A stretch of DNA of 46,918 nucleotides. It comes from Pseudomonadota bacterium (GTDB taxonomy: Bacteria; Pseudomonadota; Alphaproteobacteria; Acetobacterales; Acetobacteraceae). The number at the start of each line of letters is the position of its first letter. Within the stretch, counting starts at the first letter, position 1. The translations under genes and the position numbers were made by a program. The notes beneath the pieces were generated by a model that was given only the letters and a program-made list of their open reading frames with translations, was not told where the DNA came from and did not search any database. Positions 1 to 46,918 of this stretch are shown one piece after another. The DNA lies in the NCBI GenBank assembly GCA_021846225.1, contig JAJZCG010000008.1, positions 1 to 46,918 on the forward strand. The letters are read 5' to 3'.

Positions 1-121
1 TCAGCAAGCTCAAGCAGTTCAGACGGGTGGCAACACGCTTCGAGAAAACCGCACAAAACTACCGGGCCGTCGTCACACTCGCCGCAATCGTCCTATGGCT
101 AAGGTAAGTGTCCACACCTCC
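1..121 (+). mobile_element. Right end of an IS5-family insertion sequence (truncated by window edge)
   Basis: The first 107 bases encode the C-terminus of a transposase and are followed by a short terminal sequence (AAGTGTCCACACCTCC, 105-120) that fits an IS5-family terminal inverted repeat. The element ends at about 120-121, directly against the stop codon of the DUF2244 gene. A TA at 122-123 could be the target duplication typical of some IS5 subgroups. The left end is outside the window, so the inverted repeat and duplication cannot be confirmed. Confidence 0.6.
3..107 (+). CDS. IS5-family transposase, C-terminal fragment
   Basis: The reading frame is open from the window edge and gives 34 residues ending in the typical IS5 DDE-transposase tail: a RRVATRFEKTA segment, then NYRAVVTLAAIVLWLR and a stop. 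In intact IS5 transposases this tail follows the catalytic glutamate helix, and the transposase cuts and joins the element ends. The gene is partial only because the window starts inside it. Whether the full element is intact cannot be seen. Confidence 0.75.
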   Translation, partial: SKLKQFRRVATRFEKTAQNYRAVVTLAAIVLWLR

Positions 122-636
122 TAGCGCAATTGCGGGTTGTCGAAGAGGGGGTTGCGCCAGCGGTGCATGGCCCGGCTCAACCCCGCGGCCAGCTCGCGCT
201 TTTGCGCCTCGCCCAGCGCGCGCGCCACCTCAAAACTCTTGCCGCGCGAGGAAAACAACAATTTCGGCACCGTGCCCGGGCGCTCTTCCAGCACCACGTT
301 CAGCCAATCCGGCGCCACCGAGAAGCTGGTGCGCCGGCCGTGCACATCCGTGCGGGTGACCGCCAGCAGCTCCTCGCTCAGGCTGATCGTCTCACGTTCA
401 CGCGCCGCGCGCATATTCAGCCAGAACAGACAGACCGCCATGAGCATGTCCGCGATGTTGAAGCCGATGACGGGCCAGGCGCCCAGATGCGCCATTTCGC
501 TGGTTATCAATAATGAAACCGCGATCATCCCGCCCATCACCATGAACATGGCGCGGTAAGACAGGCTGCGATGGGGTTTGATCACGGCCTCGAAAATCAG
601 ATTTTTGCTCCCCGCACTGGCGGTCTGCGCGTCCAT
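121..636 (-). CDS. DUF2244 membrane protein
   Basis: A 171-residue protein with two closely spaced hydrophobic segments (about residues 27-46 and 50-73), followed by a soluble, PH-like beta-rich C-terminal half. This matches the DUF2244 integral membrane family, which commonly lies next to nth in alphaproteobacteria; nth starts 14 bp away on the other strand, so the two share a short divergent promoter region. The biochemical role is unknown. The stop codon (121-123 on the plus strand) lies exactly at the junction with the IS5-family end, so the last bases of the gene may have been altered by the insertion. Confidence 0.75.
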   Translation of the reverse strand: MDAQTASAGSKNLIFEAVIKPHRSLSYRAMFMVMGGMIAVSLLITSEMAHLGAWPVIGFNIADMLMAVCLFWLNMRAARERETISLSEELLAVTRTDVHGRRTSFSVAPDWLNVVLEERPGTVPKLLFSSRGKSFEVARALGEAQKRELAAGLSRAMHRWRNPLFDNPQLR

Positions 637-650
637 AACGCATAAATCGT

Positions 651-1328
651 ATGGATATGGCGGTGGGCAAGGAAAAAAATCAACGGATGATGAAACGGGC
701 GGACATCCGGGCGTTTCTGGAGGCGATTTCCGGCGGCAACGCCAATCCGCGCACCGAGCTGGACTACGCCACCCCCTACCAGCTGCTGGCCGCGGTCATG
801 CTCTCGGCCCAGGCCACTGATGTCTCGGTCAACCGCGTGACCAGAACCCTCTTCGCCGATGCGCCCACGCCGCAGGCCATGGTGGCGCTGGGCGAGGCGG
901 GCATCGCGCAGCGGATTCAATCCATCGGCCTGTGGCGGGCCAAGGCGAAAAACCTGGCCATGCTCTCGCAACTGCTGCTGGAGCGCCATGGCGGCGCGGT
1001 GCCGGGCGAGCGCGCGGCGCTGGAGGCGCTGCCCGGCGTGGGCCGCAAAACCGCCAACGTGGTGCTGAACGAGATTTTCGGCCAACCGGCGATGGCGGTG
1101 GATACGCATATATTCCGCCTGGGCAACCGCACCGGGCTGGCGCCGGGCAGCACCCCGCGCGCCGTGGAGGACGCATTGCTAAAGCGCATCCCCAAGGACA
1201 TGCTCAAGCCTGCGCATCTGTGGCTGATTCTGCACGGGCGCTATGTTTGCAAGGCCCGCACGCCGGAATGCTGGCGCTGCCCCGGCGCGGCCTATTGCAC
1301 CTATGGCGAGAAAAACCTCAGAGCCTGA
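651..1328 (+). CDS. nth: Endonuclease III (DNA glycosylase/AP lyase)
   Basis: Base-excision repair enzyme that removes oxidised pyrimidines and nicks at abasic sites. The helix-hairpin-helix LPGVGRKTANVV (about 127-138) carries catalytic Lys133, and the downstream AVDTHIFR carries catalytic Asp151. A C-x6-C-x2-C-x5-C cluster (Cys200, 207, 210, 216) binds [4Fe-4S]. The 225-residue length assumes the first ATG; tandem ATGs at 687/690, following AAGGAAAA, would give about 213 residues, closer to the usual family length, and may be the true start. The 3' end overlaps the convergent MBL-fold gene by 11 bp. Confidence 0.95.
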   Translation: MDMAVGKEKNQRMMKRADIRAFLEAISGGNANPRTELDYATPYQLLAAVMLSAQATDVSVNRVTRTLFADAPTPQAMVALGEAGIAQRIQSIGLWRAKAKNLAMLSQLLLERHGGAVPGERAALEALPGVGRKTANVVLNEIFGQPAMAVDTHIFRLGNRTGLAPGSTPRAVEDALLKRIPKDMLKPAHLWLILHGRYVCKARTPECWRCPGAAYCTYGEKNLRA

Positions 1329-2289
1329 TCGTCTCGCCGCAGTCCAGCGTGAAGAACACGTCCTCCGCAATCCCCGCCGCCTCGCGCGCCGCGGCCAGAT
1401 CCTGCTCCGGCGCGCCGATCGCCTCGGCGGTCAGCTGGAACGTGCCGAAATGCATGCCGATGGCCCGCTTCGCCGCCAGCGCCGCGAAGGCCTGCACCGC
1501 GTCCTGCGGGTTCATATGCACCGGCCCCATGAACCAGCGCGGCTCATACGCGCCGATCGGCAGCAGGGCCAGATCCGGCGCACCCAGCCGGGCGCGGATT
1601 TCAGCGAAGAATTTGGTCGCCCCGGTATCCCCGGCGAAATAAATCCTCCGGCCCTGGTGCTCAATGAACATCCCGCCCCAGAGCGTCGTGTTGCGATCAT
1701 ACAAGGTGCGGGCGGCAAAATGCCGCGCCGGCGTTACGGTCAGCACCGCCTCGCCATGGGTGTGGCTTTGCCACCAGTCCAGCTCCACCGCGCCGGGGAT
1801 TCCCTTTTTGCGCAGATACGCGGCATTGCCCAGCGTGGTCACGATATGCACCTTCGGGAAACGCGCGCGCAGTTTGCGCAGCGAGATGATATCCATATGA
1901 TCGTAATGATTATGCGACAGCAAAATCAGGTCGACATGCGGCAGATGATGCAGCGCGATCCCCGGCGCGCGGACACGCTTTGGCCCGGCGAATTGCGAGG
2001 GCGAGCAGCGCGCGGAAAACACCGGATCGGTGAGAATGCTCAACCCCGGCAGGCGGAGCAGAAACGTGCTGTGGCCGATGAAGCTGACGGTGGGCGGCTC
2101 AGCCGCGGGAACGGGGTGATGATTGTTCTCAACATGCCTGGGCCAGCTGGCCCAGGTTTCCGGGTTTCTGCGCAGCCGCGCGCGCAGAATACTAAAAAAG
2201 CTCAACCGCCGGCCGTCGGCGGCGCGGGCCGTGGGCTCGGGATTGAAGAAACGCCTGCCGTCGTAATGGTCTGAGATGGGATAGGACAT
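1318..2289 (-). CDS. MBL-fold hydrolase, NAPE-PLD/RomA-like (COG2220)
   Basis: A 323-residue metallo-beta-lactamase-fold protein. The metal-binding HxHxDH is present as SHNHYDHMD (His126, His128, Asp130, His131), preceded by the family block GHSTFLLRL...ILTDPVFS and GPKR. Later blocks include AGDTG and GMHFGTFQLT. This arrangement matches the N-acyl-phosphatidylethanolamine phospholipase D-like group of cytoplasmic MBL hydrolases. The bacterial substrate is not established, so phospholipase activity is only a possibility. It has no signal peptide. The gene is monocistronic and convergent with nth. Confidence 0.85.
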   Translation of the reverse strand: MSYPISDHYDGRRFFNPEPTARAADGRRLSFFSILRARLRRNPETWASWPRHVENNHHPVPAAEPPTVSFIGHSTFLLRLPGLSILTDPVFSARCSPSQFAGPKRVRAPGIALHHLPHVDLILLSHNHYDHMDIISLRKLRARFPKVHIVTTLGNAAYLRKKGIPGAVELDWWQSHTHGEAVLTVTPARHFAARTLYDRNTTLWGGMFIEHQGRRIYFAGDTGATKFFAEIRARLGAPDLALLPIGAYEPRWFMGPVHMNPQDAVQAFAALAAKRAIGMHFGTFQLTAEAIGAPEQDLAAAREAAGIAEDVFFTLDCGETIRL

Positions 2290-2361
2290 CGCGCTTATCT
2301 GGTGCGCGCCCGGCGGATTAAAACCAGCGCCCAGCCCGGCACGGGGAGACGCGCCCGCCGC

Positions 2362-3753
2362 CTATTTCTTCGCCTCGAACCTGTAAGGGCTGGCGCTGGT
2401 GGTCAGCGGGTCGATGCTGAGCCGGTGCGCAAGCGGCGGAAACGCGCGCGAGCGGCAATCCTGGCGCTCGCACAACCGGCAGGAGAGGCCAATGCCCACC
2501 GCCGCGGTGGCCAGGTCCAGCCCATCGCCATAAACCAGCTCCCCGGCATGGCTGACATCGCAGCCCATGGCCACAACGCGCACCGGCGGCGGCTCGCCCC
2601 AGCGCGCCGGCCGGCCAGCGATGGCGCGGGCAAAGCACAAAAACGTCTCAGTGGCTGAAAGCTGCGCCACCTGCACGCGGATGGTCCCCGGCGTGGCGAA
2701 GGCGGAATGAACAATCCAGCGCGGGCAGGTGCCGCCAAAGCGCATGAAGGGAAAACCGGCCGCCGAGAAACGCTTGCTGACATTGCCCGCCGGGTCCACC
2801 CGCAAAAAGAAGAACGGCACGCCGCGCGCGCCATTGCGCTGCAAGGTGGAGAGCCGGTGGCACGCCTGCTCGTAGCTCACGCCAAAACGCGCCGCGATGG
2901 CGTCAACATCGTAGCGCAGCTGCCGCGCGGTCTCCAAAAAGGCATCATAGGGCATCAGGATGGCGCCGGTGATGTAGTTGAGCAGGCCGATGCGCAACAG
3001 CTCCGTGGCATCGCGCGAGGACGGGTTGGCGTCTTTGATGATCGGCTCTATCGCATCGCGCGCCTCCAGCAAGGCAAGCTGAAACGCCATCTGGAAGCCA
3101 CGGCTCTCGCGCGGCAGATCCTCCGAGAGCGTGAGCAGCCGGGCCTTGGCGTCAAACACCCGCAGCGCGCCGGGCAGCGGCTGCACCCGCACGATCAGCC
3201 CATGCACCTGGCGCAACCGCTCGGCCAGCGCGTGGCTGCTGCCGATGGTCTGCGCGTTCAAGGTCTCGTTGATGGCCTCGGCCGCGGCCTCCAGCGCCGG
3301 AAAATGGTTCTCATGGTCGTGGAAGAAATCCCGCACCTCCTCATTGGGCAGCATGATCTTGCGCCCAGACGGCAGGGTGATGCCCGAGGACTCCTCGCGC
3401 GCCCCGGCCAGGGCGCGGTGCAGCGCCAAAATCGCCCGCGCGCCGTTGGGCGCCGCCGCCAGCGCCTGAATCTCGGCCTCGGGCACCGGCTCTATGGCCA
3501 GCTGCGGGTCGGCGAACACTTCGCGCAACGCCACCTCGAACTCGCGCTCCTGCACGCCGGAGAGCGCCGCAAGGTCTACATGCAGAATATCCGTCAGCTT
3601 GAACAAGAGCGAGGCGGTGACATTGCGCTGGTCATGCTCAACGAGATTAAGATAACTCGTTGAGATTCCTAATTTTTGCGCCAACCCTTGTTGGGAATAC
3701 CCCTGCTCCATGCGCAGGCGGCGAATGGTTTTACCAATGGCGGTTTTTGACAT
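2362..3753 (-). CDS. XRE-family regulator with degenerate IrrE domain (ScfR/RamB-like, DUF2083)
   Basis: A 463-residue regulator. An N-terminal Cro/XRE helix-turn-helix (about 7-62, with YSQQGLAQKLGISTSYLNLVE) is followed by an ImmA/IrrE-like middle domain without an HExxH zinc motif and a C-terminal DUF2083 region containing the CRLCERQDCRSRAFPP cysteine cluster. This architecture defines the short-chain fatty acyl regulator family (ScfR, RamB), which controls glyoxylate, propionate or acetate metabolism by sensing acyl-CoA. No metabolic target lies alongside, so the regulon here is unknown. A palindrome just upstream suggests autoregulation. A divergent small gene starts 139 bp away. Confidence 0.85.
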   Translation of the reverse strand: MSKTAIGKTIRRLRMEQGYSQQGLAQKLGISTSYLNLVEHDQRNVTASLLFKLTDILHVDLAALSGVQEREFEVALREVFADPQLAIEPVPEAEIQALAAAPNGARAILALHRALAGAREESSGITLPSGRKIMLPNEEVRDFFHDHENHFPALEAAAEAINETLNAQTIGSSHALAERLRQVHGLIVRVQPLPGALRVFDAKARLLTLSEDLPRESRGFQMAFQLALLEARDAIEPIIKDANPSSRDATELLRIGLLNYITGAILMPYDAFLETARQLRYDVDAIAARFGVSYEQACHRLSTLQRNGARGVPFFFLRVDPAGNVSKRFSAAGFPFMRFGGTCPRWIVHSAFATPGTIRVQVAQLSATETFLCFARAIAGRPARWGEPPPVRVVAMGCDVSHAGELVYGDGLDLATAAVGIGLSCRLCERQDCRSRAFPPLAHRLSIDPLTTSASPYRFEAKK

Positions 3754-3772
3754 AATTTACACATAGCAAAAT

Positions 3773-3783
3773 TTTACAGTAAA
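3773..3783. promoter_or_regulatory. Candidate operator upstream of the ScfR-like gene
   Basis: TTTACAGTAAA is a perfect 5-1-5 inverted repeat, 19 bp upstream of the regulator start, inside an AT-rich stretch that also contains GCAAAATTTT. The position between divergent genes suits an autoregulatory site. No binding evidence is available from sequence alone. Confidence 0.4.
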
Positions 3784-3892
3784 GTTAAACACTTATTTCG
3801 AGGGCTCAGGCCGAGTTTTCGCTATGCTTCACGGTGCATTGTAAATTATTAACTGGGTTACGCCAATTCACAGCCGACCCAGGAGACCCGCC

Positions 3893-4084
3893 ATGCAGAC
3901 CCAGACAATCACCGCCAAAACCTCCATCGAAACCATGCAGGGCCATGACTATGATGACGGCCTGGTGCATTCCCACGGCTGGGCCCGCGAATCGCGTGAA
4001 CGCAAGGCCACGGCACCCGCCCAGGATTATGACGACGGCCTGGTCCATGCCCATGGCTGGGCGATGTCCTCCCCGGAACGCTGA
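3893..4084 (+). CDS. 63-residue peptide with two DYDDGLVHxHGWA repeats
   Basis: A small protein with a good ribosome-binding site (CAGGAGACCCGCC before the ATG). It contains two near-identical 13-residue repeats, DYDDGLVHSHGWA (residues 19-31) and DYDDGLVHAHGWA (45-57), separated by a charged linker. There is no signal peptide or membrane segment. The Asp cluster and HxHGW suggest metal or ligand binding, or a repeated core peptide, but this is inference. I do not recognise a characterised family. No modification enzyme lies beside it. It is followed by a large hairpin and a strong terminator, so it is probably expressed alone. Confidence 0.6.
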   Translation: MQTQTITAKTSIETMQGHDYDDGLVHSHGWARESRERKATAPAQDYDDGLVHAHGWAMSSPER

Positions 4085-4095
4085 AATAATTTCGC

Positions 4096-4135
4096 CCCCC
4101 GGGCCTGCCCGCCACAAACGGGCTTGACCTGGGGG
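4096..4135 (+). other. Large imperfect hairpin after the repeat-peptide gene
   Basis: Arms 4096-4111 and 4119-4135 pair around the 7-nt loop CCACAAA, with 8 outer and 5 inner pairs including one G-U, interrupted by two mismatches and one bulge. It begins 12 nt after the stop codon and has no U-tract. It may be an mRNA-stabilising 3' structure or part of a two-step terminator with the hairpin at 4215-4242. Confidence 0.45.
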
Positions 4136-4214
4136 ACGAATCACCCTCAAATACCAACAACAATAAACAAAGAAGCGCATAAGCGCAGCCTGTTCAGGAA
4201 ACGTCCGCGAACAC

Positions 4215-4242
4215 CCCTGGGTCATTGCTCCCAGGGTTTTTT
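4215..4242 (+). terminator. Rho-independent terminator
   Basis: A perfect 7-bp stem (CCCTGGG at 4215-4221, CCCAGGG at 4230-4236) with an 8-nt loop is followed immediately by six T residues (4237-4242). It ends transcription from the small repeat-peptide gene and separates it from aat. The ~80-nt space between the two hairpins has no ORF I can support. Confidence 0.85.
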
Positions 4243-4298
4243 ATTGCCTTTTTCTTTCAGGGTTTCCCGCGGCGGAGAAATCATGGCAACCTGCGCCC

Positions 4299-4964
4299 AT
4301 GTCCGCCCGGCCATTCATCCTCACCCCAGACCTGCTGCTCCGCGCCTACCGGCTGGGACTGTTCCCCATGGCGGAATCGCGCGGCAGCAAGACACTGCAC
4401 TGGCTCGACCCCGAGACACGCGGCGTGCTGCCGCTGGATAAGTTCCACCTGCCCCGCAGCCTGATGAAAACCCTGCGCAGCGGCAAATTCACCGTCACGG
4501 CGGATGCTGATTTCCCCGGCACCATCGCCGCCTGCGCCGCCGCACGGGAGAACCGGCCGGAGACCTGGATCAACCAGGAGATCGAGCGGCTCTTCATCGC
4601 GCTGTTCCACCTCGGCTTCGCCCATAGCGTGGAGACCTGGCAGAACGGCGCGCTGGTTGGCGGGCTGTACGGCGCCAGCCTGGGCGGCGCGTTTTTCGGC
4701 GAGAGCATGTTCTCCACCACGACGGACGCCTCCAAAGCGGCGCTGGTGCATCTGCTCGCGCGGCTGCGCCTGGGTGGCTACACCCTGTTGGATACACAGT
4801 TCATCACCACCCACCTGGCCCGTTTCGGCACCGTCGAGATTACGCGCGCCGCCTATCACGCCTTGCTCGCGCAAGCGGTGGAAACGCCCGCGCGCTTCAT
4901 CGCCAGCCCTGATCCTGCCGTATTGCTGCGCGAAATAGACGCCATGAGGAAAGAATCATCATGA
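4299..4964 (+). CDS. aat: Leucyl/phenylalanyl-tRNA--protein transferase
   Basis: Cytoplasmic N-end-rule enzyme that adds Leu or Phe from aminoacyl-tRNA to proteins with N-terminal Arg or Lys, marking them for ClpAP. The 221-residue protein has the family blocks LLLRAYRLGLFPMAESR, HWLDPETRGVLPLD, HSVETW...LVGGLYG and GESMFSTTTDASKAAL, followed by LLDTQFITTHLARFG. The start was chosen because alphaproteobacterial Aat begins a few residues before the LTPDLLLRAY block. The purine-rich GGCGGAGAAA upstream fits an out-of-frame ATG at 4283 better, which is odd. The next gene overlaps by 4 nt. Confidence 0.95.
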   Translation: MSARPFILTPDLLLRAYRLGLFPMAESRGSKTLHWLDPETRGVLPLDKFHLPRSLMKTLRSGKFTVTADADFPGTIAACAAARENRPETWINQEIERLFIALFHLGFAHSVETWQNGALVGGLYGASLGGAFFGESMFSTTTDASKAALVHLLARLRLGGYTLLDTQFITTHLARFGTVEITRAAYHALLAQAVETPARFIASPDPAVLLREIDAMRKESS

Positions 4965-5545
4965 AAATTTTGCCCTTCGTACTTCCCGCGCTGCTGGCCG
5001 CAGGCCCTGCCCTGGCAACGCCCGCGTTTCTGCCCACCCGCGATGTCGCCATCACCTATGAGGTGGATACGCCCGGCCGCGCGGCACAAAACTACCTGCT
5101 GAATTACGACGCCGCGCAGGAGCTGGCGCGGGTCGAAAATCCCGCCCAGGGCATCTATATCCTGGCCAACCTGCCCTCTGGCCAGGCGCAGGTGGTGGTG
5201 CCCGCCTTGCATGCCATCGTGCAGGCGCCTGATTTCTCAGCCCTGACACAGGAAATCTCCACCGCCGGCGGCGCCCAGTTCACCCCGCTGGGCTCCGGGC
5301 ATTATGCCGGGATGGCCTGCCGGAAATATCTGGTGCTCAACGCCCATGGCTCGGGCACCGCCTGCATCACGCCCGATGGCGTGGTGCTGCATTTCGCCGG
5401 GCATGATGAACACGGTTCTGCCGAGGTAACCGCGCTATCCGTCGCCTACGCCCCGCAACCGGCGCAGGATTTCGCCCCGCCTGCGGGATTTTCCGGCTTA
5501 ACCCTCCCGCCGGGGGCGCTGCAGGCGCTCCTACAGCCGCAATAA
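4961..5545 (+). CDS. Secreted hypothetical protein (possible DUF4412-like)
   Basis: A 194-residue protein with a clear Sec signal peptide (about 1-19, ending ALA-TP). The mature part is predicted beta-rich and contains two cysteines (in GMACRKY and GTACITPDG) that could form a disulfide. The layout, with repeated references to a bound or extracted quantity and the ACRKYL/TACITPDGVVLHF blocks, resembles DUF4412-type periplasmic proteins, but I am not certain. Its ATG overlaps the aat stop, so it is probably cotranscribed with aat; no functional link is evident. Its 3' end overlaps the convergent DUF167 gene by 15 bp. Confidence 0.7.
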   Translation: MKILPFVLPALLAAGPALATPAFLPTRDVAITYEVDTPGRAAQNYLLNYDAAQELARVENPAQGIYILANLPSGQAQVVVPALHAIVQAPDFSALTQEISTAGGAQFTPLGSGHYAGMACRKYLVLNAHGSGTACITPDGVVLHFAGHDEHGSAEVTALSVAYAPQPAQDFAPPAGFSGLTLPPGALQALLQPQ

Positions 5546-5845
5546 CTCTGCGAAATCGCCGGCCACCGCACCGGCGATGCGGAATTTCTTATCCCGCGCG
5601 GTGGTTCCCGCCTCCTGGGTGATGGCCGCGGGCTTAATGTGCAGCCAATCCGCCAGGGCCTGAATAATCGCCTCGTTGGCCCGCCCATCCTCGGGCGGGG
5701 CGGCGACTGAAACCCGCAACCGCGCCTGCGGCCAGCCGGGGCTTGGGGCGGCGGCGATCACCGGGCCGACGCTCACCCGCTTCGCGCCAGGATGCGCCTT
5801 CACCGCCACAATCAGCCCGGCCGCCGTTTCAAGCCAGAAGCGCAC
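5531..5845 (-). CDS. DUF167 (YggU-like) protein
   Basis: A small cytoplasmic protein of 104 residues with the DUF167 signature VKAHPGAKR...VSVAAPPEDGRANEAIIQALADWL...GTTARDKKFRI. The function of the family is unknown. It starts 8 bp after the stop of accC on the same strand, so it is probably the last gene of the aroQ-accB-accC transcript. Confidence 0.85.
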   Translation of the reverse strand: MRFWLETAAGLIVAVKAHPGAKRVSVGPVIAAAPSPGWPQARLRVSVAAPPEDGRANEAIIQALADWLHIKPAAITQEAGTTARDKKFRIAGAVAGDFAELLRL

Positions 5846-5853
5846 CGCCCAGC

Positions 5854-7194
5854 CTATTGCCCGGCGACAAAGCGCTCCAGCCAGTGGATCGTGTAATCGC
5901 CATCAATAAACTCCGGCGCCTCCAAAATCTTCTCATGCAGCGGAATCGTGGTCTTGATCCCGGTGATGACAAACTCCCGCAACGCGCGGCGCATGCGGGC
6001 AATCGCCTCATCGCGCGTGCGCCCATAGCTGATCAGCTTGGCGATCAGGCTGTCATAATGCGGCGGCACACGATAACCGGCGTAGAGAGCCGAGTCGACG
6101 CGCACGCCAAGCCCGCCGGGCGGATGATACATCACCACCGTTCCGGGCGAGGGCGCAAAGGTTTCCGGGTCCTCGGCGGTGATCCGGCATTCAATGGCAT
6201 GGCCCGCGAGGTGAATGTCCTTCTGGGTGTAGCCCAGCGGCTCCCCGGCGGCGATGCGGATTTGCTCATGCACCAGATCCAGCCCCGAGATCATCTCCGA
6301 AACCGGATGCTCCACCTGCAAACGGGTGTTCATCTCGATGAAGGAAAACTGCTCGTCCTGGTAGAGAAATTCCAGCGTGCCGGCGTTGCGGTAGCCGATT
6401 TTCCGCAGCGCCCTGGTCACCGTCGCGCCCAGCTCGTCGCGCTGCGCGGTGGTGATGGCCGGGCTGCCCGCCTCTTCCAGCACCTTCTGGTGGCGCCGCT
6501 GCAACGAGCAGTCCCGTTCGCCGATATGCACCACGGCGCCGTGGTTATCGGCCAGGATCTGCAGCTCGATATGGCGCGGCTTGTCCAGGTATTTTTCCAT
6601 GTACACGGCATTGTTGCCAAACGCCGCCCCCGCCTCGGCGCGGGCCTCGTGGAAGGCCGCCGCCAGCTCGTCGGCGCTGTAGGCCACTTTCATGCCCCGC
6701 CCGCCGCCACCGGCCGCCGCCTTGATCAGCACCGGGAATTTGATCTTCCCGGCGATCACATGGGCTTCCTCAAGCGTCGCGATCTCGCCGGGGGAGCCGG
6801 GAACCAGCGGCACGCCAAGTTCCATCATGGTGGTCTTGGCGGTGATCTTGTCGCCCATCATGCGGATATGCGCCGCCGTGGGGCCGATGAACACCAGGTT
6901 ATGCGCCTCCACCATCTCGGCGAAGGCCGCGTTCTCGGAGAGAAACCCATAGCCGGGGTGGATCGCCTCGGCGCCGGTGATCAGCGCCGCCGAAATAATC
7001 GCCGGCATATTGAGGTAGGAGTCGCGCGCCAGCGGCGGGCCGATGCACACGCTCTCATCGGCGAGGCGGACATGCATGGCGTCGGTATCGGCGGTGGAGT
7101 GCACGGCCACCGTGGCGATGCCGAGTTCCCGGCAGGCCCGCTGTATCCGCAGCGCGATTTCGCCGCGATTGGCGATGAGGATTTTCTTGAACAT
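5854..7194 (-). CDS. accC: Biotin carboxylase subunit of acetyl-CoA carboxylase
   Basis: Catalyses ATP-dependent carboxylation of biotin on AccB, the first half-reaction of fatty acid synthesis. The 446-residue length is normal. The N-terminal domain starts [16 protein letters not shown]. The ATP-grasp domain contains the glycine-rich loop [12 protein letters not shown] and the signature [16 protein letters not shown]. The C-terminal domain has [11 protein letters not shown]. It lies 12 bp downstream of accB in the aroQ-accB-accC order common in proteobacteria. The AccA and AccD subunits are not in the window. Confidence 0.97.
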
Positions 7195-7206
7195 GCTATG
7201 CGCCGG

Positions 7207-7686
7207 TCATTCGATGATCAGCAGGGGCTCGTCGAACTCGACCGGCGCACCAGGCGCCACGAAAATCTGCTTGATGGTGCCCGCGCGCGGCGCCTTGATC
7301 TGGTTGAAGGTCTTCATCGCCTCGATCAGCAGCAGCGTCGCACCCGCCTCGACAGTCTGGCCAACGCTCACATAAGGGGCGGCGCCGGGCTCGGCGGAGA
7401 GATACGCAACGCCCACCATCGGGCTTTTCACCACGCCAGGGTGCTTGGCCGGATCAACCCTGTGCTCGGCGGCGGCTTCCGGCGCATTCGCGGGGGCATG
7501 CACCGGGGCATGGGCAGGGGCGTGGGCCACGGCTGGCGGCGCTATCAGCTGCGTATGCACCTGCGCCAGCGTCCGCACCAGGCGAACCTTGCGGTCGCCT
7601 TCCGCCAGCTCGATTTCCGAAAGGCCGGTGTCGCTCAACAGTTCCGCCAGGTCGCGCAGGGTTTTGGGATCGAAGGAAAGGCTCAT
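7207..7686 (-). CDS. accB: Biotin carboxyl carrier protein of acetyl-CoA carboxylase
   Basis: Carries the biotin that shuttles carboxyl groups from AccC to the carboxyltransferase. The protein has 159 residues. It has an N-terminal dimer/oligomer segment, a His/Ala/Pro-rich linker (about 47-75, with repeated HAP triplets), and a C-terminal biotinyl domain with [12 protein letters not shown], where Lys125 is the biotinylated residue. The usual EAMKMMN is changed to EAMKTFN, a mild variation. Its ATG overlaps the aroQ stop by 4 nt. Confidence 0.96.
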
Positions 7687-8132
7687 TGATCTTCTTCCAG
7701 AATGTCCGAGAGGGCGATGAGTGCCAGCCTATAGCCTGCAAACCCAAGGCCGCAAATGACCCCGCCGGCAGCGCGCGACACATAAGAGTGGTGGCGGAAA
7801 CTCTCACGCTTATGGATGTTGGAGAGATGCACCTCGATCACCGGGATGTCGAGCGCGAGAATGGCGTCCATCAACGCGACGGAGGTGTGGGAATACCCGG
7901 CCGGATTGATGATGAGCCCGGCCGCGCGGGCACGCGCCTCATGCACCCAGGAGATCAGCTCTCCCTCCAGGTTGCTCTGCCTGACATCGATGGCGATGCC
8001 GAGCCCCTCTGCCGTTTCAGCGCAGAAGGTTTCCAGGTCATCCAGCGTGCCGGAGCCATAGACTTCCGGTTCGCGGGTTCCCAGCAGATTAAGGTTCGGG
8101 CCGTTCAATACGAAGATAAGTGGTGTCGTCAT
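7683..8132 (-). CDS. aroQ: Type II 3-dehydroquinate dehydratase
   Basis: Third step of the shikimate pathway, converting 3-dehydroquinate to 3-dehydroshikimate. The 149-residue protein begins [22 protein letters not shown], carrying Arg20 and the catalytic Tyr25. It continues with [17 protein letters not shown] (His82) and [20 protein letters not shown]. The start at 8132 is preferred over a longer frame because the family begins directly at this block and GGGGAT lies 5 nt upstream. It heads the operon with accB and accC. Confidence 0.95.
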
Positions 8133-8223
8133 TTTATCCCCGCTAGCACACCCAAATCGTAGCCGCCAAATTTTACGCGGCGGCGGCCTTGCGAGGGGGG
8201 GCGGCTCAGCCGATAATACCGGC

Positions 8224-8445
8224 ATGAGTGTGACGAGCGAAGCAACCCGCATAACGGTAAACGGCGAGCCCCTGGCGGTGGCGCCGGGAATGAGCGTCGC
8301 CGGGCTGATCGCGCAGCTGGGGTTGGATACGCGCAAAGTGGCGGTGGAGCGCAATCTGGAGATCGTGCCTCGCTCAACCTATGCGGATGTGCGCCTCACC
8401 CCAGGCGATGCACTTGAAATTGTTCATTTTATCGGTGGCGGTTAG
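8224..8445 (+). CDS. thiS: Sulfur carrier protein ThiS
   Basis: Ubiquitin-like carrier that delivers sulfur for the thiazole ring of thiamine. The 73-residue protein has the pattern [10 protein letters not shown]...[13 protein letters not shown]...[13 protein letters not shown] and ends in the obligatory Gly-Gly that is adenylated and thiocarboxylated. Its stop is followed immediately by the thiG start, with no gap. The 91-bp gap to aroQ was checked for a TPP riboswitch and none was seen. Confidence 0.92.
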
Positions 8446-9240
8446 ATGCAGTCTTATGTAGGTACGGGCGATGAGTGGACCGTGGCGGGGCGCAGCTTCG
8501 CCTCCCGGCTGGTGGTCGGCACCGGAAAATACAAGGATCTGCCCACCACGGCGGCGGCCATCGAGGCTTCCGGCGCGGAGATGGTGACCGTCGCGGTGCG
8601 GCGCGTGAACCTCTCGGACCGCAACGCGCCGATGCTGCAGGATTATGTAAGCCCGCAGCGATACACTTATTTACCCAATACCGCCGGTTGCTTCACGGCC
8701 GATGAAGCGGTGCGCACCCTGCGCCTGGCGCGCGAGGCGGGCGGGTGGAATCTGGTGAAGCTGGAAGTCCTGGGCCCGCCACCCACGCTCTACCCGGACA
8801 TGCAGGCCACCTTCGAGGCCGCCAAAGCCCTGATCAAGGACGGTTTTGAGGTGATGGTGTACTGCTCGGACGACCCGATCGCCGCGAAACGGCTGGAGGA
8901 GATGGGCTGCGTCGCCATCATGCCGCTCGGCGCGCCCATCGGCTCCGGACTCGGCGTGCAGAACCCGCTGATGATCCAGATGATCATCGAGCAGGCGAAA
9001 GTGCCCGTGCTGGTGGATGCCGGAGTCGGCACCGCCTATGACGCCACCTTCGCCATGGAGCTTGGCTGCGCCGCCGTGCTGGTGAATTCAGCCATCGCCA
9101 TGGCCGATGACCCGGTGTTGATGGCGCGCGCGATGAAGGCGGGGGTGGAAGCCGGGCGTTTGGCCTTCCGCGCCGGGCGCATCCCGCGCCGGGGCTTCGC
9201 CAGCGCCTCCAGCCCGATGACCGGGCTGATCCGAAGTTAG
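8446..9240 (+). CDS. thiG: Thiazole synthase
   Basis: Forms the thiazole phosphate moiety of thiamine from deoxyxylulose 5-phosphate, dehydroglycine and ThiS thiocarboxylate. A TIM-barrel protein of 264 residues with [37 protein letters not shown] and NLVKLEVLG, in which Lys105 is the expected Schiff-base residue. [16 protein letters not shown] and [11 protein letters not shown] are the phosphate-binding loops. Other thi genes are not next to it. Confidence 0.96.
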
Positions 9241-9263
9241 AACCGCCCGCTGTATTTGGTAAT

Positions 9264-9764
9264 TTAGAGCCGGGCGCGCGTGAGCTTGCAACCCACGGGT
9301 ATCTGCCCCTCGTAAGGCTGCCATATCTGGGTCTGGCCGAGGAGCGGCAGCCCCAGATACCCCCGCATCCGCAAATCATGGTTCTCATCCAGCGCAATGC
9401 TGGCGTGGTAGACATTGCCGTTGCGCGGGTCGAGCACCGTGCCCACCCATTTGGCGGCGCCGTCATCGCTCTTCGTCAGCGCCGTTTGCAAAATCACCTC
9501 GCCGCATTGCGGCTGGCCGCGCCAATCCACCGGCATCGGGTCGCCCGGGTGTTTCAGCGCAATGCCAACGATTCGGCCGCAAAGCTGCCCCCCGCATGGC
9601 GCCACCTGAATCACGGCGGAATGGTCAGCCGTTAACCAATTGCCTACAGGCACGGCAACGGGGGCGCTGGCAGCCAACGCCGCCCCACCCCCGCAAAGCA
9701 AAGCGGCCGCCAGCCAAAAGCCCCGCAAAGAGCGCGGCAAAGAGCGCGGCAAAAAGCGAAGCAA
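9264..9764 (-). CDS. DUF2147 secreted protein
   Basis: A secreted protein matching DUF2147: GNWLTADHSAVIQV, CGGQLCGRIVGI, a NGNVYHASIALDENHDLRMRGYLG block and a final WQPYEGQIPVGC-like end. The frame is open to 9917, but a TTG at 9764 preceded by GGGAGA gives a 166-residue protein that begins directly at a signal peptide (FWLAAALLCGGGAALA), so I prefer that start. A 12-bp tandem repeat in the signal-peptide region encodes LPRSLPRS. The function of the family is unknown. Confidence 0.75.
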   Translation of the reverse strand: MLRFLPRSLPRSLRGFWLAAALLCGGGAALAASAPVAVPVGNWLTADHSAVIQVAPCGGQLCGRIVGIALKHPGDPMPVDWRGQPQCGEVILQTALTKSDDGAAKWVGTVLDPRNGNVYHASIALDENHDLRMRGYLGLPLLGQTQIWQPYEGQIPVGCKLTRARL

Positions 9765-9913
9765 AACAAAGTCTCCCAGACAGATCAGCGATTTTTTTCT
9801 TCCGATCCGATGAACCAAACCTACCAAGATTTTAACTCGCTGGACTAGTGAATAACCATGCTGCATTGAGTATTTCGCATAGCTGTTGCAAAAAAAGCAC
9901 ATGCCGCAGCCGT

Positions 9914-10336
9914 TCAACCCGCCAGCTCCAGGCAGAGCGTCAGCGCATCGCCGCCGGTAGGGTAATAGGCCTTGCGCACCCCCGTCTGCATGAACCCCAG
10001 CGCGGCATACAGCGCCCGGGCAGCCGCGTTTTCCACCGCCACCTCCAGATGAATCCTCTTAACGCCCCGCCAGCCCGCCGCGCGAATCGCCTGACGCATC
10101 AACGCCCCGCCAACGCCCTGCCGCGGCACGGTAACGCCGACGCTAAGAATCTCCGCCTCGTCCAGCACCACCCGCAACAGCAAGAACCCGCCGCGTTCAT
10201 CGACGAAACAAACCACTCCGGGCTGGCCCAACAGCACCGCGAAGCTGCGCTCATCCCATGGATCATCGGGAAACGCCGCCGCATGCAGCCGTGCCAGAGC
10301 CGCCGCATAGGCGGGTCCTGCCTCTATCACATCCAT
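9914..10336 (-). CDS. rimI: Ribosomal-protein S18 alanine N-acetyltransferase-like GNAT
   Basis: A GNAT acetyltransferase of 140 residues. The acetyl-CoA binding segment VTVPRQGVGGALMRQAI is followed by HLEVAVENAAARALYAALGFMQTGVRKAYY, the characteristic RimI tail. It lies 2 bp after tsaB, the common tsaB-rimI arrangement. RimI acetylates the N-terminal alanine of ribosomal protein S18. Confidence 0.88.
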   Translation of the reverse strand: MDVIEAGPAYAAALARLHAAAFPDDPWDERSFAVLLGQPGVVCFVDERGGFLLLRVVLDEAEILSVGVTVPRQGVGGALMRQAIRAAGWRGVKRIHLEVAVENAAARALYAALGFMQTGVRKAYYPTGGDALTLCLELAG

Positions 10337-10338
10337 GA

Positions 10339-10980
10339 TTAAACCGGCGGCGGACGCAGACCCGCGGCGGGTAGCTTCGCCTCCGGCGGATCAACATAAA
10401 CAGGCTGGGCGGCTTGGGCCGGCAGGCCCGCCGCCTGGCGCGCCAGGGCAGCGTGGGCAACCCACACCGGGTCCAACCGCCTGGCATTGGTCAGCATCAC
10501 ATCCCCTCCGGCCGCGGCCAGAACCGCCGCCACCTCATTGGCGGCATCCCCCGCCACTGCCACGGGCTGCCTGGTCCGCGGCAGATCCGCATCGGCGAAC
10601 GCCTCGGCAACCCCGTCACGGATCAGAAAAATACGGTTCCTGCGCGCCCTGATCGCCACCCAGAGCGGCCTGTGAAGTACCGGAAACGCCGCCGCATAAC
10701 TCTGCGCCACTGTAACGCCCAGCAGCGGCCCCCCGGCCGCCGCGGCAAAGCCTTGCGCCAGGGAAATTGCCGTGCGCAGCCCGGTGAAACTACCCGGGCC
10801 AATGGTAACGGCCACCTGGGCAATCCGCCGCCCCGCCACCGCCTGTTGCAGCAGCGGCGGCAGCGCCTCTATCAACCCAGGGCGGCCGGGCGCGAAAAGC
10901 TTAACAGCCACCGCGCCGTCCTGCGCGAGCACGGCAATCCCCGCCCGCTCGCCCGACGCGTCAATTGCCAGCGTGCTCAA
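10339..10980 (-). CDS. tsaB: tRNA threonylcarbamoyladenosine biosynthesis protein TsaB
   Basis: Partner of TsaD in making the t6A modification of ANN-decoding tRNAs. The 213-residue protein has the ASKHA-fold start [14 protein letters not shown] and the diagnostic [22 protein letters not shown]. It overlaps the upstream nitroreductase gene by 4 nt and precedes rimI, so the three are probably cotranscribed. Confidence 0.93.
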
Positions 10981-11564
10981 GCGAAAATCGCGGCCTCGTC
11001 AAAATCGAGCTTGGGCAGGCGCGCAAACGGGTGTTCACCCGGCACGGCATGGCCGAGATTGATCAGAAAATTCGCCTTCCAACCGCTCTGGCTGAAAAAA
11101 TTCCGGTTCACGACCGTTTTGTCGAAGCCCGACATCGGCCCGCAGTCGATCCCCAAGGCCCGCGCCGCCATGATCAGATACGCCCCCTGCAAGGTGGAGT
11201 TGCGAAAAGCCGTCTCCTCCGCCAGGTCCGGATTGCCCGAGAACCACCCCTTGGCATCCGCCGGCGGGTAAAGCTTTGGCAAATTCATATAAAATACCGG
11301 GTCCTGCGCCACAATCACGGTCACCGGCGCCGCCATGGTCTTGTCCAAATTCCCGGCGCTCAGCGCGGGCTTCAGCTTCTCCTTGCCCTCGGGCGTGCGG
11401 ATGAACACAAAGCGCGCGGGCGAACAATTGGCCGAAGTCGGACCCATTTTCACCAGATCGTAGATGGCTTTGATTTCATCGCCGGTAATCGGCTCTTCGG
11501 TAAACTCCCACTTGGTGCGGGCACTGCGGAAGAGGACATCGAGCGCATTATCGTCCAAAGTCAT
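10977..11564 (-). CDS. RutE-like nitroreductase family protein
   Basis: A 195-residue FMN-dependent nitroreductase-fold protein. It starts [24 protein letters not shown] and continues with [40 protein letters not shown] and FLINLGH. These match the malonic semialdehyde reductase (RutE/HadB) group, whose substrate is established only in the pyrimidine-degradation context. No rut genes are present, so the substrate here is open. It lies 16 bp downstream of the Nfu gene. Confidence 0.82.
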
Positions 11565-11580
11565 GACTACTCCCTTATCT

Positions 11581-12135
11581 TCAGGCCGCCTGTGTAACAG
11601 ACAACACCTCAGGAATGTAGTGCTTCAGCATGTTCTCAATCCCATGCTTGAGCGTCGCGGTGGAGGACGGGCACCCCGCACAGGACCCCTGCATCTTCAG
11701 GCTGACCACGCCATCGCGGAAGCCACGGAATATGATATCCCCGCCATCGCCCGCCACGGCGGGGCGCACGCGGGTATCAAGCAATTCCTTGATCTGCGCG
11801 ACAACCTCGGCATCCGCCGGATCAACGTCCTCGGCCAGCAACGCCGCATGCTCGCTCACAATCGGCCGGTTGGCGAGCAGATGCTCCATCAGCAACCCCA
11901 GCACCTGCGGCTTCAGCGCGGCCCAATCGGCGTCCGCGGTTTTGGTGACGGTGACAAAATCCCCGCCGAGAAACACGCGCGCCACGCCCGGCAGGCCAAA
12001 CAGCGCATCGGCCAGCGGCGAGAGCAGCGCCTCGTCGGCATCAGCGAAATCGGCGGTCAGATCGCCCAAAATCTCCCGGCCGGGGAGAAATTTCAGCGTA
12101 GCGGGATTCGGCGTGCCTTCGGTCTCAATAAACAT
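11581..12135 (-). CDS. Nfu-type iron-sulfur scaffold/carrier protein
   Basis: Carries Fe-S clusters to target enzymes. The 184-residue protein has an N-terminal Nfu_N domain ([20 protein letters not shown]) and a C-terminal NifU domain with [17 protein letters not shown] and the cluster-binding CAGC (Cys152-x2-Cys155). A longer open frame exists, but the family starts exactly at this ATG. It probably leads the transcript with the nitroreductase, tsaB and rimI. A 145-bp gap upstream should contain its promoter. Confidence 0.93.
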
Positions 12136-12280
12136 GTGTTTGCTCTCGATCCAATCTGGACCAGTGAGGTCCGGTTCCAGCCTAAATCGGATGTTTTGCC
12201 CGCCCTGACAAGGGGCGCCGCGGCGATTGAGCCCCCTTCGCCGGGCATACTGGTCATGCGGCCCGCACTCATGCCCGGCC

Positions 12281-13069
12281 TCAGCCCCTTGCCGCGCGGC
12301 CAAGGCGCGGCAGAATGGCCCCCGTGCGCGCCTGATACCGCCGGTAGGCATCCCCGCGGCTCGCCAGCATGGCTTCCTCCAGCGGCGGCACGCCTGAGGC
12401 ATAGCGCAGTGTCAGGTACATCAGCACCGGCGCCAGCAGGCTGAGCAGGCTCCAGGGGTTATGTGCCGTCAGCCCCAATGCCGGATAGGCGCACCAAAAC
12501 AAGCACTCAAACAGATAATTGGGGTGGCGCGAGACGCCCCACAAACCGGTCTCGCAGATTTTGCCCTTGTTCGCGCCATTGGCGCGAAACCGGCGCATCT
12601 GCTCATCGGCCAGCGCCTCCCCGGCCACGGCCAGAACCGCAAGCCCCAGGCCCAGCGCGTCCCAGAGCCTGAATGCGGGGTCAGGCAAGCGGGCCGCATA
12701 CAGCGCGGCGATGGCGAGCATGGCGCTGAACGGCCCCTGGATGAGCACAAACAACAGCAGGTGGCGCTGGAAGCCCGCCCCCTGTGCCACGCGCATCCGC
12801 GCATAGCGCGCATCCTCGGGCGCGCCGGCCACGCGCCTGGCGATATGGGTGCCAAGCCGCACGCACCACAGCAGCAGCAAACCCGCAACCATGCCTCGCC
12901 GCCAGGCAACCGGGCCCGCCATCAGCGCCGCGAGCGCCGCGATCCCCCCGGTGGCGAAGCTCCAGAACACATCCACCCAACCGGCGTTTTGGGCATAGGC
13001 CTGGAACCCCCAGGCCGCCAGCATAACCAGCGTAACCCCCGCGCCAACCGCCGCGCAGGCTAGGAGCAT
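12281..13069 (-). CDS. DUF1295 membrane oxidoreductase (steroid 5-alpha-reductase-like)
   Basis: A 262-residue polytopic membrane protein with about six hydrophobic segments. The C-terminal part contains GLWGVSRHPNYLFECLFW and PPLEEAMLASRGDAYRRYQ, the NADPH-binding signature of DUF1295/steroid reductase-like enzymes. Its start overlaps the CFA-like methyltransferase gene by 10 bp, so it is the last gene of the sigma-led operon. The context suggests a role in reducing a modified acyl chain, which is inference. Confidence 0.85.
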   Translation of the reverse strand: MLLACAAVGAGVTLVMLAAWGFQAYAQNAGWVDVFWSFATGGIAALAALMAGPVAWRRGMVAGLLLLWCVRLGTHIARRVAGAPEDARYARMRVAQGAGFQRHLLLFVLIQGPFSAMLAIAALYAARLPDPAFRLWDALGLGLAVLAVAGEALADEQMRRFRANGANKGKICETGLWGVSRHPNYLFECLFWCAYPALGLTAHNPWSLLSLLAPVLMYLTLRYASGVPPLEEAMLASRGDAYRRYQARTGAILPRLGRAARG

Positions 13070-14082
13070 GGCTGCAGCAGATAATGGCTAACCCCCCACG
13101 CCTCTCCCCCGGCATGGCCGAAGAGTCCGGCCGTCGCCAGAAAAAACAGCCGCCAGCGGCGCTGCCAGAGCTTCGCCTCCGCGCCATAGGTCTCGCGCAA
13201 AATAGGCCGGATGGCCGCCTGGTTGGCGTCGTAATTGGCAAGCCAGGCCAGCGCCGTCTGTTCATAATGCCGCCCGTTCCAGCGCCAGCCGTGCTCCACG
13301 CGGAACAAATCGCCAAACTCGCGGATCAGATCATGGCTGGGCATGATCCCGCCCGTGAAGAAATATTGCGCGATCCAATCCGCCTCGTCCTCATGCGCGA
13401 AGCGGTAGGGGTGGCTCGCATGGCTGAACACATGCAGGAATAATTTCGCGCCCGGCGCCAGCCAGCTGCGCACCCGGGTGAGCAGGCCGCGCCAGTTGGC
13501 CATATGCTCGAACATCTCCACCGACACGATACGGTCAAAGCGCTCCGTGGTGGAAAAATCATTCATATCCGCGGTGATGACCCGTATATTGTGCAACCCC
13601 AGGCGGCGCGCCTGCGCCTCGATGAACAGGCGCTGCGGCGTGGAATTGGAAACCGCCGTGATCATGGCTGCGGGAAAGCGCTCCGCCATGAACAGTGTAA
13701 GCGACCCCCAACCGCACCCCAGCTCCAATATGCGCTGGCCATCGCGCAATTGGGCGTGGACGAGGGTCTGCTCCAGGGCGCGTTCCTCAGCCTGTTCTAA
13801 TGTAGCGGCCCCCTCGAACAGGCAGCAGGAATATTTCCGGCGCGGCCCCAGGCATTGGGCAAAAAACGCCGGGGGCAGCTCATAATGCTGGCGGTTGGCG
13901 GCCTGCGTATGCTCGGCGATGGGATGCGCCATCATCTCATAAGCAAAACGGGTCGTGCGGATGGGAGCATCGGCCAGCAGGGCTTGGGTACGCCCCACCA
14001 TGCGCGAGATGCCATAGCGCAGCAGCGTATCTGGCAAGGGCGCGCGCTCGGCGGCGCGCGAGATCTGGGCGGCTAGGTTCAT
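13060..14082 (-). CDS. Cyclopropane-fatty-acid-synthase-like methyltransferase
   Basis: A SAM-dependent methyltransferase of 340 residues. Motif I is ILELGCGWGSLTLFMAERFP, preceded by QHYELPPAFFAQCLG and KYSCCLFE and followed by FDRIVSVEMFEHMANW. This is the CFA/mycolic-acid methyltransferase fold acting on unsaturated phospholipid acyl chains. A longer frame is open, but the ATG at 14082 has a perfect AGGAG and a 4-nt overlap with the upstream hydrolase gene. It is more divergent from classical Cfa than the second methyltransferase at 18444. Its location in an RpoE/ChrR-type operon suggests a stress-induced lipid modification. Confidence 0.85.
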   Translation of the reverse strand: MNLAAQISRAAERAPLPDTLLRYGISRMVGRTQALLADAPIRTTRFAYEMMAHPIAEHTQAANRQHYELPPAFFAQCLGPRRKYSCCLFEGAATLEQAEERALEQTLVHAQLRDGQRILELGCGWGSLTLFMAERFPAAMITAVSNSTPQRLFIEAQARRLGLHNIRVITADMNDFSTTERFDRIVSVEMFEHMANWRGLLTRVRSWLAPGAKLFLHVFSHASHPYRFAHEDEADWIAQYFFTGGIMPSHDLIREFGDLFRVEHGWRWNGRHYEQTALAWLANYDANQAAIRPILRETYGAEAKLWQRRWRLFFLATAGLFGHAGGEAWGVSHYLLQPCS

Positions 14083-14957
14083 GCGGCACTCCTGAAAGGT
14101 TGCACGGCGGTCACAGCGTGGATGAAGGCGAGGCAATCGGGCAGCACCGGCGCCAGAAAGCCGAGCGGCGGGGCGATGGCGCCGATGATCAGCCTGTGGT
14201 CGAGCCGGGGATAATAGCGCTCGCGCACATCATCGCCCGCCGCGCGCAGCCGGGCGGCAAGCCGCATGCTGTTTTGCGGCTCCACGGTCGTGTCGCGCAG
14301 CCCGGCGGCCAGAAACGCCGGGGGCGCGCCGGGGGTGACAAAATTAATCGGCTGGGTTCTGGCCAGCTCATCCGGCGGACCAAAAATCACCTTGATCACC
14401 CGCTCGCGCAGCGGCAGAAAATCATACGGCCCGGCCAGGCCGATAAAGCCTGAAATGTCGCGGTGCGGGTCAAGCCCCACAGCGGCGAGATACGCCGGGT
14501 TAAGCGCCAGCATCGCGGCGATGTAAGCGCCCGCGGAATGGCCCATCAGCACCAGCCGGTCCGGATCGCCGCCGAACCGGCCCGCGTTGTTGCGGCTCCA
14601 GGCCACGGCGCGCGCGCCATCCTGCAGGAATACCGGGAAGCGCACCGCGGGGTAGACGCGATAATCAGGGATGACCGCGACGATGCCACGCGCCGCCAGC
14701 GCCGCGCCAACAAAGCGGTACATCGCCTTGTCGCCGTCCTGCCAGCTGCCACCGTAAAAAAACACCACCACCGGCGCGTCCTTCGCGCCGGCGGGCGCAT
14801 AAACATCCAACCGGCCGCGCGCCCCCGGCATGTAGCTGATATCATGCGTGACACGCCAATCCCCGCTCCAAGCAGCGGCGTTGAGGACACTCACCGGCGC
14901 GATCCAGGCATAGGTGGCAAGGCCGAGCAGCAGCAAAGGTGCAAACGCCAGCTTCAT
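14079..14957 (-). CDS. Alpha/beta hydrolase (esterase-like)
   Basis: A 292-residue alpha/beta hydrolase that begins with a hydrophobic membrane-anchor or signal segment (MKLAFAPLLLLGLATYAW). The oxyanion block is FFYGGSWQDGD rather than the usual HGGG, the nucleophile elbow is GHSAGA, and a late DHR probably supplies the catalytic His. The ATG at 14957 starts 1 nt after the anti-sigma stop, replacing a longer open frame. It may remove or remodel acyl chains or peroxidised lipid; the substrate is not shown by sequence. Confidence 0.82.
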   Translation of the reverse strand: MKLAFAPLLLLGLATYAWIAPVSVLNAAAWSGDWRVTHDISYMPGARGRLDVYAPAGAKDAPVVVFFYGGSWQDGDKAMYRFVGAALAARGIVAVIPDYRVYPAVRFPVFLQDGARAVAWSRNNAGRFGGDPDRLVLMGHSAGAYIAAMLALNPAYLAAVGLDPHRDISGFIGLAGPYDFLPLRERVIKVIFGPPDELARTQPINFVTPGAPPAFLAAGLRDTTVEPQNSMRLAARLRAAGDDVRERYYPRLDHRLIIGAIAPPLGFLAPVLPDCLAFIHAVTAVQPFRSAA

Positions 14958-14958
14958 C

Positions 14959-15612
14959 CTAAAGGCCAAGGCGGTGCTGCACCCGCCCCATCCATCCATC
15001 CAGCCGCAACCCGCCTTCCAGCGCCGCGAGGCAGATGCACCCCTCTTCATCGGCACGCGGCTGGTGCAGCACCGTCTCGTCATGCTCGGCGATGTCACCG
15101 GGGCCATATTGGCCAGTGCTGTCGCTGTAGCCGCCGTGCAAAATCTGGGTCAGCTCCTGCGCCGCATGAGCATGGCTGACAACCGCGCGAGAAGCCGCCA
15201 CGCGCAGTAGCATCACATTGGCATCCGGCGCCCAGGGCAGGCGCACCCGGCTGTAGCGCACGCCCCTGCCAAGCCACAGCCAACGGCCGATGTCACAACC
15301 CGCCAGCACCGGCGGCAAGGTCATCTCCGGCGGCAAATTGAGCGCCGCCCGGCGCGGGGCGCGCAAAACGGGTGGCGGCGCGGGCCGCTCCTCCAGCCGC
15401 GCCAGCACATTGCTGAAAGCCGATGGCGCCATGGCGGCAGGCGCCTCCATCTCCAGCAAGGCGCCGCCCACGGCCTCGAACGCCGCCAGCCGGCCACGGC
15501 AATGCGCGCAGCCGTGCAAATGCGCGGCGGTGACGAGCGCCAGCCCGGCACCGAGCCGCCCCGCGGCATGGCGGAGCAAGGTGTCATCGCTAAGGTGGTG
15601 TTGGATGCTCAT
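14959..15612 (-). CDS. chrR: ChrR-like zinc anti-sigma factor with cupin domain
   Basis: A 217-residue anti-sigma factor. The N-terminal zinc-binding domain has the histidines of MSIQHHLSDDTLLRHAAGRL and the HLHGCAHC (H-x3-C-x2-C) motif, as in ZAS domains. The C-terminal half is a ChrR-type cupin (LRVAASRAVVSHAHAAQELTQILHGGYSD, then GPGDIAEHDETVLHQP). In Rhodobacter ChrR holds RpoE inactive until singlet oxygen or peroxide triggers release. It overlaps the sigma gene by 4 nt. Confidence 0.9.
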   Translation of the reverse strand: MSIQHHLSDDTLLRHAAGRLGAGLALVTAAHLHGCAHCRGRLAAFEAVGGALLEMEAPAAMAPSAFSNVLARLEERPAPPPVLRAPRRAALNLPPEMTLPPVLAGCDIGRWLWLGRGVRYSRVRLPWAPDANVMLLRVAASRAVVSHAHAAQELTQILHGGYSDSTGQYGPGDIAEHDETVLHQPRADEEGCICLAALEGGLRLDGWMGRVQHRLGL

Positions 15613-16214
15613 GGTTCAGCCCCCAGCGCATCGCGCAGGCGCGAAAGGGCCAGACGAATGCGGGATTTAACGGTGCCAAGCGGCAGGTTCAACGCCGTGG
15701 CGATGCCGGCATGCGGCGCCTCGGAAAAGAAGGAAAGCTCGATCACCTGGCGATGCGCCTCGCTCAGTGTTGCCAGCGCCCCGCGCATCCGCGCCGCACG
15801 CTCGGCTTCCAGGCTCAACGTCTCGGCCGAGGGCGAGAGATCTTCCTCCGGCGGCGGCTCCGGCAGGCCGCCGCGATGCCTGCGCGCCTGATCAGTCCGC
15901 AAATTTCGCGTGATGGTGAAGACCCAGGTCGCGGCCCCGGCGCGGGCGGGGTCAAAACTCCCCGCCTTGCGCCACAGCAGCAGCATCGTCTCCTGCGCCA
16001 GCTCTTCGGCCGCCGTCTCCGCCAGACCGGCGCGCATATGGAACGCCTTGAGCCGCGGCGCGAAATGTTTGAACAGCATGGCGAAGGCCGGGCGGTCCCG
16101 CGCGGTTGCGACGAGGCCAAGCAGCCGGGCCTGTGCCGCCGCATCCAGCGGCGCCGGCGCGTCCACCGGGGTCAACAGCGCCCCCCGCCGCAGGGTTGGG
16201 CCGCGCAGTCCCAT
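15609..16214 (-). CDS. rpoE: ECF sigma factor of the RpoE/ChrR (ECF11-like) type
   Basis: A 201-residue ECF sigma factor. Region 2 is FAMLFKHFAPRLKAFHMRAGL...ELAQETMLLLWRKAGSFDP...WVFTITRNLRTDQARR, and region 4 is LSEAHRQVIELSFF...LPLGTVKSRIRLALSRLRDAL. The open frame reaches 16505, but the ATG at 16214 lies 33 nt downstream of the -10 box of a matching ECF promoter, while upstream starts fall at or above that promoter. I therefore prefer 16214. It is translationally coupled to its anti-sigma factor and should activate both its own operon and the divergent one. Confidence 0.9.
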   Translation of the reverse strand: MGLRGPTLRRGALLTPVDAPAPLDAAAQARLLGLVATARDRPAFAMLFKHFAPRLKAFHMRAGLAETAAEELAQETMLLLWRKAGSFDPARAGAATWVFTITRNLRTDQARRHRGGLPEPPPEEDLSPSAETLSLEAERAARMRGALATLSEAHRQVIELSFFSEAPHAGIATALNLPLGTVKSRIRLALSRLRDALGAEP

Positions 16215-16246
16215 ACTGAATTTTGCTTCATGCTTGCTCACATCGG

Positions 16247-16276
16247 CTTGTACGCGCGCGCCGCCGGTTTGGATCA
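16247..16276 (-). promoter_or_regulatory. RpoE-type ECF promoter of the sigma/anti-sigma operon
   Basis: On the minus strand, TGATCC (16276-16271) is followed by an 18-nt spacer and TACAAG (16252-16247). This agrees with the RpoE/ChrR-type consensus, and the predicted start site near 16240 leaves about a 26-nt leader before the sigma ATG. It implies autoactivation. Confidence 0.8.
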
Positions 16277-16309
16277 CCCCGGCCCGCAAAAGAGTCCGCT
16301 TTCCAGCGG

Positions 16310-16339
16310 TGATCCAGCCCGCGCCCCCTGGCGTATAAG
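16310..16339 (+). promoter_or_regulatory. RpoE-type ECF promoter of the oxidoreductase operon
   Basis: TGATCC (16310-16315), an 18-nt spacer and TATAAG (16334-16339) lie directly upstream of the oxidoreductase gene, with the AAGGAG ribosome-binding site at 16353-16358. The box and spacer match the divergent promoter at 16276-16247, so both operons should be switched on together by the adjacent sigma factor. Confidence 0.85.
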
Positions 16340-16363
16340 CTGTGTAGCCAGCAAGGAGCACAT

Positions 16364-17674
16364 ATGTCCGAGAGGAAGAAAATCGCCGTGGCCGGGGCCG
16401 GAATTTCCGGTCTCGCAGCCGCCTGGCTGCTGGCGGGCCGCCACGACGTAACCTTGTTCGAGGCCGAAACCCGGCTCGGCGGGCACAGCCACACCGTCCT
16501 CGCAAACGGGGTGCCCATTGATACGGGCTTCATCGTGTACAACGAACCAGCATATCCCAACCTCACGGCGCTGTTCGGGCATTTAGGGGTGGCGACGCAA
16601 CCGTCAGACATGTCGTTCTCCGTCTCGCTGGATTCCGGACGGCTGGAATACGCCGGGAGTAACCTCGCGGGGCTGTTCGCGCAACCGGGCAATCTCTTGC
16701 GCCCGCGCTTCTGGTCCATGCTGCGCGGCATCGCCCGCTTCTACCGCGAGGCGCCGCAAGCCTTGCACCAGCTTGGCGAGGCGCGGCTGGATGATTACCT
16801 GCGCACGGCAGGCTTCAGCGCCGCATTCTATGAGGATCACCTCTACCCGATGATCGCGGCCATCTGGTCATCGCCCGCGGGCCAGGCGGGCGCGCTGCCC
16901 GCGGCCTCCTTCATCCGCTTCTGCGAAAATCACGGGTTGCTGCAAATAAACGGCCGCCCCCTGTGGCGCACGGTCACCGGCGGCTCGCGCGAATACGTGG
17001 CCAGGCTGCGGGCTGATTTCAGCGGCCGGGTGGCCACCGGCCGCCCCTTGGCGGCAGTGCGCGAAATCCCCGGCGGGGTCGAGCTGCGCGATGCCGCAGG
17101 CACAACCGAGCGGTTCGACGAGGTGGTGCTGGCCATGCACGCCGGCGATGCCCTGCGGCTGCTGGAAGATGCAACACCTGATGAACAGGCGCTGCTCGGC
17201 GCCTTCCGCTACACCACAAACGAAGCCCTGCTGCACACCGACGCGCGGTTGATGCCGCGCCGCCGCGCCGCCTGGGCCGCCTGGAACTACGCCGCCGGAC
17301 GCACGCCCGATGATCCGGCCGCGGTCACCTACTGGATGAACCCGCTGAAAAACCTCCAGGGAAACACTAATTACTTCGTCACGCTCAACCCTCTGGCCGA
17401 ACCAGACCCCGCGCGGCTCGTGCACCGCCAGAGCTATGAGCACCCCGTGTTCGACGTCCCAGCCCTGCGGGCGCAGAAACAGCTTTGGAACCTGCAAGGG
17501 GTCAAGCGCCGCTGGTTCTGTGGCGCTTATTTCGGGGCGGGGTTTCATGAGGATGGCCTGCAGGCCGGGCTGGCCGTGGCCGAGGCCCTGGGCGGTGTCC
17601 GCCGCCCCTGGCGGGTCGAGGGTGAATCGGCGCGCATCAGCCTGCCGGAACGCCCGCTGGAAGCCGCGGTATGA
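16364..17674 (+). CDS. FAD-dependent oxidoreductase (amine-oxidase-like)
   Basis: A 436-residue flavoprotein. The Rossmann FAD-binding motif VAGAGISGLAAAWLL (G-x-G-x-x-G at residues 11-16) ends in the acidic residue of LFEAETRLGGHSHT. NAD(P)-binding Rossmann-like proteins of this group regularly precede DUF1365 and Cfa genes in RpoE/ChrR regulons. It may act as a desaturase or dehydrogenase on methylated fatty acyl chains, as proposed for the bacterial furan-fatty-acid pathway; this is recalled knowledge and inference. The next gene overlaps by 4 nt. Confidence 0.87.
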   Translation: MSERKKIAVAGAGISGLAAAWLLAGRHDVTLFEAETRLGGHSHTVLANGVPIDTGFIVYNEPAYPNLTALFGHLGVATQPSDMSFSVSLDSGRLEYAGSNLAGLFAQPGNLLRPRFWSMLRGIARFYREAPQALHQLGEARLDDYLRTAGFSAAFYEDHLYPMIAAIWSSPAGQAGALPAASFIRFCENHGLLQINGRPLWRTVTGGSREYVARLRADFSGRVATGRPLAAVREIPGGVELRDAAGTTERFDEVVLAMHAGDALRLLEDATPDEQALLGAFRYTTNEALLHTDARLMPRRRAAWAAWNYAAGRTPDDPAAVTYWMNPLKNLQGNTNYFVTLNPLAEPDPARLVHRQSYEHPVFDVPALRAQKQLWNLQGVKRRWFCGAYFGAGFHEDGLQAGLAVAEALGGVRRPWRVEGESARISLPERPLEAAV

Positions 17675-18447
17675 GCGCGCTCTATGAAGGCATCGTCACC
17701 CACCGGCGCTTCAGCCCCAAAGCGCACCGGCTGAAATACCGCGTGTTCTCCCTCCTGCTCGATCTCGCGACACTGGATGACGAGGCCGCGCGCCTGCGCC
17801 TGTTCTCGCGCAACCGCTTCAACCTGTTCTCCTTCCATGACCGCGATTACGGCGATGGCCACGGCGACCCGCTGGCCTGGGCGCGCGCGCAAATGCGCGC
17901 CGGCGGGCTGAACGCTGAAGGCAGCCGCATCACCCTGCTCACCATGCCGCGGCTGCTCGGTTATGCGTTCAACCCCATCGCCGTGTATTTCTGTTACGCC
18001 GCCTCCGGCACGCTTTGCGCCATTCTCTATGAGGTGAACAACACCTTTGGCCAGCGCCACAGCTATTTCATTCCGGTAACCGGGAATTCCGGCGGCCTCG
18101 TGCGGCAGAGCTGCGCGAAAAAATTCTACGTCTCACCCTTCATGGATATGGATATGCACTACGACTTCACCCTCCAGCCCCCCGCAGCAACATTGCGGCT
18201 GCGCATTGCCGCGCGTGACTCGCACGGCGTGGTGCTGAACGCCTCTTTCAGTGCGCGGCGGACAGCGCTGAACGATGCCGCCTTGCTGCATGCCGCCATC
18301 GCCTACCCGCTGCTGACCCTTAAAGTCGTGGCGGGCATCCATTGGGAAGCCCTGCTGCTCTGGTGGAAGGGGATGCGTCTGCGCGCGCGCCCCTCGCCAC
18401 CGGCGGCGCCTGTCAGTTTTACGCAAGATGCGGAGAGAACACTATGA
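17671..18447 (+). CDS. DUF1365 protein
   Basis: A 258-residue protein matching DUF1365: YEGIVTHRRFSPKAHRLKYRVFSLLLDL, LLTMPRLLGYAFNPIAVYFCYA, YEVNNTFGQRHSYFIPV and KKFYVSPFMDMDMHYDF. The biochemical function is not established, but the family co-occurs with the flavin oxidoreductase and Cfa genes, suggesting a step in acyl-chain modification. Translational coupling is indicated on both sides by 4-nt overlaps. Confidence 0.9.
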   Translation: MSALYEGIVTHRRFSPKAHRLKYRVFSLLLDLATLDDEAARLRLFSRNRFNLFSFHDRDYGDGHGDPLAWARAQMRAGGLNAEGSRITLLTMPRLLGYAFNPIAVYFCYAASGTLCAILYEVNNTFGQRHSYFIPVTGNSGGLVRQSCAKKFYVSPFMDMDMHYDFTLQPPAATLRLRIAARDSHGVVLNASFSARRTALNDAALLHAAIAYPLLTLKVVAGIHWEALLLWWKGMRLRARPSPPAAPVSFTQDAERTL

Positions 18448-19655
18448 GCGAGGTGCGCGCAACGACGGCGAAGCCGGCACTTAAATGGCCCCGGCTGGGG
18501 GCCGCGCTGCTGGAGCGCCTGCTGCGGCGCCTTGAGCATGGGCGCCTCACCATCACCCTCCCCGGCGGCGGCATGCTCACCCATCGCGGCGCGCGGCCGG
18601 GCACCGATGCACGGCTGGAGTTGCACAACTGGCGCCCGCTGCGCGCGCTGCTGCTGCGCGGCGACACGGGCCTGGCCGATAGCTACATCGCCGGTGACTG
18701 GTCCAGCCCGGACCTGCCCGCCTTCCTGCGCTTCGGCGCTGAAAACCTGGGCGAAGTCACCTCCGGCACATGGGCAACCCGCCTCGCCGCCCGTTTGCGC
18801 CACTGGAACAACCGCAACTCGCGCCTGGGCAGCCGGCGCAACATCATGGCCCATTACGATCTGGGCAACAGCTTCTACGCCCGCTGGCTGGATGCGGGCA
18901 TGGCCTATTCCTCCGGCATCTACGCCACGCCCGATGAGGACCTCGCAACCGCGCAGACGCGCAAGCTGGAGCGGATCTCAGCTTTGCTGCGGGCGGCGCC
19001 AGGCGCGAACGTGCTGGAAATCGGTTGCGGCTGGGGCGGCTTGGCCGAGCACCTGGCTGGTGCGGACGCGCATGTCACCGGCCTCACCCTCTCGCCCGCA
19101 CAAGCCGAATACGCGCGCGCGCGCCTGGCCGCGGCCGGGCTGGCCGAGCGCACCCACATCGCCCTGCGCGACTACCGCGACGAAACCGGCCTTTACGACT
19201 GCGTCGTCTCCATCGAAATGCTTGAAGCCGTGGGCGTTGCTTATTGGCCTGCCTATTTCGCGGCGCTGCGCGCGCGCCTCAAGCCGGGCGGGCGGGTTGT
19301 GCTGCAGGTCATCACCATCGCGGAGGAGCGTTTTGCCTCCTACCAGCGCAACCCTGATTTCATTCAGTCCCATGTCTTTCCTGGCGGCATGCTGCCCACC
19401 AAAACCGCCATCGCGGAACAGGCCCATGCCGCCGGGCTCACGCTCAAGCACACCACGTTTTTCGGCAAGAGCTACGAGCTGACCCTGATCGAATGGCGGC
19501 GGCGCTTCCTGCAATCCTGGCCCGGGACGCAAAGCGAGGAGCGCTTCACACCCTCGTTCCGGCGGCTGTGGGATTATTATCTCGCCTACTGCATCGCCGG
19601 TTTTTCAACCGGAATGACTGATGTCGGCCTTTATGTACTGGAGCATGCACAATGA
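18444..19655 (+). CDS. cfa: Cyclopropane-fatty-acyl-phospholipid synthase family protein
   Basis: A 403-residue SAM-dependent enzyme that adds a methylene (or methyl) group to unsaturated acyl chains in phospholipids. It has the N-terminal SCP-like domain, then MAHYDLGNSFYARWLDAGMAYSSGIY, motif I VLEIGCGWGGLAEHLAG, VVSIEMLEAVGVAYW, LQVITIAEERFASYQ and SHVFPGGMLPTK. The start at 18444 was chosen for the 4-nt overlap with DUF1365 and the GGAGAGA ribosome-binding site. Length and motifs suit a real Cfa, in contrast to the more divergent paralogue at 13060-14082. Confidence 0.9.
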   Translation: MSEVRATTAKPALKWPRLGAALLERLLRRLEHGRLTITLPGGGMLTHRGARPGTDARLELHNWRPLRALLLRGDTGLADSYIAGDWSSPDLPAFLRFGAENLGEVTSGTWATRLAARLRHWNNRNSRLGSRRNIMAHYDLGNSFYARWLDAGMAYSSGIYATPDEDLATAQTRKLERISALLRAAPGANVLEIGCGWGGLAEHLAGADAHVTGLTLSPAQAEYARARLAAAGLAERTHIALRDYRDETGLYDCVVSIEMLEAVGVAYWPAYFAALRARLKPGGRVVLQVITIAEERFASYQRNPDFIQSHVFPGGMLPTKTAIAEQAHAAGLTLKHTTFFGKSYELTLIEWRRRFLQSWPGTQSEERFTPSFRRLWDYYLAYCIAGFSTGMTDVGLYVLEHAQ

Positions 19656-20053
19656 AGAGTTACCTCACCGCCTATATCGCCGCAGGGCTCAGCTTCACGG
19701 CCGTTGACGCGGTATGGCTGAGCCTGATGAGCGCGCGCCTGTACCGCCCGGCACTCCAGGGCATTCTGGCCGCGCGCGTGCAGGTGGCGCCCGCCATCGC
19801 CTTTTATGCGCTGTATATCCTGGGGCTGGTCATCTTCGCCGTGGCGCCGGGGATGGCGGCGGGGCGCTGGAGCACGGCGCTCTGGCGCGGCGCGCTGTTC
19901 GGCCTGTTCACTTACATGACCTACGACCTGACCAACCAGGCCACCCTGCGGGCCTGGCCGTTCAGCGTCACCGCGGCGGATCTCAGCTGGGGGATGCTGG
20001 CCAGCGCCTCGGCCGCCGCCATCGGCTGCGCCGTGGCCCTGGCGCTGCATTGA
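19652..20053 (+). CDS. DUF2177 membrane protein
   Basis: A 133-residue protein with four hydrophobic segments, starting YLTAYIAAGLSFTAVDAVWL and containing GALFGLFTYMTYDLTNQATLRAWP, the DUF2177 signature. The family is frequently found in RpoE/ChrR regulons and in CFA/DUF1365 clusters. Its role is unknown. Overlaps cfa by 4 nt. Confidence 0.87.
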   Translation: MKSYLTAYIAAGLSFTAVDAVWLSLMSARLYRPALQGILAARVQVAPAIAFYALYILGLVIFAVAPGMAAGRWSTALWRGALFGLFTYMTYDLTNQATLRAWPFSVTAADLSWGMLASASAAAIGCAVALALH

Positions 20054-20596
20054 GTGATGCGCGCGCTCACACGCCATGAAGACCCGCTGAGCGAAGCAGC
20101 CAACAAAGTGGCGCTGCTGCTGGCCGGCAACACGCCGTTCTACCCGCTGTATCTCTGGTTTATCCTGGGCCGCGCTGGCTGGCCGTGGCTGCTGCTCACG
20201 GCACTCTCCACGCCGTTCTTCGCGGCCACCCTCTGGCTGGCGCGCCGCCACGGCCTGGGCGCGCGGGCCTGGCTGTGCACCTGCGCAAGCCTCAACACGG
20301 CGTGGGTGGCATGGCTGCTGGGGCCGCCCGCCGGCGTGGCGCTGTTTTTCCTGCCTTGCCTGGTGCTGGCGGTTCTGGTCTTGCGCGCCCGTGAATTTGC
20401 CGCCCGCGCGCCGCTCACCGCACTACCGTTCCTGCTGTATTTTGGCCTGCCTTGGCTGCCGCCTTCCCCGGCCGGGATCACCCACGCCGCCTATGCCAGC
20501 CTGTTCAGGCTCAATGCCTTTTCCGTGGCGTTGTTGAGCGTGGTTCTGCCCTACCTGCTAGGCGCCGCAAGGGGCGAGGGCCTCTCCCGCCGCTGA
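20054..20596 (+). CDS. Hypothetical multi-pass membrane protein
   Basis: A 180-residue protein with about five hydrophobic segments and no domain I can name. It starts with GTG directly after the DUF2177 stop, or with ATG at 20057. As the last gene of the flavin-oxidoreductase operon it probably shares its RpoE-type control. The function is unknown. Confidence 0.65.
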   Translation: MMRALTRHEDPLSEAANKVALLLAGNTPFYPLYLWFILGRAGWPWLLLTALSTPFFAATLWLARRHGLGARAWLCTCASLNTAWVAWLLGPPAGVALFFLPCLVLAVLVLRAREFAARAPLTALPFLLYFGLPWLPPSPAGITHAAYASLFRLNAFSVALLSVVLPYLLGAARGEGLSRR

Positions 20597-20680
20597 AAAT
20601 CCGCGCCCTGCGCGTCTTGCGCCCACCCCCTCAAACTGGTCCTTGCATTATGTTACCGTTTAGGAGAGTTTAGCGCGAAA

Positions 20681-20705
20681 TCCGGGGCCATTCACAATCC
20701 CCGGA
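20681..20705 (+). other. Perfect hairpin upstream of vgrG
   Basis: TCCGGGG (20681-20687) and CCCCGGA (20699-20705) form a perfect 7-bp stem with an 11-nt loop, 22 nt before the vgrG start. There is no T-tract. It could be a 3' end for the preceding operon or a leader structure affecting vgrG. Confidence 0.45.
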
Positions 20706-20726
20706 GCATTGACGCGGGGATGAAAT

Positions 20727-22664
20727 ATGAGCGCCACCATAGACATCCTCTCGATCACGACGCCGCTTCCCGCCACCTCTTTCGGGGTATCGGGCATCAG
20801 CGGCGAAGAAGGACTGAACCGCCCCTTCAGCTATACGGTCAGCCTGCACTCTGGAACCGCCCTGCTCGACCCCAACAGCCTGCTGGACCAGCCGGTCACC
20901 ATCACGCTTGCCGACCCTACGGGGCACGGACGCTATATCAGCGGTATTGTCTCCTCGGTTCGCCAGATGCCCCATGCTTCAAACGCTCTGTGGCGTTACC
21001 AGCTCACCGTTGTCCCCAAGCTCTGGTTCCTCGGACAGACGCAGGATTGCCGGTTTTACCACAAAATGACCGTGCCGGACATCGTGGCGGTGATTTTCGG
21101 GAAATTCAACCTCACCTACACATCGAAGCTGCAAAACACCTACACCGCGCGCGACTACACGGTGCAGTTCAACGAATCCTACCTCGATTTCGTTCAACGC
21201 ATGCTGGAAGATGAAGGCATATTCTACTTCTTCACGCATGACTCCAGCAGCCACACGCTGATCCTGGCCGACAGCAACACCGCGTTTCAGCGGCTCACCC
21301 AACCCGCGGTCATCCTGGATGAAACCGGCCAAGGCTTCGGCACGATGAACACCTGGGAAAAGACCGACAGCACGGCGATCGGCACCGTGCGCGTCGATGA
21401 CTACCGCATGGATACTCACCCCCTGACCCCCGGCGCGATCACGGGAACCGAGACCACCGTGCTCAAGGCCAGCGCGGCAAGCCAGCGCACGCATTACACC
21501 TGGCCCGCGGTGCGCGCCACCACGCAGGACGCCCAGGCGCGCGCAAAATGGCGCATGCTGGCGGCCGAGGCGGCGGCGCAGACGCTGACCGGCAGCGGCC
21601 AGATGCCGCATTTCATCGCGGGGGGTAAGTTCTCCCTCACCAACGATCCGCTCAACAACGGCGATTCCAGCGACTATATCATCCATTCGGTCTCGTATCA
21701 GGTTAGCGACACCTCCGACGGCACCGGCAGCGGCACCCGCAGTTCCATTGCCATGAGCTGCCGGGCCATCCCCGAGGCAACGCCCTACCGCGCCGAGCCC
21801 ACGGCCGCGCCGCCCATCATGTCCGGGCTGTATTCGGCCATCGTGATCGGGTCTTCGAGCGAAGAAATCTACACCGATGATTTCGGCCGCATTCAGGTGC
21901 AGTTCCCCGCCGACAACCAAGGCGACATCACCACCGAGAAAACCCTCTGGGTGCGGGTTGTGCAATCCTGGGCGGGCAATAACTGGGGCATGCAGTTTAT
22001 CCCGCGCATCGGCATGGAGGTTGCCATTGCCTTCATGGAAGGCGACGTCAATCATCCCGTGGCGGTCGGCTGCCTCTACAACAGCACCAATTCGCCAACC
22101 TTCGCCGCCGCCGATAAAAACAAAAGCGGCCTGCGCACGCATTCAACCAAAAACGGCGGCACCGGCAATTTCAACGAGCTTTCATTCGACGACACAATGG
22201 GCAGCGAGGTTTTCTTCCTGCACGCCGAGAAAGACTACAAGCTCGAGGTCGAACACGACCAGACACTGACAATCCAGAACGACCGCAACCTCACCGTCAC
22301 CAAGGACGAAACGGTCAAAATCGACGGCAAAAAAACCGAAACGGTCAAGGGCGACCACTCCCATACGGTCAGCCAGGGCAATCTCTCCACCACGGTCAGC
22401 CAGGGCAATGAATCCCTCACGGTCAGCAGCGGCTCCATCTCGCACACCGCGGGGCAATCCATCACCCTGCAGGTCGGCGGCAATACGCTGGTCATCAACA
22501 CCTCCGGCATCACCCTCACCGTCGGCGCCAACTCGGTTCAGCTCTCTGAATCCGGCGTCACCATCAACGGCATCCAGGTCAACATCACCGGTCAGGCTTC
22601 AACCGGCGTCACCGGCACCGGCATGCTGAATCTGACCGGCGGCCTGGTCAACATAAATTCATGA
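20727..22664 (+). CDS. vgrG: Type VI secretion spike protein VgrG (TssI)
   Basis: Trimeric needle tip placed on the Hcp tube and ejected with it. The 645-residue protein has the gp27-like half (LSGISGEEGLNRPFSYTV-type start, VRQMPHASNALWRYQLTVVP, LDFVQRMLEDEGIFYFFTH), the gp5/OB-fold half (DDFGRIQVQFPAD, WAGNNWGMQFIPRIGMEVAIAFMEGDVNHPVAVGCLYN) and a C-terminal beta-helix with repeated V/I-x-G-N pairs (about 500-645). No C-terminal effector domain follows. It is the first gene of the T6SS locus. The next gene, DUF6931-like, may be its accessory. Confidence 0.95.
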   Translation: MSATIDILSITTPLPATSFGVSGISGEEGLNRPFSYTVSLHSGTALLDPNSLLDQPVTITLADPTGHGRYISGIVSSVRQMPHASNALWRYQLTVVPKLWFLGQTQDCRFYHKMTVPDIVAVIFGKFNLTYTSKLQNTYTARDYTVQFNESYLDFVQRMLEDEGIFYFFTHDSSSHTLILADSNTAFQRLTQPAVILDETGQGFGTMNTWEKTDSTAIGTVRVDDYRMDTHPLTPGAITGTETTVLKASAASQRTHYTWPAVRATTQDAQARAKWRMLAAEAAAQTLTGSGQMPHFIAGGKFSLTNDPLNNGDSSDYIIHSVSYQVSDTSDGTGSGTRSSIAMSCRAIPEATPYRAEPTAAPPIMSGLYSAIVIGSSSEEIYTDDFGRIQVQFPADNQGDITTEKTLWVRVVQSWAGNNWGMQFIPRIGMEVAIAFMEGDVNHPVAVGCLYNSTNSPTFAAADKNKSGLRTHSTKNGGTGNFNELSFDDTMGSEVFFLHAEKDYKLEVEHDQTLTIQNDRNLTVTKDETVKIDGKKTETVKGDHSHTVSQGNLSTTVSQGNESLTVSSGSISHTAGQSITLQVGGNTLVINTSGITLTVGANSVQLSESGVTINGIQVNITGQASTGVTGTGMLNLTGGLVNINS

Positions 22665-22685
22665 CGATAGCAGTTTGAGGACGCC

Positions 22686-23279
22686 ATGAGTGCCACCAGA
22701 ACCAACAAGCTCTCCGCCGCCGAGGTCTCCAGCGTGCTGCAACGCTGCAGCCTGCCGCCCGAAGCCGAGGCGCTCACCGCGGGCCAGGGCGATCTCATGA
22801 GCATCATCCAATCCCTGGCTGACGCCGGTTTTCTGATCGAGGCCACGCGCGTGTTCGCCCACGCCCTGCCCAAACGCGAGGCCGTGTGGTGGGCCTGCAT
22901 GTGCGCAACCCACACCCCCGCCGCGCAAATCCCCCCGCAGGACCTAAAGATGCGCGAACTCGCCGAAACCTGGGTGCGCCAGCAGAGCGACGAGGTTCGC
23001 CGTGCCGGCATGGAAGAAGCCAAACGCGCCGGCTTCAAAAGCCCCGAATCCTGGGCCGCCGTCGCCGCCTTTTGGAGCGGCGATTCAGTCACCCCCCTCA
23101 ACACCCCCCCCGTTCCCGCCCCGCCGCATCTCACCGGCGTCGCCGTCGCGGGCGCGGTGGCGCTGGCTTCCGTGCGTGGCGAGCCCAACCGCCAGCGCCA
23201 ACGCCTTGCGCTGTTCCTCCAGTCGGCCCAGGATATCGCCGGCGGCGGCCCAGGCCGGCTACCCGTGGAGGCAGCATGA
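22686..23279 (+). CDS. T6SS-associated hypothetical protein (DUF6931-like)
   Basis: A 197-residue soluble, helix-rich protein between vgrG and tagH. It starts SAAEVSSVLQRCSLPPEAEAL and contains LAHALPKREAVWWACMCA and a late alanine-rich helix. I tentatively place it in the DUF6931 family, which occurs in T6SS loci; the identification is from memory and not certain. Its role is unknown. Overlaps tagH by 4 nt. Confidence 0.65.
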   Translation: MSATRTNKLSAAEVSSVLQRCSLPPEAEALTAGQGDLMSIIQSLADAGFLIEATRVFAHALPKREAVWWACMCATHTPAAQIPPQDLKMRELAETWVRQQSDEVRRAGMEEAKRAGFKSPESWAAVAAFWSGDSVTPLNTPPVPAPPHLTGVAVAGAVALASVRGEPNRQRQRLALFLQSAQDIAGGGPGRLPVEAA

Positions 23280-24730
23280 CCCTCACACTCAGCGTTCTAC
23301 GATGCCCAGACACCGTTCCCCCCGAAACCAAACGCATCACCGGCGGTGAGCTGCGTATCGGCCGCGGTCACGATAACGACTGGATCATGCCGGACCCCGA
23401 GCGCATGCTCTCCAAAAAACATTGCGTCATTGCCTACCGCAACGGTGGCTGGGCGATCGCCGACACCAGCACCAACGGCACCTTCCTCAACAACGAGGCC
23501 GATCCCATCGGCCAGGGCCAGATCCGCCCCCTCGCCGATGGCGACCGCATCCGGCTCGGCGCCTACGAGATCGAGGTGCGCGTCACCGAGGAACAGGGCT
23601 TTGGCGCCGCTCCCGGTTTTGGCGCCCAATCATCATCCCCGTTTGACGACCCTTTCGGCGACGATGTATTTGCCCAAAAACCCGCTCCGGCGGAGACATT
23701 CACCTCATCGGCCTTCGGTAACGACCCGCTGTTCGGCGGCCCGCCGCCACGCAATTCAGTCACCATGCCCGATCAGTTCGACCCGCTGGCCTCAGCGCCG
23801 GACGACGATTTCCTGAGCGCGCCGGTGCAGCCCGATCATTCGCAATCCTTCAGCGATGCGTTCAAGCCGCCGCCGGTCAAGCAGCAGCTCCTGCCCGATG
23901 ACGACTGGGACCTCGGCTTTCCGGCAGCCGCGCCCAGCCAGCCGCCAGCGCCGCCGCCCGCCGCGCGCCTGTTCACCTCGCTGGATTCAGAGCCGCCGCC
24001 CCGCACGGAACCCGCCGCGCCGGCGCAACCCAACCCGTTCGAGGACGACCCCTTCGCGCCCAAAATTCAGACCCAAGCCCCGCAGGCGCCGCCCGCCGCG
24101 CCGGTCATCACCCTGGCGCAGCCCATTGCGTCAGCCGCGCCAGATGCGGCGCTCACCGCCTTCCTCGAAGGTGCGGGAATGCATGGCGCACGGCCGGAGA
24201 ATGCCGGGAGCACCATGCGCGCCGTCGGCGCCGCCTTCCGCGCCACCGTCTCAGGCATCCGCCAGGCGCTCATCGCCCGCGCTGAAATCAAAGGCGGTTT
24301 CCGCATCGAGCAGACGATGATCCGCTCGCGCGGCAACAACCCCCTGAAATTCTCCGCCGATGACGATGACGCGCTGAGCGCCCTGCTTGGCATCGGCCGC
24401 CGGATCGACATGAAACCCGAGGCCGCCATCGCCGATGCCCTGCGCGACATGCGCCTGCACGAGTTGGCAACCATGGCCGCCATGCAGGACGCCGTGCGCG
24501 CCCTGCTGGCGCAGCTGGACCCAGCCCGCCTGCGCGCCGAAGCAGGCGAACAAGGCGGCCTCGCCGTGCTGCCCGCGCAAAAAAAGGCCCGCGCTTTCGA
24601 GGCATATGAGAAACTTCACGATAGCGTCACACGCGCGCTGGCCGATGATTTCGATAGCGTATTCGGAAAAACCTTCGCCCGCGCCTATGAGACCGCCCTG
24701 CGCGATATCAGCGCCAAGGAGCCATCATGA
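23276..24730 (+). CDS. tagH: Type VI secretion FHA-domain protein TagH
   Basis: A 484-residue protein. The N-terminal FHA domain (about 1-100: LRIGRGHDNDWIMPDP, LSKKHCVIAYRNGGWAIADTSTNGTFLN) binds phosphothreonine. A long Pro/Ala/Asp-rich linker follows (about 105-285), then a conserved TagH C-terminal domain (about 285-484). In other T6SSs, PpkA kinase and PppA phosphatase act on this type of protein to license firing. pppA is at the end of this operon, but no ppkA is present. The ATG overlaps the previous stop. Confidence 0.9.
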   Translation: MTLTLSVLRCPDTVPPETKRITGGELRIGRGHDNDWIMPDPERMLSKKHCVIAYRNGGWAIADTSTNGTFLNNEADPIGQGQIRPLADGDRIRLGAYEIEVRVTEEQGFGAAPGFGAQSSSPFDDPFGDDVFAQKPAPAETFTSSAFGNDPLFGGPPPRNSVTMPDQFDPLASAPDDDFLSAPVQPDHSQSFSDAFKPPPVKQQLLPDDDWDLGFPAAAPSQPPAPPPAARLFTSLDSEPPPRTEPAAPAQPNPFEDDPFAPKIQTQAPQAPPAAPVITLAQPIASAAPDAALTAFLEGAGMHGARPENAGSTMRAVGAAFRATVSGIRQALIARAEIKGGFRIEQTMIRSRGNNPLKFSADDDDALSALLGIGRRIDMKPEAAIADALRDMRLHELATMAAMQDAVRALLAQLDPARLRAEAGEQGGLAVLPAQKKARAFEAYEKLHDSVTRALADDFDSVFGKTFARAYETALRDISAKEPS

Positions 24731-25173
24731 AAAAACACCTCGCCGGCCTCGTCCTCCTGGCGCTGGCGGGTTGCGCCGCGCCGCCACCACCGCCGCCGGT
24801 TTTGTCGCTCACCATTACCGGCAGCGCCGGGCAGAACCCGGACCCCGCCGGCCACGGCACCACCGTGGCCATCCGCCTCTACCAGCTCACCGCGACCGGA
24901 AAATTTCAATCCACCGACGTCTATTCCCTGATGAGCCAGGAATCCGCCGTGCTCGGCACCAGTGAAGCCGGCGCCTCCGAACAAATTCTGCTGGCGCCAG
25001 GCCAAAGCCTTCAAGAAAGACGCCGCCTGAAACCAGCCGTCACCGCGCTCGGCGTGGCGGTTCTCTTCCGCGACATCAACCATTCCACCTGGAAACTGGT
25101 GGCGCCCGTCGCTCCCAGCGGCACCACCGCTTTGACCTTGCGAATAAATGGATTAACCGCGACACTGCAATAA
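24727..25173 (+). CDS. tssJ: Type VI secretion lipoprotein TssJ
   Basis: A 148-residue outer-membrane lipoprotein with lipobox LALAGC (Cys16). The mature part has TVAIRLYQLTATGKF, the TssJ beta-sandwich pattern, and a C-terminal VLFRDINHSTWKLV. TssJ binds the TssM periplasmic domain. It overlaps tagH by 4 nt. Confidence 0.88.
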   Translation: MKKHLAGLVLLALAGCAAPPPPPPVLSLTITGSAGQNPDPAGHGTTVAIRLYQLTATGKFQSTDVYSLMSQESAVLGTSEAGASEQILLAPGQSLQERRRLKPAVTALGVAVLFRDINHSTWKLVAPVAPSGTTALTLRINGLTATLQ

Positions 25174-25179
25174 GTAACG

Positions 25180-25203
25180 AATTTACCGGCTGAACGGTAA
25201 ATT
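25180..25203 (+). other. Perfect hairpin between tssJ and tssK
   Basis: AATTTACCG (25180-25188) and CGGTAAATT (25195-25203) form a perfect 9-bp stem with the 6-nt loop GCTGAA. It begins 6 nt after the tssJ stop and ends 31 nt before the tssK GTG. There is no U-tract on the coding strand, so it is more likely an RNA-processing or stability element than a terminator. Confidence 0.6.
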
Positions 25204-25234
25204 AAGGGGATTTGAACTTTATGCGAGGCCGCCC

Positions 25235-26566
25235 GTGAGCTGGACCAACCGCGTTGTATGGCAGGAGGGGATGTTCCTCCGCTCGCAGCATTTCCAACAG
25301 CAGGACCGCTGGCTGGAAGCTTTCGTGCGCGGCCGCGCCGCGGCGCTGCGCCCGCACCCCTGGGGGCTGACGCAGATCACGCTGGACAAAGACCTGCTCG
25401 GCACCGGGCGCTTTGCCATCGCCGCCGCCGCAGGCGTGTTCGAGGATGGCACGCCCTTCTCGCTGCCCGGCGAGACCGAACACCCTGCCCCCTTCGAGGT
25501 GCCCGACAACACGCGCGGCGTGCTGATCCACCTGGCCCTGCCGATCCGCCAGAACGGCGCGGTGGAAATCGCCGCCGCCGACGGCAGCGCCGAGGGCCGC
25601 TACAAGGCGCAATCCTTCGAGGCTTATGATACCCATTCCAGTTCACCCCAGGCCGCCGAACTGCTCGTGGGGCGGCTCAAGCTGCGTTACCTGCTCGATA
25701 CCGACGACCGCGGCGGCTATCTCTGCATCCCTCTCGCCCGCATCATGGAGGTCTCATCCGACAAGCGCGTCACCCTGGATGACAACTGGCTGGCGCCCGC
25801 GCTGGTCTGCAACGCGGTTCCGGCGCTGGCCGGGCTGATCACCGAATTCGCCGGCATGATAAACCAGCGCGGCGAGGCCCTGGCGGCACGGGTGAACGCG
25901 CCGGGCGCGCGCGGCGTCGCCGAGGTTGCGGATTTCATGCTTCTTCAGGCCATCAACCGCTGGCAGGCGCTGCTGCAACACTGGGCCGACGCGGCCAATA
26001 TCCATCCCGAGACACTCTACGCCGCCTACGTGGAAATGGCCGCCGAATTCGCCACCTTCACCGATGCGAACCGCCGCCCCAACGCCTATCCCGGCTACCG
26101 CCACGAGGATCTGCAGCGCAGCTTCGCGCCGGTCATCGCGGATCTGCGGCGCTCGCTGTCCTCGGTCATCGAGCAGAACGCGGTAGCCATTCCCTTGCAG
26201 GAGCGCCGCCACGGCGTGCACGTCGGCCCGATCAACGACCGCAACGTGCTGCGTGCCGCCAACTTCGTGCTCAGCGTCCAAGCCGATGTCCCCACCGAAA
26301 CCCTGCGCCGGCTGTTCCCCGCGCAGGTCAAAATCGGCGCGGTCGAGCATATCCGCGAGCTGGTGAACGTCGCTCTGCCTGGCATCGCCATGCGCCCGAT
26401 GCCCGTCGCCCCCCGGCAGATCCCCTTTTACGCCGGGGCCACTTATTTCGAGCTGGACCGCAACAGCCCGCATTGGCAGCAGATGCAAACCTCCGGCGGC
26501 TTCGCCATTCACGTCTCCGGCGAATTCCCCAATTTGCGCATGGAGCTGTGGGCGATCAAAGGCTAG
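25235..26566 (+). CDS. tssK: Type VI secretion baseplate protein TssK
   Basis: Connects the baseplate to the membrane complex. The 443-residue length is typical, and the N-terminus SWTNRVVWQEGMFLRSQHFQQQDRWLE is diagnostic. The C-terminal half contains VADFMLLQAINRW, HPETLYAAYVEMAAEFATF and FYAGATYFELDRNSPHWQQM. It starts with GTG; upstream is the tssJ-tssK hairpin and a 61-bp gap. Confidence 0.95.
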   Translation: MSWTNRVVWQEGMFLRSQHFQQQDRWLEAFVRGRAAALRPHPWGLTQITLDKDLLGTGRFAIAAAAGVFEDGTPFSLPGETEHPAPFEVPDNTRGVLIHLALPIRQNGAVEIAAADGSAEGRYKAQSFEAYDTHSSSPQAAELLVGRLKLRYLLDTDDRGGYLCIPLARIMEVSSDKRVTLDDNWLAPALVCNAVPALAGLITEFAGMINQRGEALAARVNAPGARGVAEVADFMLLQAINRWQALLQHWADAANIHPETLYAAYVEMAAEFATFTDANRRPNAYPGYRHEDLQRSFAPVIADLRRSLSSVIEQNAVAIPLQERRHGVHVGPINDRNVLRAANFVLSVQADVPTETLRRLFPAQVKIGAVEHIRELVNVALPGIAMRPMPVAPRQIPFYAGATYFELDRNSPHWQQMQTSGGFAIHVSGEFPNLRMELWAIKG

Positions 26567-26610
26567 GCTTTCAAAAAGTTAACGCGTGCATCGACGAGGA
26601 TTTTAAGACG

Positions 26611-28005
26611 ATGAGCGACAATCCCTTCTCCGAACCGGACGATTCCGACCGCACGATCATCCGCCCGATGCCTGGCGGCAAAAAACCCGCAGCCTCCGCC
26701 GCGCCGCAGCCTGGCGCCTCGCCGTTTGATGCTCCAGCCGCCCAACAACCCGCCGCCCCGCAATACGCGCCCCAGCCCGCTCCGCGCGCGGCCAGCGACG
26801 CACCGGAGAGCATCGGCATGGGCGGCTCCCCGCTCATCGCCGCCGCCGCCCCGCTGCTGCAACTGCTGGCCCGCCTGCGCAACACCCTTAACGCACCAGA
26901 CTCCGGCGACCTGCGCGAACGCGCGGCCCGTGAGATCCGCCGGTTCGAGGAGGCCGCGCGCGCCCAGAACATACCCATGGAACAGCTCCGCCCGGCGCAT
27001 TACGCGCTATGCGCCAGCCTGGATGACGTGGTGCTGGCCACCCCCTGGGGCAGCCAGGGCGCCTGGGCCACACGCTCCATGGTCTCCACCTTCCACCAGG
27101 AAGTGCGCAGCGGCGAACGGTTCTTCGATGTGCTGACCCAGTTGCGCCAAAACCCCGGCAATTTCCTCCCTGTTCTGGAGCTGATGTATTTCTGCCTCTC
27201 GCTCGGCTATATGGGCCGCTACCGGCTCTCGCCCCGCGGCCCCGCTGAAATCGACAAATTGCGCGAAGACACCTACGCCGTCATCCGCCGCCTCCGCCCC
27301 GCCGGAGAAGCCGCCCTCTCTCCGCACTGGCAGGGCGTGAGCGCACCCTACCGTCCCAACGGTTTCTCCATCCCGGTCTGGCTGGCCGGCGCCGCCGCTC
27401 TCGGCGTTCTTGGCGCCGTCTATAGTGTGTTCCTGTTCTCCCTCAACCGCCAGTCGGACGCCCAGTTCCAAGCCGCCGTCACCGCCCCGCCCAGCACCCT
27501 GCCCACCATCGTGCGCGCGCAGCCGGTGGTGGCCCCGGTTGAGCCCGCCGCCCCCGGCCCCACCATCCTCGACCGCATCAGCGGCTTCCTCTCGCCCGAG
27601 ATCGCCGCTGGCAAGGTCAGCGTGCTCGGCACCGTCAACACGCCGGTCGTGCGCATCAACAACCAGGGCCTGTTCGGCAGCGGCAGCGCCGTGGTCGAGG
27701 CTGAAGACGTGCCGCTGCTAAAAAAAATCGGCACAGCGCTGGGCCGTGAGACCGGCACCGTGGTGGTCATCGGCTACACCGACAACCAGCCGATCCACAC
27801 CCTGCAATTCCCCTCGAATTTCGAGCTCTCCACCGCCCGCGCGCAGGCCGCCGCCACGATCATGGATCAAACCATCGGCGATGAAAGCCGCATCACCGCG
27901 AAAGGCATGGGCGCCGCCGACCCTGTCGCAACAAACGGCACCGCGGCCGGGCGGGCACAGAACCGCCGTATCGAAATCGTGCTTAACCACGCCATCCAGA
28001 ACTGA
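26611..28005 (+). CDS. tssL: Type VI secretion inner-membrane protein TssL with OmpA domain
   Basis: A 464-residue protein. A Pro/Ala-rich N-terminal region (about 1-75) is followed by the DotU/TssL cytoplasmic domain (LRPAHYALCASLDDVVLATPWG, FFDVLTQLRQNP, LELMYFCLSLGYMGRYRL), one transmembrane segment (about 252-272, VWLAGAAALGVLGAVYSVFLF) and a C-terminal OmpA/MotB peptidoglycan-binding domain (VVVIGYTDNQPI...NFELSTARAQA...GRAQNRRIEIV). The start at 26611 follows GAGGA and is preferred over a longer frame. It lies 44 bp after tssK. Confidence 0.93.
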   Translation: MSDNPFSEPDDSDRTIIRPMPGGKKPAASAAPQPGASPFDAPAAQQPAAPQYAPQPAPRAASDAPESIGMGGSPLIAAAAPLLQLLARLRNTLNAPDSGDLRERAAREIRRFEEAARAQNIPMEQLRPAHYALCASLDDVVLATPWGSQGAWATRSMVSTFHQEVRSGERFFDVLTQLRQNPGNFLPVLELMYFCLSLGYMGRYRLSPRGPAEIDKLREDTYAVIRRLRPAGEAALSPHWQGVSAPYRPNGFSIPVWLAGAAALGVLGAVYSVFLFSLNRQSDAQFQAAVTAPPSTLPTIVRAQPVVAPVEPAAPGPTILDRISGFLSPEIAAGKVSVLGTVNTPVVRINNQGLFGSGSAVVEAEDVPLLKKIGTALGRETGTVVVIGYTDNQPIHTLQFPSNFELSTARAQAAATIMDQTIGDESRITAKGMGAADPVATNGTAAGRAQNRRIEIVLNHAIQN

Positions 28006-28013
28006 GCGTACCC

Positions 28014-31000
28014 ATGAGCAAAGTCCTGAGCTTCCTCGCCTCCCGCTGGTTCCTCAGCTCCATCGGCACCGCCGTGCTGGCGGCGCTGGTCTGGTTCTTC
28101 GCGCCATTCGTCGCGGCCCTGGCCGGGTGGGTCATCCGTCTCGTTATCACCCTGGTCATTTTCGCCGTCTGGCTTGGCGTGAACCTGCTGCTCAGCCGCC
28201 GCCGCGCCAAGCGTGAGGCCCAGCTGGCCGCCGGCGCCGCCGCTACCGGCGCCCCCGCGCGAGACACCGCCGCGCGAGACACCGCCGCCGCCGGGGAACT
28301 CGCGGCCATGAGCGAAAAACTCAAAACCTCGCTGGCGCTGCTGCGCAAGGCGCGCGGCACCAAGGGCTACATCTACGAGCAACCCTGGTACGTCATCATC
28401 GGCCCGCCGGGTGCCGGCAAAACCACGGCACTGCTCAACGCCGGTCTCAAATTCCCGCTCGCGGCGGCGCTTGGCCAGGGTGCCGTCGCCGGGGTCGGGG
28501 GCACGCGGCTTTGCGACTGGTGGTTCACCGAAGACGCGGTGCTGATCGACACCGCCGGGCGCTACACAACCCAGGATTCCGATGCCAGCGTCGACAAGGC
28601 CGGTTGGGAAGGCTTCCTCGACCTGCTCAAGCGCACCCGCGAGCGTCAGGCCCTCAACGGCGTCATGGTCGCCATCTCCCTGGCTGACATTGCCTCCGCT
28701 CCGCGCGAGGAGCGCCTGGCCCACGCTCGCGCCATCCGCAAGCGCATCAAGGAGATCACCGAGCGCCTGAACCTGAAGCTGCCGGTCTACGCGCTGCTCA
28801 CCAAGGCCGACCTTCTGGCCGGCTTCACCGAATTCTTCGACAATCTAGACGCTGAAAAACGCGGCCAGGTCTGGGGTGTCACCTTCCCGGCGGATGGCGG
28901 CGGCCAGGCCGGTCCCGCCAGCGCCTTCGCCGGGGAATTCAGCGCCCTGACCGCGCGGCTGGACGAACGCCTGATCGACCTGCTGCAAGGCGAGCGCAGC
29001 CCGGACCGCCGCGCCCTGATCGCTGGTTTCCCCGCCCAGGTCGCCAGCCTGGCCGCGCCGCTCAACGAGTTCATACAGGAAGCCTTCGGCGGCTCCTCGC
29101 TGGACCCCGCCCCCTATCTGCGCGGGGTTTACATGACCTCCGGCACCCAGGAAGGCACGCCCATTGACCGCCTCACCGGCGCCCTCGCCCGCGCCTTCGG
29201 CATCGACCAACGCCGCGCGCCAAGCCTTCGCGCCGCCACGGGCCGCAGCTATTTCCTCACCCGCCTGCTGCGTGATGTCATTTTCAACGAAGCGATGCTG
29301 GGCAGCGCCAACCCCGCCGCCATGCGCAAGCGGCTCATGCTGCGCGCCGGGGGCTTCGCCGCTGTCGGGCTGGTCTTCCTCGGCTTGCTCGCAGGCCTCG
29401 CGGTCAGCCTGGCGCATAACGCCAGCGCGATCGCCGCCAGCAACGCGGCACTGGCGGCCTACACCAAAACCGCCCAGGCACTGCCGCTCAACCCGGTACA
29501 AAACCCCAACATGCTCGCCATCCTGCCGATGCTGGACCAGGCGCGCGCCATGCCCTTCAGCCAGGGCGGCACCAGCGCCCACGGCGGCATGGGTTTCGGG
29601 CTGAACCAAAGCAGCAAGCTGCGTGCTGGCGCCTCCGCGCTCTATCTCAACGCGCTGGACAACGCGATGCTGCCCCGGCTCATCCTGCAGCTGGAATCCG
29701 AAATGCGCGGCGGCTTCGACCGGCCGGAGTTTCTCTATCAGGCCACCCGCGTCTATCTGATGCTGGGCGGCCAGGGGCCGCTGGACAAACCCCTCGTCGA
29801 AGCCTGGATGAAACTGGATTGGCAACGGCTCTATCCCGGCCTCGCCGCGCAGCCGGTGCGCGAAGACCTGATGCAGCACCTCGCCGCCCTGCTTGACGCA
29901 CCGCTGCCGCCTGTCCCGCTGGACGGCGCGCTGGTGGAATCCGCGCGCGCCACCTTCAGCCGCGTCTCCGTGGCCGAGCGGGTCTACTCGCGCATCCGTG
30001 ACTCCGCCGCCGCCGCGCAGGTGCCTCCCTGGGTTCCGGGCGATGCCATGGGCGCCGCCGGCGCCGGGCTGTTCACCCGCGCCTCCGGCAAACCGCTGAC
30101 CGAAGGCGTCCCCGGTTTCTACACCCCCGCCGGCTTCCACCTCGTGCTGCTGCCCGCCCTCACCCACGCCGCGCAGGATGTGGCGAATGAAAGCTGGGTG
30201 CTCGGCACCACGCAGCAGGTCGACCCCAACAGCCCGGACATGCTCAACCTCGAACAAAACGTCATCAAACTATACGAGCAGGATTACGAGACCCAGTGGA
30301 ACGCCATGCTGGGCGACCTCAACCTCGCCACCGCCAGCAACATTGGCCAGGCCACACAAAACCTCTACGTGCTTTCATCCCCGCAGTCGCCAATGCGAAA
30401 GCTGCTGAGCAGCATCGTCACCCAGCTCCAGCTCTCCAAAGCCCCCGCCGTGCCCGCCGGGACGCAGGCCGCCGCCACCCGCGCCCTGCCCGGCGCCTCG
30501 GCGGTCAACGCCGAAACCGCGGCGCTACAAGGTCTGATGGCCCCCGCGGCAACCGGCGCCCCCCCTGCGCTGCCGGGTGCCGAGGTTGATGCCTATTACG
30601 CGCCGCTGATTAACTACGCCGGTAGCGGCGCCGGCGCGCCGATCTCTCTCACCCTCAACCTGATGAACAGCCTGCAGCAACAGCTGGCGCAGCTTGCCGC
30701 CAGCGTTCCCGGCAGCGGCGCGCCCGCCGCCCCGGCAGCCGGGGGCGACCCGGCATCCCTGCTCCAGGGCGAAGCGGTGAACGATCCTCAACCCGTCTCG
30801 CGCTGGCTGCAAACACTGGTCGCCAACGCCAACGCCCTGCGCGGCGGCAGCGCCGCCCAGGCGGCGGCAGCTGCCTTCAACGGCGCAGGCGGCCCAGGCC
30901 AGCTTTGCGTGCAGGCCGTCGCCGGACGCTACCCGTTCGTCCCCTCCTCCAGCACGGACATCCCCCTGGGCGATTTCTCGCATCTCTTCGCCCCCAACGG

Positions 31001-31568
31001 CATGATCGACACCTTCTTCTCCCAGCAGGTGCGCCAGTTCGTTGATATGTCAGGCCCCACCTGGCGCATCCAGGCGGTCAACGGTGTTACCCCGCCGATC
31101 AGCCAAGGCGCCCTGGCTGAATTCCAGCGGGCCGAAACCATTAAACAGCTCTTCTTCGCCACCGGCACGCAGCCTGCGGTGCAGTTCAGCATCACCCCCA
31201 TCTCGCTCGATTCCGGCGCCGCCCAGGTTTCCCTCGAGCTCGGCGCCCTCACGGTCAGCTACGCTCACGGCCCGCCGGTCCCCACGCAAATCTCCTGGCC
31301 GGGAACCGACGGCATGCAGACGGCACGCCTCATCATCACCCCGGCCGCGGGCGGCAACCCGGTCGAAATCGACGCTTCCGGCCCCTGGGCCCTCTTCCGC
31401 CTGTTCGCGCAGGGCAGCCTGGCCGAGGCCGGTTCCTCCGACCAATACACGCTTACCTTCAACCAGGGCGGCCACACCGCCAGCTTCAGCATCAGCGCCA
31501 ACTCCGTGCTTAATCCCTTTGCCCCCGGCGTCCTCACCGATTTCCGTTGCCCAAGCCTGCACGGATGA
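28014..31568 (+). CDS. tssM: Type VI secretion membrane protein TssM (IcmF)
   Basis: A 1184-residue inner-membrane core component. Two N-terminal transmembrane segments (about 18-60) precede a cytoplasmic NTPase domain with Walker A GPPGAGKT (130-137) and Walker B-like VLIDTAGRY. A third transmembrane segment lies near 445-465, and the long periplasmic part ends in a TssJ-binding domain. A 15-bp tandem duplication (28257-28286) encodes ARDTA twice in the linker. It starts 8 bp after tssL. Confidence 0.95.
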   Translation: MSKVLSFLASRWFLSSIGTAVLAALVWFFAPFVAALAGWVIRLVITLVIFAVWLGVNLLLSRRRAKREAQLAAGAAATGAPARDTAARDTAAAGELAAMSEKLKTSLALLRKARGTKGYIYEQPWYVIIGPPGAGKTTALLNAGLKFPLAAALGQGAVAGVGGTRLCDWWFTEDAVLIDTAGRYTTQDSDASVDKAGWEGFLDLLKRTRERQALNGVMVAISLADIASAPREERLAHARAIRKRIKEITERLNLKLPVYALLTKADLLAGFTEFFDNLDAEKRGQVWGVTFPADGGGQAGPASAFAGEFSALTARLDERLIDLLQGERSPDRRALIAGFPAQVASLAAPLNEFIQEAFGGSSLDPAPYLRGVYMTSGTQEGTPIDRLTGALARAFGIDQRRAPSLRAATGRSYFLTRLLRDVIFNEAMLGSANPAAMRKRLMLRAGGFAAVGLVFLGLLAGLAVSLAHNASAIAASNAALAAYTKTAQALPLNPVQNPNMLAILPMLDQARAMPFSQGGTSAHGGMGFGLNQSSKLRAGASALYLNALDNAMLPRLILQLESEMRGGFDRPEFLYQATRVYLMLGGQGPLDKPLVEAWMKLDWQRLYPGLAAQPVREDLMQHLAALLDAPLPPVPLDGALVESARATFSRVSVAERVYSRIRDSAAAAQVPPWVPGDAMGAAGAGLFTRASGKPLTEGVPGFYTPAGFHLVLLPALTHAAQDVANESWVLGTTQQVDPNSPDMLNLEQNVIKLYEQDYETQWNAMLGDLNLATASNIGQATQNLYVLSSPQSPMRKLLSSIVTQLQLSKAPAVPAGTQAAATRALPGASAVNAETAALQGLMAPAATGAPPALPGAEVDAYYAPLINYAGSGAGAPISLTLNLMNSLQQQLAQLAASVPGSGAPAAPAAGGDPASLLQGEAVNDPQPVSRWLQTLVANANALRGGSAAQAAAAAFNGAGGPGQLCVQAVAGRYPFVPSSSTDIPLGDFSHLFAPNGMIDTFFSQQVRQFVDMSGPTWRIQAVNGVTPPISQGALAEFQRAETIKQLFFATGTQPAVQFSITPISLDSGAAQVSLELGALTVSYAHGPPVPTQISWPGTDGMQTARLIITPAAGGNPVEIDASGPWALFRLFAQGSLAEAGSSDQYTLTFNQGGHTASFSISANSVLNPFAPGVLTDFRCPSLHG
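28257..28286 (+). repeat. 15-bp tandem duplication within tssM
   Basis: GCGCGAGACACCGCC occurs twice without a gap (28257-28271 and 28272-28286), giving the repeated residues ARDTA in the cytoplasmic linker. The reading frame is kept. It probably arose by slippage. Confidence 0.85.
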
Positions 31569-31569
31569 G

Positions 31570-32136
31570 ATGATGGCAAACTTCCGCCCCGCCAGCACCG
31601 GCTTCTTCGGCAAGCTGCCCGCCAAGGGCGATTTCGTCCGCGCCAACCTGCCGGAGGATTTCATCGCCCCGCTCGACGCCTGGTGCCGCGCATGCCTCAC
31701 CGCCTCCCGCCAGACTTTGGGCGAAAACTGGGAAACCGCCTGGATGACCGCCCCCATATGGCGGTTTCTTCTCCCTCCGGGCGCATGCGGCTCCCAGGCA
31801 GTGCTCGGCGTCTGGCTCCCCAGCGTTGACAAAATCGGCCGCCACTACCCCTTCATCCTCTGCGCCCTGGCTCCCACAACCGCGGAACTTGAAACTGGCA
31901 GGCTTTGGGCCGATGCGGCCGAGGCAGCGGGATTATCGGGGATCGTCGAAGACACCCCCCACGACTCCATCGCCCAAATTCTACGAATGCCCGTGGCGGA
32001 CAGCATCCTGCCAGCCCCCGGCTGGTGGACCGAGGGCAGCCCCCTCGTCAAACCACGGCGGTTCCAAATTTCCGGCCTGCTGCCGCCCAGCCTGTCCGGC
32101 GCGATGTTGCGTGACTCAGAATTGGCGGAGTCCTGA
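31570..32136 (+). CDS. tagF: Type VI secretion system-associated protein TagF
   Basis: A 188-residue protein of the TagF (DUF2094) family with the diagnostic STGFFGKLPAKGDFVRANLP and WRFLLPPGACG...GVWLPSVDKIGRHYPF. TagF represses T6SS assembly post-translationally in Pseudomonas and Agrobacterium. It starts 1 nt after tssM, at the first of two ATGs. A longer open frame within tssM exists but is a shadow. Confidence 0.9.
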   Translation: MMANFRPASTGFFGKLPAKGDFVRANLPEDFIAPLDAWCRACLTASRQTLGENWETAWMTAPIWRFLLPPGACGSQAVLGVWLPSVDKIGRHYPFILCALAPTTAELETGRLWADAAEAAGLSGIVEDTPHDSIAQILRMPVADSILPAPGWWTEGSPLVKPRRFQISGLLPPSLSGAMLRDSELAES

Positions 32137-32142
32137 GCAGCC

Positions 32143-32862
32143 ATGTCCACAACCAGATCCTGGGCCATGACCGACACCGGCGCCGTCCGCAAGCATAACG
32201 AGGACAACATGCTCTCCCGGCCGGACATCGGCCTCTGGGTCGTCGCCGACGGCGCCGGCGGGCACGATTCCGGCGAAGTCGCCTCCGGCATGATCGTCGA
32301 TGAACTCGCGCGCTTGCCCGCGCGCCTCACCAGCTCCGAATTATTGTCCGAAGTCCGGCTCACCCTCAGCAGCGTTCACGCCGCCCTGCGCGCGCAAGCC
32401 GCCCAACGCGGCGGCCACAGCATAATCGCCTCCACCTTTGTCGCGCTGATCATTCGCGACCGGCATTTCGCCTGCCTCTGGGCCGGGGATTCGCGGGCCT
32501 ACCTGCTGCGTAACGGTGTGCTGCAACAAATCAGCCGCGACCACAGCCTGGTGCAGGAGTTGGTCGACAGCGGCAAACTCGCCCCCGAGGATGCCGAACG
32601 CCATCCCCACGCCAACGTCATCACCCGCGCCGTCGGCTCGGACTCCGACACGCTGGACCTCGACAAGGTGATCGGCCAGACCGAACCCGGCGACAGGTTT
32701 TTGTTGTGCAGCGACGGCCTGAGCAAAACCCTCTCAGAGAGCGAGATCACCCACCTGCTCGGCGCCCCTGACGGCGTGCCGCCGCCCGAACTGCTCATCG
32801 CGGCGGCTCTGGCGCATCGGGTGAATGATAATGTGAGCGCGGTGGTGGTGGAAGTGTCTTAA
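32143..32862 (+). CDS. pppA: PP2C-type Ser/Thr phosphatase PppA (T6SS regulator)
   Basis: Removes phosphates put on by the PpkA kinase and so sets the T6SS firing state. The 239-residue protein has the PP2C metal-binding set: TDTGAVRKHNEDN, LWVVADGAGGHDSGE, ACLWAGDSRAYLLRNG, LQQISRDHSLVQELV, ITRAVGSD and FLLCSDGLSKTL, and ends HRVNDNVSAVVVEV. It lies 6 nt after tagF. The kinase PpkA was not found in the window. Confidence 0.93.
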   Translation: MSTTRSWAMTDTGAVRKHNEDNMLSRPDIGLWVVADGAGGHDSGEVASGMIVDELARLPARLTSSELLSEVRLTLSSVHAALRAQAAQRGGHSIIASTFVALIIRDRHFACLWAGDSRAYLLRNGVLQQISRDHSLVQELVDSGKLAPEDAERHPHANVITRAVGSDSDTLDLDKVIGQTEPGDRFLLCSDGLSKTLSESEITHLLGAPDGVPPPELLIAAALAHRVNDNVSAVVVEVS

Positions 32863-32933
32863 ATTTTTACCCGCAAAGACACAGCGTATCCATGTAATCC
32901 AGAAGATACGCCAGCTGACGACCGCAATGAGGG

Positions 32934-33230
32934 CTAGCCACCAGCACCATGGAAAAAGCCAATGCCCATGACAACCAGCATCACCACGATGTAAACCCGC
33001 AAGCCCCAGAATACGGCCTGTTGCCAGGGTTTTAACGTGACGCGCGTAACCCCTGGCGGCGGCGTCAACCAACCTTCGCTATGCGCGATCGCGTTGAGGC
33101 TGGAGGTATCGTCCTCGACATATTTGTCGCGATTACGCTGCAAAATGGGCGGCAACCGGTCGGGGCGGCGTTGTCCACTCCGGGATTCGCTAAAAAAATG
33201 ATTCTTACGATTCATGACACACTTCTTCAC
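32934..33230 (-). CDS. Small membrane protein downstream of the NRAMP-like transporter
   Basis: A protein of up to 98 residues with one clear transmembrane segment (LRVYIVVMLVVMGIGFF, C-terminal). It starts with GTG at 33230, overlapping the transporter stop by 4 nt, or more likely with the ATG at 33215 (93 residues). The family is not recognised. Translational coupling to the transporter suggests it works with it, perhaps as a small auxiliary subunit. Confidence 0.6.
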   Translation of the reverse strand: MKKCVMNRKNHFFSESRSGQRRPDRLPPILQRNRDKYVEDDTSSLNAIAHSEGWLTPPPGVTRVTLKPWQQAVFWGLRVYIVVMLVVMGIGFFHGAGG

Positions 33231-34603
33231 AGCAGATTTGGGAAAACGGTGGAGATACCATAGAGGCCATTGCAGGCGATCAGCAGCAGCATAACCCCGA
33301 CAGACAATGCGTTGCGCATCGGCGAGTTAACGTGCTCGCCGAGCAATTCCTTGTCGTTGAGCAGCATCAGCAGGAACAGCATGGCCGCTGGCATAAACAC
33401 TGTGGCAATCACCTGCACCGTCAGGTTCAGGAACCCGACCGGCACGTTGGGAAGCATTAGCACACCGGCGGAAACCGCCGTGCCCAGCACTGCGGGGGCG
33501 TAGAAATACAGCGAACGGCGTGGCGATACGTTCACCGAGCGCGGCACATCCAACGCCTCGCCGATGGCCCAGGCGGTGCTCGCCGTAATCACGATGGCCG
33601 CGATCAGCCCCGCTTCCAGCAAGCCCAGCGCGAACAGCACCATTGCCCCTTGGCCCAGCTTGGCGCCAATGCCATTGACGACATCCTGGTCACCAAGCGA
33701 GGTCGCGTTGGGCAGGGAATGCAGATACTGGCCCGACAGCACGATGATGGCGATGGCGACAACCACCATGCCAACGACACCCAGCATCAGGTCGCGCCGG
33801 CTGGCCTGGATGTCAGGCACCAACAACCCTTTGTCGACGACGCAGGATTGCTGGAAGAACAACTGCCAGGGCGCGATGGTGGTACCGAAATTCGCCGAGA
33901 TGAGGATGAGGAACGAGGCCGAGAACAGCCCGCCCGGCAGAACCCAGCCGGAGGCGCCGGTGAAGGTGCGGCCAATGGCGGACCAGTCAGGATGTGACAT
34001 CAGCGCCAACGGCACGAAGACCATATTGAAGGCCGCGACAAGCAGAGACACCCGCTCCCAGCTCGAATATTTGAGAAACACCAGTACCCCGGTGATGAAG
34101 GCGAAGGCCAGAGGGATTGTCACCAGATACGGCACATGGAAAATCTCACTGGCAACGCGGATGCCGATGAACTCCGTCATCAGGGTGAGAATATTCGCCG
34201 CTACCAGGTCAAAAAGCGAGAACGCGCCCCAGAACGCGCCGTAGCGCTTCCAGATCATCTCCGCATGACCCCGGCGCGTGACAGCGCCCAAGCGGATGGT
34301 CATTTCCTGCACCAGATAGGCGATGAAGCCGAGCGGGATCATCAGCGGGATAAACAGGCTGATGCCGTAAGTGGCGCCGGTCTGGGCATAGGTGATAACG
34401 CCGCCGGCATCGTTGTCACCGAGCATGACGAGCAGGCCAGGTCCAATCAATGCTAGAATAAGCGCCAGGCGGTTGCGGAGTGTCCTGGGCGCGGCGCGCA
34501 GCCGCTGCAGATGCAGCCGGTCGCGCAACCGTTCTTCCAAGCCCTCGGTGTAAGAAACCGGCGCCGCGAGGTCGATATCGAGAGTTTTGTTGATTTCGGT
34601 CAT
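33227..34603 (-). CDS. NRAMP-family divalent metal transporter with variant metal-site motifs
   Basis: A 458-residue polytopic membrane protein with 11 or so hydrophobic helices. It has the NRAMP pattern ILALIGPGLLVMLGDNDAGG then YAQTGATYG in helix 1. The usual DPGN metal-binding loop is DNDAGG (Asp63-Gly68). The helix 6 MPHN motif is replaced by ANFGTTIAPWQLFF. These variants mean a simple MntH assignment is unsafe; the substrate could be another metal. The start at 34603 is supported by GGAGAC 7 nt upstream. It is probably regulated by the FrmR/RcnR-like repressor encoded 0.5 kb away. Confidence 0.85.
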   Translation of the reverse strand: MTEINKTLDIDLAAPVSYTEGLEERLRDRLHLQRLRAAPRTLRNRLALILALIGPGLLVMLGDNDAGGVITYAQTGATYGISLFIPLMIPLGFIAYLVQEMTIRLGAVTRRGHAEMIWKRYGAFWGAFSLFDLVAANILTLMTEFIGIRVASEIFHVPYLVTIPLAFAFITGVLVFLKYSSWERVSLLVAAFNMVFVPLALMSHPDWSAIGRTFTGASGWVLPGGLFSASFLILISANFGTTIAPWQLFFQQSCVVDKGLLVPDIQASRRDLMLGVVGMVVVAIAIIVLSGQYLHSLPNATSLGDQDVVNGIGAKLGQGAMVLFALGLLEAGLIAAIVITASTAWAIGEALDVPRSVNVSPRRSLYFYAPAVLGTAVSAGVLMLPNVPVGFLNLTVQVIATVFMPAAMLFLLMLLNDKELLGEHVNSPMRNALSVGVMLLLIACNGLYGISTVFPNLL

Positions 34604-34663
34604 AAGCCGTCTCCAACGGCCACCGCACATCCGGTGGCCGCTTATCCAGTTAAAGCTTTGTGA

Positions 34664-34867
34664 TTAGTGCGCGGTGAAATCCGCCGGGGGCATTTCAATG
34701 TCCCAGTGATAGGCCACACGGCCGCTGGGTTCTTCCACCCAGTGCATGACCAGCACAGGCCCGTGGCAGTGAACCCCCGGCAGGGCACGCTGAACCTCGC
34801 GGCCGATTTGCCTGGCAGTGGTGGTGGGGAAGTCTTTATCGAAGCAGGTGTTCAGGTTCATGGCCAT
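34664..34867 (-). CDS. Hypothetical small cytoplasmic protein (67 residues)
   Basis: A small protein without a signal peptide or membrane segment, upstream of the NRAMP-like transporter and on the same strand. The start at 34867 has a perfect GAGGAGG ribosome-binding site. It contains two cysteines (NTCFDKD and GVHCHGP) near a His, a possible metal site by inference. The family is not recognised. It probably heads the transporter operon. Confidence 0.6.
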   Translation of the reverse strand: MAMNLNTCFDKDFPTTTARQIGREVQRALPGVHCHGPVLVMHWVEEPSGRVAYHWDIEMPPADFTAH

Positions 34868-35122
34868 TGCGGCCTCCTCTGGCTCAAGCGGTTGCTGTGA
34901 GCCCGGGAGGCGCGGCCATGAGAGGGTCAGCGCAGCAGCGCGACACCCCGGATGGAACCACGCCTGGCCCGGGCGATTGTGCAATCCGCGGAAGGCTTTA
35001 CGGCAGGCAGGAAATGCCTACTGTCGCTCTCCGGGGATTGTTGGCTAGATCGCGGGTTCATGGGGTCCTTCGTTTGGATTGAATGATGACGGCCAACGAG
35101 ACTGGTCTCTTTGGCAGCCATG

Positions 35123-35145
35123 TACTATATACCCCCTACCAGTAT
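35123..35145 (+). promoter_or_regulatory. G-tract operator of the FrmR/RcnR-like repressor
   Basis: The site has the form TACTATAT-ACCCCC-TACCAGTATA, an AT-rich inverted repeat (TACT...AGTA) around a C5/G5 tract, as in known RcnR and FrmR operators. It lies 15 bp before the repressor start at 35161, so autoregulation is expected. It may also act on the divergent transporter operon, whose first gene starts 256 bp away. Confidence 0.7.
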
Positions 35146-35160
35146 AAGGTCAAGCGGCGA

Positions 35161-35436
35161 ATGGATTACTCGGACACGGAAAAACGCAAGCTGGCGAACA
35201 GGCTGAGCCGCTTGCGGGGCCAAATGGATGCGATGCGTCTGGCCCTGGAGGAGAACGCCGATTGCACGGCCTTGTTGCAACAAGCCACGGCCTGCCGGGG
35301 GGCGCTGGACGGCTTTATCGCCACGGTGATCGAGCATCATGTCCGCCAGCATCTGCTGGACCCCAAACAGGATGCGGCTGAAAGGTCCAAGGCCGCCGAG
35401 GAGCTGATCCACGTCGTTCATGCCTATTTAACCTAA
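35161..35436 (+). CDS. Metal-sensing repressor of the CsoR/RcnR/FrmR family
   Basis: A 91-residue all-helical repressor (DUF156) with LANRLSRLRGQMDAMRLALEENADC and AACRGALDGF-like blocks. Cys35, His60 and His64 match three of the four Ni/Co ligands of E. coli RcnR; residue 3 is Tyr rather than His. Residue 2 is Asp rather than the Pro that FrmR needs for formaldehyde sensing, so a metal signal is more likely than formaldehyde. The start at 35161 was chosen because the longer frame runs through the operator. The divergent neighbour is an NRAMP-like transporter. Confidence 0.9.
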   Translation: MDYSDTEKRKLANRLSRLRGQMDAMRLALEENADCTALLQQATACRGALDGFIATVIEHHVRQHLLDPKQDAAERSKAAEELIHVVHAYLT

Positions 35437-35593
35437 AATTCCGCAAACCCGCCCACACCTGCTAGCCTGGGCATGCACTGTACGCGGTTATCGAGCATTC
35501 GACGCTTATGGCCACCGGCCAGCCCTGAAGCAGGCGAAAGCCGCTTCGGGAAGCCCAAAACAATCGGCGTCGATCGTTAATGCCAAAGCCGTG

Positions 35594-35722
35594 CTAGAGC
35601 GCGATAGGTTTAGGTTGACGCAAGAGCGCACCCCGCCCGCGCTCTAACTCTTTGATAAGAGGCTGATTCACGATTTCGGTTGCCACGCTGGCGCGCGTCA
35701 ACCTCAAACGATCAGACTCTAG
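35594..35722. repeat. 129-bp palindromic repeat element with CTAG ends (MITE-like)
   Basis: The ends are related inverted repeats: CTAGAGCGCGATAGGTTTAG at 35594 and, read from 35722 on the minus strand, CTAGAGTCTGATCGTTTGAG. Both continue GTTGACGC. The inside has a second pair, TAAGAGGCTGATTCACG and related sequence. It has no coding capacity. The form is that of a small non-autonomous element. The right end (CTAG) supplies the stop codon of the adjacent gene. I recall related elements in other alphaproteobacteria, but this cannot be checked here. No other copy is seen in this window. Confidence 0.7.
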
Positions 35723-36060
35723 CTTGTTGGCGCCTGCGACAGGACATACTGGCAATCGGCCTGGGTCGGGTAGAACGTGAAATTCAGAAAACGGTCGCCG
35801 TTTGAATCGATAATGTGCATCACGATAATGGATGCGCCGGTTGCGTCCTTCACCTCGGTCGAGGTCACCCGTTCGCCGATTGCCTCGTAGGCATCGCGTG
35901 TACCCTGCGGCGTCGCCAGCTGCGATATACCGTCAGCCGGGGCAACCTGCGCCATGTTCAGGCACCGCGTGTTCGTGGCATTTACCTCATACCAGTCCGT
36001 CGCGCGCGCAGGCGCGGCAGCGGCCAGCAACAAACATGTCATTAGCGTATAACGGAGCAT
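35719..36060 (-). CDS. Small secreted hypothetical protein
   Basis: A 113-residue protein with a signal peptide (about 1-20, ARA-TDW) and two cysteines (Cys33, Cys103) that may form a disulfide. The mature part contains DGISQLATPQGTRDAYEAI and DSNGDRFLNFTFYPTQADC. The family is not recognised. The TAG stop is made by the CTAG end of the adjacent repeat element. Confidence 0.65.
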   Translation of the reverse strand: MLRYTLMTCLLLAAAAPARATDWYEVNATNTRCLNMAQVAPADGISQLATPQGTRDAYEAIGERVTSTEVKDATGASIIVMHIIDSNGDRFLNFTFYPTQADCQYVLSQAPTS

Positions 36061-36155
36061 TCTTACCGCCTTTTTTCAACAATCAGGCCCTTTGCCGGCC
36101 ATTGGCTCAAACAACTAACCGTATTTTTGTATTTTTGGAATGAAAACCTGCCCCC

Positions 36156-36800
36156 CTATTGGCTGGCCCAGATGATCCGGTGCATCCACAGGATTTCCCG
36201 CACTGCAAAACGCAGATCCGGATAGGCGGTGTTCAGGCTTGTCAGCTCTATCCGGCTGGCGGTGCGGCGGGAGAGCAATTTCGCCATCACCGCCCCCTCG
36301 GCCGTGCGGGCCACCACACGGTCTCCCACGCGCACCGGGGCGGCGGGGGAGACGATGATGGAATCGCCCTCGCGGTAGACCGGCTCCATCGAATCACCAG
36401 AGATGGAAAGCGCATAGGCGTTGGCATCAGCCGTGTTCGGCAGCTCCACCTCATCCCACCCGGCGCCCGCCGGGTAGCCGCCATCGTCGAAAAACCCTTC
36501 CGTACCGGCCTGGGCCATGCCGATAAGCGGAATTTTGTTGCGCCCCTTTGGCCGCGCCTCGGGCATCGCGCGCGCGCCCATCACCAGCGCGGTGAAATCC
36601 TCAAGATTGGCGCCAGTCGCCAGGAACACCTTCGCCAGACTCTCGGTGGAAGGCCAGCGGACCCGGCCATCGCCGGTGCGGCGCTTGGAGAGGTTGAAGC
36701 TCGTCGGGTCCAGCCCGGCCTTGCGCGCGAGGCCGGAGGGCGAAAGCCCGTGCTCCGCCGCCATCGTGTCAATCGCGCGCCAGATATCCTCGTGCCGCAT
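36156..36800 (-). CDS. S24-family repressor (LexA/CI-like) with HTH
   Basis: A 214-residue repressor. The N-terminal helix-turn-helix (about 5-65, LSPSGLARKAGLDPTSFNLSKR) is followed by a self-cleaving S24 peptidase domain with Ala98-Gly99 cleavage site (GMAQAGTEG), nucleophile Ser137 (SGDSMEP) and Lys174 (VMAKLL). It probably controls a prophage or damage-inducible set; no lytic genes are visible. It is divergent from the 75-residue gene at 37004. Confidence 0.88.
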   Translation of the reverse strand: MRHEDIWRAIDTMAAEHGLSPSGLARKAGLDPTSFNLSKRRTGDGRVRWPSTESLAKVFLATGANLEDFTALVMGARAMPEARPKGRNKIPLIGMAQAGTEGFFDDGGYPAGAGWDEVELPNTADANAYALSISGDSMEPVYREGDSIIVSPAAPVRVGDRVVARTAEGAVMAKLLSRRTASRIELTSLNTAYPDLRFAVREILWMHRIIWASQ

Positions 36801-37003
36801 CCTGAAGTTGCCAATGTTGTAATTTCAGAAACTTATACATGTTTTTGTGAAAACTAAAGGCGGAATAGGAATTTTATCCCTTTTTCAAACAAAAAAACGC
36901 ACCACAAAAGCCAAATGTTCTTGCGTCGGTCTCCGTATAGGAATATATACCTTAACGCAACACAACCTTAGGTAATACACCAAGGCATTAAAGGAACATC
37001 CTC

Positions 37004-37231
37004 ATGGCTTTTTCGCTGCGCAACCTTTCCGTCCTCGCTTATGCCAACGGCTTCACACTGTGGCACTACAAGGCCGAGACCTTGGCCCGGGTCCGCCAAG
37101 CCGGGTTTTTTGCCGATGCCGCGGATCTGATCGCCGTGGGCGACATGGTGATGCTCACTGGCGCCGAGGGCGGCACGATTGCCACTGTCACCGGCACGGG
37201 CCGGCAAATCACCCTGGCGCCGCTGTGCTGA
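37004..37231 (+). CDS. Small conserved protein with FTLWHY motif
   Basis: A 75-residue protein with AYANGFTLWHYKAE and GDMVMLTG. It starts after AAGGAAC in an AT-rich promoter region that contains TATATACCTTAACG. Short proteins with this FTLWHYK pattern occur in phage or prophage contexts, but I recall this rather than show it. The neighbouring S24 repressor fits a phage remnant. The stop is 5 bp from the pepA stop (convergent). Confidence 0.6.
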   Translation: MAFSLRNLSVLAYANGFTLWHYKAETLARVRQAGFFADAADLIAVGDMVMLTGAEGGTIATVTGTGRQITLAPLC

Positions 37232-37236
37232 GCCCG

Positions 37237-38748
37237 CTAGCCCTCGAAATGGTCGGCCACCAGCCGGTCAAGCAGGCGCACACCGTAAGCGGTGGCGCCC
37301 TTCGGGGTGGTGGGCAGGTCTTTCGCCGCCCAGGCCATGCCCGCGATGTCCAGATGTGCCCAGGGCCTGGCATTGACAAAACGCTGCAGGAACTGCGCGG
37401 CGGTGATCGAGCCGCCAGCCCGCCCGCCGCCGATATTCTGCATGTCGGCGATCGCGGATTTCAGGTTTTTGTCATAGCTCTCGCCGGGGGCGGCGAGCGG
37501 CATGCGCCATAATTCCTCGCCCGTGGCCTTGCCCGCCGCGATCAGCTTCTCGCAAAGCTCGTCGCTGTTGCTGAACAGGCCGGCATATTCATGTCCCAGC
37601 CCGACGATGATGGCGCCGGTCAGGGTTGCCAGGTCGATCATGTATTTGGGTGCGAAACGCTCCTGCGCGTAGTAGAGCACATCAGCCAGCACGAGCCGCC
37701 CTTCCGCGTCGGTGTTCAGAATCTCGATGGTCTGGCCGGAATAGCTCTTCACCACGTCACCGGGCCGCACGGCGCTGCCCGAGGGCATGTTCTCGACCAG
37801 CCCGACCAGCCCCACCGCATCCACCCGTGCCTTGCGCCCGGCGAGCGCGGCCATGACCCCGGCGACAGCCCCGGCGCCGGCCATGTCCCATTTCATATCC
37901 TCCATCCCGGCGGCGGGCTTTATTGAAATGCCGCCGGTATCGAAGGTGACGCCCTTACCGATGAAGGCGATCGGCTCTTTCGCCTTTTTCGGCTTCTTGC
38001 CGTCAGTGCCCGCGCCGCCCGAGGCGCCCAGCCACTGCATCACCACCATGCGGGGCTCGCGCGCGCTGCCCCAGCTTACGCTCAGCAATGAGCCGAAGCC
38101 CAGCTTCTCCAGATCCTTGCGGTCGAATACCTCGACCTTCACGCCCAGCTTTCTCAACGCCTCCAGCCGCTCGGCGAACTCCGCCGGGTAGAGTACGTTC
38201 GCCGGTTCGGTCACCAGATCGCGCGTCAGCTCCACGCCATCAGCCACCGCGGCCAGCGGCGCATAGGCCGCGCGGGACTTCACGGCATCCGCCGCGAGGA
38301 TGGTGAGTTTAGCGAATTTCGTCTTCTCGTCATCCTTGAGCGTGGTGCGATACTTCTCGAATTTATACGCCCGCAGCCTTGCCCCCAGGCCGATATGCGC
38401 GGCCAGCGTGGGGTCAAGCGCCTCACCCAGCACCACGGCCTCGGCCTCCTTGGCGAGGGCAACGGCCATTGCCCCGCCCAGCTCCTCTGCCCGGCGGGCG
38501 TTGAATGCCTCTGCCTTGCCCATGCCCAGCAGCAGCACGCGCTGGAACCCGGCCTTGGGCGCGAGCAGGTTCGCCTGGCTGCCTTTTTTGCCGGTAAATT
38601 CCCCGGCCTCCATCGCCCGCTTCAGCCCGCCGGCGAACAGCTTGTCCAGCGCCAGGGCGAGGCCGCCCAAGGCAGCGCCCTCCGCCACCGGCACCACCAC
38701 CACGCCCGTCTTCGGCAACACGGCTTTGGCAAACGCGACATCCAGCAT
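37237..38748 (-). CDS. pepA: Leucyl aminopeptidase (M17)
   Basis: A manganese/zinc aminopeptidase of 503 residues that removes N-terminal residues from peptides in the cytoplasm. The C-terminal catalytic domain has FIGKGVTFDTGGISIKPAAGMEDMKWDMAGAGAV, VENMPSGSAVRPGDVVKSYSG and the signature NTDAEGRLVLAD. The start at 38748 is supported by GGGGAG 7 nt upstream; the longer frame in the same phase runs antisense through the next gene. Confidence 0.94.
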   Translation of the reverse strand: MLDVAFAKAVLPKTGVVVVPVAEGAALGGLALALDKLFAGGLKRAMEAGEFTGKKGSQANLLAPKAGFQRVLLLGMGKAEAFNARRAEELGGAMAVALAKEAEAVVLGEALDPTLAAHIGLGARLRAYKFEKYRTTLKDDEKTKFAKLTILAADAVKSRAAYAPLAAVADGVELTRDLVTEPANVLYPAEFAERLEALRKLGVKVEVFDRKDLEKLGFGSLLSVSWGSAREPRMVVMQWLGASGGAGTDGKKPKKAKEPIAFIGKGVTFDTGGISIKPAAGMEDMKWDMAGAGAVAGVMAALAGRKARVDAVGLVGLVENMPSGSAVRPGDVVKSYSGQTIEILNTDAEGRLVLADVLYYAQERFAPKYMIDLATLTGAIIVGLGHEYAGLFSNSDELCEKLIAAGKATGEELWRMPLAAPGESYDKNLKSAIADMQNIGGGRAGGSITAAQFLQRFVNARPWAHLDIAGMAWAAKDLPTTPKGATAYGVRLLDRLVADHFEG

Positions 38749-38836
38749 TTTGGCTCCCCTTGTCATGCAATCTGCCCCGAGCATAGCTCTTTTGCGCCGC
38801 TTGGCCAGCACGCGGCCCAGGTCTACACGGGTAAGC

Positions 38837-39598
38837 ATGAACGATTCCTCCCTGCTTGACCTCGCGGTTTCACTCGTGGCCCGGGCCGCCGCCAAAATAC
38901 TCGAAATCCGCGCGGCAGGGTTTGAAGTGGACGCGAAATCCGACGAAACGCCGGTCACGGTGGCGGATATGCAGGCGGAAGCGATCATCGTGGCGGGCCT
39001 GCGCGCGGCTGCGCCGCATATCCCCGTAATCGCCGAGGAGGAGGTTGCCGCCGGGCGCCTCACCGCTCCCGCAAGCGAATACTGGCTGGTCGACCCGCTG
39101 GACGGCACCCGCGAATTCGCCGCCGGGCGAAGGGAATTCGCTGTCAACATCGGGCTCATCCGCGATGGCGCGCCTATTTTAGGCGCTGTTGCCTCGCCCG
39201 CCTTCGGCGAGATCCACTACGGCCTGGCGGGGCATGGCGCGTGGCGGCGGCGCGGTGGCGAAACCGTGCGGATTCACGCCCGCCGCCCGCCGCCGGAGGG
39301 GCTTAGCGTATTCGCCTCCCGCCATTACGCCGGCGACCCCGCCCTGGCGGCGCTGCTGGCGGGCTACCGTGTCGCAGCACTTACCAATATCGGCTCCGCG
39401 CTCAAATTCCTCCGCTTGGCGGAAGGTGCGGCTGATTTCTACCCCCGGCTTGGCCGCACCATGGAGTGGGACACCGCCGCCCCGCAGGCGGTGCTGGAAG
39501 CCGCGGGCGGACATGTCCTCACCGCGGAGGGCCAGCCATTACGCTACGGCAAGCCCGGCTGGGAGAATTCCGTTTTCTACGCCTGGGGTTTGCGTTAG
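38837..39598 (+). CDS. cysQ: Inositol-monophosphatase-family phosphatase (CysQ-like)
   Basis: A 253-residue metal-dependent phosphatase. Motifs are IAEEEVAAG, the metal-binding DPLDGTREFAAG and, near the C-terminus, EWDTAAPQAVLEAAGG. The DGTREF variant is usual for 3'(2'),5'-bisphosphate nucleotidase, which recycles PAP from sulfate assimilation. Substrate is inferred. It is divergent from pepA by 88 bp. Confidence 0.87.
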   Translation: MNDSSLLDLAVSLVARAAAKILEIRAAGFEVDAKSDETPVTVADMQAEAIIVAGLRAAAPHIPVIAEEEVAAGRLTAPASEYWLVDPLDGTREFAAGRREFAVNIGLIRDGAPILGAVASPAFGEIHYGLAGHGAWRRRGGETVRIHARRPPPEGLSVFASRHYAGDPALAALLAGYRVAALTNIGSALKFLRLAEGAADFYPRLGRTMEWDTAAPQAVLEAAGGHVLTAEGQPLRYGKPGWENSVFYAWGLR

Positions 39599-39645
39599 AC
39601 TGGCGCCGTAATGATGCCACGTTGATGGCGCAGGAATTTTTCATC

Positions 39646-40251
39646 ATGAAAAAAATCCTTCTCTCCACAGTACTCTCCCTCGGCCTCACCGGCTGCGTCT
39701 ACAGCGGCCAGGATGGCTACAGCGGCCAGGAGAGCTACGGCGGCACCGGGTATTACAGCGGCGGTTACGCGCCACAGCCGCAATATTACGCGCCGCAGCC
39801 GCAATATTATCAGCCCGCCCCCGTGTACGCGCCGCCGCCAGGCATCGTCATCGGCGTTGGCGGTGGTTATGGCGATCATGACGAGCACCACGACGGCGGC
39901 GACAGATACAATGGCGGCCATCCGCCACCGCCGCCGCCCGGTGGGGGCTGGCAGGGCCAGCAACGCGATAATGGCGGGCATCCGCCGCCGCCGCCACCGC
40001 CGCCCGGTGGGGGCTGGCAGGGCCAGCAACACGATAATGGCGGCCGTCCGCCGCCACCGCCACCACCCGGTGGGGCCCCGCGGGGCCAGCAGCCCGATAA
40101 TGGGGGCCATCCGCCACCGCCGCCACCACCCGGTGGGGCCCCGCAGGGCCGGCAGCCCGATAATGGGGGCCATCCGCCACCGCCGCCACCACCGGGCCAA
40201 GGCGGCGGCCAGAGGCCAAAACATTGGCCGGCGATTAACGGACAGAATTAA
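39646..40251 (+). CDS. Proline-rich repeat lipoprotein
   Basis: A 201-residue lipoprotein with lipobox LTGC (Cys17), then a Tyr/Gln/Gly-rich region and five tandem repeats of about 20 residues: NGGHPPPPPP-GGGWQGQQRD, with drift from GGGWQGQQ to GGAPQGRQ. The run of 6-8 prolines per unit would be a stiff polyproline rod from the outer membrane, perhaps spanning towards peptidoglycan or outside. Similar lipoproteins are known, but this one is not named. The repeat number may vary by slippage. Confidence 0.75.
   Translation: MKKILLSTVLSLGLTGCVYSGQDGYSGQESYGGTGYYSGGYAPQPQYYAPQPQYYQPAPVYAPPPGIVIGVGGGYGDHDEHHDGGDRYNGGHPPPPPPGGGWQGQQRDNGGHPPPPPPPPGGGWQGQQHDNGGRPPPPPPPGGAPRGQQPDNGGHPPPPPPPGGAPQGRQPDNGGHPPPPPPPGQGGGQRPKHWPAINGQN
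39909..40220 (+). repeat. Five tandem ~60-bp repeats in the lipoprotein gene
   Basis: The DNA repeats follow the protein units: AATGGCGGCCATCCGCCACC and variants recur about every 60-66 bp, with CCGCCGCCACC-type proline runs of varying length. The middle and final copies are more alike to each other than to the first two. The reading frame is maintained. Confidence 0.8.
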
Positions 40252-40992
40252 AATTTAGCCCTGGCGCCGGGAACCAGGTAACCACCGCGCATCAGGCTGA
40301 CCTGTTGCACGAGGGTGGCGGCTTGCACGAAGGCCCGCCACCCTCGGCGTTTACCCTGGCGCCTGAGGCAGGAGCGTGCTCTGCCTCGCCCAAATTGCTG
40401 CTCACCATTATTTTCGATCCACATACGGTCGCGCCAATCAAGGCTGCAAAAACACGATTCAGAAAAATAATTGAATTAATTCTGGAATCTAAGATGCCCA
40501 CTCACCCCTGCGCCTAAGGAATGCCCGGCAACGATGGGGGCTCCTTAGCGCGCCGGGCGGCCGGATATCACCTTGACAATTTATGAATTTTCCACTACTT
40601 ACCTAAAACTATGTTAATATGCTAAAAAACATTAATTCATTTAGCTAAATTAGAATATTGCTCTGCAAATTCCTGAGCATGCTATTATAATTTAATTCGT
40701 ATAATTTTTTATCGAGCGCTATGGGCGGTTAATATTATAATTTGCTTTACCCCCGGCTTTTTGGTCTGATTTTTCGTGAAAATCGCCGAGAAGCTGGATA
40801 GGCTTTATAATTAGAGGCGATACTCAGTTCACATACTGCGATAAATCGATGGGATTTTAGCGATAAAAATCATCGGTTTTCGGCATATACACACGAGTAT
40901 ATATAAAATGTTGGTAACTCAGAAGCCGGGGTAAAAGCGGTTGTATTTGCCAAACATATAATCTGTTTCCGTAAAAAATTAAATTGGGCTGA
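40252..40992. other. Non-coding region before the sigma-54 activator gene
   Basis: No gene can be supported in these 741 bases. The first 250 bases are GC-rich and contain two hairpins: 40310-40346, and 40365-40387 (GAGGCAG/CTGCCTC). From about 40570 the sequence is strongly AT-rich, unlike the preceding 40 kb, and marks the border of the accessory region. No -24/-12 promoter is visible upstream of 40993. The 70-residue frame at 40305-40517 runs through the hairpins and looks spurious. Confidence 0.6.
40310..40346. other. Perfect 12-bp hairpin after the lipoprotein gene
   Basis: CGAGGGTGGCGG (40310-40321) pairs perfectly with CCGCCACCCTCG (40335-40346) around a 13-nt loop. TTGCACGA repeats immediately before and inside the loop. 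It has no T-tract and may be a stability element or a remnant of a repeated element. Confidence 0.55.
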
Positions 40993-42114
40993 ATGCTAAT
41001 GGTTCTCCATCGTCAAAATAGCGGCAGTATTGCCCGGCAATCTTCCACTTACGGCTGGCCTTTGCAGCCCACCCTTGATGACGCCCCTTCGGCAGAATGT
41101 AACAATTCTCCAAAAGCCGAACAATTCAGCCAGGCGAACCAACAGGAATTCATGGTTGGCGACTGCCTTGCGATGAAAGAGGTGTTTTATCGAATTCGCC
41201 GCTTTGCACAATGCGATGCGCCGATTCTTATCTCAGGGGAAACCGGAACAGGAAAAGAATTGGCCGCACAGGCTGTTCATCAAAGATCCTCACGCAGCAG
41301 AGGGCCATTTATTGCAATTAATTGTGCAGCCTTACCTGCCAGCCTTATTGCATCTGAGCTTTTCGGTTACGAGAAAGGCGCTTTCACAGGGGCGGTTGGA
41401 AGGAAAATCGGCCTCATTGAGAAAGCAAATGACGGTACATTATTCTTGGATGAAATCGGCGACTTGCCCTTGGATTTGCAGGGGCATTTGCTCAGAATTC
41501 TGCAAGAGCAAACGATTACCCGAATAGGCGGACACTTACCTATACCGGTTAACGCGCGGATTATTTCCGCCAGCCACGTGCAGCTCGATGAAGCTATGAG
41601 TGCTGGCATATTCAGGCATGATCTGTTTTACCGGCTTAATGTTTTGCCTCTGCATATGCCGGCGTTGCGGGAGCGCGAAGGCGATATTGAGTTGATGGCT
41701 GCTTTTTTTCTGCGCAAGATCGCCAAGGAATTTGGCCGCGAGGTTTCCGGTTTTACAGCCGCAGCCCGGGCTATAATCCTCTCTTATACATGGCCTGGAA
41801 ATGTCCGCGAACTCATCGCCGCGATCCGGCGCGGTGTCGTCATGGGCTCTGAGCCATTGGTTTCAGAGGAAGACTTAGGACTCCATCTCCAGCATCACAC
41901 TCGAATTCAATCAGCAGCACATCCAAAAAGCGCCACACACCGGCCACCGGCCGGGTCGATTCAAGAGCGGGAAGCGCTTCAGCAAGCGCTCATCCGCAAC
42001 GACCACAATGTTACAAAAGCCGCGGCGGAGCTGGGAGTTTCAAGGGTGACTCTTTACCGTATGGCGAAGCGTCACGCAGAATTTGGTATAAAACTTCATC
42101 TTCCGGAGCACTAA
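40993..42114 (+). CDS. Sigma-54-dependent transcriptional activator (no receiver domain)
   Basis: A 373-residue enhancer-binding protein. A short N-terminal region (1-50) lacks any REC, PAS or GAF domain. The AAA+ domain (about 53-290) has Walker A GETGTGKE (82-89), the sigma-54 contact motif GAFTGA (129-134) and Walker B FLDEIGD (151-157). A Fis-type helix-turn-helix ends the protein (NVTKAAAELGVSRVTLYRMAKR, about 335-360). The obvious target is the -24/-12 promoter at 45151-45165 of the adjacent amyloid-like operon. No kinase partner is present, so control may be by abundance or by an unknown signal. An in-frame ATG at 40999 is an alternative start. Confidence 0.9.
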   Translation: MLMVLHRQNSGSIARQSSTYGWPLQPTLDDAPSAECNNSPKAEQFSQANQQEFMVGDCLAMKEVFYRIRRFAQCDAPILISGETGTGKELAAQAVHQRSSRSRGPFIAINCAALPASLIASELFGYEKGAFTGAVGRKIGLIEKANDGTLFLDEIGDLPLDLQGHLLRILQEQTITRIGGHLPIPVNARIISASHVQLDEAMSAGIFRHDLFYRLNVLPLHMPALREREGDIELMAAFFLRKIAKEFGREVSGFTAAARAIILSYTWPGNVRELIAAIRRGVVMGSEPLVSEEDLGLHLQHHTRIQSAAHPKSATHRPPAGSIQEREALQQALIRNDHNVTKAAAELGVSRVTLYRMAKRHAEFGIKLHLPEH

Positions 42115-42164
42115 TCCCAAGGCGCGGAATACGGCATCACATTTACTCTGCAAAAATCACAATA

Positions 42165-42521
42165 TTACTGGACAACGCCATTTAGCGTAATGGTTGAGTT
42201 GCTGTTGCTTAGATTTCTTTGCTGGGACGCTGGCCGGAGTTCGTCCCACAAAGTAATTGCCGCACGGGGCTCGCCTGTTCCACTCAACGACGGCGCTTTT
42301 AACCCGGTTCCTGTTATAACGGCTATCGCTGAATCTGGGAGAGCTGTGAGGTTCGTCATAGCCGCGGGGGAAATCAGATCCAACCCACGGCCCTTGGCAA
42401 GGCAAACTCCCGGCATTGCCACGGCCAAAAGGGCCGCAAAAAAAGCGACGCCACACATAGATCCGCGAAGCCATTTCCTGGGCGTTGCCAACACATCCAG
42501 CCGGGATGAAAACTGTTTCAT
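42165..42521 (-). CDS. Small secreted protein of the Fap-like cluster
   Basis: A 118-residue protein with a long signal sequence (VAFFAALLAVAMPGVCLA, ending near 42). The mature start has ALPDSAIAVITGTG, resembling a leader with an L-(S/P)D-x-x-(I/L)-x-x-(V/I)-TG-type cleavage motif, as in FilA/Fap-associated proteins; this is tentative. It ends NSNSTITLNGVV. The start at 42521 has only a weak ribosome-binding site. It is last in the cluster and may be a minor subunit or nucleator. Confidence 0.6.
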   Translation of the reverse strand: MKQFSSRLDVLATPRKWLRGSMCGVAFFAALLAVAMPGVCLAKGRGLDLISPAAMTNLTALPDSAIAVITGTGLKAPSLSGTGEPRAAITLWDELRPASQQRNLSNSNSTITLNGVVQ

Positions 42522-42635
42522 GTTAATCTCGTAGATCAAAGTATCACATAATTTTCTATGTAACAGCCGCACAACCAGGGGTGGCAAACGGCATCTTTTT
42601 TACACCCCTGAGTGTATATTTTTTTCGCAAAATCG

Positions 42636-43259
42636 TCAACGAGAAAATCCAAGCCCGCCAAAGCCTGACGCCTGTTGGGCCAGCCATTGTGACATTCCTG
42701 AAATTTCAACATTCATTGTCGTAACCTGGCTCAACATCGTATTATTCGCCATGTTGGTGATCATATTACTGATCCCATTGCTGCCCAGCGATGAGAGCAA
42801 AACGGTAGCCCCGTTGTTGAGCGTCGATGAGAGAGTAACAGAGGGCGCACCCGCCGGCAGTTGAATCGTATTCCCCCCGACATTGATTGTGGCCGCACCA
42901 CCCGCCCCTTGTTGCGTTAAGGTCGTCGTGTCACCTCCCGCGACATACGCAACTGCACCGCCGGCGCCATTCGTCACTTTTGTTAACGGCACAAAAATGC
43001 TCTGGATTGCTTTGGTGCCCTGATAATCCACCTGTTGGAACGCAAAGCTGATCGAGAGGCCGGGCTTCAGATCAAATCCACCACGAATTTTGTCAAGTTC
43101 CTGGTGCGAAATCTGGGAGGATGAAAGCTGGAGAAAACTGATCATGTTAGCATCAGAAGGACTGCCCGCAGGTTGTTCAGCATAGGCTGGCATACTGCAG
43201 ACGGCGGCCGTTGCGAAAACTATACATGGACTCCATTTACAAAAAAGATTGAAAGACAT
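42636..43259 (-). CDS. Secreted Fap-like cluster protein with double-glycine motif
   Basis: A 207-residue protein with a Sec signal peptide (1-27, AYA-EQP). After it comes SSSQISHQELDKIRGG (46-61), a close match to the bacteriocin double-glycine leader motif L-x-x-x-E-L-x-x-I-x-G-G. The mature part is Gly/Asn/Thr/Ser-rich with NGGAGG and a C-terminal NGISNMITNMANNTMLSQVTTMNVEIS module also found in the two proteins upstream. The 27-bp gap to the C39 peptidase gene indicates cotranscription. It could be a peptidase substrate and an amyloid subunit or chaperone. Confidence 0.72.
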   Translation of the reverse strand: MSFNLFCKWSPCIVFATAAVCSMPAYAEQPAGSPSDANMISFLQLSSSQISHQELDKIRGGFDLKPGLSISFAFQQVDYQGTKAIQSIFVPLTKVTNGAGGAVAYVAGGDTTTLTQQGAGGAATINVGGNTIQLPAGAPSVTLSSTLNNGATVLLSSLGSNGISNMITNMANNTMLSQVTTMNVEISGMSQWLAQQASGFGGLGFSR

Positions 43260-43286
43260 TGACCGATACTCCTGTTTTCGGACGCA

Positions 43287-44006
43287 TCAGAACTTATACG
43301 GATCGGGAATCATAACCTGCTGAAGCGTTGAGAGATTAACCGCAAAACGGCTGAGATCGAGCGGTGCGCCGGGTTCGCCGGACCAGTCCCGCTCACCATT
43401 AAAACTAGCTTGCGCAGCATGGACATCCGCTAGAATAATTAAAAAAACTCCCGACCATTGTTGTTGGAAATCATGCGTGGATTCCGTCCGCAGACCAATG
43501 GCTGGATCCGCCAGCAATACCTGGCCATCCCGAATGCCGCGGATAACAACAAAATGCCTGAAGCCATGTTCATTGATCAGAACAATGGCCGGCATCCTTA
43601 TCGCCGCGAGTTTTGATAGTGATGCTCTGAAACCTCCAGATGGCAGCCCTATCCTGGTTAGATAATTTTTCATGTCCAACAATGAAAAACCGTGCTTCTC
43701 GATAACCGGCTGGTCCCCGTTGAGAAACATACTCGTAAAGACCTGGGTTTCAGTTGAAGGCTTATGGTAGGTAAAGGTAAGCAGCGTTGCGAGCGCAGCC
43801 GAACCGCACGAGAAATCATACTCCTGCTTAACCGTTGTCTTGAATTTTCGCCCTTGGAAACTTAAAACATTTACGTCTAAATTACCGCCGCTCACCGCCA
43901 GTCCATTCAGAAAAACCTGGCCAGCCTGTGCGCTTATTATTCCAAGGCACGCATAGAAAACTACCAACATCGGTGCAAATATTCTCATCCTGTGCAGCGG
44001 GCTCAT
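43287..44006 (-). CDS. Periplasmic C39-family peptidase (FapD-like)
   Basis: A 239-residue protein with a signal peptide (1-28, SAQAGQ) followed by a C39 papain-fold domain: KQEYDFSCGSAALATLLT with Gln61 and nucleophile Cys67, FRHFVVIRG with His151, and LLADPAIG with Asp167. C39 enzymes cut double-glycine leaders; FapD of the Fap amyloid system is a secreted C39 protease needed for fibre assembly. Here no ABC transporter is attached, so it works in the periplasm on Sec-exported substrates. It lies between two secreted proteins that carry a double-glycine motif. Confidence 0.88.
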   Translation of the reverse strand: MSPLHRMRIFAPMLVVFYACLGIISAQAGQVFLNGLAVSGGNLDVNVLSFQGRKFKTTVKQEYDFSCGSAALATLLTFTYHKPSTETQVFTSMFLNGDQPVIEKHGFSLLDMKNYLTRIGLPSGGFRASLSKLAAIRMPAIVLINEHGFRHFVVIRGIRDGQVLLADPAIGLRTESTHDFQQQWSGVFLIILADVHAAQASFNGERDWSGEPGAPLDLSRFAVNLSTLQQVMIPDPYKF

Positions 44007-44020
44007 TTCTGGCGACCTTC

Positions 44021-44374
44021 TTATTTAAGAGAGATGTTCACCGTCGTGCTGCTTTGAAACAAAGTATTGTTACCGGTATTCTGAAAAATTGTCGTTATAC
44101 CGGTATTGTTGTTGACCGACTGGGTATTTGAGATACTGCCGGTCGTCGTGCCATTTGCACTGTTTCCGGTGTCAGTTCCGATGTTGATCGACGAGACGGC
44201 AAAGCTTCCGCCACGCAGACTTTCCAGTTGTGCATTAGAAACCGCCATACCGGAAAGACCGCTGATCGTTGTATCGCCCTGAGGACCAGAGCCGGATGCA
44301 AAAGCCGGTTCAGAAGCTGAAAGCAATGCGTAGCTTGATGCAACCATGAATATCGCGGCTGTCATTACGTTCAT
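44021..44374 (-). CDS. Small secreted amyloid-like protein with double-glycine motif
   Basis: A 117-residue protein with a signal peptide (1-27, AFA-SG) and then MAVSNAQLESLRGG (43-56), a double-glycine leader-like motif. The rest is Asn/Thr/Ser/Gly-rich, ending in two 9-residue repeats, NTGITTIFQ and NTGNNTLFQ, and SSTTVNISLK. The pattern is like curli/Fap amyloid repeats with periodic Gln and Asn. Its start has AGGAG and it is 14 bp from the C39 peptidase gene. It is probably a minor amyloid subunit or nucleator. Confidence 0.72.
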   Translation of the reverse strand: MNVMTAAIFMVASSYALLSASEPAFASGSGPQGDTTISGLSGMAVSNAQLESLRGGSFAVSSINIGTDTGNSANGTTTGSISNTQSVNNNTGITTIFQNTGNNTLFQSSTTVNISLK

Positions 44375-44437
44375 AGGACGCTCCTATCGTGCCAGGGTAC
44401 ATCTCGCGCACCAAAAGCGCTAATTAAAAATGTGGCG

Positions 44438-44476
44438 GCTCCGCACTGCATCGAGTAATCATGCAATGCGGAGCCC
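44438..44476 (-). terminator. Strong hairpin between the first subunit gene and the rest of the operon
   Basis: On the coding (minus) strand GGCTCCGCA-T-TGCAT pairs with ATGCA-G-TGCGGAGCC: a 9-bp and a 5-bp stem flanking one mismatch, with a 9-nt loop. A T-run (TTTTTAATT) follows 6 nt further. Located 25 nt after the 44501-45064 gene stop, it is likely a partial terminator that gives high expression of the first gene and lower expression of the following ones. Confidence 0.75.
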
Positions 44477-44500
44477 AAACACGCTGATCTGCAAGACAGA

Positions 44501-45064
44501 TTAGAAGCCGCTGATTCCCGTGCCGCCGCTGCTGCCGCTGACAACTGAACCAAGAGCCACGGAGTTCTGCTGCAGCGAGGCCGCGCCGGTATTCTGCATG
44601 GCGGTATTGATGCCATCGCCGCCGTTCACCGTGCTCATCCCATTGCTGCCGCTGCTCACGGATACGCCTGAACCGCCCTTATGATCCTCGCCCCGGCTTC
44701 CGCCACCACCACCGATTGTAATGTCCTTGACAGCGCCTTCATTGCTGGTTGAGGCAACGGTGATGCTCGTATTGGTGTTTGTGCTCACCATCGTTTCGTT
44801 GCCAACATTATTGAGGTTTTTCGTAAACGATTCAGCGCTGTTATTGGAATTGGCCGTGTTACCGGAATTGGCCGTGTTGGCGGAATTTTTCAAATTCGCG
44901 CTGACATTCGTGCCACCGGAGGTTGCGGCCTGGCCATTGCCGCCGACCAAAGCATTTTTGACGATCGGCACATTCACTGACGTACCGCCGTCGCCCCTAT
45001 GGGCAAACGCCATGCCGGCGGAGAGAAGAAATACAGCCGACCCAGCGAGAAGAATGTTACGCAT
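44501..45064 (-). CDS. Major secreted amyloid-like protein (FapC-like candidate)
   Basis: A 187-residue protein with a signal peptide (1-21, AFA-HR). The mature sequence is rich in Asn, Ser, Gly, Thr and Ala, with repeats such as NSANTANSGNTANSNNSAES (60-79) and NTNTSITVASTSNEG, and a glycine-rich linker. The C-terminal GINTAMQNTGAASLQQNS (151-168) resembles the ends of the two other cluster proteins and curli-like Gln/Asn-spaced repeats. It is the first gene after a sigma-54 promoter, so the main structural subunit is the natural guess. No double-glycine site as clear as in the neighbours; VKNALVGG (35-42) is a weak candidate. Confidence 0.72.
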   Translation of the reverse strand: MRNILLAGSAVFLLSAGMAFAHRGDGGTSVNVPIVKNALVGGNGQAATSGGTNVSANLKNSANTANSGNTANSNNSAESFTKNLNNVGNETMVSTNTNTSITVASTSNEGAVKDITIGGGGGSRGEDHKGGSGVSVSSGSNGMSTVNGGDGINTAMQNTGAASLQQNSVALGSVVSGSSGGTGISGF

Positions 45065-45150
45065 GATAGTCCTCCGTTTTTAATTTGTGAAAGAAGCATC
45101 TGAACTCTTATGACGGTTGACTGCGCAACTTCGCCATGACCAGGTACAGA

Positions 45151-45165
45151 GCAAACACCATGCCA
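45151..45165 (-). promoter_or_regulatory. Sigma-54 (-24/-12) promoter of the amyloid-like operon
   Basis: On the minus strand TGGCATG (45165-45159), four bases GTGT, and TTGC (45154-45151) match the TGGCAYG-N4-TTGC consensus exactly. The start site is expected near 45140, giving about a 75-nt leader to the 45064 ATG. It pairs with the sigma-54 activator encoded at 40993. Confidence 0.85.
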
Positions 45166-45274
45166 ACATTTTAACGTCTCGAAGCCCGCACCAGTTTTGT
45201 TTATAATTCAGGCGACTACGGAAAATCTCTGATGGCATCGGCTGGTTTTGTTGCGTATCATGTTTTGTAAACAC

Positions 45275-45294
45275 TGTTACAGGATACTGTATCA
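45275..45294. promoter_or_regulatory. Candidate upstream activator site for the sigma-54 activator
   Basis: TGTTACAG-GATA-CTGTATCA is an 8-bp inverted repeat with one mismatch and a 4-bp spacer. It lies about 110-130 bp upstream of the -24 box, the usual position for enhancer-binding proteins. A related inverted repeat (TGTTACAT...ATGTGATA with an 8-bp spacer, minus strand) lies at about 42541-42565 just upstream of the last cluster gene. Both are candidates only. Confidence 0.5.
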
Positions 45295-45439
45295 GTTACA
45301 CCGTACATGAAACGCCTGGTGGTTATGACGGTTCTTGTTTGCATTTCACACCGAGACGAACTCGATCCTTGAACAGATCATAGTTTACAAATCGTATTTA
45401 TCCGATTATTCTAAACCGCGCGTCAGAGAGGAGGCTGCA

Positions 45440-46903
45440 ATGGCCGTCAAAGCCTATTACTCTTCTAATAAAATAAAAATTCATCACTTTGAGACGGGTT
45501 TTATCAAGGGGGTGAAATTTGTCAGCCGCCTTCGATCTATTCTGGCCTATACTGCGAGTGGCGCGCTCACCCCGATTGCCGTGGTTTGTCTGCCCGCGTC
45601 TCTTGTTTTTGCCGCTTCGGGTAGTGGCGTTGCCCAGGCGGCGCCGAGCCCGTCTGATAGTTTGTCCGCGCTGCAAGCTGCCATTGCCGCGCAAGAAGCG
45701 AAGTTGCAGCAGGAAGAGCTGCAGCTCGAGCAGCAATCACTCGAATTGAATCAGCAGCAGCGCCTGCTGGATAGCCAAATGGCCAAATTGCGAGGAACAG
45801 GCACAAGCGCTGTAAGCTCTGCGCCAGTGGCGGCCGATACGGCGGCCAACAATTCCGCCACCGCTCCAGCCTCCGCGGCGCAAGCAGCTCCCGCCAGCGG
45901 TACGGTGGGTGAGGAACAGCAGCAACAGCAGCAAACAAATCAGCAAGAACAAACAAAAATCATACTTCAATCATCAACCGTGCTTGCCAACACAGGCGGG
46001 GTACTAACGCCCAAAGGCGAGCTTGTTATCGACCCTTCAATTGAATATGACTACTGGGCGCAAAATCAACTGGCGTTGAATGGGTTTACCATTATCCCAG
46101 GCATAACCTTTGGAAATATTTTCATTGCGCGTGTCGATCAAAATTTTCTGACCGCATCTGTCACGGCCCGTTATGGCCTTACAGACCGGCTGGAGATAAA
46201 CGCAAAAATTCCGATGGTCGCAGGTTATGGCACTTTCACCGCCCAGGCCGCGGGGCCGAATGCCCAACCGATCAACGCGAGCGCAAACAACGTAAATATT
46301 GGCGATATCCAATTCGGCGGGTCATACCAATTCAATTCTGGAGACAATGGATGGCCTGTTTTCGTTGGAAACCTGACGTTTAAAACCGCCACAGGGGTTA
46401 GCCCCTATTCGGTGCCGATTTACACTATATATGACACCGGGGGAAATTTTCTTGGGGGTATCCAGAAAAAACTTCCCACAGGAACGGGGTTTTATTCACT
46501 TCAACCCAGCGTGACGGTATTCTACCCGACAGCGCCCGGCGTGTTATTTGGCAATCTCGAATACGTTTATAATTTCAGCCGGACATTCAATCTTCTGAGC
46601 AGTTCCGGCGGAACGGCACGGGAGAATCTGGAGCCAGGCAGCGCGGTTGCGGCGACATTTGGCATGGGGTTTGCCCTGAATGACAAGGCGTCGATGACCT
46701 TGAGCTACCAGCAGGAACATGTGTTTGGCTCCTCGGTGAATAACCGCTCGATTCCCGGTTCCGCCTATGATTTTGGCACCTTCAATTTTGGCCTGGGCTA
46801 CGCGATTAATGCGCGGACCAATTTTAACATCGGCGTTGGGATCGGCGCCGGCCCGAATGCGCCGGTCGCTAAAATTCTGTTTGAGATACCTGTGCGGTTT
46901 TAG
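45440..46903 (+). CDS. Outer-membrane beta-barrel with N-terminal coiled coil (FapF-like)
   Basis: A 487-residue protein with a long signal sequence (about 1-67, hydrophobic stretch near 38-62, VAQA-APS), longer than usual and like extended signal peptides. A coiled coil with Gln/Glu-rich heptads (about 75-118, LQAAIAAQEAKLQQEELQLEQQSLELNQQQRLLDSQMAKL) is followed by an Ala/Gln/Asn linker. A C-terminal domain of amphipathic strands (about 165-487) ends IPVRF, a typical outer-membrane C-terminus. This is the layout of FapF, a trimeric pore that exports Fap amyloid. The start at 45440 has AGGAGG; a longer TTG start at 45335 is not supported. Confidence 0.82.
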   Translation: MAVKAYYSSNKIKIHHFETGFIKGVKFVSRLRSILAYTASGALTPIAVVCLPASLVFAASGSGVAQAAPSPSDSLSALQAAIAAQEAKLQQEELQLEQQSLELNQQQRLLDSQMAKLRGTGTSAVSSAPVAADTAANNSATAPASAAQAAPASGTVGEEQQQQQQTNQQEQTKIILQSSTVLANTGGVLTPKGELVIDPSIEYDYWAQNQLALNGFTIIPGITFGNIFIARVDQNFLTASVTARYGLTDRLEINAKIPMVAGYGTFTAQAAGPNAQPINASANNVNIGDIQFGGSYQFNSGDNGWPVFVGNLTFKTATGVSPYSVPIYTIYDTGGNFLGGIQKKLPTGTGFYSLQPSVTVFYPTAPGVLFGNLEYVYNFSRTFNLLSSSGGTARENLEPGSAVAATFGMGFALNDKASMTLSYQQEHVFGSSVNNRSIPGSAYDFGTFNFGLGYAINARTNFNIGVGIGAGPNAPVAKILFEIPVRF

Positions 46904-46918
46904 AACCGGCTGACATCA

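Follow-up and report, generated by a model that had tools for sequence, protein, structure and literature searches.

The functional amyloid (Fap) system of Pseudomonas is the closest described counterpart of the gene cluster studied here. Its peptidase FapD is a Sec-exported, periplasmic member of family C39 that is essential for Fap amyloid secretion, and its cysteine is required for the secretion of FapC (Rouse 2017, PMC5557850). The target of this peptidase is either unknown or merely suspected in the literature available to us. The accessible text of the 2017 study finds 'no canonical C39 sequences' in the Fap proteins and leaves the target of FapD open. FapE is suspected there, as its N-terminal peptides are missing in mass spectrometry (MS), with no FapE peptides over the first ~70 residues, and the FapF linker is likewise proposed (PMC5557850). 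A 2025 review, in its accessible part, still describes FapD as 'thought to process' FapE and FapF. As for distribution, the portions available of a 2013 paper restrict Fap to classes other than that of the present host (PMC3792158), and those of a 2018 review list Erythrobacter (PMC6173800). The other point of reference is the bacteriocin-type leader. According to the available text of the LahT paper, the ComA consensus is Leu-12, Glu-8 and Leu-7, and residues -4, -7 and -12 sit in a hydrophobic groove (PMC6363468).

This study concerns a 46,918-nucleotide stretch of DNA, called the window throughout. A first-pass annotation of it had reported two exported proteins with a double-glycine leader behind the Sec signal peptide, encoded on either side of a periplasmic C39 peptidase. 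That observation is real, and stronger than it was stated.

The Fap-type cluster and its peptidase

Judged by sequence, the cluster at 42165-46903 is a divergent operon of the Fap (functional amyloid) type. Its host is an Acidocella-like alphaproteobacterium with a genome of 2.69 Mb. Five genes run on the minus strand, from 44501-45064 down to 42165-42521; the fapF-like gene diverges from this run, and a sigma-54 activator gene occupies the other flank:

40993-42114, plus strand: sigma-54 activator protein beside the cluster (Pfam Sigma54_activat, 2.9e-66; HTH_8)
42165-42521, minus strand: small Sec-exported protein, the third in the cluster; start at the ATG of 42521, or at a TTG in a longer open reading frame (ORF) that reaches 42587 (sequence)
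42306-42326, minus strand: weak candidate site IAVITGT in the 42165-type protein (nine aligned copies)
42636-43259, minus strand: FapE-type protein, 207 aa, encoded immediately downstream of fapD; a double-glycine leader follows the Sec signal (profile-profile match)
43077-43109, minus strand: leader motif SHQELDKIRGG, residues 51-61, with a predicted FapD cut after Gly61 (genus alignment)
43287-44006, minus strand: FapD-like stand-alone C39 cysteine peptidase, 239 aa (Pfam and NCBIfam)
44021-44374, minus strand: small Sec-exported protein, 117 aa, immediately upstream of fapD; second predicted substrate (sequence)
44207-44239, minus strand: leader motif SNAQLESLRGG, residues 46-56 (genus copies)
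44501-45064, minus strand: candidate fibre-subunit-like protein, Asn/Gly-rich, 187 aa, first gene of the operon (sequence)
45150-45165, minus strand: sigma-54 type promoter TGGCATGGTGTTTGCT upstream of the operon's first gene (position and conservation)
45335-46903, plus strand: FapF-like outer-membrane pore with N-terminal coiled coil, start codon uncertain (NF058560)
45779-45799, plus strand: weak site MAKLRGT at the end of the FapF coiled coil (sequence)

The fapD-like gene adjoins a FapE-type gene and has a fapF-like gene near, which is the arrangement of a Fap system. The FapD-like and FapF-like proteins score far under the curated NCBIfam cut-offs (NF058616 C39_FapD: 140.9 bits, E 3.5e-41, cut-off 330; NF058560: 162 bits, E 2e-47, cut-off 700), so the window holds a divergent Fap-type system outside those equivalog families. 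The 42636, 44021 and 42165 proteins have no match above cut-off in Pfam or NCBIfam. The 44501-45064 protein is a candidate fibre subunit by its Asn/Gly richness, and no leader site was found in it. Further along the window, at 39466-40251, lies a proline/glycine-repeat protein (PPPPPPPGGG...) with a lipoprotein-like N-terminus behind an internal start.

The peptidase between the two leader-bearing proteins has the Cys67 named in the first-pass annotation and, over its 239 residues, no transporter domain. Pfam PF03412 matches it at 72.7 bits against a cut-off of 22, and the catalytic Gln61, Cys67, His151 and Asp167 are invariant in all 17 aligned sequences, which places it in family C39. Its AlphaFold model has a mean pLDDT of 81, with the blocks in residues 71 to 210 all above 90; the best PDB matches of this model are PCAT1, leader-bound LahT (6mpz) and ComA. 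Counting the window's own genome, 12 of 37 genomes of the genus have a FapD relative, which in one case is truncated by the end of a contig; full-length FapE and full-length FapD co-occur in the same 11 genus genomes. FapE-type matches were found in 13 of 61 genomes searched, namely those 11 plus two fragments at contig ends. Apparent cases of FapE without FapD (G001 and G025) were rejected, both being contig ends. Elsewhere, the FapD-like gene is split over two frames in L031 (Vibrio plasmid) and L033 (Acidithiobacillus plasmid), and fapD-fapE is present twice per locus in L156 and L169.

The sigma-54 activator likely regulates the cluster. Close relatives of it (62-95% identity) are encoded in 7 of the 11 other loci of the genus, among which some are truncated at contig ends. 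An element resembling TGGCAC/T-N5-TTGC starts 90-133 bp upstream of the first gene's start codon in all 12 genus loci examined. The promoter at 45150-45165 is called from position and conservation only; sigma-54 sites in the window as a whole are not above chance (25 found, 30.6 expected).

A predicted second leader behind the Sec signal

The motifs SHQELDKIRGG and SNAQLESLRGG lie where the first-pass annotation had placed them. The Sec signals are judged here from a hydrophobic N-terminal stretch followed by AxA in all three proteins, the peptidase included (AYA 25-27, AFA 24-26, AQA 26-28). The likeness to bacteriocin double-glycine leaders extends beyond the two glycines, as both sites fit a C39 leader at -12, -8, -7 and -4. 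At -12/-8/-7/-4/-2,-1 the 42636 protein reads I, E, L, I, GG, the full double-glycine pattern (hydrophobic -12, Glu -8, Leu -7, hydrophobic -4, Gly-Gly), and the 44021 protein reads V, Q, L, L, GG, with Gln replacing Glu. Among the 277 window ORFs that are 60 aa or longer, just two contain the strict form of the motif, [LM]xx[hydrophobic]RGG, within residues 21-110, and both flank FapD; a looser form, [LIVM]xx[hydrophobic or Ala]xGG, is present in 17 of the 277.

Within the genus, Leu55, Arg59, Gly60 and Gly61 of the 42636 protein are invariant in 10 of 10 aligned sequences, and LxxxRGG is present in all 11 full-length FapE-type copies (these ten and L006). The site is less strict in the 44021-type protein, whose 12 genus copies read RGG (7), RGA (1), RAG (1) or RARG (3). 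Similarity between the two families is weak (E 3e-5 to 0.002 in a small database of the loci, with composition correction off), and a profile of the 42636 family hits the leader part of a 44021-type gene (E 2.5e-4). They may be distant paralogues, and their leaders may therefore share ancestry. The 42636 protein itself aligns with Pseudomonas-type FapE in a profile-profile comparison (probability 91.2, E 1e-6) in which both sites are aligned; it has no match to the FapE equivalog NF058559 at E<=1 and lies outside that family.

Conservation was followed beyond the genus in 145 loci, three of which repeat others. A scan with 17 FapD sequences contributed 80 loci, the best 80 of 583. A FapD-family search covered 398 genomes from the phylum of the window; 93 had a match, in many cases an ABC transporter, and 45 regions with a stand-alone C39 gene were taken from it. 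Loci of the genus and from plasmids complete the set. A FapE-type match was present in 128 of the 145 loci, giving 130 proteins. Across their alignment P7 is Leu in 118 and Met in 12, P3 is Arg in 129 and His in one, P2 is Gly in 128 and Ala in two, P1 is Gly in 108, Arg in 16, Lys in five and Thr in one, and P1' is Phe in 98 and Tyr in 21 (119 together). Removal of identical loci leaves 127 proteins, with P1 as Gly 105, Arg 16, Lys 5 and Thr 1; with one FapE per 70% FapD cluster, RGG is found in 67 of 77. In two Halomonas loci (L111, L113) RAGF replaces RGGF and the remaining leader is kept.

The FapE profile was seeded with 100 motif-bearing proteins, leader included, and for this reason a test by position alone was added. 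In 82 of 89 loci, the Sec-like ORF that immediately follows FapD on the downstream side contains [LM]...RG[GARKTS]; with identical copies removed the count is 80 of 87, and by FapD cluster it is 57 of 62. Of the seven misses, two read RAG, one VGR and one TGK, two are overlapping frames wrongly picked, and one is a locus outside Fap. A further 44 of the 133 eligible loci yielded no candidate ORF, often because the longest reading frame begins too early. L028 and L078 have no FapD ORF, and L032 and L183-L190 (Fil type) were excluded from this test; L038 (identical to L020) was dropped from it and from the 70% cluster counts. L039 (Acidocella sp. KAb 2-4; identical to L022, FapD included) and L040 (identical to L027) are counted among the 130 proteins and the 89 loci and left out of the recounts. 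As a control, the same rule over the same stretch picked out 21 of 463 distant Sec-like ORFs within the loci (7 of 126 under a stricter signal rule); over a shorter stretch the motif was found in 3 of 94 such ORFs and 2.3% of shuffles, against 105 of 130 FapE.

The positions outside the seed pattern agree with a C39 leader, although the collecting profile did contain the leader: P12 is Leu, Ile, Val or Met in 73 of 77 clusters, against 14.5% pooled over the other leader positions (p 4e-56), P8 is Glu in 33 of 77, and P4 is hydrophobic in 65% of clusters. The expectation that the GG sites would be conserved in homologous clusters is borne out in part. The site recurs in the FapE position across Proteobacteria, but its second Gly is Arg or Lys in 21 of 130 proteins, those of the Pseudomonas-type FapD branch, with the rest of the leader kept. 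The Pseudomonas-type site reads LxxLRGR/K; a FapE called by NCBIfam (NF058559, 351 bits) bears the RGR form, with KDAEMAELRGRY at the leader site. We know of no C39 preference for Arg or Lys at P1. Trypsin cuts after Arg or Lys, and a FapD cut after the same residue may therefore be hidden from trypsin-based MS. The divergent last residue may have kept the site from being recognised as canonical in 2017. The predicted FapE cut lies ~40 residues in, less than the published ~70-residue gap. On a tree of 74 FapD representatives, the eight whose P1 is Arg or Lys are set apart from the others by a single branch (SH-aLRT 100), and 13 alignment columns (e.g. 63, 69, 124) separate the two branches. 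Co-variation of peptidase and P1 was sought on this tree and one change only was found; the switch is confined to one branch and so gives no repeated co-variation.

Predicted substrates of FapD and competing explanations

The reading that we regard as very probable is that FapD cuts off a second leader, both on the FapE-type protein and, in the lineage of the window, on the small protein encoded upstream of fapD. Maturation would begin with Sec export and cleavage by signal peptidase, as the N-termini suggest. The remaining propeptide of 30-34 residues would then bind FapD through its hydrophobic -12, -7 and -4 positions, as in ComA and LahT, a step to which both the sequence match and the fold point. 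Cys67 would cut in the periplasm behind RG-G, which in the Pseudomonas branch is RG-R/K, and the mature protein, in FapE mostly with Phe or Tyr as its first residue, would leave through FapF, by analogy with the Fap system. If secretion is blocked until the leader is removed, the requirement of FapC secretion in Pseudomonas for the FapD cysteine would be accounted for. One point against this reading is that conservation could reflect binding without cutting.

Taken further, the leader would serve for docking or as a secretion signal; FapD or FapF would read it and leave it uncut, and the essential FapD cut would lie elsewhere, such as in the FapF linker or deeper in FapE. Domains that resemble C39, are inactive and merely bind substrates do exist (PMC5135000, accessible text), but FapD retains its catalytic residues, and its cysteine is required for secretion. 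The published MS gap in FapE, reaching to about residue 70, and the proposal of the FapF linker as a target (PMC5557850, in the text available) would suit such a cut elsewhere, and P1 Gly is not kept in the Pseudomonas branch. The -12/-8/-7/-4/-2/-1 pattern is nevertheless that of cleaved C39 leaders, and FapF proteins without a coiled coil have no site although FapD is present in their loci. On balance we consider this account unlikely. Less probable still is that RGG is a conserved part of the FapE fold that resembles a C39 site by accident or by simple descent. Sequence conservation in FapE extends to either side of the site, and the possible distant paralogy of the 44021 and 42636 families, with common leader ancestry, would also fit, but the enrichment at P12 and P8 exceeds the seed pattern and similar sites appear in some FapF, a protein of different fold.

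The preferred reading, FapD as the enzyme that removes the second leader, can also be extended rather than replaced, and the two versions are not mutually exclusive. FapD would process all four proteins, that is FapE, the upstream protein, the FapF linker and the 42165-type protein, and the cut in FapF would free the barrel from its periplasmic coiled coil. This extension seems possible to us but rather doubtful, and the evidence for further substrates is suggestive only. Proteins upstream of fapD carry RGG in 42 of the 95 loci with a pick, an undercount given that one protein was picked per locus. LxxxRGT, RGG or RGA closes the coiled coil in a share of FapF: with the coiled coil assigned by a crude rule, 34 of the 79 FapF that have one contain [LM]...RG., compared with 6% of shuffles and none of the 41 FapF that lack a coiled coil. 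By FapD cluster, however, the motif is present in just 16 of 45; 13 of these 16 matches lie at or just past the end of the coiled coil, and the three in L036, L104 and L166 lie elsewhere. Nine aligned 42165-type copies read IAVITGT (3), MASVKGT, ISTVRGT, MNQIKGG, IATIKGS, MSQIKGG and MRHVSGM, so that two have IKGG and six end in GS or GT, but one has VSGM, and the window versions of both FapF and the 42165 protein have Thr at P1. Leader-like stretches were also seen in FapA-position proteins of three Pseudomonas-type loci, LGDADFARVSGG in L155 and LSDADYASMESG and LSDRDIGGISSG in L159 and L149; FapA is seen along its whole length in the published MS (PMC5557850, accessible text).

Comparison with known systems

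The first-pass annotation had called the arrangement unusual. A periplasmic C39 peptidase had been described before, in the form of FapD (PMC5557850, in the text available), but the second-leader site appears new; no published naming of the FapE leader site was found in the accessible open-licence literature. Homologues outside Pseudomonas carry the canonical leader, and the alignment pinpoints LxxLRG-R/K in Pseudomonas FapE. If true, this would widen the range of bacteriocin-type leaders to include the periplasm and biofilm fibres.

The Fil-type clusters of Acinetobacter and Pseudomonas (FilB C39, FilC), on which no open-licence papers were found, similarly have a stand-alone C39 gene adjoining a pore-like gene and, in 7 of 9 loci, a leader-like LxxxTGQ site near the start of an exported protein, possibly the FilB target. 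They differ in having TGQ instead of RGG and no FapE-type match in the nine loci. LxxxTGQ(A/D)G follows soon behind the hydrophobic N-terminus in L032 and L185-L190 and was not found in L183 and L184. In L191, near 4268-5122, a non-Fap stand-alone C39 adjoins a small exported protein with SEMDEVRGRF and then a glycine-zipper-like stretch. We suggest, tentatively and with the balance tilted slightly against it, that 'Sec first, C39 second' leaders are a broad Gram-negative class. Periplasmic C39 peptidases (FapD, FilB and others) would read a bacteriocin-like leader on proteins of fibre systems, the last residue having diverged (Gly in most Fap, Arg or Lys in the Pseudomonas branch, Gln in Fil) and the -12, -7 and -2 pattern being kept, and one peptidase would mature several parts of the machine, including the FapF coiled coil.

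With the bacteriocin leaders of C39-ABC transporters (ComA, LahT, PCAT1) the window system shares Leu-12, Glu-8, Leu-7, a hydrophobic -4 and Gly-Gly, as well as the peptidase fold. It differs in having no ABC transporter, in substrates that go through Sec first, and in a peptidase and predicted cut that are periplasmic. With Pseudomonas Fap (fapABCDEF) it shares a periplasmic stand-alone C39, an adjoining FapE-type gene and a FapF-type pore near, and the FapE sites align. The window FapE has GG where Pseudomonas has GR or GK, and the window scores lie under the NCBIfam cut-offs; the window cluster also has other small proteins, a sigma-54 activator and promoter, a divergent fapF and an alphaproteobacterial host.
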